Below are positions 1 to 64,000 of a DNA stretch of 64,000 nucleotides, piece after piece. The position numbers were made by a program, and so were the translations under genes. Position 1 is the stretch's first letter, and every line of letters starts with the position of its first letter. The notes under the pieces were generated by a model. It was not told the origin of the DNA, did no database searches, and saw only the letters and a list, made by a program, of their open reading frames with translations. Source of the DNA: Allacma fusca (lineage: Eukaryota > Arthropoda > Collembola > Symphypleona > Sminthuridae); the NCBI GenBank assembly GCA_947179485.1, contig OX359247.1, forward strand, positions 3,563,060-3,627,059, written 5' to 3'.

Positions 1-2090
1 ACAATAACTAACAGTTTCATTTTCGCTTGACTTCCCCCTAGCTTCATTCTTTTCATCATTGTTGTCTACAGAGATTTCAACCAGCACCTTCGGTTTGGCA
101 GGACTACACTCAACAGAGCTGACATCCATCTCAGATCCAGATTTTGTTTCGCTAGAGTTTGATTTGCTGCTTGTAATTCGGGTCAACTTGATACACGGAA
201 AGCCGGAGGAAATCTGACGCCGACCTTTCTTTAGTACTTCGGGAGATACATTCAAAGCAGAGTGAGCTTGCTCGTGGTCCTTAAATTTATCCGTATTTTG
301 TGAGGGAGGTTTTTCACATACAGGGCTTTCACGGGTACCGTCCTCGGTAGGAACATCTCTTTCAGTCAATGTTGCAGAAACCCCGGAGTGCTCAATTTGC
401 CCACCGTCCTTCCTATCTCCTTGTTCCACGTCACTTTCGGAGCTCCATTTTGTATCAGCTTTGGCAATCTTAGAAGAATTACGTCCTTTCTGGGGGCGCG
501 ATGAAGACTTAGTTCGCGAAGATTTTCGGCGTTTGGAATGAGTGGAGCCCTTGGAACCTTTTCGAACTTGTCTCTTTTTCTTTTCTAAAATAGGATTTTT
601 TTGATTTAGTTCATACATACAACTTCTGTATTCATAGATTTCAGGTCAATTTTATATACTTTGGAAAATCTTACCGGGGTTATTAGTTGAATCGGACACT
701 GGAGATTCTCCCAGGTCTTCCTCCATTGGTTCCACTACTATTTCTGGCATCTTACGTTCCACCGTTGTTGCTTCATGAGTTTCTTCTGGTATCTTAGGCT
801 TCACTACAGCTTCTCCCAAATCTTGCTCCATAGGTACCACTACTATTTCCGGCATCTTGCGTTCCACCGCTGTTGCTTCAAGAGTTTCGTCCGGTGCCTT
901 AGGGTCCACTACAGCTGCTTCCAGGGTTTCCTCTGATACCTCTTGCTCCACTGCTACTGCTTCTAGAGTTTCTTCAAGTACCTTAGGCTCCATTGCTGCT
1001 GCTTCCAGAGTTTCTTCTGGTATCTCTGGCTCCGTTGCTTTTTCATCAATTATTTCTCCTACCTTTTTAGGGGAATTGAAAGTCGCAAACAATCGCATGT
1101 TCGCCAGTGCTGCAGCTTTACGTGTAGATTGGCGCGTAAATACCTGTTGGTTGACGACAGCCGTCTTCACGACGGTTTTTTCCTGGTGAATCACTTGTGA
1201 CTCAATCAGATTCAATCGAGGCTTCTTCAAAACTGGTTTCGACTTCTGGGGTTTAGGTAACTTTCCTCGTTTCCCAACAGCAGCCTTACGGTTCTCTTTT
1301 TTGGTATCAGGGAAGTCAACCTCGTCGGAACCAGACGGGGGCTGCAAGAGTTGAACATTTTGAGCTTCCGGCTCCGGGAACGCTTGAGCCGCATCTAGAA
1401 CACATTAATTTATTACATTTGTACATTTACATTTCATTATTCATTTTATTATTACATTTAAAAAACATAAAATAATAATAATGAGTACGGGACAATGAAA
1501 TACTTACACCTGGCCTGATCTGCGGAAATATAACCGTTATTAGAGGGCATAGCCCCGCCGCCATAAGGCATCAACAACAACTCCCTTTCTGGTGGTGGTT
1601 GCTTCCACCCATGACCAAAAGTTGGTGGTTGGTAAAACGCTGAAGACTGAAATGATGAGGAGTGTGGGAAATTCGGATCACCATGAGGTGGGCATGCGTT
1701 GCTTCTGTTAATCCCAGTACCCGGCCCAGCATTGAAAAGTAACCTCCTGTCGAAATTCTGCTGATCGAATCTCCGGTCCAGACGATAGCCCAAACTCGGA
1801 TCGTAGCCTTCGTAATCAACCTGAACTCCGGCGTTGAGGGGATAATGGGGCGCTGAATACGGGACGTAACTTTCCTTTGGTCGCATCGGAGGGTACTCAG
1901 GTCTTGGTCTCGGAATTACAACAACCTGCCCTGGTGATGGCGGGGGGAAATCAACGGGAAGGAAAGAGTTTTGAGGCGGACACCCGGAGAAATCGACATA
2001 CACAGTTGGCAGTTCCGGGGGGAAATATCGGTTTTGGTTTTGACCATAACCTGGAGGCAGAGGCCAGTTGTTAGGCTTGTTGTTGTCCAT
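1..2090 (-). CDS. Partial gene: proline-rich then Lys/Ser-rich, probably nuclear protein (N-terminal 629 codons)
   Basis: I do not recognise the family. Exons on the minus strand are 2090-1508, 1394-675 and 584-<1; introns are 113 and 90 bases with GT-AG ends (donors GTAAGT and GTAAGA; the second acceptor follows CCTATTTT). The phases join cleanly and the frame is open to the window edge, so the C-terminus is missing. Exon 1 (194 codons) is rich in Pro, Tyr, Asn and Gly and has no signal peptide. Exon 2 starts basic (KPVLKKPRL looks like a nuclear localisation signal), then holds acidic degenerate repeats built on EETLEA and VERKMPEIVV. Exon 3 is strongly basic and Ser-rich (KKKRQVRKGSKG, SKRRKSSRTKSSSRP). 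This suggests a mostly disordered nuclear or chromatin-associated protein, but that is inference from composition only. It lies head to head with the first FRRS1-like gene, about 3.1 kb away. Confidence 0.75.
703..1040 (-). repeat. Degenerate acidic protein repeats inside the 1-2090 gene
   Basis: Within exon 2 the motif EETLEA occurs three times exactly and twice with one change (DETLEA, EETHEA), spaced about 16-33 residues apart. A longer unit containing VERKMPEIVV and then DLGE is present twice. At DNA level this appears as recurring blocks of GTTTCTTC and CTTAGG on the plus strand. The repeats give an antisense open frame at 857-1189 that is a shadow. Confidence 0.7.
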
Positions 2091-5015
2091 GATCGACGGG
2101 AAATATTTATCGTGTAAATGATTTAATGAAAAGTTGGGTAATTAATGTACATTGGAGGTCAGAGACCCTTCGAGCACATCACAGACGTAATCTAAATCTT
2201 CCCTGGAAAGAATTAAAAATTAAGATTTTCAGAATTTTTGGAAAACAGTGCGACGACTAAAATCAAATAAATTAATTACGTGTGAAATCGTACTTATACA
2301 GTGTAGTATTGAAAGGTATCTTCAGTCTTCACTAATTTTTTAATGCGCAGAAATGAACTAGGGAGAAATTCAGGCTCTTGTTGCAGTTGCCTTTGCTCAA
2401 GCACGACCAAGAACGAAATGCTGCAAAGTATAGTTGTAAAATTTGATTTATGTCATGAAATTCACCTGGAGAATAAATAGGGAGGGTGCTTCCCCCTGGG
2501 TGGTTTTTAGCAATAACGAAAGCATTGTAACTCCATGAGTTCATCCGTGGTCGCCTTTGACAACCCCTGGGACATTACGCCGTCCTTATAAAATGTGGTG
2601 CGTCATAATCTGCTGGGATTGGTTAATACGGAGGACCAATCCCCTTCTTCAAGATGGTTGCAAATGGTAGGCTCTAATTTATGTTTGTAATATGGAGGCA
2701 AGTACTCGAAACTCTTGTTCAGGATCATTTGCTTAAGCATACCTACAACGGTCGATGGAATTTGAGATCCAAATATTCACTATTATCGTACTCCATTTTG
2801 GAAGCTTTTTCTATTTATATTTAGCCCAAATGTTACCTTCCACTAGCCTTTTGCCCAGACGCAGGAGAATAAATTATTATTATTATACAATATTACTACA
2901 AATGGGAACTATCATTTTATCTTCATAACCATGCCGTGTCCGTTTCTAGCCAAATAAAAAAGCTAGCGTTGTACAAATGTATGTGTGTACGTTGGCGTTG
3001 ACTGATTAAACTTATATTTGCTTGAATTTCGCCAGATACATAAACAAACCAGCTCGGAATTATAACTTCAGTGTCACTGACAAGTGTGTTTATCAACAAA
3101 TGCGTAAGCATTGAGCCAGAAATAAGGGATTACATATTAGTGTTGTCGTAATCCACAGAGTAGTAATGTAAAGTAACGAAATGATTTTGAAATATCAATT
3201 TGGGCATTCGAAGTTTTTTTCTTACATAATTATTACATTTGCAATTTGACACGTTAGCAATCATTTGTGTCCGAGTCCCGGCATGTATTCAAACTAATAT
3301 GCATCCATGCATTTTCAAATAGCGTAAGACAAATAAATAAAAATGTACATTTCAATCAGGCAATGTATTTTCCTCCAATGCAACAGAGATTATTATTGAA
3401 TGATAGTACTCAATTAACCTGAAAGCATTCTCCAGTCTGTAACCTATGTACCGGACTCAGAAAGCTTTTAATGAGGTTTTCCCTCCTGATAAAACATTCC
3501 AACCTGAGAGCTGTTGTCATAACAGTTGATAATCAGAAGTGTATGCCTCAAGCTTTGAATAATTTCCCGTCGGTGAGCACAAGCGTGTATAGTCAGGATT
3601 GGAATTCAGAATTAGGTATTTCCTAAATTATCCAACGGCCTGACAGACAGGTTTTGCCACGTTGTTCATATTTGTACTGATACGATTTGAAGCTGAACGT
3701 TTAGAAGAGGAACGTTAGTAACAAAACCTTAACTTATACTTATCTATGTATTACTCTGTGGGAATTCTATGCTTTTTTCTATACATACATACGTGTGTGC
3801 ATCATTAATAAAGTTAATCATTGTTTCAATGCAAATTACAGATAGATGGTAATCAGCAAAAATCAGTGTGAGCTTCGTGTTGGCACTTTAGTTTACCAAC
3901 TTAATTCGCAAGTGGAGAAAGTATCGATAATATTTCCAAATTTAGCACCTTGATTTACTACAGAATCTCGTCAATAACCCAGAAAGTATTAATAATCAAT
4001 TAATAAAGAAGTGCCCCAACTTGAGCAATATGGTAGAATTAATTGAGGTTCTCTCAGGAAAACTGCAATGCTTGCCTCGTGGCGTGTCGGCGTCCTTGTT
4101 ATTTGTCATGTAAACTTGTACGAAAAATTAGAGAACCTATGTATACATTGACAACGTACGTTAGTACGTTTTAAATCACGGGAGTGAATGATAATGCAAT
4201 TAAATAATTTACAACATAGTTTTCCCTGATATTAGTCATTAATGGCACGCAGCTAGAGCCTCTCTTGACTGTCATCATTGAAGAGTGCTCATCAATTAAT
4301 ATTCGTCGTTAATCATCTCTTCGCTCACCATAACTTGTGGCGTTATCCAACATTTTTTATTGTCATACTTTTAGGGTCTGATTGTAAATTTCTGAATGTC
4401 GTTTTAGTATCTGTCTGATAAAATCAAACATTCAACCCTTATCTTTGTATGTAACCACAAGTAGTAAATTGGGTTGTGGGGACTGACAATGAGGTTGCTT
4501 ATATATACATACATCGACCCGGAATAAACTTTATACTTTTTATATATACGCCGAAAATTGAATGGTTGAGGAAATAGACACGAAACTAATGTAGAATGTC
4601 AAGTGATTAACTTCAGTAGGGAATTTCCAGGTGAGTTAAAAGCTCCGAAAACTTCGCATGTGTGTAACAAATCTGTGACTATATCTATAGTTACACACTG
4701 CTATCATATTTAAGTACGTTGCCATCCTGATATTAAAAAAAATATAACGGTAGACTCTGAGCAAATATATGACTTCACGTAAAGGTCCCTGCAATGCAAA
4801 ATATTGCTCCATGCAGAAATCAGGCAGTGAAAATGTGCTAGAAGAGATATTATCAGATATTGCATTTCCATGCATAATTATATCAATTCTTATTATTTAC
4901 ATATATGTACATTCCTGCACATAGTTTGCGTTTGCATTTAATACAATGATTGAAATTAAATGATTAAATATAAAATCCACTTGAGTTTCGTTCCTCAATT
5001 ATTTAAAGGTTGTCC
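2091..5015. other. Divergent intergenic region, no gene seen
   Basis: This lies between the minus-strand gene and the first FRRS1-like gene. It is AT-rich with short broken frames only. It should contain the promoter and any 5' UTR of the minus-strand gene near 2100-2650. I see no clear repeat, RNA gene or coding exon in it. Confidence 0.5.
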
Positions 5016-5144
5016 GGTCCCTCGGAGCTTAGTATTGTTACGGATATCAAGTGTGATAGAGAAGTCTATAAACATCCACCCTTCCAAGGCAGGACAATTC
5101 GACTATAAAGTTCTGGGGTCCTCTGATCTGTAATGGTTACGGAT
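5016..5144 (+). promoter_or_regulatory. Putative promoter region of the 5172 gene with a duplicated element
   Basis: Two TATA-like sites (TATAAAC at 5067, TATAAAG at 5104) lie just upstream of the ATG at 5172. A degenerate element of about 30 bases occurs twice: GGTCC followed 19-21 bases later by the exact nonamer GTTACGGAT (5016-5045 and 5117-5144). Position suggests promoter or 5' UTR function, but the start of transcription cannot be fixed from sequence. Confidence 0.35.
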
Positions 5145-5171
5145 TTATAGCATCAGATTCAATAAATTAAA

Positions 5172-8100
5172 ATGGCAAAATACATAAAAAATCCTCCAGG
5201 TTTAAAGATCTCAACTAGTGCTCGCTATTTAGTAATTGTTTTATTTAGCATTTTACTGCCTCCAAAGTTAATAGTGGGTTACCCGGGAGGGGCTCCAGTG
5301 TCATCATGCGAGACCATGACACCGGGTCATGGCGTTGAAGCTCAGAAGACGCTTTTTCCTTATTCTCTGACCGTTAGCAAATTGGTGGTAGATCCTGGTG
5401 AAAAGTTGGAAGTCAAACTGGCCTCAACTCCTGGGTCAGGTTCTTTCAAAGGATTTTTAATCGTTGGTAGAACTTCAAATTTCCTCAGAGATACTACTCC
5501 TCATGGGAAATTCACACGTGAGATAACTTCTGGTTCGGGAGGTTATGAAGCCCAAGCTAAAATCCAAGATTGTTTGAATGTTCCAAGCTCTTCTGCTACT
5601 CATGTGAACCGGAACGACAAAGACATGGTTATTTTGGAGTGGGAAGCTCCGCAGGAGGCAGGGGAATATATTATTGTGTAATGACTATTTGTGTAATTAT
5701 TATTATTGCTCAAAGAATTTATGCAAATGGAATGGTTTTAGTAATACTAAATACTCGAAGGTTATTGAGTATTATGTGAAAAATAAAAATTTGTCTGTTT
5801 GAACTATTTCCCATTCAGAGTAACGGTTGTGAAAAACAAGGAAATATTTTGGGTAGCTGCTCCGTCACCTATTATTACAGTTGGTTCAGGGACAGAACCA
5901 GTAAGTAGTTCATTCGCCTAATGATTGTATTTTATGTGCTTACATTACATAGCATTACTTTGATTTGATAGTATGACTGAAAATTACTTATCGACTTATC
6001 CATCACTGTAGGAACCAGGGGACGAGATCAAAGCAATTTATGAAGGATGTTCAAAAACAAAAGGTTGCTTTGGCACTCCGAATGGCTGCCTGGGAACACG
6101 AAACTGTGCCATGTTCGTTACATACACAATCCAGCCTTCTAATGGAAATGCTCAATTTGAGCTGGTTGGGAATGTCAAATCTTTTAATTCCCCAACTTCC
6201 TATGTTGCTCTTGGGCTTTCAGATAATAACAGAATGGTAATAATTATTATTAATTACTCTTAAAAAACGAAAGTTTATATGTTCAATGAATTCTCAGGAT
6301 TGTTGGCATAAATGAGATAACATTTACCTTTCAGGGGGATGACTCAGTATTGGCTTGTCGAATGGACCAAAATACTATTGCCGTTAATGAATACTATACC
6401 AGACCTGAATACCATGGTAACTTCGGAGTTTCTCGGGCAGAGTTTGGAATTATTAGCCAAGCTTCAGGTGTGAATGTGGATGGATTCATATCTTGTAAGT
6501 TCACTGTTCTGCCTGCGTACGAGGTTGATGTGCCCACAGAAAGGGTTAAAAAATCCTGGGATTTAGCTTCAAACAACTATTATTTACTTCTGGCCAGAGG
6601 CAATGATGCTAACGAAGGTGAGTTTGATTGGGAAACATTAGAAGTATTATGGAAGTACTACTTATATTTATTGCCACAAAAAAGCTATTATCGTCTTTAC
6701 TTTTGAATACTTTAGGGGCTCTAGATAAGCATCCCGGGGGAGAGGATCGCATAACGTCTTTGGAGCCAAGGAACATTACTGACGTGAATGGGCCAGAACC
6801 TCCGGTAAATTTAAGAGTTTGAAATACCTTCAAATTTTAAATTTTGAGCTTTTTTAATGACTTGATTCAATATTTTAAAATATTATCTTGTACTATTTGA
6901 AGCCTCCTCCACCTCCACCTCCTCCATCAGAGGGGCTCGTCGGTGTTTACGAAGGTTGCGGAAATACCAAAGGCTGCTTTGGTCTCGGAGTAAGTGGTTG
7001 TGTTGGAAGTAGAAGTTGCGAAATGGTCGTAACATACCAAATTACTGGGAATTCTGCAAATTTGCAACTTGCGGGTAGACAAATCGGCGATTCCAGCTCC
7101 TATGTAGCAGTTGGTCTATCCCGGGATAATATAATGGTACACCCTTGGGCTAGTAATCTGTAAATTTCCACCAATGGGAAAATACGATCAAATTTTAATT
7201 TTGTTACAATTTCATTTTAAGGGAGAAGATCATGTTTTCGGGTGCAGGCTAGACAGGGGAAGTGTGGTCGTCAGTGAATACTATAATCGACCAAACCGAG
7301 ATGGGAACGATGGCGTAGTTAGACGAGACGTGAGCTATGAACAATTCCTTATTCTAAACTCTTGGTCCTACGCGGTAAAAATAAGACAACAATATTATGA
7401 TTTTATGGCTGACTGCGAGTAACTAATTTAAGTAGGTTAAGAGTATTAGTGTAAGACTATTTTATGAACTAATGTAAGCATCTAAAGGTTGCAAGGGCTT
7501 AGGTCAAAATATCGACCTGTATAAAGATTATTATTATATTACATTCTAAACTTAAAATTTTAGATTGAACTCTCAAATCATGTAAAATGTCGAATCATTG
7601 ATCATGAATGATTTTTTTCAGGCTGAAATAATTTCTAACCCGACTGGGACAGCCGAAGACGGATACCTGCTTTGTAGTTTCACAGTAGATAAAACCTATA
7701 CCGTGCCAATTGAGAATAGTAACTCTGTGGATTATGACCTAGGAAATGAAGCCTTCTTTCTGTTACTAGCCCGAGGAACGGAATCTGCTGTTGGTACGGA
7801 CTTCAGTCTTGTTTTTTATCAGCTTAATTTAGCCACCCGAAATTAATTTGTTTACTTTTAAAGAATTCCTGGGCAAGCATCCCTCCGCTACTGATCGTGG
7901 GGCATCCAGTAGCTCCGTCAAATTTTCCGATGCATCCGTGGTTGTGGCTAAATCGAACATCTATATTCAACTCCATGGCTCATTTATGATTCTGGCATGG
8001 CTGCTTTGTGCATCATCAGGGATGTTCACTGCCAGGTACTACAAGCAGACACATACTAGGAGACAACCCTGGGGTTTGGCAATATGGTTCCATGTGAGAT

Positions 8101-9107
8101 CTCACCATGAAATTTTTTAATGATTTGTGCAAACTATGTAATCATCTTCGATTTTTGTTGAATGGAATGTTTCTCTAGTTTAACTGCGATTTATTAATTT
8201 TCTTGAAGATTCACCGAACTTGTATGTCTCTGACGGTACTATTTACAGTAGCAGGATTCGTTTTCATATTTGTTGAAGTCGGTGGGCTGACATCATGGAA
8301 TGGAGGTAACGCTGAAAAATCTCATCCGATCCTGGGAATTATATTGACAGCATTAGCACTTCTTCAAGTCTGTTTAGCACTTGTGCGTCCTCATCCAGGG
8401 AATTCAAAACGCCCACTTTTCAATTGGGCTCATTGGAGTGTTGGAAATTCAGCGCATATTATCGGATGTGAGTATTATTTTAAACTTCATTTTTAATTTC
8501 GTGTCAAAAACTTGGCAGGAAAAAGATATATCTATATCTCCATGACTTTTCTTCCAGTGGCATGCATTTACTTGGCCAACAACCTTCAAAAAACGAATCT
8601 CCAACAAACCAGATATTGGGGAGTTATCACTGGATTTATTGCATACCACATCGTACTGCATATTGCATTAACGGTAAAACTTACGAAACCATTCAAAATT
8701 AAACTTCAACGAATCCCCCTCAAAACTGAAATAATAATTGCTGGAACATTATTTAACAACTTGCAGATCCTGACGTTCCAGGCTGACCAAAAGATGGAAA
8801 TTCAAGAGAAAAAGAGAGCTTTATCAGTTGGACCAATGCCGTCTGCAGGTGTCAGTGGAGAGGCGCCGGTAAGATTCCATTCGTCTAATAGCTCCAAATT
8901 ATTTTAAATAATTTCTAAGTGAACTGTCAAGAAATCTCAGGTTTGAAATAATACACCATAAAACTCATGAATTGTCAACTTTTTAATGTTTATTTACTAT
9001 ACCAGGGAACGGAAATCCGGACAGTAATTTATGCGGCGTACATTCTGGGCGCAGCTTCGACTGCTATTTCTTTGATATATTTTGTGGTGGATGCATTACA
9101 GTCCTAA
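5172..9107 (+). CDS. FRRS1-like reductase with two DOMON domains (Reeler-DOMON-DOMON-cytochrome b561)
   Basis: Thirteen coding exons, 835 residues: 5172-5677, 5819-5900, 6012-6236, 6335-6617, 6716-6804, 6903-7136, 7222-7329, 7622-7793, 7864-8093, 8209-8467, 8558-8673, 8767-8868, 9006-9107. All junctions keep frame. A signal peptide ends near residue 36, before YPGGAP. The Reeler domain spans about 37-190 (FKGFLIVGR, ATHV, EAPQEAGEY, IFW). DOMON1 is about 197-370. A linker leads into a run of Pro (coded by the CCT/CCA start of exon 6). DOMON2 is about 405-571, and b561 about 585-835 with six membrane helices. b561 His residues are in IQLHG, FHIHR, SHPILG and AHWSVG. Both DOMONs keep Met before GDDSV/GEDHV and a following LDKH/LGKH. 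The family moves electrons across a membrane to reduce ferric iron or similar acceptors on the outer face. DOMON1 has lost an intron that its paralogs keep. AATAAA signals lie at 9207 and 9226. Confidence 0.92.
6012..7793 (+). repeat. Tandem DOMON exon cassettes of the 5172 gene
   Basis: DOMON1 is coded by 6012-6236 and 6335-6617, and its trailing His by exon 6716-6804. DOMON2 is coded by 6903-7136, 7222-7329 and 7622-7793, with its trailing His at the start of exon 7864. Both show Y-E-G-C, K-G-C-F-G, C and C near the start, then SYVALGLS/SYVAVGLS and the exon-ending Met. The proteins are clearly homologous but well diverged, so this is not a recent duplication. Confidence 0.85.
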
Positions 9108-9206
9108 AAGGTAAACAAGCAAATTGATATTGTGGGAGGTTAGATAATTGAGGAAACCACTGCAACCTATTTATGCTCACATTACTTTTGTCTAGCATAC
9201 TTTGAT

Positions 9207-9231
9207 AATAAAAGACTGATGTTGAAATAAA
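9207..9231 (+). terminator. Polyadenylation signals of the 5172 gene
   Basis: Two AATAAA hexamers at 9207-9212 and 9226-9231, about 100-120 bases after the stop codon at 9105-9107. Confidence 0.5.
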
Positions 9232-9712
9232 TTGATTACCTACTATATGATAATGGCGGCTCACTAGAAATGTTACATAATGTCATGCTACATCCTATCG
9301 CTAAAAGAAATGGCTTTGGGATCATTGTTCCTAAAAGAGCCAAAATATTTGGAAATATTTGTTTACCACAGTGCTAATTTTTCCTTATTCTTATTTTAAG
9401 AGGACACCGTTATAAAAACAGATTTTGCTTCTTTGTCGGGTACTCTTATAACGAAATGCACTGCGTAGAACTGTGAGTTATTTCCCGACAGAAGTCATTT
9501 AAAAAACCGGTTGGAGACTCAAGCACGTGAATAAGGCCTTCAAGGGCGTTCTGTGGATGACCATTTTACTTTCACGTGATTTTGATTAATATTATGAACA
9601 TCTGCTAATCCAGGACAGTTCGGTTTTTTTCCCGAAATGATGAAATACTGCTAATGTTTATCTGTAACAACTTTGAGTTGGGTCCCTGCATGAAATTGAT
9701 TCTCGATAGTAC

Positions 9713-9718
9713 TCAGTT
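9713..9718 (+). promoter_or_regulatory. Possible initiator (TCAGTT) of the 9820 gene
   Basis: TCAGTT matches the arthropod initiator consensus and lies 107 bases before the first in-frame ATG at 9820. No TATA box is visible about 30 bases upstream. Confidence 0.3.
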
Positions 9719-9819
9719 GTAGTTCCTACATAAGATAAATACAACAAGAGCTCTTGCAAAATTACGAAGAAAATATTGATAATTTCCTGCATTTTACATA
9801 TGCACAACCTATAAGCAAT

Positions 9820-12649
9820 ATGGAACCTGACTGCTTCAGGATCAGAATCTTTGTTGGATGTCTAAGGCGTAAAATTTTTACTTCTACAATTTTTATTATC
9901 ATATTTTCTGCTCACAATTTGAAAGGATTCCACACCAGGGCATCCATGCAGGGAAATAACCGTCTCTATCAAACGTCTCCGGAACTTCCTACTACTGTTA
10001 CCGGAGTAAGGAGCCTTCCATCATTTCTGTTTTTTAGCTGTAGATGATAAACTTACTAATTCAGCAAAAAATCATTCAAATTAAACCCTATCTAATGGTA
10101 CTCGTAGATGGTCGCCACCTTTCCTGCTACAGGAACTCCAACTACCTTAACAAACCCCGAACCTAGCTTGAGGTCAGAAGTTACTGCACCAGTTACAGTG
10201 AGCTGAGACCATTATACATCACGTAGACAAAAATCTGCAGACCTTAAACCGATTTCTAATATTTAAATTAATTTATTCATGAATTTTTTTGGGGTACAGG
10301 AGCTGGTCCAATTAATTTACGAAGGCTGCGGGAACTCCAAAGGATGTTTTGGTTCCCCAAATAACTGCATTTCCAGGGAAAGCTGCGATTTACTCGTGAC
10401 CTTCCAGTTGAAACCTTCTTCTGGGGTGGAATTAGAACTAGTTCAAAAAATTACAAGGTCGGATTATCCTAATTCTTATCTAGCCTTGGGCCTCTCTCGA
10501 GATAATGAAATGGTAATTAAATTTCCTACTTTGCTAAATATTAAAACTAACTGCTGTCTGAGTGATAAGCTGTTTGAAATACTATCTATTATTTCTGATG
10601 ACTCTACAGAATGATGACCAAGTGTTTGCATGCATCAAACATGAGACAGGAGTAGTTACGGTGGAAGAATACTACAATGGCCCGAATTCTAAAGACGAGG
10701 GAATAAATTTCCGAGTTAATAGGAAGGTATGTATGGAGACTCATTTTTTAATTTACTTGCAAAATAAAAAACATTAAGAGTAAGAGTCTTCATCTGGGCC
10801 CAAATTCATAAGTGAAGTTCTTATTGTATGCTGAAAGAATCTCAATATTATTTACAGGATGCTATAATGAATAACATGTCGGGCCTGTACATAGACGGCG
10901 TGGCTATGTGCTCCTTTACAGTCACTCCAACTTACAATGTCACGGTACTTGAGGAGAATATACATTCTAGCTTTGACTTGGTCACTGACAGCTTTTTCCT
11001 TCTCCTGGCCCGAGGTGACGTGGGTTCCTCAGTGACAGGTAAATAATCTCCACTGCATCTTGAGCCAAATTAGTAGACTGTTTAAAAATATTTATAAAGT
11101 AACTGAATGCCACTTTTCACATCATCCACATTAATTTATGCACATTCTAGTTTATCCTACTTTCACTAATGCTCAAATAACATATTTTTATTATTTGGGA
11201 GTTCCAAAGTGTGAAACAACAAATTTTGCAATTAGAATGTCTCTCTCGATTTAATTATTATAGTTAGAGGTCTGAGAGATTCATATTTCCATTGGTTATC
11301 CCATATCTAGACACGTTGCTTGTACACAAGGAAAAAGTGGTTGCTGGGAGAGGAATTAAACTGTCGGATGCAATTATCATTAAAAGTAAGTCTTCCATTC
11401 TGATCCAGCTTCACGGGACAATGATGATTTTGGCGTGGATCTTATTCGCGTCGTTCGGGATGTTTACGGCGAGGAACGGTAAACGAATATTTGAACAGCA
11501 GAATGGCGTGGCAGTTTGGTTTCATGTGAGTAATTTTGAGGAAAAAAGCTGTAAATGGATTGTGCTGTTATAGTCTCTCTAGGGATTTACTGGAACCAAT
11601 TACGGAAATTGCTTTAAAAGTCTTTACGGTCATTTGCATTTTACAGGCCACGTTCCTTTTTTAATTGTAGATTCATCGTTTCTGCATGACAGTAACGTCG
11701 CTGTTCACAATTATAGCCTTTGTCCTGATCTTTGTTGAAAACAAGGGCTTATTCACGTCAACAAAGGGGAGTGCTGAGGAGTATCACCCAATACTTGGAA
11801 TTGTTTTGACTTCACTTGTGGTCATTCAAGTCTTCATTGCCATGTTCCGGCCACATTCCTTTTCCGAAGGAAAAACTCGGGTTGTGTTCTCTTGGGTCCA
11901 TAGGGGTATTGGCCCAATAGCTCATATTTTTGGAAGTAAGTGATAAATTGTAGCTACCATAGGAAGTACCACATAAATGTACAGATGTATATTCAAATTA
12001 CCAAAAACTGCACTTACTACATAATTACCACGGTTAGGTAGGAATTAGACAAAAAATGTACCTAGCGTTTTATCATATTTTGCAATGATTTCCGTACAGT
12101 TGCCAACATTTACTTTGCTAAGGATCTGAGTAAATCCAATATCAATGGGAGCACTCCGTATTGGGCAGTACTACTTGGATTTATCGGCTACAGTGTTCTG
12201 CTCCAAGCAGTTATTAAGGTGAGTCCACCTGCCTTGAGCCATACTATTAATTATAATTTGATTTTAATCCCACTGATTGTGAGTAATTCTTCCGGTAGAG
12301 TTTATATTATTGTAAATTCTTTTCTTTTGTAAATTCCTCGACCTTCCAAAGTTTCGACTACGCAAAGTTGACAAACAGATGGAAATGATAGGGAAGAGAC
12401 TAGCCTTGAGGATTAAACTTACAAGGGTCTCTGAATCCAGGGAAAATATTTCGGTATGCTATTTTTACCCCAACAATATAAAAGTTCATGATCATTTCTA
12501 TTTATAGTACAAGGAAGTGACAAACAGGAAAATTACATTTGCAGACACAGGATTTATCATTCAGAACTAAGATTTTCATAGCCTACGCTCTGGGAGCAGC
12601 TGGAACAGCAATTACGCTCTCATATTTCGCTATCACGGCACAGTACTAG
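9820..12649 (+). CDS. Reeler-less DOMON-cytochrome b561 protein (FRRS1-like paralog)
   Basis: Ten coding exons, 530 residues: 9820-10005, 10108-10197, 10300-10512, 10610-10726, 10858-11038, 11311-11525, 11671-11935, 12100-12218, 12352-12453, 12545-12649. The start is the first ATG in the open frame. The N-terminus has a hydrophobic segment (TSTIFIIIFSAHN) that can act as a signal peptide or anchor, then a Thr/Pro-rich linker (residues about 50-92) where the paralogs carry Reeler. DOMON is about 93-267 (YEGCGNSKGCFG, LALGLSRDNEM, VFAC, CSFTV, LLVH). The b561 core is about 280-530, with His in IQLHG, HIHR, YHPILG and VHRGIG. Unlike the paralogs it lacks the two His in helix 5 (YSVLLQ in place of xHxxLH). 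Exon phases in DOMON and b561 match the neighbours. AATAAA is at 12717. Role: transmembrane electron transfer; substrate unknown. Confidence 0.9.
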
Positions 12650-15066
12650 AATAATTAAAGCGTCAACCTTCCGTGACCTGCCTTGATGGGAATTTGATGG
12701 TGCATTCATAAAATATAATAAAATCCCATCCTCCTGGCCCCATTGATGATTTCACCGAAAGTACTTTTTACTCATAGCTACAGTAAATAGATTCTGTGGG
12801 AATTAACAGCCACACTAAATCCTCCTCATCACATCATCCGACAGTAATGACACAGAATAAATGGTCATATTATGGCTACACAAGAGTTTGTGTTTTATTG
12901 GAGGGAAAAACCATCGTCATGGCTTTTCAGCATAAAAGACAGCGTCATTTAAGTATGAAAAGTATTGGGAAAGAGTGATATTAGTGGGAAATGAAATCCC
13001 AGGTTATGTACAGTACCACTCATCTTGGCCTCAGAACTAAGACCGGCTTTGCATTAGTAACATTACATGTAGATATTCATGCAGATGAAACAACTCGGTC
13101 CCAAACGCATTCTTCAGCTTTAATAATACCTTCACGATCTACTGTGAGCCTACCTGCCTTCCTATTATATGCTCCTAACTTTTACTATCGTTGGAGATTC
13201 CTGCCCTACTACAAAGCAACAGAGGGATTCACACAAGGAGATACATATACATTGATGTGGATCTACTTATATGACTTGTGAGAGCATGTCTGGCAGAGTA
13301 CCTCCACTAGGAATATTGAGTACATGCAAACGTGAAACTTACTACACTAAAAGTGAGCAAAAAGCCACATGCACAAGTAAATGCGCCTACCTGTACTATT
13401 TAGACAGGTAGAATGTTTTTTTATGTATGGACGTATGTATGTATGTTTGGAGGCAGGAGTCAAGTCACCGCTTGAGGCTCTTTGAGACTGTTGTTGAGAG
13501 TTGAGACTGACGAAACTCATTGAAACGAGGAAACTCGTATGGCTAACTTCAAGTGTTTGACTTCAGTCTTATTCGCTCCTTCACGCTACTCGTTTCATTC
13601 TCACACAAGATAAATATATTGTGACTCGTAGAACTTTACTTGAGTGTCCGTTTCCATTAATATTCCCCTGTGACTTAAAATTAGCTGGAGGAATCATTCA
13701 ATTCCTTCCTGATTGGTTTTAATTATCGTAACCCCAGAGATTTTAAATCAGTGTGTGAACACTCACTGTCCGAGATACAAGTGGTAAAAGTGCATCAAAT
13801 CTTGGAATACTTGTTGAGGGATATTTAGTGGAAATACTTCTGCAGATGACGTTGAAATATTTTAAAGTCGGATTTTAGTACACGGAGTTGGAAATTAGTG
13901 GTAAGGATTTATTATTTTGACTCGACAATAATTGTCACGTCAGTCTTTTTTTTTCAGACATGTCTCCAGCGCGTCCAGGATTAAATGACATTAAAATAAT
14001 TTTGTCTGCCTATCCTATACCCTGTTTAATGTTCTAAGTTATTTTTTGTACTCAGCACTTACCATTTTATGAAGGAAGCGTCTGAACGGTTAAATACCTG
14101 TAGCATTCCCTGTCAGCGGGCATACAACAAAAAAAACAAATTTGAAATTTGCATTAGAAAGTCCATTTGACTTGGAAACGATCTATTGATTAGAAATAGA
14201 ACATGGATTTGTGTAATATTTTAGGAAATGCCATAACGTTCTTGTTAAAAGTGGGCTCATTACAAATGTATTGAACACACTAGACCCACTCCTGCTGTTC
14301 TGACTGATGACAATACTTGAAGTCAGCGTTGGAGCGGTTTTACACTTGTCTTTCGCTTTTTTATTCAACTCATAGGAAACTCGTGCAGAATTCCGCTCAT
14401 TACTCTATTGGGGACAACCGCGCTTGATATTTGCAGTGTTGTTCGTGGAAAAAAAATCCTTATTTCACTATTCCTTGTAGAGTTACTATTAGCTCCTTTG
14501 TGGTCACACTCCCGCCTGCCGCGGTTGTAGGAACCCAAGAGTCTTTGACTATTTATGATCACATTGGGCTTACCACGGTATTCCCCCATACAGTCCAATA
14601 CAGGCGTTATCAGGGTACCCTTTCTGTTACATTGGAGCGTAGGTCGATTGCTCCATTGTGGTATTTCCTGTATCGTATTGATCTACCCTCCACACAAGAA
14701 AAGGACACAGTGACTGTCACTGCACTTTGCATTTCTGGAGTATCCAGGGGTTGTCCTCTGACTCACAAGCAAATTTAATATCCCGTCACAGAAATACTCA
14801 GGCCGAGGACTCAGTAATACTTAGTGCTAGCCTAATTGTATAAATCAAAGTAGTTTGTGATTAGTGGTTGAAGGGACGTGGAACAGCATATGGAATTAGT
14901 AGATACATTTAAACCATGAGGAAAATTATTAGCAAGCACTGGGATGCTCTGTGGAATAAAGGCTGAGGGAGTGAGAGTTGATCTCAAAATGCAAGGAATA
15001 TGACGAAACTTGAGAGGAAAGGAACCTTGAATAAAATGAATGAGTTTAGTCAAGGGAGTACATACA

Positions 15067-15115
<49 letters not shown>

Positions 15116-17520
15116 CACATAAATATGTATTTAGTACGAGAGCACTTGGGCATGCACATGCACGAGCGAAAATGTTAAGAGCAGCAATAATTGTAGGATT
15201 TCCAATGTTTTCATTTCTTGCGTAAAAATACGAGGTTATTATGCTCCTCGCAATGAAGAGATAACCAATGTGGCTACAGTTGTTTTTTCTTACTTCAAAT
15301 ACTTTATAGAATGTATGAATTTGTGCTAACAAGGAGCACATACAAGCATACAAGTGTAATATAAACATCGTTGAGGGCATGATGCTGCGTAAGCGTAACA
15401 TTAGTATTCGGACGTTCGTCTTTGAGCCTAATATTTGTAGGCCAGAGCTGAGTTACTTGATGCTCCTCACAGTGTCGTAAAATTAATTGAAATTTTGGAT
15501 ATTACACCAAGATTCTCTCAAGATAATTACCCCTTCTTGAGCATGTGTGTCTGCTGAGGATAAATACATACAAAACACAATAATGTACTTGTTTCACACT
15601 TGACAGTTGAAATCTATTTGAGGTTGTGTGCTGCAAACTTGGAATGCCATTTTTGATTACTCATCCATCGTCTTGATTACAAATCATGGGACAGGCTCGT
15701 GTGTAGAATTTCATCCCATGTTATTGTGTTATACTTGATTTTACAGATACTTTTAAGTGCTGATTTATAATCTGTGAAGCCCTGGTCATAGGGTTTATGA
15801 GACGTTCCCCTTGATTAGTCCTAAAAGCGAATGGAGCCGCTGTCGATGATTACAATACTTCTGGGGGCTCTATCAAACTTAAATAGTAGCTGAGACTTTT
15901 GAATAGAGATAGATCCTGAATAATGCATATCATTTGTCATCGTCCAAGTTACTTGTAATTTATGCGACAATTACGACAATGCTGGCTGTACAGAAGCTCC
16001 CTTCGAACCTCATGTATGAGTTGCTGCCAAATTTCCAATCTGTAATCATTTATCAATAACTTTAGGATCTGGCAATCTTTTAAAGTTCAATCGTCGTTGG
16101 AGACGCAAAATGATCTACGTGCTATGTTGTTGTACAACATGTACTTACATCATCGTGCCTCTTCAGCAGCGACGGTATGTGTTAATACTTTTGCATTAGA
16201 AGAATTTCTCTCTTCGAATTCGGGCTGCTGTAAAGAGTCATTCAACCGGAAAAATATTAGGGCTGAATTTGACAAATCAGCAAATCAGGTGTAGATACAG
16301 TATCCAACCTCCTGGAGAAATGTTGCTCTGCTGGTTGTCTTGTTGAAAGATAAAATAATTAGACATGAGAGTGGAAGATAAATAAACGTTGGATGTCAAG
16401 CGTGGGTCTATAAAAAGTATTTAAGTAGCTACTGAATTTTATTTCTTATGAGAGGTATACGGACATGTGTACAGACTGGTATACACCACTGGTAGGATTT
16501 TATACCCTTCTTGTGTAGTAGCAGCCTAAGTGTGCAAGTCAAGATTATAATTGTATTCTTCTCTCTGTTTGCATCATAGGTAATTCACCTTGCCCAGACA
16601 CTTAGCATAGTCAAATGCTGTTGCATTACAGCCAAATTAGTTTATTTACTATGGCAATTTCACGCTTCTATTGTGTGCATTCATGTCACGAATTTCATAC
16701 TTGACTTTATTATAATTATTTTTCCTATGCCTGTCTTGAGGCTCCATTCAGACTTGAATTGCGTTAGATGAGTGGATTTTAATTCCCAGTTGTCCTCAAG
16801 TGAATGTTAAGTAAACAATTAAGTCTTATGTACTACTGACTGAGTTTTTTTTATTTATAAAATCCACTCCGACTTGGAGTCTAGAAAGTAGATTGCTTGC
16901 TAAGTGAGCGAAATGATTCCCACCAAATAAAGAGACACAATTGCAGGGGAGCATAAATTGTTGACAAATTACTATTTATTTAATAACTAAATCTGTAACT
17001 CTCGCTAAAGTTCTGTGGTTCAGCCTAAAACATGTTATTTTCTTAAGAATAACTATTGGTTGTCATTTTATTGGAAATTCTTTCTGTGGGAAATATTTAT
17101 CATTGGAATTGGTTCCTCCTCGGGTCATTATTAGGGAATCAAATTTGATAGAAGGGACATTTGCTTATTGATTGTCTCCTTGAATAATTCACAAGCCCCC
17201 ATCAATTCCCTGGCTTACAGGAGGTTACGGCGACTTTGTTATCAGTATCGAGCGCTGGGCAATTTTTATGCCAAAAATCCAGGTCTAGGACGATAAAATA
17301 AATTTGCTCACATACAAAGCCACTTTTTTTTGGAGGTGGAATAATGATTTACCACATAAAAAGAAATGTCTTTATCGTTGTGGGATCAGGAGTGAATTAT
17401 GATTCAATTTACTTCCAACACGTGCATTTGATTTCTATGGGACGGAATCTCTCTCAAGGAAATTATTAATATGGGAAGTATGTAGTTCGAATGAATTGTG
17501 AATATAATTACATAATCAAA
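12650..17520. other. Intergenic, no supported gene
   Basis: A polyadenylation signal AATAAA at 12717-12722 belongs to the upstream gene. Beyond it there are only short open frames without paired splice sites or recognisable domains. A (GT)n microsatellite lies at 15072-15112. The 189-codon minus-strand frame at 14832-15401 is created partly by that repeat and is not believed. Confidence 0.5.
15072..15112. repeat. (GT)n microsatellite
   Basis: About 20 uninterrupted GT units, flanked by GTAT at both ends. Confidence 0.95.
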
Positions 17521-17840
17521 TGTGCATTTTCAGAGGGCGTTTATAGTATTCGTGGGAAATTTTTTTTTCGGCGGGACTTTTATCCAAATTATAAATACAA
17601 ATCAAATTATTTGGGATTTTTGTAGAATTTCTATAACCGATAGGAACCAGCTGTTAGGAAATAATAGTTTGTTTAACGTTCCTTTAGATATGAGTTCACC
17701 TGTCCAAGCCCGTGTTAAAAATAGGCTGGGCTCGGGAAAAGGTTGTATTTGTCATGGAAAGTTTCTTTTTTTGACAGGAACACACGTGGAAAAATTATCC
17801 ATTGACGGGTGTCAAAAGGAATGCTCACAGGAGAAATAAT

Positions 17841-20800
17841 ATTTGAAGACATTAAATTTCATTCACCTGTTTGGCTCTCTTGAATTGTCTGTAAATACAG
17901 ATGGTGAGAGGAGGGTTGAGAAGTGTAAAGGCATAAACTACATTATTCACTTGAACTGACAATGAGTCTTAAGAAGAGATTTTATAATACAGTACACGAT
18001 AAGGCGAGAACTTGAGAACAACCTTAGAGGGCTGTCACAAAGATATCCCACTTGATAATGGGAATACATACAGAAAAAATTCTACTGTATGTGCATAGCT
18101 CCAAGTTGTACAAGTACATATGATTCTGAGCTGTTGCTTTTGTTTACGAGCGTAGGTATGTATGTACGTACTTTCTAAACTATATTGCGTTCCCTCTAAT
18201 ACCTTCTTTTACCTGACCTTGTAATTTCTGTTTTTATCGACTAATTTCTCTGACTTACGTATGTACCAAAATCCATGAATGACTGTGGGAGTCTCTCTTC
18301 CGAACGTTTTTCCTCTGGCGTGTATGTTCAGTAGTGTAATCATGAGGGAAATATTTTGTGGAATGTTCAAAGCCTCCAAAGGAAATGGTTAGTAACGAAG
18401 GAAAATTAACAATGTATCCTTGCATTATCTCTAAATCAAGACTTTTTCCTATACCATTGTCCCTGGTACGACTGTAATAATTCTTTGGACAGAGATGTGA
18501 TAAGCCACAGATAAATGTAATTGTGGGTGCATGGGGGAAAAAATCAAAAGCTTCCGTGTACGTGAAGTCTGGCACCATCTCACACCCAGTACACTGATTA
18601 TACATAGTCCCTCGATTTTAATTGCATTACATAAACACTCAGGTGTTGACAAGGGAATCTGACAAATGACAATACAAAAGTGCGTGATGACGACGCACAT
18701 AAGAATACTTGAACGACTCATAATAACAAAATTATATTCCTACTAACAGCTCCGGATTAATTACGATCTTTACAGGGGGACTGCGCACCCCCTCATTGAA
18801 GTTGTGAATCCCTGTGTGATTACGTAAAAATTGCACAGCTTCCGTTTTGGAATACTAAAATTTATTCTGATTGTGAGTCATACTGTAAGTATAATATGTG
18901 CAACAAAATAGCGAATCTACATACATCTGTTTGTAGGACGAGTACATTTATATAGCCGTCGACATTGAACATTTACGGTTGGGGAATCCAGGGATTTCCA
19001 AGGAATGGCGTTTTTAGATGCTACAGATGATATAACAGAATATAATTTCACTCCATGAACGCATGACATATTGTTTCTCGTTAATGCCTCAATCCCCTCT
19101 CCCACATTAGAGCTGTGATCCTGTGAAAAAATGACTAATACTTGAAATACTGTAGTATGTATCGCGTGAGGGATTTTTAATTAAATTAAAAGTTAAATGT
19201 CCATATTCTCAATCTACATCATCCTCACAGTCTTCATATACATAGACAGTCTTTCGTTACTTGTCAAGGCCCAAGGTAGCATTTGAGGATTTGTCTCTTT
19301 CAATGATTAGCCGTTAAGTCTGCTACTTGTATTTACATATATACAGTTGCATTTGTGCAGGCGTCACAGGTTCCTATTTTTGAGATTCGTTTTTACAAGT
19401 TTAAATTGTTTAAAGAATTACTCTTTTTCCTTCACTTTTCTTTCCTCCCACGAAGTTCCTCATGCCGAACTGAATGAGCGATGCAACTTTTGATTGTGTC
19501 CAATTTTTACCCCTCGCAGTCTTTCGTTTCCACAAATATGGTGGAGTGGGTTTCCAGAACTATTATTTTTTTTGCTATTATTTATTACTAACAAGCCTAT
19601 TTACTATTGTGTACATGTCCTAGAGGCTGGATGACTTTCCTAGTAGCATCATTAAATCCACTTATGGCTAATGTCTGGCTTTTCCCCAAACGGATGATTT
19701 CACTGATTTTTCTGGAAACCAGACCAGTGGATTAGGAGGGGAAGGTTGGAGGGGGAGTGTTGTAGGATTTTGATTGTTCTTTGTATGTAGGTTGTGGTTG
19801 GTTTGGACATCATTGTGCAAATCTCCTTTACCAAATGGATGCCAAAAGTATTGGGCAGAAGAAATGCTTTGAGTTAAGATAGTCTCATGTGTAGATTTAC
19901 CTACCAACTATGAATCTTAAGTACAGCCTGCCCACACTTTGACTTTGAAATTCGTAATGATAGAGTCCAACCAAACTTTATGAGGCTAAAATGGGCATGG
20001 AGTTAGTTGTTTGCTGGTGTTGGGTTTCATTGCTTCATTTGTAAGCATCTGAAGGAAATATGATTGAAAAGCTATACACACAGGATTATTTTATTTCTGT
20101 GGAGACAAGTCATTGCATGTTTCAACGCATTTACTAATTACCTCACTGATATTTTTTTGCACTGATAAAAAGTTACGCAGCCCTCAACAAATTCTTTTTT
20201 GTTTGGAGGTAATTATTATTATTACTTAAATTTGAAAGTGATTTCATGCTGGGTTGATGGCTAACCATTCAAAACTGCAAGGGTCTTTCATCGGTTGAAT
20301 AATACCAGATTGTTGGCAATAAATCCTTTCAGATTTGACAATGTGACGAAGACTATGTACACTGAAGGTATTTAATGTTGTATGCGTTTGAGCGGTATAG
20401 GGAAGGGAGTAGCGATTCTTTCTTTCCCTCTCACAATTAACCCAAGCCGTATGGGAAATAAAAACTCAGACAGAATAGCACATTAGGAAAATTATCGCTA
20501 ACGATAAGTACCAGGAAAAAAAATTCCTTCACATTTCCCTTTCAATTAGCTCAACAGTGCAAACATCTTAAGTAAATCGCTTCTTTTACTTTCAAATATT
20601 TGTAGGGATTCAAAAGCCTAAGTGAATATTTGGTGTAACAAATTACTCTTTAGAATTTCAAATATTTCATAGCATCTGTAACATGTGTGCCGTCCTGTCC
20701 CAAGTATGGTGTGTACTAAGGTCCCTGCATTTGTCATGGGAGAAATTGGATTTGTTGGACGTGATCTGTTTTCCTTGCCAAGTCAATACTGTAAACAGAA

Positions 20801-23800
20801 GTTGGTTTTTGTAAGGGGTTCTCTGTAACCTTCGGTGAGCCCAAATGAGTAACATTGGAGTAAATGGAATATTTCGTGCTGAAGCTGTGACGCCAGAAGA
20901 GGAGATCACAAATTGAGCAAGGTCAATTTCCATGCCGGATGTACGCGTAACATATATTAGGTGATTTGAGCGAGTATCTGACTCGACTCGCTCGCAAATG
21001 CTAAAAGCCCTTGCAAATTCATGAGGGGGGATTGCTTTAGTTTTTTAATAAATTATTACAGGTGTGTAGTCACCGGCTATATAAACGGACATGGATCTTT
21101 ACAACCAAGGACGGGAGGCACCGCATAATAAGTGGTATTAATCATCCTTTCTGAAAAAACCTGAATCATTTCCAGGGAATAATAGTCATCATTACGTCTC
21201 AGTAACTCAACCATAGTTGCGAACGTCATTTGTTTTTAAAACAATTTTATTATTATACTCGTTCCCAGGAAATTGCAAATTAGTGAGTTGGAACTAAGAC
21301 AAACACATGTGTTAATCATTAGAGCAATTTTTCTCGAAATGTAAATAAAAATCCGGGGAAGAAAGTTACATAGTACGAAGGGGTCACTGCGAGGTTATGT
21401 AATTACATGGTCTTCCCTCATATTCAAAAATATTTATGGGCTTTCATGCCCAATCCCAATTACATTTTTTTAAACTGGGTAAATTGAATCGTGGAGTTTT
21501 TATGAGCTCAAATTTCCGAAGCTGGTTTTTATAATTTCTAAATACTTGATGGGATATTTATGATCAGTTTCTATGAGAAGCTGGGACAAGGTGGATGTGT
21601 ATCAAGGAAAATTAAATGGTTTGGATTAGAATCCTAACGGTAAATTATCCACAATACGTGTTTATAATTGGTGTAGCTCCGGCAAGTCAAAATGTAACCA
21701 GCATAAAAATTACTAGAGTGTGTATAGTCAAGAATGGAATAATTATTATTGGCTTTTCCCTTTATTCCTTACCCTTGACTATTGACCTCGCACCAGTCCC
21801 ACCATTGACACCTTCATTTGCATACACATTTGCTCCCCTTTACTCAAAGGAAAAATAATTGAATCCTCCTGCCTCTATATTCCTACCAAACATAGCATAA
21901 ATATTACATTGCAGATTTCGATTACAATTCTCTTCTTGCAAAATTTAATTGTTTTGACCTGTATGCATATACTATGTGGACTCATAAACTACAGCATTCC
22001 GCTTCTTCAGGCTGTATCAATTCGAATAAACTGGTATTCTTTAATTTCAAGAGGCTCAATAGCCTTTAGCAAACCCTCTCTGTGAGAACTGATGAGCTAT
22101 CTCCATGCATTAAGGTGTGACATAGGTCAAAGTTTCTAGTGTATAAATTACTTTGTACAAGTATCTATGTATATGGGACCCTTGAGTAAAAGTACGAGCG
22201 TAAATAAATCCAATTCTCCTCACAATCCCAACATATGACAATGAGATGTAAGGAATGATGCTTCCAGATAATCAATATATGACAGGCGAAAAGTGAAGTG
22301 AGTGCTCAGATATAGCAGGCAACAATAGGAGGATAGGGCAGAGGTGTATTCCTTCCCATATGTACAGACTCGTAATTAAACGTATCCTTGTACTTTTACG
22401 ACCTAGTTTCCACAGGCCTGTTTAGTGTGCTAGGTACATAGCTGGATTATAATCTAATAATATTTACACGTATACATATAGAATTATTACAGCAATAGTA
22501 ACATATGCTTGTTTAACTTTTAGCATTTGCACCATATGCCAATGTTGAGGGTGCTACTTTATCCCACTCTGCCCTTCCCCTGTCTATCTGCATGTATTGC
22601 TCACGCGTTCTCAGTGTCATTTATTTGTATCCAGAAAGTATTGTTTATTTCCAAATATCGCTCCCAGGCTGTTTTGATTTTTTTGTGCAAGTCCACATGC
22701 AGAGCTCAAGAAATATTGCCAGTGCAGAGTAGTTTAATCCATTGTCTCACGGCATTTGTTCTACTGACATGACTGTTGGCATAAAAGCTAATATTCAAAT
22801 AGATATGTAATTAATCTCTGGGATGAAATCCAGCTCAAAGAGTGACTCTTATATTTGATAATTAATAATACTTTCGTAAACAATTGAAGTAGCAAATATT
22901 ATTAATTGAATGAATTATTTTTGTCAGTAGCAAAAGGAAATGTTATTCCAATATTTGCTCTGGTAATCCACAGTCAGTTCTGCTGTTCTTTCAATGAACA
23001 GAAGGTAAACCTGAAGTTATTTCAACCCATGCATGTAATTATGTATGCACATACGGGTAGTAAAAATCAATAATGACAATTAGAAGCAATGTATCTGCAC
23101 ACATAAAGTCAAGTGATATAAGGCATGCTTGAATTTCGGAGGTTTCGTGGAGGGAATTATTTTCTGAGAAACCAAGGGATTGAAATATTGAGGACTTGAG
23201 AAATTCTTAGAAATTTGATTATACTTGTTTTTAAACTCTGTAGTTTAACTGCTTCCCATTACCCCACATGGAATACGTAGCATGTAATTCTAGAGCGCAG
23301 AGGACTATTGAGACTCAATAATCATTGATAATAATAGGTTGAGAGCCTTTTCAGATATGTATTAATTTTGGGCATATATTTTATACTCTTGTACTCGACA
23401 GGGAAGATTTATTACATGTTGTTGTTGTTGTTTTTGCTTCATCTTTAATACTGAGTTATTTTCCATGGATTGTGCTCACGAACACTGTTGTTTCTAAATT
23501 GCGTGCAGTCAGGAGGCGGCTTGTGCATGTAATGTCCGTGAATATAAAATAGTATCTCAATGCACCTTTCATATATAAAGAGCCAAGGAATTGTAGTTCT
23601 CCCCAACCGGATTGTGAACCTCATCTGAAAAATTAATGCTCGCAGTTTGTTATTACCAGTGCGTTTGCCCCAAACTAAGGCAATGGCTCAAGAGATTGGC
23701 CAAATCTTTACTTGCCCAGGTACTTCCAACCACATACATACGTACATACATGATACACGTAACTCTGAACTGTCGCAAAAAAATAGCAAATACAATCTCA

Positions 23801-24430
23801 AAGTAACACAAGGAGGACAATTTATAGAACAGGAAGTGGCTGTAAATGTAAAGTAGTAGTACCGTGATACTAATACTAGAGCTATTATACTAGCTCTTTA
23901 TGTACCTTTGCTTCCATAGTATTGTGCAAGCTGAGATGCTCGAATGTGTAGTCACATGCACGCAGTAGTACCTACAGGTGAGCATAATCAAAGCAATAAA
24001 CAGAAGCATTCAAGACCTAAATATTTGACGGTTAAGAGACCAAATGGAACCGAATCTACTGATCTAGAAACCAGTCAGTGAAACCACGTCTGAAATCTGT
24101 AATAATTCCATTTGGCAACCTACACTGGTCCAAATATTCCTCCTGTACTAGAACTTACATTGACTTACACAAACGAACGTCAACAATTATTATTGCCGAG
24201 GGAAATGTCGTAGTGGAGACTGCCTTGGAGCTTATGTTACTCCCGGTTTCGATTTTTCATGAGCGTTCATTCACCTCTGAGAGGAGGACAAAATATTGAC
24301 ATTTTTACGCACAAGCTTAAGTAAGGCACATATGGAGCGATTAGAGAACTGCTTAAATAGTTTATGGATTTTGTGGTTTCGGTAATCGTTACAACCGCGT
24401 CTTGAAATGGGAAACTAATCGTAATGAGGT
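17841..24430. other. Intergenic, no supported gene
   Basis: AT-rich sequence with short, stop-broken frames on both strands. I see no domain, RNA gene or long repeat. Short runs of GTT (about 23420) and ATAC/GTAC are present. Confidence 0.45.
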
Positions 24431-24433
24431 TCA

Positions 24434-24540
24434 TATATAACACACGTATGTTGAGAGCTTCCTACACACAGTGCAATTCCCAGCTTTAAAGTTGTAAGGG
24501 TTTCCGGGTAAATGATCGTAAAAGTGATAGGAGAGTGCAG
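24434..24540 (+). promoter_or_regulatory. Putative TATA promoter and non-coding leader exon of the 25103 gene
   Basis: TATATAA at 24434-24440 is followed about 30-36 bases on by CACACAGTGC, a suitable start region (about 24464-24472). A candidate leader exon ends at 24540 with GTGCAG before GTGAGA; GTAAAT at 24508 and GTAAGG at 24495 are alternative donors. The matching acceptor is the strong TTTTCTCTTTCAG ending at 25074, 28 bases before the ATG. If the 24540 donor is used, the leader carries a short upstream reading frame of 11 codons starting with the ATG at about 24512. Confidence 0.4.
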
Positions 24541-25102
24541 GTGAGAAATGCGGCGTGAATTACAGTACAATAATTCTATACAGCATGAGAGCCTTCCACA
24601 ATAAGCATGAGAATGTGACTTGAAGGAAGAGTTGGGAAAGGATACAACAACAACAAAAAACGAAATTCAAACTGTGAATAATAAGCTTCTTTTTAGAGAG
24701 GAAATGGACACACAAAAAATTACCTCTGCAGGAAGCTTGTCACAAGAAATTGCCTGGTATATCTGTTAATGTCCAAAAAATGTAGTCCTATATATATTTG
24801 CTTGAGACTCCCTGGGAGTACATACATACATACATCATGGGAATGCATATCTGCATAACTTTTAAGTTTCGTTACAAAAATTTGACGTGAACATTTTTCA
24901 CCCCTTATCTGTAGAATATAAAATAATCCGCTCCCGTCAGCAGTTAAGGTGTGAACAATCGTAATAATTTCTTTAAGATTCACACGTTCAGGTTAAATTT
25001 TTAAAGGAGCATAACGTTATTTCATAATTGACAGATAACAATCAATCTTAATTTCCTTATTTTCTCTTTCAGGGAATAAAAGAATTTGAGACTGAGACTG
25101 AA

Positions 25103-28100
25103 ATGGAACTAAAAAATCTAGTCAAACGGAGTTGGAGTGGGAGGCTTGTCATTGTCCCATTGATCGCAATCTTTGCCATAAACATCCATTTGGCTGATGG
25201 GTACTCAGGAGGAGCACCGCCGGTTCCTTCAATATGTGAGTCCATGGTCCCTAGCCACGGAGTGGGAGGCCAAAGTAGTCCATCCCCTTATTTAATCAAA
25301 GTTGACAAGACAAGTGTCAATGGAGGCGAGAAAGTTATTGTTACAATCGTTTCCGGACCATCTCAACAACCATTCAAAGGCTTCTTAGTTCAAGCACGGT
25401 CTCAAAACTTTCTCAAAGAGAAAGCAACCAAAGGGAAATTCGTGAAGGAGATTAAAGCTGATGCTGCCTCTCCAGAAATGGCCCAAGTGACGGATTGCTC
25501 GGATGTGAAAGCATCCTCCATGACTCATACGAATAGTTTGGAGAAGAAAGAAGTCCAATTGGAGTGGACAGCACCAAACGAAGATGGGGACTTTGTGATG
25601 GTGTAAGTTTGATGTTTCCCAAATTACTAGATACATAAGTGACTGTCAAATGTGACTTATGAATAATAAAGCCGAGCACAGCATTCATAGGATGTTTTTA
25701 ACGTTGGAAGAACTTGACATTGATAATCAATGATTGATATGTTGTTGCTCTCTATTGCAGTGCAACAGTTGTTGAGAACTTCTCAACTTTCTGGGCAGAG
25801 AAGCCATCTGAGGTGATCAAAGTTAAGCGAAGTGCAGATTTCGTTCCTGAAACCACAACTCCAAAGCCCGATGTAAGTAGCTCTGGGATTTCCCCCAAAA
25901 ATGCATCTAAATTTTTTAATTCCGGGTATTAATTCTAACTTCTTTGACCACCAGAGAGCGACCCCAGAGGTTGAACAGAAGTTGGAAGATATTTACAAGG
26001 ACTGTGGTAACAGTCATGCGGACATTCCCAAAGGATGTTTTGGTCTTCCAAGTGGCTGCATTGGCAATAGAAATTGTCAAATATTTGCAACCTACAGAAT
26101 GGATGGTGACAATGGTGCACGGTTTGAGCTGACTGGAAAGGCCTCATCATATGTGGCAGTAGGGATTTCAAAGGATTCAAGCATGGTGAGCATACATAAT
26201 TAAATCGCTTAAAATATCCTTTTGTTTTGATAATAATTACCTGGAAGAATTTACAACCCAGGGTAGCAAAAATCAATGTCAATGTTATAGTATTATTACA
26301 ATGCTCTCGTGCCTTCTAGGGGGAAGATGCTGTCATTGGGTGCCGTATGGATGGCCGTAACATTGTGGTCGCTGAGTACTTCAACACAAGAGGCAAATCC
26401 AACAGAGGAGTCACGCGAACTCCAGCCGTAAGTTCATACTGATTGTAAACGTAGTTATCATGATTATCGTGCATCACGAAAAATCCACAATTTGAACAAA
26501 TACGTACACTCCAACAATAATAAGGAGGTACTTAGTCTGGTTGCAAATTTGACGAAATGGTCTCTTCAGGTTCTGCCTAGAGATCATATAATTTTTCAAT
26601 TTATCCTTTGTAATTTTAAATGATTGCATTGCTCACAGACCAGTATCATTAGCCATGCTGAAGGAAGCTCTGAGGATGGGTACATCATGTGCAAGTTCAA
26701 TGTCAAGGGCAAATTCGAGGTTCCAAATGCTACCAATACTGGAAATGAAATATCTTTTGACCTAGCCAATGAGAAAGTTCACCTGCTACTTTCAAGGGGA
26801 ACGCAATCTGCCAAAGGTTCGTTTTTTTAGGAATCCAGAGTTTTAAAATCAAAGCAGGCTTCACAGCTTGTAATAGTTTCTAAGGCAGTCCAGACCATAC
26901 CGATCCAGTTTTACAAATAAATGCAATTATTATTATGTTTACAAATTTTTGCAGATTACTTAGGAAGACATCCAACGTCGAATGATCGGGGTGCGGCCCC
27001 AAGTCCCCTTAGTCTCTCTGTGGTTGCTGTTTTGGAAGAAAAGTCTCCAATTTTAATTCAGCTTCATGGTTGTTTTATGATCTTTGCTTGGCTTTTATGC
27101 GCTTCTACGGGAATGTTCACGGCTAGATATTTCAAACAAACGTATGCAGATTCCAAACCCTGTGGTGTCGCCTTTTGGTTTATGGTGAGTTTGAATAATA
27201 TGATTTACATTCTGGGATCTGTAATAACTTTAATATTAAGGATGTATTAATTGTTGCAAATATTTGAGCTTTTAAATTCAAGTCATTATTAATGAAGGAC
27301 CTGTGATCAATGTGTACCTCATCCTTGTAGATTCATCGGTTATGCATGGCATTGACAGTGCTACTAACAATTGCTGCATTTGTCATCATCTTCGTGGAAG
27401 TTCAAGACATCACACCTAATCCCACGGGAGCCATTGCAGAATATTACCATCCCATTCTTGGATTTGTGTTGACAGGACTGGCTATCCTTCAGGTCTTGAT
27501 AGCATTTTGTCGTTGCATGCCTTCGTCCAAGCATCGCTATCTCTTCAATTGGTTTCATTGGCTGGTGGGAAACACGGCACATATTGTGGGAAGTAAGTTG
27601 TTGAGTTTTGATGTCAATGTCAGACTCAGAGTCATTTCATTTTCATGCGAGTTGTAGGTATACACATGTATTTAAAATGCAGCTCCTAATTACTTGGGAT
27701 CAAATGCACATAAAGTAAATACAAGGATAATAAAATGAGCAGTTTTTTATATTTCCGGTAAATTACATGCCAAGTCAATAATAATTGGTTCTATTTGTTG
27801 CAGTTGCGTGCATATTCCTGGCTAATGACTTAAGTAAATCAAATCTTCAAGGTCAGCAAAGATATTGGATAGTGTTGGTGGCTTTCGTAGCTTTCCACGT
27901 TATCCTTCATATCGTCATGTCGGTAAGTTTCAATTTGGCTTGTGATCCAATCTATTTGCATGTCATTAAAATATCCACAATACACATTCTTTTGAATTCA
28001 GACAACAATGTTAATTCAGTCATCGTTTCCGCATTCTTTCTAAATACTTATGTAATTATTTTTGTTCAAATATAGATACATACTCTCAGAGCCGATAAGA

Positions 28101-28371
28101 AAATGGAGATTAGGAACAAAAAGCGGGCCGTTCTTCCTGGGCCTATGAAATTAAGTGGGCTGGATGCTGAAGCTCCAGTAAGTTACCCAAATCCTTTGAA
28201 AACTGATTGAAGTGTTATAAATGTATTTTGATGAGGTTGAGACACTTGAACTAACGGGACTTTTTCTTACAGGGAACTGGATTCCGATCAGCGATCCTAG
28301 CAATTTATTTCCTTGGAGCCGCTGGAACGGCAAGCGCCTTAGTGTACTTTTTTATTGAAAATTTACATTAA
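25103..28371 (+). CDS. FRRS1: Ferric-chelate reductase 1 homolog, canonical Reeler-DOMON-cytochrome b561
   Basis: Ten coding exons, 646 residues: 25103-25602, 25761-25872, 25955-26185, 26320-26427, 26639-26816, 26955-27184, 27331-27592, 27804-27922, 28076-28177, 28273-28371. This is the domain order of animal FRRS1/SDR2; the symbol is a family-level call. A signal peptide ends near residue 33, before YSGGAP. Reeler is about 34-195 (FKGFLVQAR, MTHT, WTAPNEDG, STFW), DOMON about 207-381, and six-helix b561 about 395-646. The DOMON keeps Met in SKDSSM and His in LGRH. b561 His are in IQLHG, MIHR, YHPILG and FHWLVG, with FHVILH in helix 5. Expected role: passing electrons from cytosolic donors such as ascorbate through two membrane hemes and the DOMON heme to outer acceptors such as ferric iron. 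A leader intron is likely. An AATAAA lies at 29068; the true 3' end is uncertain. Confidence 0.94.
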
Positions 28372-29574
28372 CAAATTACTTATGATTTGTGAGTAACTGT
28401 CGTACTGATCAACTCTATTGAAGTTATTGTAAAAAGTATGTGTCAGGTTGAAAAATCTCAAATTAAGTATTCCCGTCGTTGTGTTAAGATTGCATTTGAA
28501 TTTGTTTGAACGGAGAGTACAATTTTGTGGAGAGTTTTTATTAAATTAGTATTAAGAGTAACAAATTCTGCCATATTTTAACATAATATATAAATCTCAG
28601 CGGTTTTAGAGTCGGATATTTTGTAGCGACTGTAGTGTATAGTGTGTGGTTTTGTATATATAGCATTAGTTTTATGCCAGCTGGAGATATTATGTACCTA
28701 TAATAATTACTTGTATGCGTGTAATATTATTTCATCTATCATTACGATAATCATACATACCTTAATGTTCTTTTGCCAAGCCTCGGACAGAAGTATGAAA
28801 AAGCTAGTGTTAACATAATGCAGAGAAAATTTTAGGGGTGCTGGATGATCAATGTTTTTGTCCCATATCTTACACCAATCGCTGTTATTTTAAACGTTCC
28901 AAATAACTTTCCTATTCCCTACATGGAGCATGATAGATTGAAATAATAATATGTATTTGTGAAACAATCAGAAAATTACTTGAAATTACTTTTTATACTG
29001 CTTATACTGAATATAGCTTTTGTTTCAAGCTGTTCACGCGCGTGGTACTTGTACAAGATGAAACGCAATAAATAAAAAACCAATTTTGATATTAATTGCA
29101 ATTCATTTTGGTCACGGCAAGCATAAAATCTCTTCATTTTTAATACTTGTCCTGTCAAGCATATCATGTACATAGCTGTAATTATTTGAAATATGATTGT
29201 AAATTATGCTTTCGTTCCCGGAAGCGCATTCACTTTTTACTTGCCTTGCTTGTTACATTACACACGGGTTATCTGTATCAGGTACGTTCGTGTACTGAGG
29301 GTATAAATTATCATGTGAGTAGTAAAACAGGAACTGCTGTATGGCTTGTGTTATTTTTAACTACTACTCAAATTCTAAGTGTCAAATGCATTCTCCCAGT
29401 ACTGTCAAAAGTTTATGAACAAAGTGTATCATTTTGAAGGATGTGGTTTGGTCACTGCGGTGAAGTACAAAAGTAAGAGCACGGAAAAAAAACTCTCAAT
29501 TTGTAGTTTCCTTCAGATTCTGTCACTCTTCCGGTATTAGAATTAGAATTATTATTGTTTCATGTACAATCTGA
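28372..29574. other. 3' UTR and intergenic spacer
   Basis: AT-rich, no open frame with coding character. AATAAA at 29068-29073 could end the upstream transcript, giving a long 3' UTR of about 700 bases. The next gene's possible initiator is at 29575. Confidence 0.45.
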
Positions 29575-29580
29575 TCAGTT
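29575..29580 (+). promoter_or_regulatory. Possible initiator (TCAGTT) of the Reeler-only gene
   Basis: TCAGTT lies 73 bases before the ATG at 29648 and is identical to the hexamer upstream of the 9820 gene. No TATA box is obvious. Confidence 0.25.
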
Positions 29581-29647
29581 ACTCGATCTACACATCCAAG
29601 ATTGGATTAGATAGGGCAATAGGACTGTCCTCTGTTGAGTCTTCGTC

Positions 29648-30377
29648 ATGATATCACTAAAATCCACGTTGCTAATTGCAACGCTGGTCATCTTCTACAA
29701 TACAGTTGAGATACACTCATACTCCAGTGGGGCTCCAGCAACCGACGAACTCTGCGAGTCCATGAAACCACAACATGGTGCTGATCCCCAGACGTCGCCA
29801 TCTCCATACGCAATCCTCCTTAGCCAGGACACTGTGAATCCAGGACAAAAGATTCGCGTGACTATTAAGGCAAAAGATGGGGACAGTACAGATTTCCTGG
29901 GATTTTTGATAATTGGAAAGCGACTCTCTAATCTTAATGAAAAAGCCTCCAAGGGTACGTTCATCCTGGAGAACGAAGCTTCCAAAAACACCAAAACCAC
30001 TGATTGCTTTGGAATCACAGCATCCTCCATCACTCACACCAATAACCAACCCAAAAAGGAAGTTACTTTCGAGTGGCAAGCCCCTTTACAGGAGGGAGAA
30101 TACGTTCTTGTGTAACGAGAGATATGGTTCTAAATTTTATAAACTTTTCTAACTTCATTTTTTAGCTATGCAGTTTAGGTAAACAGACTGATACCTAAGG
30201 ATGCTAAAATATGCTTATTTGTATTTCAGTGGAACCGTCGTCAAATCCTTTACGGTTTTCTGGACCCAAATAAAGTCCGCAACAATCACAGTCAAGGGCC
30301 AGAGACGTTCAAGTTCTTCTAGCTCCAGTAAAAGACACCACAAAAGCAAGAGCGTGAAATCTCAAGTGCTAAAATAA
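29648..30377 (+). CDS. Secreted Reeler-only protein with basic Ser/His/Lys tail
   Basis: Two coding exons, 29648-30111 and 30230-30377, give 203 residues. The intron is phase 2 at exactly the place where every Reeler gene in the array is split. A signal peptide ends near residue 24, before YSSGAP. The single Reeler domain (about 25-170) has CESMKPQHG, FLGFLIIGKR, ITHT, WQAPLQEGEY and FTVFW. In place of DOMON and b561 there is a short tail with seven Ser in a row, then RHHKSKS and a stop codon; no membrane helix follows. Known Reeler-only arthropod proteins include immune-induced secreted factors of the Hdd11/noduler type, so a role in recognition or defence is possible, but here it is inference. 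It may instead be a truncated duplicate of its FRRS1-like neighbours. AATAAA is at 30492-30497. Confidence 0.85.
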
Positions 30378-31509
30378 GTTATCAAAAAAGTTGGTTAATG
30401 GATCCAGAGCAATTTCCATTGATTGATCTTTCTGCAGTTATGCAATTCTAAAATCACGCCCGATAGTTTTCCTCTCAAGTCCAAGGTTCACAATAAATTA
30501 CTATATACATTCTGTATTTTACGTGTCACCAAAAGTTTACTTAAGAATTAATGGGAAAACATTTCACTGCTACTACTTCTACTAGTACTAATTCCGGTGA
30601 AAATTCCTAACAAATATATCTTATTTTCCAATATTTGACTTCAGACAATTTCCCTTTATCGAATAAACATTTATTTGGAAAATAAGTACTGAAACAAAGC
30701 ATTGCCTATAATAATAATTATTGCATGTTTGCTGCAAAAAAATCGGGAAAGAAAAACATCAACATTACAGGAACATCAACAGTAATTTACGTTCTAGATA
30801 AGCAATTATTCATTCGGAAAATACGCCAACTTACATATATGAGTATAATCATATATGTGATGAGTAAATAAATACCGTTGAGATATTATTGCTTGTTTAC
30901 TCATGACGGCATGTAATTGCATAACTATTTTTGCACATGATTAATACCTTCGTTAGTTTTTAATTGTGCAAATTTTAAAAATATACCGACAAATATGTAG
31001 AATATACATGGTTTGTCTTACTAAATCTTAAGGAAATTACATAACATCCTACTGTTACTCATATTTTGCAAAAACTCTATCACTGCGTCATGTGATGGGA
31101 AATTACAGGCGGTTGTCTCCATACTATCAACAGCTACTGAGTTAATCTTTGGTAAAATTTACTATGACTAGTGCCCTATGTACTTGAATACCAATTAGTA
31201 ACTAATCATGAGTCATGGCGGATGTGGTGTTTCAAACCTTGCCTAGGTTCGCATAAGGAAAACTTGGATTTTGAAAGTATCAAACGCTTCAGTTTCTTCC
31301 ACACTGTCACCTTACCTATTTGGAAACCTACGAGAGCATCAAAGCTCATTTAGAATTTCAGGGGCTGTAATACATTAAGTAAATTGGTAAAATAAAGAGT
31401 GTTCAAAGAGTGTCGAGGATCGTATTCGGAAGCAATTTTCGAAAACGATTTTAATATTCAGCAATCATTTAATTCCCCGTGTCTAAAAACTTTTCCCGTT
31501 GAATTCAAA
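30378..31509. other. 3' UTR and spacer between Reeler-only and four-DOMON genes
   Basis: AATAAA at 30492 is the likely end of the upstream transcript. The remainder is AT-rich with no gene. The open frame of the next gene extends upstream to 31399 but contains no ATG before 31510. Confidence 0.45.
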
Positions 31510-34500
31510 ATGGCGTCGAGTAATTATAAACGTTTACTCACCCGAATCCTACTAGCACTTCTTACTGGCGTATCTCAAGTTCAGAGTTACTCCCGTGGAG
31601 CTCCAAAGGGAGTATGTGACACAATGGTACCAGTCCATAATCAAGCACTCCCGCAAACGATTCAAAGTCCTTTCGAAGTTCGTTTGAACACGACACAAGT
31701 GAAACCTGGCGGAGTAGTCCAGGTTCAATTAGCTCCACAACAGCGAAACGACGCTTTCAAAGGATTCATGGTCATCGCTAAGGAAGAGTCGAGGTCGGAT
31801 TCGCAACCACAAGGAAGATTTACGATTCCTAAAAATTCAAGTGGATCAGTACAGCATGTTAATTGCGATGATGTTCCTGGAACATCCGTGACGCATACGG
31901 ACAATTCTCCTAAAAATTCCATAGTATTCAACTGGGTGGCCCCTAGAGAGCCCGGAGAGTACAGAATATAGTAAGTTTCCAAATTCCAAAAAGTATTGAT
32001 GACATTTATGGACGCATATTAACTATTCACGTTATACGTCTAAGAATCCATTTTGTTCCAGTGGAACGTTTGTTAAAACGAAGCATGTGTTCTGGGTGAA
32101 CGTACCATCTGACCCAGTCTCAGTACGTGAAACGAGACAAGTAGGACCACCCGTCGCGCCCTCTTACACCAATATCTATTCTGGTTGCGGTCAAAACAGT
32201 TCAACGAGTAAAGGTTGCTTCGGGCTTCCAGAAAAATGTGTAGCAGCAGGGAACTGTGACATGCTCGTAACTTTCAGGAAGGCCTCAAACTCGGAGAATA
32301 CTCTTCAAATTCAGCTGATGGGCCTTTTAACTAATGACACGCATAACAATGGTTACATAGCAGTGGGATTTTCGAAAGATGACCTAATGGTAATGACATT
32401 TTATAAAATTTCTTCAAACGTTCTATGATCAATAATATAATTGAAGTGAGAAGCTAACTGCAAGCCAAATTAATTCCTAATCCAACACATTCCGTCGATT
32501 TTAGGGATCTGACAGCGTCATGGGATGTTTTCAAAGCGATGATGGTACCGTTCACATTCATGAGTATTATAATAACGGTCGAAAGAATGTAGAAGTTGAT
32601 CAGGTAAAATTTCACCAATTGTTCATTGTTTTTGACTGTGGCTCCGTTTTAAGGAAATTGTTTATTTAATTTAGAACACTATTCAATCTCAAGGACGCCA
32701 GGGAGCCCTCATTGATGGTACAATCTCCTGCGAGTTCACTATCGCCGATACAATTGATTTCAGCCGGAGAAATCGGGGTCCACGTTTTGAATTGTTAACG
32801 GAACCACTGCAACTATTACTGGCCAGTGGGGTTACTGATACTGGAAAACACGGTGAGAATAATCACGTTGTGCTTGAAGGGGAATGCCATTGCTTATCTT
32901 ATATTATTTTATAGAAGAATTTGCACGATTTGTTGCATGATTGTTAATTACATTGAATTAAAGTGTCCCTATATATTTACATACTTAGGTACACTTCAGT
33001 ATCATGACAACAACCGGGGAGCATCGAAGACGAAAGCACAACTCGTCAATTACCCAGCCTGGGATCGGCACGACGATAAAGATGATCAAAGTACTGTAGG
33101 AGGGAATGGTGATCATTCTACAGTAGACGAAATTTACAACGGCTGCAGTGCAGATAACTGCTTCGGGATTCCGGGAAATTGCATCGATTCTAGAAATTGT
33201 GAAGTGGTCGGGAAGTTTAGACCCATCAACGGAACAAGTGGTAGGGGTGTGCAGGGAATAGACATTGAGCTGAGTGGGACCACCTCTGAGGAAGGCCCCG
33301 AAGGTAGTTATATAGCTATCGGAATCTCAGAAAATGACAAAATGGTATGTTTCAAAATGTACTAGAAATCGTAGACCGTTACATTTGAATAGTATGAATT
33401 CAATTATTGTTTTTAAAATCAGGATTAGTTGGAGGGGATTCAATGATAATTTTATTGATGGAGCTTATTTTGACCAGGGTACTGATAGTGTCTTTGGATG
33501 CTACGTGAATGGATCGGTAGTCAAGGTCGGAGAATATTACAACATTCCAAGAACCAGTGGCACAAAGAGCTGGGCTGTTTCAAGAGTAATATATTTTTTT
33601 GATTTAGGGATAATTTACTGTATTATCTGCATTGAAATTTCTGAGTGTAACTTTGTATATCATTTATTTCATTTTCCAGGCCAATGGTGATGCTGTTATT
33701 TCAAGTAAATCCGGGAAGTTACAGGATGGCACTATTGGCTGCAGCTTTACTATAAAGCCAGTTATTAATTTGGAGGCCCAACTTCAAAGAACATATGATT
33801 TGAGTAGCGAAAATGTATTTCTCCTGCTGGCAAAGGGCCCATCAGCTAATGATGGTATATTAAATTGGTTGAAAACTCACTGGGAAAAATGTTCGATTGG
33901 AGATTTAAAATTTAACATTTATACTATTTTTTCAGATAAGTTGGGTTACCATTCAACCAAAGCCCCATCTCCAGAGCCATTCCAACTTGCACAAGGGAAG
34001 CAGCGACCCAGGGGAACTTGTTTGGGTATTCCTGCAGGATGCTGTCAGACACAGAAATGTGACGTTATGACAAACTTCGTGGCCAAGAATGAAGGAGGAA
34101 GAGCAACTTACGAATTTTATTTAGAGGGAAAAGTCCAAAAACAACTTTCCAGTTATGTTGCTGTTGGAATCTCAGATGATAATCGAATGGTAATTCCTTG
34201 AAAATATTTCAAACTACAATGGATTTGTCAATGCTATTTGAGACACATAGAAAAGAATCGAAATTGTAATTGTTGACACATCCTTGTGATTAGGGATCCG
34301 ATAGCGTGTTTGCCTGTTACAACAACAACGGAAGCACTGTTACAGTACGGGAATTCTACAACGATCCATCGTACGCCAATTATCCAGTTGTTAGAGTTAG
34401 TTCCAGCATATTTTTAATTATTTAGCAAATTGAAAGCGGACTAGTAGAGCATGGGTAACTGTGTAAGCTAATATGCTACCGATGGTTTTAAAATTTTGTA

Positions 34501-37038
34501 ATAGCTACCCGAGGAAAATATTTTCGTAAGTGCGGCTGGAGTTCTCAATGAAACGCACATGTCGTGTCGATTCACCATCGAGTCTAAAATTAATCTAAAT
34601 GATAGTATCCAGAAAATATTTGATCTCTCCGAGCATCCCTATCATATTCTGATAGCCGAAGGACCAATGAAGGAAAGTGGTAAGTATTGAATGAGGGCTT
34701 GATAAGTTATAAAAATCATTGAATTTCAGTGCTTTACGTTACATTGCTACAAAAATCTCAACTCCTTCACACCCACAGTACTCTACTGTAGAAGCCTTTG
34801 GTATATGTTAGACGATGAAGTTAAAATATGAAAATATAAGTAATTACACTTTATTATTTAAATAATTGTAAACAGGAATGCTGAGCCATCATGTCGCGAG
34901 GCTGGTTTCAGGGGAAAAGATCCTAATTCCAGAAAAATCCGAACTGTCTACAAGTCGATACCAAGAAGATGGACCCAGTTGTGCAGGAACTCCTGCGGGT
35001 TGTTGTCGATCGGGGAGTTGTGTCATAAAATCAAATTTTGCTGCTAAAAGGGTTGGTGGCTCAATAATTGGCTATGACATTCAACTAGAAGGGACCTTGC
35101 AACCCAATCAAAACTACATTGCATTCGGACTATCTCAAGACACTAGCATGGTATTCCACTCTTACTTGAATTCATCCATCCTAGCAATTATTTGCTAAAA
35201 TGCAAACAAAATTTAATAACCTTTATGTAAACTTATAAAGTAATATGTGGTCACTTTGTCCAGGGTTCGGATAGCGTTATTGGATGCTACTTGGATGGAG
35301 ACAGCGTTAGAGTTGGGGAATTTTACAATGAGATTAGAAGCAAGGGCTATTCGAACAAACGAATGAATCGAGTACTTACAAAATGATATGTCCATTGAGA
35401 TGAATTATGAATTGTGGATTTTCAATCCTTACTATATTAGCAAATTGTATTTGTAGAAATCAGATGATGAAGTCATACTGAGCTCAACAGCAGAGCTTAC
35501 GGACGGTCGTATGTCGTGTAGTTTTACCATCAAACCGGAAATAGATCTGATGTCAGAAATAAATGATAAATTTGACCTGTCCAAGTCAATTTATATTCTG
35601 CTAGCTGGAGGACCCATGGAAAGTCCTCAGTCTGGTATGTCGTTTAACAAACATACGGGAAATTTAAAATAAAATTTGTACCATTTCAGTATTCATATTA
35701 AGTACGTAAGGCCTTGATCCCGGTAACACCTGTATTTTTATTGATCTCATAGCCTTAGGTTACCATGGGGCGTTGAAATTTGTGACTGGAGAAAGGATGA
35801 TCATGTCAGAGAAGAGAGACAGTAATAGTAGTAAATCAACAATCAAAATTGAACTTCATGGGGTGTTAATGATAATAGCTTGGGTTTTACTCGCGTCCTT
35901 CGGAAAGTTTACAGCCCGTTACTACAAGAAGGAATTCGTCGGAATTGAAATTTGCGGCAAGGCACTGTGGTTTGTGGTACGAACTGATTTATGTTCCTGC
36001 TAGTGTGTACAATTTAATCGTATGCCTTTAATCCAAGGATGATGTGACCCAAACTTTGTTTTTCTGTGATTTCTCCCTATTCTTGTAGATTCATCAAATT
36101 TGTATGTTCTCAACCGTTGTCATCACTGTCATAGCAATCATTTTAATTTTTGTTGAGATTGATGGCTACACTCCAGCAGTTGCTACAGCAGAAAAATATC
36201 ATCCTATTTTGGGCCTAATAGTATTTGTCCTCTCAATCCTTCAAGTATTCATTGCATTTTTCCGCTGCGACCCAGGCTCGGATCACCGTATTATCTTCAA
36301 CTGGGTTCACTGGACTATTGGCACTGCTTGCCATTGGTTTGGAAGTAAACAGTTTTATTCTTGAATAAACTACAAATAAGTATTTAAATTAAGAAATATT
36401 TGCTCAGCTTAGATTAATATATTTAATATTTATAGTCGCCTGCATTTTCTTCTCGGCTGACCTTAAAAAAGCTAATCTTCAAAATCATGGAACCTACTGG
36501 TCAACGATAATTGCATTTGTGATCTTCCACTGTATTTTGCATGTTTCAATGTCGGTAAGTGTTTCACCCGAAAATAGTTTATTTATGTACAGGGAGTACC
36601 TACTATATACTTGAGATTTCCAATTTCTCTCCAAATTGATTTCGTTAGGGACATAGGATGGAATTGCAAAGGGTATATCTGCTTCCTCATAACCCAATTT
36701 AATTTTTTTTGCAACTTCTCTAGTTTCATACCTTTTTTATGGATAACAAAAATATAATCACTCGGGCTTTGCAACCCGGACCTTTGAAATCGAATGCCCA
36801 GGAGAAGGTAATACAAGACTAAATTATTACTCAAATTTTATTATGTATTTTCAAATCTTTCCTTATTATCTATGCAAAAATAAGTAATTTCTACAGTTGT
36901 AACCATTGTTGCTTTCATAAATATTTCCAGGACTCATGTGAGGGTTCGCGTTACAGCGAATTGATTCTTCTCGCGGAATTAGTTGGAGCCACTGTTTCCT
37001 CTGCCATCTTAGTATATTGTGTTTGTGAAAGCGTGTAG
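31510..37038 (+). CDS. FRRS1-like protein with four tandem DOMON domains (Reeler-DOMONx4-cytochrome b561)
   Basis: Eighteen coding exons, 1195 residues: 31510-31970, 32062-32389, 32505-32603, 32675-32852, 32989-33344, 33478-33585, 33680-33854, 33936-34189, 34294-34395, 34505-34679, 34876-35150, 35264-35371, 35457-35634, 35753-35976, 36089-36344, 36436-36554, 36724-36807, 36931-37038. Frame is kept throughout. The ATG at 31510 has a good context (CAAAATGG). A signal peptide ends near residue 26, before YSRGAP. Reeler is about 27-180. The DOMONs are about 195-360, 385-572, 585-750 and 770-936; each keeps the exon-ending Met and a following LxxH (LQYH, LGYH, LSHH, LGYH). The six-helix b561 is about 950-1195, with His in IELHG, IHQ, YHPILG and VHWTIG. 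Animal FRRS1 normally has one DOMON. If every site binds heme, this is a six-heme transmembrane relay. AATAAA is at 37281. Confidence 0.92.
32062..35634 (+). repeat. Four tandem three-exon DOMON cassettes
   Basis: Cassettes are 32062-32852, 32989-33854, 33936-34679 and 34876-35634. In each the first exon ends on Met (phase 0), the second is 99-108 bases (phase 0), and the third is 175-178 bases ending in phase 1. Cassettes 2-4 also begin in phase 1, so each is a symmetrical 1-1 module that can be copied without shifting the frame. Cassettes 3 and 4 share CLGIPAGCC/CAGTPAGCC and lack the leading Y-x-G-C of the other DOMONs, so they are probably sisters. Confidence 0.85.
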
Positions 37039-38396
37039 TGTGCTAATGTGTTCGGACAAAAACGATACATGTATCGATTTGTACATATTCATATGAAGTA
37101 ACATATAGTCATGCCCATGATTCTATGTGCATAACCTGAAATTATTTTACAATAATTTATTAAAAGTAATATACTCTGTAATCTGGAGTGTGGACTCCCG
37201 TGTGAAACAATAGGCTGTAAGGATGGAATGACCCTACAACCTTCCAGGAAACATCTTAAGTTAGGTTAATTCGGAGTGCTAATAAATCAAGGGGTTTCAA
37301 ATTAAATTTAAATTACCCCATAATAAGTACATATACTTGCACATGCTCCTCCAGCAAAGTGTCTTCAGGGTTGCTTATGTACAAGGGAAGGGTAATAACA
37401 CCACTCATAAATCTCATTCATCTGTAAATTGCCAAAGTGACATTATAATTCTGCCCAGGAACTTTCACACTTTTTCCCTTCCTTTTTTACAGTGTACAAA
37501 GTTCGTACTTCCACGTTTGTACACAGGACAGGGAGCTGGGAACTAATATTTGCAGAAAAATCTCATATTGAAAGACCTTCTGGAATGAACTTTTCCTAAG
37601 CGGGCATTCTTCCTGTACAGATGATATGGACCCCCTCATACACACTTACATAATAACCATCATCAATCATACCCTTAAGAGAAAAGACTTTTAAGAGGTG
37701 GTTCCCGTTCGTAACAACTCAAGTTGTTCCCAGTCCTCGCAAGAAATTCTCCAGTGTTCCAATAAAAAAAAAAGTTGATATGCATTGCCTTTGTCGTCGA
37801 AGGAATGTCCCAGCTTTGGTTTTTCCCATCTCATCCCATGCACAGTAAATCATATGGAATTTAGCGTAGAGATGGCATTCCCAGGTATTTTCCTATTTTC
37901 CATGAGGGAGTCACAAATCCAAGCCTTCTTATAAACTCCGAGCATTAACTTGTCCTCCTATATCAGGGACCCAAGTGCACGTCCGGGATTTCCAGCCTTT
38001 TCGGTTTTTTCTCATATTCCAACAACCCTTTTTGTGTGTCTCTTGAAGGTACGTACGTATCCTTACGTATTGGTCTGGAGTTCCAGTTAGTATAGGCATA
38101 AATACTCTAAATTTAGTTATTTGCTTCCACGTATGTATGTAGCTACAATTTTTTCTCTAGCAAAAGTTGAGGGAAGGTGGATTTTGCAAATATAATACCT
38201 TACACTGAAATTCATACTCTCCTTGATCCTAAGTACCTCTTGAGTGTCTATTCATTCCTGTAAGGCTGGGATGTTTCCACTGAAATAAATTTGAATAAAA
38301 ATCCCAAGTTTGTACATGTATCCATAACTAAAAGGGTCGCCCTAATAACTAAGCCCAGCAACTAGGTTCAATGTTCCCGTCCTGGGATTAAGAAAG
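37039..38396. other. 3' flank of the four-DOMON gene, then non-coding
   Basis: AATAAA at 37281-37286 is a likely polyadenylation signal. Sequence character changes after about 37.3 kb: the strongly AT-rich spacer typical of the gene array gives way to more mixed sequence with C/T-rich stretches. Confidence 0.45.
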
Positions 38397-38444
38397 TCAG
38401 AGAGTAAGAGAGAGAGGAAGAGGGAGAGGGAGAGAGAGAGAGAC
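38397..38444. repeat. GA-rich microsatellite
   Basis: Imperfect GA/GAG tract on the plus strand, ending in six GA units. Confidence 0.9.
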
Positions 38445-40500
38445 AGTCCCAACGGTAATTCAAAAACTAAATCAGGTGTGAGATTCCAAGGACCTGCGAA
38501 TGAGGTCTTCTCGGAATAAAAACTTAAAGCCTCAATCAATTTGAATGATTTTGTATGAAAATTGGGCTCATAAATCTGAAGGAATTGCCGGAGTGACGGG
38601 TGTGCGGGGAGAGTGTTGATATTATTATGCGGGATCAGTGAGACGCGGACGGGTGACGAGAACAAGTGTCACTCCATATATAGTATAAGTATACTTGTTG
38701 GCAGGAGTTGGATGGGACGATGGACTGGAAATTGTCTCTGGATGCCTCCGTAATAGGGATTTGGGGGGAATGTATATTGGGTTTGAATACTGTTGTTAAT
38801 ACTGTCTAGTAGGTGCCATTACAAAGGTCGTGGGTACAGATGCAGCAGCCCTACTGGTACTGTTTCCTAAACTGTTAGGGAGCTAAGACGGGAGTATCGT
38901 ACATACTACTACTCTACAGGAATAAACAGTCTACTAGTATATAGGAGTGTATAAGTAAAGAACAGAACATTCAAGTTTTATAAAGAGGGATCGGGGTGGC
39001 TGATGTCGACTGTACACACACACATACACACACACAAGTGCTCTCCGTACCTGTATGATCCTTATCCTTCAGACGATTATACTTACCCACTGTACATACC
39101 TATCTACATATATGATGGGAGAAACTTATCTGGAGAAAATACGCGGAAGAAAAACCAGGAGAAGAAGCTACTGTAGAAAGTTATATGACAACAGTATACA
39201 TAGGGTCGTGTACAATGCCATGAATAGCGTTCTTCAGTTCCGAATGCGTAGCATATAGGGGAATAGCCTGTAGATGATATGTACGTGTCCGTGTAGACCC
39301 ACTAGAGTTTTAATATAGACAAACAGATCTGTATAGTATAGTACAGCAGTCTCTAGTATGTAGTAGTCTTACAAGGAGTTTCTAAGTTTCCAATTGTATG
39401 AAAGCCCATGTATGTATGAAAGTTGATACGTACAGAAAGGGTTGCTTATGTACAATACAAAGGGTGACTGTAAGAAGGACCAGAGTGAGCGTAGATAGTA
39501 CAGGGCTGGATTTTGGGCCAGGCTCTGTCTACATATCTTATACATGAGGGGATTCGCGCATATACACATTTTGGGGCTACGCAGCTATGTATACACTCCT
39601 CATGGTCTGAAAAGGCACAGGAAAGGAAATGTACGCCCTCAAATATGTACTAACATGCCTTCAGAGTTTGAATGTTTACATAGTTTCAAACGGGTATTTT
39701 AGTAGTTCTATTCGGTGCGTTCGGTCGGTTGACTTGGAGGAATATCATCGGGGAAAAGGCGATCGATATGTGACATGCTCTCCTGGCTCCATTCACATGT
39801 CCATGCTTTTTCCTCTCCTTTCCCTTCTACTTCTCACTCCTATGCTTTACTCCAGCCTACCTCCTCTCTCCTTCCTTCTACTTTACACAGAGCCGTCTTT
39901 TCTGTCTGTGTTCTGTTCCCCTCCTCGTAACTCATGGTTGGGGAGACTCGGTAGTTGCAGTGGAAAAGCTGGGAAAGTGGAAAATATACCTTCAGCCTGC
40001 TTTTTCTCCTCCACGAATCAACTCTTCTGACATCGAGCTGTGTGTGTGTGAGACCAAAGTTTCCAACTTACATCCCTTTACTCATTTCATTCGCGTGGCA
40101 ACAAAAGGAGAATTACAGAATTTCAACTCCAAATCTACCACATAATTATCCTACACAGTAGCCATTATCTTTTCAGGATCTCTCCCTAATTAATAACATC
40201 TAAGGAAATTCTAGACTGCTGTCGTACGGAGAGAACAGTCTGACTGAGTGTGTTTCAAAAAAAAAAAAACCCCAGCACATTTTCCCGGGTATTTTAGCCC
40301 GGCTTCTTAAATCACTCTTTTACTTTCTTTATTTCTACAATCTCAAGCCCTTCATTGAAGAGGGGATAAATTTTTCGAATATATGGTGAAATTCAGCCGA
40401 ACTCCCTGAAAACAAAACAAAAACAGTTTCTTGAGTGGGAGGCGAGACCAGGACGAGGTTGAAATAGTTTCAAAGAAATTGTCAACTTTATTCGGTTGTG
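38445..40500. other. Non-coding region upstream of the 40761 exon
   Basis: Short unsupported frames, an interrupted CA tract at about 39013-39038, C/T-rich sequence near 39800-39920 and a poly(A) run near 40258-40270. It plausibly contains the promoter region of the plus-strand gene starting near 40.5 kb. Confidence 0.4.
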
Positions 40501-40532
40501 GTTACTGTGACATAAGTATTCATAAGAGAGAT

Positions 40533-40538
40533 ATCAGT
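40533..40538 (+). promoter_or_regulatory. Possible initiator of the 40761 gene
   Basis: ATATCAGTGG contains a TCAGT initiator match about 230 bases before the start codon; no TATA box is visible. This is weak evidence because the motif is short. Confidence 0.2.
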
Positions 40539-40760
40539 GGAGTGAGTGATTGAGACATGTTATGTCTGACAGGAGTACAGTTTCACCGTCAATGCTCTGG
40601 TTGTTAGTACTTGTACAGAATTACAGTGGGGGAACATTCCGAGGAGGATTTGGTAAATTCCATGCAATCCAGGAACAACTAGGAACACTAATCCCTTATA
40701 TCATTTCCTCTTGGACAAGGTTAGCGATGGAACTGTTTTAAAATCTTGGGAAAAATAGTC

Positions 40761-40884
40761 ATGAAAATGGCTGAGCAGAGCGTGCCAGTTAGTTGGATCC
40801 TACTCCTGACCATTTGGTCCATTAAATGGGATTTCGGAGCGGCGGCTAATTTGGACGCACCGTCCTTCGAAGCGGCTTTCCAAG
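40761..40884 (+). CDS. First coding exon of an unidentified secreted or membrane protein
   Basis: The open frame starts at ATG 40761, with a second ATG at 40767 in a better context (AAAATGG). It codes for a typical signal peptide (core SWILLLTIWSI, small residues GAAA near residues 30-33) and then a polar stretch (NLDAPSFEAAFQ). It ends at CCAAG before GTAACG in phase 1. I cannot identify the family from 41 residues. No continuation is certain. A phase-compatible candidate exon lies at 45362-45448, but the rest of the gene may be beyond the window, which would imply a first intron of over 20 kb. Long first introns of this kind are common in neuronal cell-surface genes; that is only a suggestion. 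Confidence 0.5.
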
Positions 40885-43055
40885 GTAACGTAAATAAATC
40901 TCTGTCTCTTTCCAAATTTAATCCAGCAGGGTTTCCGAGTACAACTGTCAAGTTGTGCGTCTATTGAGGGTGTATTAAGAGTAATATGAAGACTTGCAGA
41001 CTCAACATGAGCACTGCATACACGGGGAGTATTGACGTGGAAATAGTTGTGATATGAGTGGTTCACGCAGACATTCCATGTCTAATCATAAGCACAATGC
41101 CAGTGGAAAAAAAAAGAGTCCTCGAGATTCTATTAGACGGGGGTATCCTCCTGGAAAATCAAGTCAAAGATTCTATATGGTGGAAAACATTTGCAAAATT
41201 AAATTCTCCTTCATTCATCCGCACCCTCCACACGCCTACTATGTGTTTCTCTTTTGTATGATGGAATGCATAATTAATGTATGTATTTGAAGTTCGGGTT
41301 ACAGCCGCCCGAGAGTCAAGTGTAGTTACAACATGCGGATGTATGTATAGATAAGTGTATGTGGGAGGGTATATGTATGGCAGTCTGACGGTCCATGTGT
41401 GCGTTACAAGACACAAGGGATGCAACTGAATCATACAGTCATTCATGGACAAGTAATTGACATTCAAGGTTTGGCTGCGGGTAAAATTTACTTCCGCACT
41501 CGCAAGCATCATAAAACGGTAAATTGTACGGGTGCTGTCATTCCATCTTTACGCTAGCTCTACGGCAAATGCTAAATTATTAGATTAAGTCCACACGTAG
41601 CTATTGACGTGCATATGACTGCTTTCTCTCTCTACAGCTCGGCCTTCGAATCCTCTAAAGATACTTATACATCCCTCAAAACATCAACAGGGCTCAACAC
41701 ACTACTACTACCAGTACTCATGGCCAAAGTTTTCTTCTAAGCTGTAGATACTCCAATCTTAGGGGTCCCATCAATCCAATTTATGCATGTATGGTTGTCC
41801 TCCTCGTCAAAACTATTGATTTAATTTGACACTGCTGATAAATACTGTAACACAATTAATTACTGGAATTTCATGAAACTCCGTTAATTTCTTTTGACCA
41901 TCCATGTCCAACCTTTCAATAAAAATTGAATTCACATGGTAATGTAAAGTTGGGATGATCTGGTGTTTGCTTTCCCTTGTGGATTTTGGAGTTTCAAAGG
42001 AATTACGAAAAAAAATCCTGATGAGGAAAGTACTTTCCATGATGAAAATAAGAGCGTTTTTTTATGAACACTTCCCATGCCAAAAAAGATAGGGACGGGG
42101 AAATACAAAGCGAGAGTGTGCTCATTTTGCGGAAATGAAAGTGAAAGAAACTTTATTGGATAAATACCGACCGCGACGGAAAGTAATAATCATAATCAGC
42201 TTTATGAATTTCCTCTCCTGGAAGGGTACCCAGCTGGGCGGGAGTATTAAATGGAATGCAAAATGCAATTATGACGTTACTCCCATTATCGTTAGAGTGC
42301 ATGTTACCCAAAAGCTCGACACTAGATTGTGTGGACCTGTTCCCCGGTACTTGTCACTTCCTGGAAGTGAAGCCTCCTGTAATAATTCTGAAAACAAGGT
42401 ATAAATACTTCATGTACTGGGGTATATATATCTATCTGTCCTACTATTTGCAAGTATGGAGGAAGGTACTGTTTACATTTATGCATAGATAGCTATCCAT
42501 GATGAGGACGTACCTATACTGTAGAGTACCTGTACTCCTAGGATGCAACAGAGTAGAAGGCAAGAGTGGAGCAAGAGCATGTAAAATAATGGAGCAAACT
42601 GAGGGAATTCATTGATTGCCTGACACTCGCACCCTTCCACTGTAACTACATATGCAGAGATATGTAGGTATACATGAAAAGGTTTCTCTGTACACAGGGA
42701 TCTCCTCATCCTGAGACATGGACCCAGTCTTAAGGGAAATATACAAGTTTTGCATTTCCATTTGGAGCTTGATTGAATCCATTTATATTCTCTTGAGATT
42801 TGCTAACTTTTTGTCATGGGGAAAAATGGAGTAGATTGAAATGCTGACATAATAAACGGAACCAATCAACCTGAAGAATCTTCCTGTTCCTGTGACTGAT
42901 CGCAACCATTTTTCTGTGGTTTTCACAGCACACATTTACTTCCTTCTGGTGATAATCCCCACACTTTTTCTGGATTCCTGTCAATTCCAGTCTCCTTTCC
43001 GGGATATGGACCTTCTATTCTCAACTACTGTTGAGAGAGATTATTTATTTATATT

Positions 43056-43096
43056 TCTCTCTCTCCCTCTCTCTCCCTCTCTCTCTCCCTCCATCT
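43056..43096. repeat. (CT)n microsatellite
   Basis: Imperfect CT/CCCT tract on the plus strand. Confidence 0.9.
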
Positions 43097-43580
43097 CACA
43101 TTAAAAAGAGCAATGAGAAAAAAAAACCTGGATTTTTCCTCCGTTGAAAGACAGTTGGCTCAGTTGAAACAATCATCAGAAATAAAGAAATTCTTGTTTG
43201 AAGACAGAGCGTGAGGGAATTTTGTTAAGGGAAACTTGAGGAAACCGCGGGTATAACTTTGATCTTCTCTTCCTCTCATCTGGATCCAAACTTGTTGGTC
43301 ATCTGAGGAACGATTTTCCAAGAGATTCCCTACGGCGTCTCAAGTACACAAACAAATATTTTCCAAGCATTACTCCGTCTCTTTACCCTTTTCCCTCCTC
43401 TCGCCGTCTCTATCCCACATATCAATCCTCCCACTACTTACATATCCAATCTTGTATTTATATTTACTTCGGATAGTCGTATATAAGGAGGGAAAGAGGG
43501 AGAGGGGCAGTGGGAAAGAAGACAATCTAGCTGAAAAGTGGTACACATTTCTTTTGTGTGCAAAAGGGAAGACGCTATAG

Positions 43581-43611
43581 AGGAGAGGAGAGAGAGTGTG
43601 TGTGTGTGTGT
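43581..43611. repeat. Compound (GA)n(GT)n microsatellite
   Basis: GA-rich sequence changes directly into about eight GT units. Confidence 0.85.
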
Positions 43612-45324
43612 ATGTTTTTGGAATAGTCGAAGCAGAAGATGCAATATTTCACCTGTCAGATTCCTGTCACTTTCACATGCAAAAGTTATAGGCTCAAAGC
43701 ATAAGGTGAGGCTTGGGCTGTCTTTGCAACTTTAAGTCTCCATACTACAAAGAGCACACTATATGCTAGCCCACGAGCCCGACAGCCCGAGACTGACTGA
43801 AGGCATTAACTTAAAACTAGACTCTATATAGTATTATAAGTACATGCCCATACATTCAATATGGATATTCAAGTTTGACGAAGAGAAAGGCAAAGATATG
43901 GGGATGGAACTGAGCCGCAAATAACGCTCATGTCAAATATGATGATGATTTTCGCCCATATTCCCGCTTGTTGCAATTTTCACCCGCTCCTCTTCCCGAA
44001 AATTCCAAAACTGACTCTCGTATGTCGTCGTACGTGCTTCAGAATAGCTTCACACTCTCACTCTTGGAAGCTGTTTACTGTCGTGTCGGCTCCTATTTAT
44101 TCCAGCCTTGTCAGTAGTCACAATTCATTATGTTTATGTTTACTAGTATCATTTACTCTGAATTCACTCGTGTCTTTGGTGATTGTACGTCCCTCTCAGG
44201 CCTCACCACTCACTCAAATATTTACACAGTTGAAAAAATCACTCACAGGGAGTTTCATTTCTCAATATTGAAGGAACGGATCTTGAGGCAATTTGCCTCC
44301 TTATATCCTCTCCATAGTATTACCGCATCCCATCGGAGCTTCCCAGGATGTCTAATGACTTTACCCGATCTAGATAACGGCCTCCTCTGGATATCCATAC
44401 CTACATATTATACATAAATGCTCACAAGCAAGCATGCCGGTGCCAAGGAGAGCCTCAATAACTCCATAGGAGCGTCTATATTCCTGAGGATTGTCCGCTT
44501 CATTCTGTTCAAGAAAAATTACTCTATTGGGACTGCACTTAAAATGGCCGGAGTCTAGAAAACCTCCTCAAAAGACTCTTTTACTGCTTTTAAAATGTCT
44601 CCGAATCCCCTCCCTTCTACATGACCGGGAACACACGCTTGACTAGAATTGAAACTTTTCAAGCCCTCTGCTAAGTTTTGTTGTGGTTACTGACTTGGAA
44701 TTATTTTTGGGACTGACTGCTCCTCAAACCTTACTTCCATAGTATTACATATCTATCTGTACCTATCTATCTAGATAGATATAAACTCTTAATTTGAGTG
44801 AAGTAGATTTTGAAGGAGGTGCCAGAGTCACTGTGGTTCTCACTACCTCATATTGTTATATCTTATTTTTCGCACCATATTAAGGAGACTGTAAGTTTGA
44901 ACTTTCTCAGAAGACTGATTGCTCCACTCACTTTGATGAGCTGGTTCAGTTTGAAAGTACACTGGTGAAGCATGTTGCACAAAGTTGATAACGCTCCCGG
45001 TAACTCCTAAAGGATAAAGATATATCCCAGTGATGTAGTTTTTATATGCAAGTGAGTCAAATCCATGATGTTGTCATAAAAATGGGATGATAATGCTGGG
45101 GAAAATATGCATTAAAATATTACATGCTTAACTCTGCCATATAGAGGAGGATACAGGCTGGATGTCGGGTCTCGTATGATGCGATGAGGCACACAATTTA
45201 GAAGTAGTCAGAGCAAGGCTCTCCCGTTTGTTGATGGTGGAGGATTTGGTATTCATTCGTGGGATGTTAAGACACATCTTTAACTATATGACTTGCTCCA
45301 AGATGCATGACATGCATGGCTCTA

Positions 45325-45337
45325 CCCCCCCCCCCAC
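45325..45337. repeat. C homopolymer
   Basis: Run of about 12-13 C on the plus strand. Confidence 0.85.
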
Positions 45338-45361
45338 CTCTTCTCCCATATGCACATATAG

Positions 45362-45448
45362 GATTCCATGGAAAGGATAAGAGAGCGGGGAAGGAGCCCG
45401 AGCCCGAAGTCGCTGACTTTTCTCAAGTCATTTTAAAGGATTATCCGA
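45362..45448 (+). CDS. Candidate small internal exon (weak)
   Basis: A pyrimidine-rich tract, including the C run, precedes an AG at 45360-45361. An 87-base open segment follows and can end before GTAAAG. Its phase (1 to 1) would let it follow the signal-peptide exon at 40761-40884. The product would be charged (HGKDKRAGKEPEPEVADF), unlike most chance frames nearby. No domain is recognised and the donor is mediocre, so this is a suggestion only. Confidence 0.15.
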
Positions 45449-46267
45449 GTAAAGTAGATAGAAAGCTAAAGAGCAGAGCACATTGCTACTTTCAAGTTTC
45501 AACTTTCACTCGACATATAACGTCTTATTTGCATAATACTTCCCTCCGTCCAGGCTGGCAAACACACAGTATGGTGTAGGAGATACTTAACGATATGCAG
45601 TGAAAGGGAAATAGAGAAAGCAAGTGAAAACTTTATACATTTTGTCTCTACACATTGAGTCTCTGGCCCACCATTCCATGCACATATTTTAACATTCTCA
45701 CTCCCTCTCTCTCGTTGAGAGCATTTCTCAAACACACACCGGAAAATAAGCTCTTCTGCCATTCCATTTTAATATTATTTTCAACCTAACTGAACAAACA
45801 TGCGTTATGCATTTGACAGAGAAATACTGTGCTGGGGAAGGAGAGGGAGACAAAAAAAATACCGGGAAATTTGTATAACTCCTCACCGTGAGCTGTAGTA
45901 GATATTTCTATAGAAAAAAAAATTCCTCCTTTTAAAAATTTCCTCCCGATTGCCACCCATGTCTGAGGAGTGAGCTAACGAATGGAGCTGGGATAGAGAG
46001 GACCTTACAGACTACTGAATTAGCAAAATGGAACGGGCGGGCTACACATATGCGACGCATGGACAGTTCCCTAATCGGAGCTCACATAATATCTATAACG
46101 ACTATCCACTCCTGTGTATGGATTTAGTACGCCTATCCGTAACTAGGTAAACAGGTACCCAGCTCAGAGGATACCTTTACTCTGTCGTCGTCCTAATTTT
46201 TTCCCCCTCACGTTGGAAATCACGTAAAAAGTCCGGAGCTTACTCATTTCATGCGGGCATGGACCCA

Positions 46268-46286
46268 CACACACACACACACACTC
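46268..46286. repeat. (CA)n microsatellite
   Basis: About nine CA units on the plus strand. Confidence 0.85.
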
Positions 46287-46561
46287 ACTTTGCAACCAGT
46301 AAGGATAAGTTGTGAAGCATGAAAAAGGAGGAAGATTTAAGCCATTCCCTAGCCCTGTATGTGAATGTAATGTTGCAAAAAATACTGAGTTATTTTCCTA
46401 TTTCCTTTTATTATACAACGTACGAGTCTCAAATGTGCCTCCGTTACACATTTCGCAACTCTAAATCCATTTTGGGAGGGTTAGGCTTCTGTATTTGTGG
46501 GATTCAGTGGGAAATGTAATTATGTGAAAACTTGAAAATATATATGGAGTAAATGCTCAAC

Positions 46562-46611
46562 GAGAGAGAGGGAAAGAGAGAGAGAGAGAGAGAGAGAAAG
46601 TGAGAGTGAGG
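46562..46611. repeat. (GA)n microsatellite
   Basis: GA tract with few interruptions; it creates the Ser/Leu run in a spurious antisense frame. Confidence 0.9.
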
Positions 46612-46928
46612 GGGGAGCAGAAAGATGTGTGTATTTAAACAGGAAATGGTTCCTTTCGTAATTAGTCTTTGTACAGTTCATATAAATCTCTATCCCTGGG
46701 CTGAGCAGTTCTCTATAGCTGGGTATACAGTAGCCCTGGTTCTTACGATAATTGTGCCGTGGAGGTTCCAAGTTCGCCTCGAAACTGGTACAAAAAGTCA
46801 CTTAATTTGGAATTCCATTTCATTTCCAACCCACAGTATCATACCGTCCAGTCAAGTCCCTCGTTCTCTCCCATAGTGCGTCAGTCTACAATCTGTACTC
46901 TTCTGAACATTTCCTCTTATTAGTTTCT

Positions 46929-47030
46929 ACACACACACACACACACACACAATGCACACACATATTCACAACACATATGTAAATATGCACACAGACCCAA
47001 AACACATACATACACACACACATACACGTA
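46929..47030. repeat. Compound (CA)n-rich region
   Basis: Several CA blocks separated by CATA, CATTCA and similar spacers. Confidence 0.8.
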
Positions 47031-48184
47031 GATGTACTTACACGTTGTTACGCACATTGGCGCAAATGCGTATCTATACATATGTATGTACATGCTCACA
47101 CGTCTAAAGTGCAAATCCAAAGGAACACCCTGAATCTTTAAATGCAAATAAACTCCCAAATGCTTGCGTGCCATGAGCGTCTTTTTCCCTCGTTACATAA
47201 TCTAGAATTCTAGGAGCGGGTGCTATAGACAAACGTCCCCGTATCAGCACATTGTATTTTTACATGCACATGCCCTGTAATTGCAGAGGCACATGACTCC
47301 AATATCGTCACGTACAAATGTATTTACACTTTTTGGACACTCACAACCATTAACCCTGTGTAGCAGCGTTTAGAGTGCGTGCAGTATCCCATCAGAGCCC
47401 AACGTCCTAGGGAACCCCAGGCTATTAAGCACTGGCTAACTCAAGGGTGGTTACTGAAAACAAACCCAGTACTTGTAGAAGTAGTTGACTGTTACTAACC
47501 CCTGATGTTGGGGAGCGGACATTACATATGCAAAATTACCCAAACTGTCGACAAGGAGTTAACAGATCATATCGGGTTCATGATTTGTAGGTAATTAAAC
47601 ATGGGTCTAAAATCCCGTTTCTAAGGCTTAAACATTACTTAGGACGGACGGATGTGCAATTATTTCTTTGGAAGGAGCCCGCGGAGTCACGTTGCCCGGG
47701 AATTTAAAATACAAAATAATGAATTACAAAAAGTGCCCATAATTCCCCCCGTGATTTGTTTGCCTAACAAAACTATATACGTTAGGATGAGATTAAGCAT
47801 ACCGTGATTACACTTACACTCTGTCATAAATCCCTTGCTTGTGGAAATAATGGCTCTGTATATCACATGCAGAGTGGTCTTGATGAGTTGAAGTATGTGA
47901 GTAGGAGTAGCTCAGAGCTAACAACCTCCTTGAAGGAACGGAGCTAAAGAACTGTGAAATGCTTATCCCATGGATGTAAAATGTGACGAGACTATTATAA
48001 AGAAACTGTGGAATGGCTGTCATTTGACGGAGTCTTGTGCCAAACCACAAACTACATAGGTTCGAGGCTGAATCTTAAATGAAATGGCTTTTCTCTCTTT
48101 TCTTACACAAAGCTGCGGTATAAACCACCGTCTAAAATTCTTTCAACGAGAAAATCATTTTGGTTGCATTCAGATTATTTCTGA

Positions 48185-48207
48185 AGAGAGAGAGAGAGAG
48201 GGAGGGA

Positions 48208-48241
<34 letters not shown>

Positions 48242-48245
48242 AAAG
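48185..48245. repeat. (GA)n microsatellite
   Basis: About 60 bases of nearly pure GA with GGGA and CA interruptions. Confidence 0.9.
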
Positions 48246-51200
48246 AGGGAAACGTTAAATGGAACAATTGAATTTCCTACTTGCTTGCTACTTAAGCTTA
48301 TAGAGATACTCTTAATATAACTGCGGCAGTTATACTTTGGTCTGTCATAACATTATTGCGTATAAATTAAATCGTATTATAAAGTTTGAGCCCCGCTTTG
48401 AGCCTACTGCCACTGTCCGTGCGTATACACATCCGCCCACATTCCACCATACTACATAATAAATACACATGCCATAAAATTGAAAACCATTGTCGCATAT
48501 GGCAGGACCATAACTCTTACTATACATATACCATAAGATCCTTTGAAATTCAGAGAAATTTCACTTCCTCCACGACCCACAGAATTACCTGCAGTTGCTC
48601 GGAATGGGAATATTACTCGTTTTATGCGAAGTTCCTGCCAGAGGTGGCTGTTGGTTTCTTTCCCTCTGCTCCGAGTCCCTCTCCCAAGGAACATCTCCTG
48701 CCTCCATGTCGGAACTATAAACCGGACCGTTCAACACAATCTTCATATTATAAATTAAAATAATTCCCAAATTTATGACTCTCCAGCTGATCATTCCTGG
48801 GGAATCTCTCTACTTTTAATCAGTGCTCCTATTTTTTACACTTCCCCCTCCACTCCCCCTCTCCCTCCTTTAATATTCCTCCAGGCAGTATTAAATTATT
48901 CAGCCGACATCACTTGTTTTCCCTCTTCTAAATTTATAATTTGTCCTGGAATAAACAGGGCCCTCACATAATTAATTACAAAAGCTAGTATTTATTTCGG
49001 ACAGAGCCCTTGTAAATGTAAAGGAGACGTAACTTTTTTAGCATATTAAAACACTTTAGGGAAAGTCTCAAAATTGGGAGGTCCAACCGGGCACGTCCCC
49101 TAATGTGAGTATGAGTAATAATTGGGTCGCGGAAAGAAATTGTCTAAAGTCAACAGGGGGAAGTTAAATGGATTTTTATTTTTTAAATCAAGGAGTTTCC
49201 AACTCAATCCACGGACTAGTACGGAGTTTGAGGGAAGAAAAAAAATTCAAAAGCATATATATGGCTAAAACAAGTTGTAGTTTCCTTTTGGAAAGTTTGT
49301 GGTAGATACGTTTACTGAAACCAGAAAATAGCTCAACTGTCCGTGGGCATCAACTATGCAGGAGGAGTTCCGTCCCTCACCACATACTCGGTGTAGTTTC
49401 TTTTCCTCCTGTCCCCCATACATATGGAGATCTCATGGAAGTACGCATCTGTAGGCCAGGGCTGTTTCCGAAGGTCTGTAGTATTTCCTTGAGTACTGGG
49501 ATCCAGAGTAGTTCCCAACAATGGCAGGAAGGTTCAAGTGTTTAGGGAAAGAAAGAAAAGGCTGGGATATATCTTTGAGTAAAAAGTCATTCTTTTATCC
49601 CATTGTAAGAATTGGCTATTTGTAAGCCTCCTCCTCCCATAGATATAGACTTCTTGTATTTTTGAACCATATTGAGTCCATATATGTGGAGGGATCTGGT
49701 GAGGGCAAAGGACATATGCGTGTATGGTAGCTTGATAAAAATAACATTAATGCAGAAAAGAAATATGCACTCATAGGATCCTAAGGAGACATTCCCTTCA
49801 ACTTGTATACGCTGAGTTGTCCAATTTTTTAGTGGTTACAAAAGATTTCCCTTCCGCTCTACACAATTCACAGGTTTATTTTATGCCTTTCACTTTCTTC
49901 TCCTTTCTCTCCGCTCACGGTGTGAGGGCATGGGGGCAAAGGAGAGGTGGCGTGAACACAAATGAATTTCCCTGCAAGGACTGAATTTTGCCAGGGTGCA
50001 TATCTTCTCACGTTTTTTTTTCCTCTCACGCCCTCACCGTGTACATACCAAGTAGGGAGCATTGTGTGTGGCGGGAAATTTAAATCCTGGAAAATTGTCC
50101 CATTATGAACACTCACCTGTGAACTGGCTGGGTGAGGGAGGGTAATTTCTTAGGGTAATTGTCATTTGGAGAAAGTTCCTGGGTCTCTGTGGTTATATAT
50201 ATATATAGTGTCAAAGTGCCTGAATGGGGAAGACTTACGGAGAACCGCAGTAGAGTTTAGAGTTGGCTTCCATCTCCATTTCGTCCAAGTGTGCATGTCC
50301 CTCTATACTGGGCCCCCCTTTATATCCAAGGGCTGCTTTGAATTTTCATTCGATATGTAAAAATCCTGCCTGTGCTGTCGATCTTGAAAATGTTCATTCG
50401 TGCTTACAGTCCGTTTCGAAATTCTGGTGAGTTACAACTTTGGGTGATGGTGAGGTCTATGGATATAATTACGTATAGGTATATGTATCTATAGATATGT
50501 CAACCTATGTATCTACACATGAGCTACTACATTTTGGGACCTGCTCCAGGGGTGTCTTGGAGAAAGCCCGAGCTACACACCCATAGTTTGAGTAAGGTAA
50601 ATGTAATACATTGAGTAACCTCCACCCTTGTTTCCCTGGGTCTTAGCACGTCTTATCTACAACTACAACTACGTGCATGGAACTTCTTGCACTAAAGGCC
50701 GGGGTAGACGGGGGCTTGGTGCAGCCTGAATGTTGAATAGGAAATTTCTTTAGAATCTGGTGAGTGAGGAGGAGGTTGGTGTATCTACATCTACCTTTTT
50801 TTTTCTCTCTTCCCTTCCTATCCAATGGTACGGTGAAAGTTACAACAAGGTTCGTCGCTCTCGTCTATATGGTTAGACGTGCCTGGACTCCTCATGAACA
50901 ACAGTTAGACCATGTATGTGTTTCCGGGAGCCCGAATAGTTTTTCGCAATAAAGTCCACAGTCCTCTCCACTGTACTCCGTCATGGATTGCATAACAGAT
51001 AGATACAAAAGTCTTCCCAGCCCTATCATCCGCCTTACTCACACAGAACTGTCTTCTCCACTGATATGGACTCATGTAATAATTACCTGTGTAGGGAGCA
51101 ATGTGTTTAGTAGGAGCCATTGTGAGTCTCAGCACCGTACCGAACGGTTCCTGGACATGCATTTATATGGTATCAAATATCCCTCAAATTTTTTCTCCAC

Positions 51201-53913
51201 AGATACATACATATGTACATACTGCATTTCCTCTAAGCTTGTATCCTGTAACCCATAACTGCTTAAAAAGGAAACTCCTCCATGCAAACAATATGTATGT
51301 TACAGAAGTCAGGGTGAAATCAAAAAAATCCGAACTCATCTATTATTTCTTCCTGTATCCATCCCACACTCCTCCATACAATGGGAAATTTCCAGGGAGT
51401 GTTATCAATAAAATGTTTAATCTCCAATGCCAACAGAGTTGAGCCTGTATCCTGGACGTGATTTAGCCTTGGATGATATAAAATAAATAGGATTTAAAAT
51501 TAGATCCGGAAAGAGTTTTTCTCTTTCTTTGGAAAGAAACAGTTAGGTAAATGTAGGCCTGTGGGACGTAGGAACTCAAAATTTCGAGATGGATGTATGT
51601 ACGTATCCCTACTCTGTAGTAGGATGTTCTACTCCAAAATATTCCTACTTCCGCTCCATTTTTCATCCCCATTTATTCTCCAGTGCAGAGACTGCTGCAG
51701 AGCATGGAACAAGCCATGGGTGCTTTTATGTATCGCCCCTACTCCAGTAATGGCAAAACACGTGGAACTTATTTTATTTATCGGTTTGAGGAGCTTTACT
51801 CCAAACAACAAAGCCCTGAAATTCAAAGTATTCTGAGGGCATGATTCCCTTTTTCTATGCAGGACTTAAAGCTATTTGGAAATAATTCCCAGCTGTTGTT
51901 TCCCGACATTTCCAGAGAGAAAATACCTTGTGGTCCCTACCCCCTACACATGCAAAACTCCATACAATTAAACAGTAGTAGGAGGTTTGACCTCGGACTG
52001 AGACCGTGTAAGGAATTCAGGAACTGAATAGGGAAATTCCCTCAAAATGATTGAAATGTTATAACTTGTACGGCCACAAATATTTCCATCCGCAAAATTA
52101 TTAGAGACACGGAGCCCCAACTAGAATTGCACATAATTCACTCCCGGAGTTTATAACTTCTTTTGAAACTTTCAAGGGAGAGGCACCAATGAAATGTGCG
52201 GAAATATATAAATTGAAGGGAGTTTTTTTTTTTTGAACAAGTGAAGGCAATGAGGGAGGAAATATTTCTAAAGAAAGTTTTCTCATGAAAAAAAAACCAT
52301 TTGAAAAAAAAGTGAGAGGTGAGTTATATGCATTTATTTAATATCATTGGTATGTATAAGAAAATTGAGGAACTCCCTGAGACTCAAGAGAAAGGAAATA
52401 AATACTGTGATTTCATTGAATTTCATGAATGTATAAGCGGGGGATTTCCTTCACAGGGGGAGGGTTATAGGGGGAGGGAGAAATATTGAATTCCAACTCC
52501 AGACATTTCAACGGAGTAAATAGAAAGATTTTCTGGTATTTCATTAAAGAAACATGATTTTTTTCCCCCCCAAAAAATACTCAAGTATTCATAAGAATCC
52601 ATGTAAACATGGAGTTTTTCCATCGGGCAACTCACACACACAAATGTTATATTTCCTCAAGTGCCCTACACACGTTGAGGTACATAAATAGATCCCTATA
52701 ATACCCCCACACCGTTCCAATCTGAGGTAAATGGGGAGCGTCCGCGTAATGCGTCTCTCCACCAATGTTATGTATTTACATTGTGTGCCGGATCATTCCG
52801 GAATAACTGTGAACCATGGAGGCAATAAAGCGTACAATAAGCTTCTTTTCCCCAGTTTTTCTCTCTTCCCTTTACTCACTTTTGGAGGACTCAAGTTTGG
52901 GAGGAAAACTCCTGAATTATTATTGACAAAATGGCGTCCCTGGATTTCCCTATTCCTGTCTTGTCCCATTGTTTGCGTAGTCAAATAAGCCATCGATTAT
53001 TTCCATGTTATTTTACAGAGTAAACACTTAGAGAAGGGGATTTTTTCCCCCATATTTCCACAAATGTAAGCCCCATATACATAAACTCAAGCCTAATATG
53101 AACCATGCATAGAAAAATAAGGAGCATGTTTGTGGAAACCTTTTTTGGAGGCTTGGGAAACAACATTTTTCCCAATTCTCTCTCTCCATGACATTTGCTC
53201 CGAAAAATTTCCTTGCACGCAACCTGTTCTAACGGATTTCCAGATTAAAGCCTAACTTCCAAGGGGTCATGTGGTGAGGTATGTTCAAAAATGTGGACCT
53301 GTTATAAGGTCTTCCCGGATTTTTCACCTACACTACTACTAGTAGATATGTACATATATGGAGAGTCCAGTATTTGCAAATCATTTCCCTTAACTTTCCA
53401 TTCCCCCGTCGGAAAAAAAGTGATTGCTTCAACTTACAACTGTACACATAATGAGAGCAGGAAAAGGCAAATGGAGGATGAATGAAATCAATAGGCGCAT
53501 AATTCCCCCATTCATACATACACATAGGGCTCTGGAGTGGAGGCAGTGGAGTGGACAATCAAGCTCCCAGCTACTGCCCAACATTGATTTGGTTTTGGCC
53601 AGTCTTTATATATGCTTATAAGTAATAGTCTCTACGAATGACAATACATCCCATTCTGGATGTGCTGGTTGCAGGAATTCAATTCCAAATGAAGTACATG
53701 GATTGGAAAGATACAATCTCTTTTCTCCAATGCCTCGACATTATTGCGTTATGCTATTCCAGCTTCCCATAATACCTCAACAATCTCACTGGAGGAAAGT
53801 TTCCTCATACACACATCCCCCTGGAATTTTCTCAATGTGAGGAATACTAAATGCAGACACATGGAGACCCTCTTGCAAACACACAATTACTGGGCCGTAC
53901 ATAATTATGTTTG

Positions 53914-54046
<133 letters not shown>

Positions 54047-54248
54047 GTACGGCTCGGGAATTCTCACACGACTGGGATCCTGTAATTTCCAGTCATAAGT
54101 AACCGCACATGGAGTAGTAGGGATTGACGGGAGTTGGAGAGCGGGTTTGGAGGGAAGTCATTAACCCAGGACTGGGGACGTTGACGATGACGGTCCTGAT
54201 CCTTCTCCAGATTTGACACCCACTACGTGGCCTTAATCGTCTCCTTAC

Positions 54249-54439
54249 TCCCACCACGCCTCTCGTTACAATTAGAATAATTACGATTAAATGATGATCT
54301 CCGAGGCAATTTGGTTTGGGTCTGGGAGAGAGCTTCAGGAATTTTCCAGGAATGGAGAGAGTCCTTCTTTGGAGATATGTTAATCATGCTGGGATCTGCC
54401 TTGAGCTCCTTTTCATGCACTTTTGTCACGGCATCCAGA
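54249..54439 (-). CDS. Candidate internal exon of an unidentified minus-strand gene
   Basis: Open minus-strand frame with protein-like composition (LDAVTKVHEKELKADPSMI, then a basic LPRRSSFNRN segment), ending before GTAAGG. The acceptor is weak (CACATAAG). The phase fits either donor of the candidate exon at 54890-55134. No domain is recognised. Confidence 0.3.
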
Positions 54440-54889
54440 CTTATGTGGTAATTACTTGTGTCTAAATAGCTCGATCAAATGTAAACTCAGCTCTTGCGTG
54501 GATGGAAGTCTTGAAATCACTTCTGGTTTTTTCGGGATTCAACTTCGGAGTGATGAATCAACTTCATTTTTCCCTTTAGCTCAAAAAAAAACCAGCGTTG
54601 CACATATGTATGTATGTACATACATAGGATATGAGGTCATTTGAAATGGTTCCCGCTCATTACTCGGGTGTGTTATATGGAGGACCTTTACGTAATTACT
54701 TTTTCAAATGAAATTAAAGTAGCTCCATAAAACATCGGCTCGTTTTGAGTATCTACTACTATCAGTATGTACACTGAGGCCTGAGCCAATGTCACTGTAA
54801 TGACAAATCCTGAGCCATTGAGGTTACTCCAGAAGTAAAATATTTCTTGGGGTCGAAATAAACGATTACTGTGAGAAATGACAATTCAC

Positions 54890-55134
54890 GGAGAGTTTTG
54901 CCTTCTTCTCCCGACAGTTTCAGATGTAACACAGAGAGTCTTGAAAACTCGGAGAATTATCTCTCTCTCGAGGACACTTTCGACCAGAGGGCCGTACCTT
55001 TCATAAATTTTATTAACCTCTCTACCAATGAACTCCACGTCGACTCCTGCTGATGACGATAACCTCCTCAGAATTTCAATCACGGAGAGCTCCCGAGAAG
55101 AACAGTCGGAATGATAATGTCCATCTGTTGCCAT
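54890..55134 (-). CDS. Candidate first coding exon of an unidentified minus-strand gene
   Basis: The ATG at 55134 (context AAATTATGG) opens 81 codons reading MATDGHYHSDC, then a helix-prone stretch (ELSVIEILRRLSS, VNKIYERYGPLVESVLE). The exon could end at 54998 (before GTACGG) or at 54890 (before GTGAAT); both are phase 2 and fit the 54249-54439 candidate. Upstream, a TG-rich tract ending GTGCCAG could be a leader acceptor. The composition is more protein-like than other frames in this region, but no family is recognised. Confidence 0.35.
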
Positions 55135-55149
55135 AATTTTTTCACTGGC

Positions 55150-55180
55150 ACAAACACACACACACACACACACATACACA
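55150..55180. repeat. (CA)n microsatellite
   Basis: CA tract with one TA break, just upstream (minus strand) of the candidate first exon at 54890-55134. Confidence 0.85.
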
Positions 55181-58100
55181 AGCCAGAGATGAGGCACATG
55201 GACAGAGGAAATATGAGCCTGTCTGGAATCCATTTCACGAACACATCCTGTATACAGAGACCTAGTAACAAATAATCGAATTTTTCAACTTATATGAAAA
55301 ACAGAGAAATAAACTAGTGTCATTTTATTTATGAGAATGGTCGGAACAGACAACAGAGGGAAACTACCTCGTAGGAACACGATCCTTACATTTACAAGAG
55401 TGGTTTTGTTATAAGTGCATATGTATCTATCTATACAAAACAAATGTGAGGGTAAGAGTGGATTAAAATTGATAGATGTACACCATTATCCCTTAAAAAT
55501 TCATGTCAATTTTCATGGTCCTTTTTTTCTAAGGGAATTTTCAATATGAGGGAGTGGACTGGAGGAAAAATCCTGGACAGTCACTTCATTAAATGTTTAT
55601 TAGTAGGATTTCTTTCCTTTATTCCTCCTCTTTAATGCTCAGTCCATAAAGCTAAGAGTAGCTGGAAGCTAGTTAGTGTGTTGGGGGGATGTAGTCCGGA
55701 AATCAATTTCAAGAGCTTTGCAGAAGCTTGGAAGCCCCTTAAATTTTTGGTTATTACGTCTATAAAAATGGAATCCAGCTTGTATTTGTTTAGGAGTTGG
55801 CATGTGAAACCCAATGAATGTTTTTCAATATATTTCGTCCTGAGAGAGAGAGAGAGAGAGCAACCAGGACCCAATTTCATTTTCAATGAGACTCCGTTTC
55901 ACAATAGCCCTTCCTGGAATATAAATTCTAGGTGTAGTTATTTATTTTCCGAGAGTGACATTCCGTAAGGAAATTAATTAAAAGTTTGCATTGTAGGAAA
56001 TACGTCAAAAGGACTTCATTATGAGGAAATACCTTTAAAAGTTTCCCAGGTTACATGGGCGTATACGTACTTGAGGAGGAGTTTTAGTTGCTTGTAATTC
56101 TTTCAAATTTAGAAATCATTAAAGTACACAATATTCCTCTGATTTTCTTTGATCGTTCACAGCCAGGGGCTTATTTGAAGGTTGAGATTGATGGTGGGCG
56201 GTTTATTGAAGAATTCCGGAACCGTTTTTATATAAATGATTATCCCAGCCTTTAATAACTCTATATTGTTGTAAAAACAATCGCAGTTAGGGAATTCTTT
56301 CTCTTCGCAGAAGACGGGAGATATTCTAATGAGGGTATTTGAAAGATTCCTCGTAATTATCTGACGGAGAATTCTGTGTGTGCCCCTGAAAAAGTTAAAA
56401 ACATTTACTTGAAATATTTATTTTTAGAATAAAATCAATACCGCCAATCTCATTCTCTCCATTATGTATGTATTTACTGGTCCGTCTTAAAGTTACACAT
56501 TTTAACATTTCACATCCCCACTTCAAACAATCATCTTTCCTTATCTTCGGAAATTTAATCGGAGGGAATGATCATGACTTCTTGTTTGGAGAATGTATTA
56601 CGATGCTTGTTTTGTATGCACAGATAGTAACAAAGTATTCCGACGTTTCATGATTTCATCCCAGAGCGAATGTCAACAATGGTTTGAGTCCTGGCGCATT
56701 TATTTCTTTGACGTCAGCCACTGGTTGAGTTTCAATGGCTGCCGTCTCTAGCCTCAGGGTAAACCCACAGAAGGGAAAGTGAAGTGAAAGCTAGGGAAAG
56801 CACGAGGTCCCAACAAAAAAAATGATAAGGTTTTGCATGTTCATGATTTTCTTGAAATATTGCCCGTTCCCTTTAAATATGAGCCGTACAATGGATGGGC
56901 TCATTCTCCCCATGCATGCGGAGACCTGGGCTTGATGAAAAAGACAGAATTGATAACACATGGGCCCGTTGCATTCATTTCGGTCTCGAGTCATTCGAAT
57001 AACAAACGTGGGTCCAAACGTATCCAGTTATTTCCATTCTACTACTTGAACGGGCCCTTCCTCCTACTCAAAAGAAAGGCGTTCAATGGTAAACAAAGTT
57101 TTTTTCCCTCGAGCCTTTTTACTTGTGTTAGTTTCTCGATTGACTTTCTCCATCCTTGTTATTTTTGCCGGCTGAGTCTCGGGGCTTATTAAAGTCCCGC
57201 ATCAGCCTTATCTCTCACCCACCATATCGCCCGGCCTTATTATTTCCCTGAATGCTTAACCCTCCCCCATTCCATTACGAAACATTGGAGGGACTCTGTA
57301 GATATGTAAATAGTCATTTGCAAAAAAAAAAGAAAATTTGTGTGGAATCCCTTCCCCGCCCGAGAGTCTCCCCTCCAATCATTTCCAAATTACAAACCAC
57401 TCTCCCTCCAACCTCCCACTCCAATGATGAGGAACTTACTTTATACTCTGGAAAGTTTGGAGCATTTTGTAATTTGCCATTAATACGTCAACAAAAGGTA
57501 TTAATAAAGAGTATCTCCTACCCCAAGACTGCACCTCCAGTGTTTCTCTCTATATATTTCGACATCTCGGTCTGGAAAATGTTAATTATCTAGGAATTAA
57601 TAAAACTTCTCCCTCTCTGACTTAAGCATCAGCGACTCCCATCTCTTTGGCTTTCCGCTTCAGCTGAGGATCTATATATATCCCTTTAGTTTTGAAATTA
57701 TACCACAAAGAATAAAAACATAGATACGGTTGCATGGGAATTATTAGACTGTGGAAGGGTCTGAGAATGCTTCACGGGGGGAAAGTTCCATATATACATA
57801 GAAATACCTCCAGCTTCAAAACCCACAAACTTAACAATACTCAGAGATCTTGTAAGTACTGTCATGATGTTTGGGGGGAAAAAAATAAAGGCAAACCCAC
57901 AGTACTGGAAGGCTCGGGTATGATATTAGAGACGTGTGATTTCAATGCAGACTGCAACGCCACTGAGCCCCCTGATGCTATTATTTCAATCTGACAAAAG
58001 CGACAGAATGGAAACTAAATGCAGCATGTATAGCTCAGTAAACAGTAAACTAGCGCCAGGAACTTCCTTCTCTCACATCTGTACTCACTCGGCCTGAGTC

Positions 58101-58700
58101 TCTGTGGAACTCCGCCACAAAACCATGACGGAGCTTCCTCACAACCATAGTAATGCTCCAGGAGTTAGCATTACATCCATACTCTGTAACAATTCCTACC
58201 ACGCAATCCTATCCATGGATCCAGATCTCCTCTCGTACTTTGGATGCTCATATGGATAACTCCCTTCTACCAAAAAATATTAAGGAACCATCTCCTAGGC
58301 CTATCGCTCGTTTTTTGTAGGGGAAATCCTAATTTAATATCTTCCAACTTTCCTACAAAAAAAAAGCTGGAAGGAAAGGAAACTCATATGTTATGGTTCC
58401 AAAATGAAGAAAAGCAGGAGAGAAGGAAATTAGCGTTGGAACTATCGATTGACAAAATATAAAATTTGGATGGAGGATAAAGTAAGAGGAGGTTGTTGTG
58501 AGGAGGCGGTTACCTTGGAGAACTCCTAAATAAAATGAAGTTAAGTACCTATAGATAAATAGTGTATCTTGAGAGGCATTCCGTCATAAAACTTAGGAAA
58601 TGACAGGACGATAAGCGTGCGAACATGTAAACTGTGTTGTTTCCATGAGGGGACATGTACATAAGTATTTATATGTAGATATCTAAATATATGTAGCTGA
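55181..58700. other. Non-coding, no supported gene
   Basis: Contains a short GA tract at 55841-55861. Open frames near 56.8-57.2 and 57.3-57.6 kb have no splice support or recognisable domains. Confidence 0.4.
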
Positions 58701-59079
58701 GGAGAATGGGAGTCGGATTTGGGAGTACACAACTATTGCAATTTGAAATTTGCATGGAACGACAAAACTTTGGCTGGCTCCGTCAAGTCCATGAACAAAT
58801 AAGATTGTCAGCCATTTATGAAATGAGAAGACTTGACAACATGCAGTGCTCACCGGGTACTCTCCCCGGAGTGGGACATATGTATATATCTACAGATATA
58901 GCCCCACTGCACGTCCTCCCAACAAGGTAATTTAGATGCAAGGCTGGGAGAAAGAAATCCTATGAAAGCACCAGCCAAAGATAAATTGTCTTCCGCTCCA
59001 AGACGATTCCTACCATTTTCATTTCAGTTGAAGACATCCCATTAGACACATATCTTCCTTTACTTACAACTTTACTTAC

Positions 59080-59209
59080 GTGAGCTCATGTTCCTCCACC
59101 ATGGACGTTTGGACTCTGGGAAGATGCGGGCATTATGTTGGGGTGCACGATCCGAGCATTGCAAGTGACAGTGCACCTTCTCTCGAATTCCTTGTAGGAC
59201 TCTCATTTC
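59080..59209 (-). CDS. Candidate internal exon with strong splice sites
   Basis: On the minus strand, TTTACTTTCCAG precedes a 130-base segment that ends at CTCAC before GTAAGT. Exactly one of the three frames is open across it and codes EMRVLQGIREKVHCH, then a basic PESKRPWWRN segment. It ends in phase 1. It does not join in frame to the candidate exon at 54890-55134, so it could be a leader exon or belong to another gene. No domain is recognised. Confidence 0.3.
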
Positions 59210-59586
59210 CTGGAAAGTAAATATTTTTTCGGTGGAGAGGTAAATTGATCTGGATGCATTTTCAATTCTTAGCAAAATAATCTATAGATGTATAGTTTTG
59301 ACTAAAAGCAAAATGACCCAAAGCACATTAAAATACCAAGGACTATCTAAATATAGAGTGCATGGAGATCGTATTCCTCTGAGTGAGACACACTGGCTGG
59401 AGATCATTTTACTTTTATTGAAAAATGTACGTAGATCATTTCCCCCCCCTTACTTACGACGTATTCCAGTCCAGAGGAGACTCCAGGAATGGAAGGGAGA
59501 GAAAACAAACAGAAAAAAAGGGTGGCAGGAGCAGATGTGTAGGATTTGCATTTGCGTTTCTACCAAAGTTTACTTGTGCATAAAAC

Positions 59587-59620
59587 CTCTCTCTCTCTCT
59601 TTCTCCCTCTCTCTCTCTTT
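59587..59620. repeat. (CT)n microsatellite
   Basis: CT tract with TTCTCC interruptions. Confidence 0.88.
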
Positions 59621-60994
59621 TAGAACTCTCTCTTTTGTTGTCTTACTTTCCAAGTATTAATTCCTACTTTCTTTCTCTTCACACTTTTACTTTGCCCAAC
59701 AATAATCACCCCAACCATCCGCTGACAACTTAACACAGGGTTTCATTTGTTTTTGCAACAAGCGTATTTGCATTTCTCCCGGAATTTGCATGGAAAGCCT
59801 GACATATTCTCTTTAATTGCAACTCCTTCCCATTTCCTCCAGGTTTTTGCATAGGAGAAATGAAGATTTGTTGTTTTATGTTTATTCAAGAGCTTTTATT
59901 TCCCTCTTGTTTTACTAATTTGTGGCTGGGAAGATACACTCAAGTATTAAAAAAAGGCGGGGGCTAAGCCCTCCTCTCGAATAGCCCTCCCGCCTTTTCA
60001 ACTCTAATTTCCCACTGTAGTAAATAAACTAGAACGTTTCTCCTCCTGACCTTGAGCTCATTGCTAGTTCTCCAAGTCACCGGGGAGAAAAACGTTCAGG
60101 ATTTTATGCGAGCTGCTTGCTGGTGCTTTCTCAGCACCGGTAAAAATAGTACGAGTATTTCCTTCTCTCTCCAGATTTTTTTTTTATGTATAAATAGAAA
60201 AAGTGCAGGACCAACCTGAGTTTCCTATGAGAGACTTTGATTTTTACATCCTGCAGATTCCTGTATCTACAGCGCAGAGTATACTACTACTCCCTATGAC
60301 GGGCATTAAGGGCAGAGTTTTAGTATCTACCAATAAAGGCATATGCATGGGGCATGTCCATGGAAGGAATGAACCTTTCCAGCCGGGCAGAGGTATCCAA
60401 AAGGGGAGGCTTTTCTAAATATGCCTACTAAAAAATATGGTTTGTTTACGTTAGTAACCTCCTAGCTCCCAGCCCAACCTTATATTGGCTCCGTCAGGGA
60501 ACTGACGTTCCCTCCATTATTTTCCTGAAGCTCCCTTTGTGTGTGAGAAAATCTGCAGAGGAAACATGTAAATTTGCAATTATGTCAAGAATTTACGGTG
60601 TTTTATATGGAGAAAGTAAAAGTTTGATGATAAGAGAAATGTTTAGAAACCAAACATGAATTTCGGGGGAAGACGCCGAGGGAAGGTATATTATTTTGGA
60701 ATTTGCAAATGAAAACACCGTAAACTGTGGAAAAGGTAATGGAAGAATGTTGCGTCTCATTCTGGAGTTCTTCCCATACATAGGTAGATAAACATGTATG
60801 TGCATGTATGTTATATCTATAAGTAGACATACACAATGGGTGTATTTATATATACCAAACTCATGTAATAAATGCTAGTCATGTGCACGTAGCAATTCAC
60901 AGTTGAATTACGCATACTTTTCTCATTTTCTTCCTGGGTATTACCCTCATTGGGCCCTATCTTTCAATGGGAGTGATAGATAGATATAAGGGGA

Positions 60995-61005
60995 AAGAGA
61001 GAGTA

Positions 61006-61037
<32 letters not shown>

Positions 61038-61038
61038 G
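60995..61038. repeat. (GA)n microsatellite
   Basis: GA tract with GTAA and GTGA interruptions. Confidence 0.9.
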
Positions 61039-61746
61039 GAAAGTCTCATATAGAAAAACTCAATGGTTCAAAGGAAGAGTACTAGGAAGTAGGAGCGTAT
61101 GAAAGCCACAGGGATTTACTCCACATAGTTTATAGTTACTTCCAGACCTCCAACCACCTAACCTATTCCCCTTACCTTAGCAACTCAATTGACTCGTCGC
61201 AGTGTAGGGTACTTTGTTTTTCTCTGTATTTGTACATACCTATACATCCACGACCAGGACAACCCACGCAGCCTTTGGATTTCCGCTCTATTATATACGA
61301 GGGTGTAGGGAGATACTTCTCTCCAAATCTCTCTTCCCAATTCCTCCTTTACCTTCCCTTTATTCCCATTCGGAATCACTTGAATTGCGGAGGAATGACT
61401 TGTGATTGCCGTTAGACCCTCTCTTTAAAATGTAAACTCCGACTTTAACCAACAGCTAGGCTCTTTTAATTATAAGCCTCCGGGAACATACACCTACATC
61501 CAGAGTGGGAACCTAAGTATTTTCTTACAAGACCTCCTTATTAATTTTCATAACATGGATAAACATCCTGTCCTCCTTTGGAACTATAGTCAATGACTCC
61601 GTCCCCATAAATAACGGGTTAAGTTCCACTGCCTTCAGCCAGCTCCTCTCTGGCTAAATTGCTAGCCAAACATGTTCCTTCAATTCCAAGAAGTGTGGGG
61701 TTATCTTACGATTAGGAAATGTATGATTCTTAATGTAAATAGATAC

Positions 61747-61775
61747 AGAGAGAGAGAGAAAGAGAGAGAGAGAAA
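61747..61775. repeat. (GA)n microsatellite
   Basis: Short GA tract with AAAG interruption. Confidence 0.88.
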
Positions 61776-62293
61776 AGAAGGAGGGAAATTTACCCCACTA
61801 TGACTGGAGAATGCCAACTTCTCATAGACAAGACTTGCCCATGGATTATGATTAGAAATTTAAATGAAAAATAAATACTCATAGAAAAAGTAAATACCCT
61901 CAAGTTCGAGGACAAGAAAAGAGCTACCCATCCTCCCCATGTGTGTATAATTGACTGTCTTCCCGATAAGAGTCTCAGCTTTTGGGAGGAGATGTTCCTC
62001 AAACTGGTATTTGGTAAAATTCTAGAATTAATACAAACAGGGTTTATGCAGATTTCCCTGGGATCCCATCCTAAGCTTCGGTTTTAGGATTTACTTTGCT
62101 CTCCTTAGATTTATACACTTGATAAGCTTAAGCTCCTATACATTTTTCCGTAAGTTATACCCCGGGAAATCCTATCGGTTTCCCATACACTGATTCCCCT
62201 CGTAACCCATCGTCTGGGATATGAAACAAGGGCTATGTTTTTTCCTTACGAGGGAACCACTACAGGCGTAGGTAAAGTTGTATGTCTACGGAG

Positions 62294-62527
62294 TTACAGG
62301 GACGGAATCCCGAAATCCGTCTCGGTTTCACAATTTAAATACAGGTTTGGAGTGTACATGGAGAATCCTTTCATGGTTTTCTGCATGACTGACTCTGGCA
62401 GGTAAGACTTGATCCTTCTGAAGAGACTCATGTTGGTCTCTTGGAAGGGAGCATATGAGTACATGTGTCCTCTCTGTATTCTTTCCATGCAAGTGGAGAC
62501 CTGCTCACCGAACAGGGAAGTCGACAT
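62294..62527 (-). CDS. Candidate small ORF or exon, 77 residues
   Basis: The minus-strand frame from ATG at 62527 (ATTACCATGTCG) to a TAA codes a polar, Met-rich product with seven Met (RRIKSYLPESVMQKTMKG, then a C-terminal ETETDFGIPSL). No signal peptide or known domain is seen. Composition is protein-like and the frame has no simple repeat. A good donor-like GTGAGC near the start (after seven codons) means it could instead be part of a larger spliced gene. Confidence 0.3.
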   Translation of the reverse strand: MSTSLFGEQVSTCMERIQRGHMYSYAPFQETNMSLFRRIKSYLPESVMQKTMKGFSMYTPNLYLNCETETDFGIPSL

Positions 62528-64000
62528 GGTAATGTAATAACATGACACGATTTTCCTTTTCTGTGGTCACTCCATCATGGAGGTGGCGGGGTGGAGGACT
62601 GACATGGACAAAAATACACATTTCGAGTCCAATGAACACGGGACTTTATTTTATTGTCGGGTCCCATCCATACGTACATACATAATTATACATATGCAGG
62701 TAGGGGTAGTACTTACCTTATGTTATTATTTTGTTTCAACTTTTCCCCAAGATTGATTTTATTCCAATGTTTACGTCGCTGGGGTGACTGGGTATTAGGT
62801 TATGGCGTTGGTGTAGTTTCTGTAGTTGGCTGGGGCAATCGACCGGCTCATGAATTCTCAATATTTGTAGGATAATTCAATAAAGCTTGTAGGGAAGTAT
62901 AATTAAGTTAGACAAAAATTAACTCAGGTAAATCAAACCACAAATGACAGTTTCGGCAAACTATAAATCACGGGAGGGACTTCCGTACTGACCTTGGCCT
63001 GTCCATAATATTTACTGGAAGGACTGGACCCTGCCTTTACAAAACCTAGGTATCATTTCTCATTCCAGGATTTCCTTGCTTTTAATATTATTAGATAGGG
63101 ACTGGGACAGGAGAGCCTGTCGATGTCCAGCAGAAACCTTTCTCGTATTGACAGAATACTCCTTGGCCAGTCTGGAGTGTTGGTTTATTCAGGACTAGTC
63201 TCGATATTTACATACTTACATATTTGGTTCCTATAGCAAGTATGTATAGTGCACCCAAGTATGTACATACTGGCTTGAATTACACGCACGAAAACGTGTA
63301 CAGAGTTCAGTAGTACACTGTTCCCTGGGGGCATAGGGATTTTTTAGGATTTAGAAAACAAGTTTGTTTTCAGGGAATCTCTAACCTGGCCTCACACTTT
63401 TGGTTCCTGAAACCAACCGTAATTTTTGACTTATGCCTTTGAAAGGAAATGTCAACGATTCCCGGCCTTTGGTACTAGCCCAGCATTTTAATATTTTTTA
63501 TCGTGGTCAGATCATGCATGAAAGATTGTAACTTCAGAACTTCTTCCTCCACTGCATCTTCCGTACTTTCGTTCCAGACGAAGAATTGCTCCTAACCTTC
63601 CCTCCTATAATTCCTGGCCATGTCCAGAATTTCAAATGAAGTCGTCTTTGAGGTAACTTTCTGGAAATTTATTAGAATTTTCGACAAACCCCTGTGAGAA
63701 TTAATTTTGACGAGGAAATTGTGCTTATAAAAAATCATTGTTGTTAATGTTGAAATCCGTAGAATATGTTGACTTTCCCTCACGTCTTTTACCCTATTGT
63801 GACTCCAAATGTTGACCTAGGTCAACGAAACAAATTTAGGAAACTCCATGAAGAGATGTAATTACTAGAAAATAGGTGAAATGAATATTAGGGCAAAGAA
63901 AGATCCTTCACCCTGTACACATTACATTTTCGTTATTTAACGCTCTACATCCACGTAACATAATGACGCTAAGAGATAATAATAACTTCCGATTAGAAAT
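62528..64000. other. Right edge, no supported gene
   Basis: AT-rich with short frames on both strands; nothing recognised. Confidence 0.4.

Follow-up and report, generated by a model that had tools for sequence, protein, structure and literature searches.

How many heme-binding DOMON modules can an animal cytochrome b561 protein carry on a single chain, and what could the additional ones be used for? These questions are raised by a predicted gene, here denoted gene E, in the window (the whole 64-kb stretch of Allacma fusca DNA that was analysed), for which a preliminary description made from the letters alone had proposed 18 exons joining in frame to encode a Reeler domain, four consecutive DOMON domains and a six-helix b561 module.

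Gene model and domain architecture

The four-DOMON, 18-exon gene is confirmed, with the splicing inferred from the sequence: between the first ATG at 31510 and the stop codon ending at 37038, the predicted exons form a single open frame of 1195 codons, and all 17 introns (71–196 bp) have GT...AG borders. The features, in window coordinates, are as follows.

31510..37038, + strand: gene E, 18 predicted exons, 1195 aa; in order, signal peptide (judged by eye), Reeler, four DOMONs, b561
31615..32098, + strand: Reeler domain, aa 36-166, exons 1-2 (Pfam E 2.2e-30; genome-search match 31615-31965)
32174..33041, + strand: DOMON1, aa 192-373, exons 2-5, Met263 and His361
33132..33988, + strand: DOMON2, aa 404-586, exons 5-8, Met474 and His574
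33998..34928, + strand: DOMON3, aa 590-763, exons 8-11, Met653 and His751
34965..35802, + strand: DOMON4, aa 776-949, exons 11-14, Met837 and His937
35833..37035, + strand: cytochrome b561 module, His968, His1009, His1045 and His1081

On the whole protein, the Pfam DOMON model matches four separate stretches (E 2.1e-40); taken singly, three of the four units exceed the cut-off of 32.7 bits (44.5, 46.0 and 40.3 bits), and DOMON2 falls under it (29.1 bits, E 1.2e-6). The Cytochrom_B561 model scores 19 bits on the whole protein (E 0.0017), below its cut-off of 23 bits, and 23.6 bits (E 6.5e-5) when the b561 domain is submitted alone. Of the six b561 helices, five pass a simple hydropathy threshold; the helix that surrounds the last heme His falls short of it. 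The best 11-residue hydropathy at the putative signal peptide is 2.11, at aa 9, below the values for genes A–D (see below). Sequence searches against solved structures gave no match for the b561 domain or for the DOMON profile and a single match for the Reeler domain (E 0.95), taken as chance. The DOMONs lie N-terminal to b561 on one chain, which is the arrangement of a CYBDOM, and gene E is, judging from its sequence, an animal-type gene predicted to encode a ferric-reductase-type membrane protein similar to FRRS1/CG8399.

It appears highly improbable that several separate genes, or a gene in decay, have been mistakenly joined in this model. At intron 7, whose 81 bp are divisible by 3 and contain no stop codon, one exon border is uncertain, but there is a single Reeler at the start and a single b561 at the end, no frameshift or stop interrupts the 1195 codons, and in all eight DOMONs of gene E and its paralogues one intron falls at the Met codon and another precedes the His codon. 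With no internal gap longer than 196 bp, in-frame phases and no 11-residue stretch of signal-peptide-like hydropathy within aa 60-955, a division into two or more genes, the possibility that the preliminary description had named against itself, is unlikely. We likewise rejected a pseudogene, given the intact frame, and a recent assembly duplication, because the four DOMON units share only 29–40% pairwise identity. Gene E sits on a 66 Mb contig. With gene C as the tblastn query (threshold E 10), the 6.5-kb gene E stretch yielded 11 matches (best E 5.5e-30), compared to one match (E 0.95) in 200 dinucleotide-preserving shuffles together.

An array of related genes

Gene E is the last of five same-strand relatives with 2, 1, 1, 0 and 4 DOMONs, respectively, an array that the preliminary description had missed.

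5172..9107, + strand: gene A, paralogue, Reeler-DOMON-DOMON-b561, 835 aa
9820..12649, + strand: gene B, paralogue, DOMON and b561 (by alignment), 530 aa, exons 1 and 2 tentative
25103..28371, + strand: gene C, paralogue, canonical Reeler-DOMON-b561, 646 aa
29648..30377, + strand: gene D, paralogue, Reeler only, 203 aa

In gene B, no Reeler was found, and the DOMON (26.4 bits) is under the Pfam cut-off. A search of the whole genome (393 Mb) found Reeler and b561 matches side by side only within this array. Searches with gene C in viral contigs (11 pattern matches) and with its b561 domain in prokaryote contigs (36 pattern matches) gave no confirmed match in these collections, which are not informative on animals. 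Within the window, the Rfam and tRNA searches returned no matches, and ten other ORFs have no Pfam match at E 0.001.

Heme ligands and interface residues

Met and His, the b-heme ligands in the CYBDOM family, are kept in all four gene E DOMONs, and the respective alignment columns, M72 and H170, are invariant across the eight DOMONs of genes A, B, C and E. The four b561 His, putatively two b-heme ligand sets, are present and aligned in the same four genes. A potential for six b-hemes in gene E, four in the DOMONs and two in b561, is therefore supported at the level of residues, and it is as a potential that the six hemes of the preliminary description stand.

The units differ at other positions. 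The SxDxxMGxD motif is complete in three of the four; DOMON2 has Asn for the first Asp, and because the Asp of this motif is called strictly conserved in PMC10691727, this unit may not reduce metal. The residue preceding the ligand Met is Leu, Lys, Arg and Ser in DOMON1 to DOMON4, respectively. Each unit contains six Cys; relative to CG8399/FRRS1, DOMON3 and DOMON4 are missing the first Cys and carry a new one beside a conserved Cys. From the DOMON4 His to the first b561 His there are 31 residues, close to the spacing in genes A and C (32) and B (29). The linkers between DOMONs, counted from the His to the first Cys of the next unit, are 23 residues for DOMON2-3 and 30 for DOMON3-4, against 47 for DOMON1-2, whose linker is also acidic.

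At the b561 positions discussed in PMC10691727, gene E carries Arg (H1+20), Gly (H3+4), Gln (H3+14), Ala (H3+18; CG8399-specific according to that paper) and Gly (H4+4). Position H4+18 is Ser in gene E and Ala, a CG8399-group trait not treated as defining, in genes A, B and C. Furthermore, P1069, R1074 and N1078 are spaced from His1081 exactly as P302, R307 and N311 are from H314 in Arabidopsis HYP1, where, in the published docking model, these three residues hold ascorbate.

Three-exon cassettes and their proposed history

Three successive exon triplets of gene E each begin and end in phase 1.

32989..33854, + strand: cassette 1, exons 5-7, 639 coding nt (213 codons), phase 1
33936..34679, + strand: cassette 2, exons 8-10, 531 coding nt (177 codons), phase 1
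34876..35634, + strand: cassette 3, exons 11-13, 561 coding nt (187 codons), phase 1

The DOMONs appear to have been added step by step as copies of such a three-exon phase-1 cassette. In an unrooted tree, the gene E units group together as E1,(E2,(E3,E4)), with SH-aLRT/UFBoot values of 86/88, 89/87 and 94/98; the support for the group as a whole (86/88) is moderate and applies to a tree without an outside root. Constraining the gene E DOMONs to form one group in a topology test led to the tree already obtained by the free search, and this test is therefore uninformative. The nearest relative of gene E differs by domain, namely gene B for the DOMONs (93/89), gene C for b561 (87/80) and gene D for the Reeler (51/63). 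By the NG86 method, dS is incalculable owing to saturation in 27 of the 40 pairs and amounts to 1.8–3.9 in the other 13, with dN between 0.35 and 0.92; dN may therefore hint at selection in qualitative terms.

The same phases leave the frame open to the normal stop in all five skip combinations tested, and skipping all three cassettes would yield a 618-aa protein with one DOMON. As the Met and His of each DOMON are on different exons, skipping would join parts of two DOMONs into a chimera with both ligands intact. Alternative use of the cassettes, which the preliminary description had likewise named as a reading that would refute it, is thus feasible in frame. These properties fit a protein tuned by splicing, in which the majority of transcripts would encode one or two DOMONs and few would encode all four. 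However, the single-DOMON genes B and C share the Met and His intron positions, so the phases are family-inherited and do not amount to evidence of regulated skipping; we consider such tuning unlikely.

Comparison with known systems

Gene E belongs to a known family, the CYBDOMs, and is a new variant with four DOMONs. Drosophila CG8399 and mammalian FRRS1 (SDR2), whose in vivo role is stated to be unknown in PMC10691727, have the Reeler, the Met and His DOMON and b561 in identical order, and Arg H1+20, Gln H3+14 and Ala H3+18 in common with gene E, but differ from it in the residue at H4+18 and in having one DOMON; the number in this group is usually one, although it is not defining. The one-DOMON background given in the preliminary description applies to CG8399/FRRS1, but insects are already known to have CYBDOMs with more than one. 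In the survey of PMC10691727, 19 of 888 insect CYBDOMs, from aphids, other Hemiptera and two Coleoptera, have two DOMONs joined to b561, a count equalled by gene A, and that of A. pisum keeps Met and His in both; the passages on this survey mention none with more. In the open-licence literature searched, two was the highest number of DOMONs found on an animal b561 protein. Two candidate precedents were rejected: the "three DOMON" of coral (PMC3204972) refers, in its context, to three genes, and PMC3591440 describes one or two DOMONs in a different ferric reductase family.

Arabidopsis HYP1 and CRR also combine b561 with an extracellular heme-type DOMON, but are described with one DOMON and no Reeler; their function was tested, HYP1 being reported to carry trans-membrane currents and reduce Fe3+ (PMC10784544), whereas gene E is known by sequence. 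The cytochrome domain of cellobiose dehydrogenase and plant AIR12 are, per the papers' descriptions, DOMON-type b-heme proteins with Met/His ligation, although each is a single DOMON unfused to b561, and AIR12 is GPI-anchored. The intestinal ferric reductases demonstrated in Drosophila, Fire and Fire-like, are other b561 proteins (PMC12218971).

A proposed multi-headed reductase and its alternatives

We suspect, at roughly even odds, that gene E encodes a membrane reductase that is driven by ascorbate and exposes several heme heads, derived from cassette duplication, outside the cell. The product would be a CYBDOM of the CG8399/SDR2 (FRRS1) group, located in the plasma membrane with its DOMONs on the extracellular side. 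Single electrons would pass from cytosolic ascorbate through the two b561 hemes to the Met/His heme of DOMON4, which is spaced from b561 nearly as is the single DOMON of an ordinary paralogue. DOMON3, 2 and 1 could then receive electrons as the units move against each other or, alternatively, could dock and reduce separate acceptors, such as Fe3+ or Cu2+ chelates or protein partners. The outcome would be one reductase with several heme heads, that is, an electron buffer with multiple outlets, the extra heads having been added, presumably, by stepwise in-gene duplication of the cassette within the array.

A possible, though in our view not probable, alternative is that only DOMON4 transfers electrons, and DOMON1-3, with the Reeler, form a stalk or an adhesion or ligand-binding array that binds heme or some other ligand but does not relay electrons. 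Canonical spacing to b561 is found in DOMON4 alone, interface and motif residues differ in DOMON1-3 (the one preceding the Met, and the Asp missing from DOMON2), and in the fly CG8399 model, where the DOMON heme is proposed to face b561 (PMC10691727), there is no obvious site for a second DOMON. Nevertheless, retention of Met and His in all four units despite their divergence is more than a spacer needs, and the sugar-binding DOMONs mentioned in PMC10691727 are reported without these ligands.

At the other extreme, the preliminary description envisaged a six-heme wire reaching far from the membrane. With fixed DOMON-DOMON contacts, such a wire would use four extracellular hemes to conduct electrons from ascorbate to a remote acceptor in the cuticle, mucus or matrix. 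The ligands for all six hemes, the short DOMON2-3 and DOMON3-4 linkers, similar to the spacing between DOMON4 and b561, and the suggestion that the DOMON of CRR brings electrons to acceptors further from the membrane (PMC10784552) are compatible with it. But a rigid chain needs each heme edge to be near two neighbours, each DOMON is expected to have one heme, which the published fly model places against b561, and the long, acidic DOMON1-2 linker fits poorly; the wire is thus unsupported, and we regard it as quite unlikely. Compared with this rigid wire, an ascorbate-driven metalloreductase with a multi-headed outlet for electrons is the likelier reading. More broadly, a six-b-heme trans-membrane relay, whose extracellular length and outlet number are set by the copies of the DOMON cassette per gene, possibly through splicing, seems rather unlikely to us; if true, it would represent a modular, evolvable conduit built of b-hemes instead of c-hemes.

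Implications

The function of DOMONs in CYBDOMs is called unknown in PMC10691727, and in HYP1 the DOMON ligand mutants were reported to be mislocalised, so that the need for the DOMON could not be judged (PMC10784544). Four CYBDOM genes in one array are unusual against published counts: human, mouse and fly are reported to have one in each genome (PMC10784552), and ten CG8399-group proteins are reported in nine insects (PMC10691727). In the case of gene E, cell-derived electrons may get several outlets outside the cell, and a single 32-kb stretch with 2, 1, 1, 0 and 4 DOMONs provides a natural series for testing what each added heme module contributes.

Gene E is predicted to encode a protein with four DOMON domains

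Gene E, the CYBDOM gene (combining DOMON and cytochrome b561 modules) at 31510-37038 on the plus strand, was rebuilt from splice signals and reading frame as 18 exons comprising 1195 stop-free codons, with 17 introns of 71-196 bp that are all of the GT-AG type, which bears out the in-frame joining of 18 exons put forward in the preliminary description. The architecture claimed there, Reeler, four DOMONs and b561, is recovered by Pfam as well (Reeler, E 2.2e-30; four DOMON stretches, E 2.1e-40), although the Cytochrom_B561 match is weak (E 0.0017 for the whole protein, 6.5e-5 as a lone domain) and DOMON2, scanned singly, falls below the cut-off (29.1 vs 32.7 bits). DOMON1, 3, and 4 each score above the cut-off, and DOMON2 can be aligned with them over its full length. 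The protein of gene C, the canonical paralogue, matches the 6.5-kb gene E stretch down to E 5.5e-30, compared to one match, at E 0.95, among 200 dinucleotide shuffles. Judged by eye, the N-terminus plausibly starts with a signal peptide, the hydropathy reaching 2.11 in an 11-residue stretch at aa 9. Intron 7 (33855-33935) is 81 bp long, a multiple of three, and lacks in-frame stops, so that its retention would add 27 residues ahead of the DOMON2 His.

A same-strand array of related genes

Five related genes lie in the window, all on the plus strand, and gene E closes the series; the other four are:

5172-9107 (+), gene A, Reeler-DOMON-DOMON-b561, 835 aa
9820-12649 (+), gene B, DOMON-b561, 530 aa, first two exons tentative
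25103-28371 (+), gene C, Reeler-DOMON-b561, 646 aa, canonical form
29648-30377 (+), gene D, Reeler only, 203 aa

No Reeler was found in gene B, the DOMON of which scores 26.4 bits, under the Pfam cut-off, and the 12.4 kb between genes B and C contain no relative. The b561 modules of genes A, B, and C were not scored by Pfam at E 0.01 and were assigned through alignment with gene E. A tblastn search of the window with the five proteins (E 1e-3) produced 175 matches, none outside genes A-E. Gene D, located between genes C and E, has a basic Ser/Lys/His-rich tail; arthropods are reported to have immune proteins consisting of a Reeler alone. Elsewhere in the window, 42/84/105-bp tandem repeats (706-1033, minus strand) lie inside a long minus-strand open frame without a Pfam match, and 53917-54044 is a perfect GT dinucleotide run of 64 copies.

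Heme and ascorbate sites

Aligned with one another, the eight DOMONs of the array (genes A, B, C, and E) share invariant columns that include the Met of the SxDxxMGxD motif and a later His, which in gene E are:

DOMON1, Met263/His361
DOMON2, Met474/His574
DOMON3, Met653/His751
DOMON4, Met837/His937

Such pairs are described as probable b-heme ligands, via alignment to cellobiose dehydrogenase, and sugar-binding DOMONs are reported to lack them (PMC10691727). The motif, a proposed metal site, is intact in three of the four gene E DOMONs, with Asn in DOMON2. All four contain six Cys, and DOMON3 and DOMON4 have in common a swap in which the first Cys is gone and a new one lies beside a conserved Cys. 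In gene A, a proline-run linker joins two DOMONs that both keep the Met and His; in the gene B motif, Asn follows the Met.

The b561 His968, 1009, 1045, and 1081 of gene E (H1-H4) align with those of the other array genes. Gene E fits the animal CG8399 (SDR2/FRRS1) group, as characterized in PMC10691727, at Arg H1+20 (20 residues past the first His), Gly H3+4, Gln H3+14, Ala H3+18, and Gly H4+4, but departs from it in having Ser at H4+18. In a comparison covering the Pro, Arg, and Asn positions, P1069, R1074, and N1078 of gene E match P302, R307, and N311 of the plant CYBDOM HYP1 in their spacing to the last His; docking in HYP1 places cytosolic ascorbate there, and its K234 and R299 are likewise named as equivalents of ascorbate-binding residues (PMC10784544). 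Gene B has Ser in place of Pro and Asn at these predicted positions. The distance from the DOMON His to the first b561 His is 31 residues in gene E (DOMON4), 32 in genes A and C, and 29 in gene B; given this closeness to the paralogues, DOMON4 probably docks in the manner of a single DOMON.

Origin of the additional DOMONs

Each of the eight DOMONs has an intron immediately past the Met codon as well as one in phase 1, 11-14 nt upstream of the His codon; the third (middle) intron is absent from the first DOMON of gene A, which also lacks one motif Asp. These common positions define the gene E repeat unit as three exons with phase-1 ends (213, 177, and 187 codons). The frame is kept in all five combinations of unit skipping tested, and skipping all three units leaves a 618-aa protein with one DOMON. 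In the unrooted DOMON tree, the gene E domains group as E1,(E2,(E3,E4)) (SH-aLRT/UFBoot 86/88, 89/87, 94/98), the second DOMON of gene A adjoins that of gene C (93/87), and that of gene B stands next to the four E units (93/89). In the b561 tree the partner of E is C (87/80), in the Reeler tree it is D (51/63), so that the trees give no single history for the whole gene. The linker before the second DOMON of gene A contains an extra phase-0 intron that is absent in gene E, which suggests separate gains; genes A and E thus probably acquired their additional DOMONs independently.

Related genes in the rest of the genome

Across the genome (392.7 Mb, 91 contigs; window at C10:3563060-3627059), the gene C b561 yielded 24 exon matches at E 0.001: genes A, B, C, and E account for 14 of them, and the remaining 10 lie on C5, C8, C9, and C10 (the best on C5, 8.7e-14; the others 1.5e-7 or weaker). 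The C5 place (L017, 346-2772, minus strand) is an intronless 809-aa open frame with one DOMON (32.7 bits, at the cut-off), b561 (28.3 bits), and a long basic tail, possibly a divergent or retrocopied CYBDOM. Among the four b561 neighbourhoods outside the array that were scanned (L017, L019, L020, and L021; Pfam, E 0.01), this is the only DOMON found: there was none in the L019 and L020 frames or in the one L021 frame scanned, and none of the four shows several DOMONs. Reeler gave 11 matches. Four of these are genes A, C, D, and E, and the remaining seven have no b561 match within 1 Mb, so that, at this sensitivity, the Reeler+b561 genes of this genome are confined to the window.

The DOMON family search returned at least 152 exon matches; because the window's own DOMONs are not among the matches listed, DOMON counts elsewhere are a minimum. 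DOMON loci are present on C1, C8, and C10 (L005 and L008 among others), and in both of those examined the DOMON exons are succeeded by Cu2_monooxygen exons (28.5 and 32.8 bits; cut-off 30), a sign that copper monooxygenases of the MOXD1/DBH-like kind may have expanded greatly. In L022 (3462-7001) and L023 (G000:C10:34.94-34.97 Mb), mucin-like frames of great length with Thr/Pro/Glu repeats (TEPTVTQPPTTDPATS, TTEPATTEPPTTEPA) run straight into DOMON-like exons and are candidate DOMON proteins on repeat stalks.

Possible function of the four-DOMON protein

An insect survey counted 888 CYBDOMs, 19 with two DOMONs, and its main text mentions neither "three DOMON" nor "four DOMON" (PMC10691727). 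In the passages of open-licence papers examined, no b561 protein is described as having three or more DOMONs; plant CYBDOMs can have one or more (PMC10784544). As the comparison was with published descriptions, undescribed four-DOMON relatives may exist in databases.

In vitro, both CG8399 of the fly and SDR2 of the mouse act as ferric reductases, while what they do in vivo is described as unknown (PMC10691727). HYP1 passes ascorbate electrons to outside acceptors, with a modelled Fe-Fe step of 20.9 A from b561 to DOMON (PMC10784544). For CRR, the DOMON is proposed to reach acceptors farther from the membrane or to dock particular substrates (PMC10784552). By analogy, the gene E product is most likely a metalloreductase that is driven by ascorbate and carries four heme heads outside the cell. 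The Drosophila intestinal ferric reductases shown are other b561 proteins (PMC12218971), which counts against the iron reading, and the main rival explanation is that DOMON1-3 are a stalk. If the product is such a four-headed metalloreductase, the heads would be mobile or provide several electron outlets, which we favour over a rigid wire since, in the model of the fly protein, the heme of the DOMON lies against b561 (PMC10691727).
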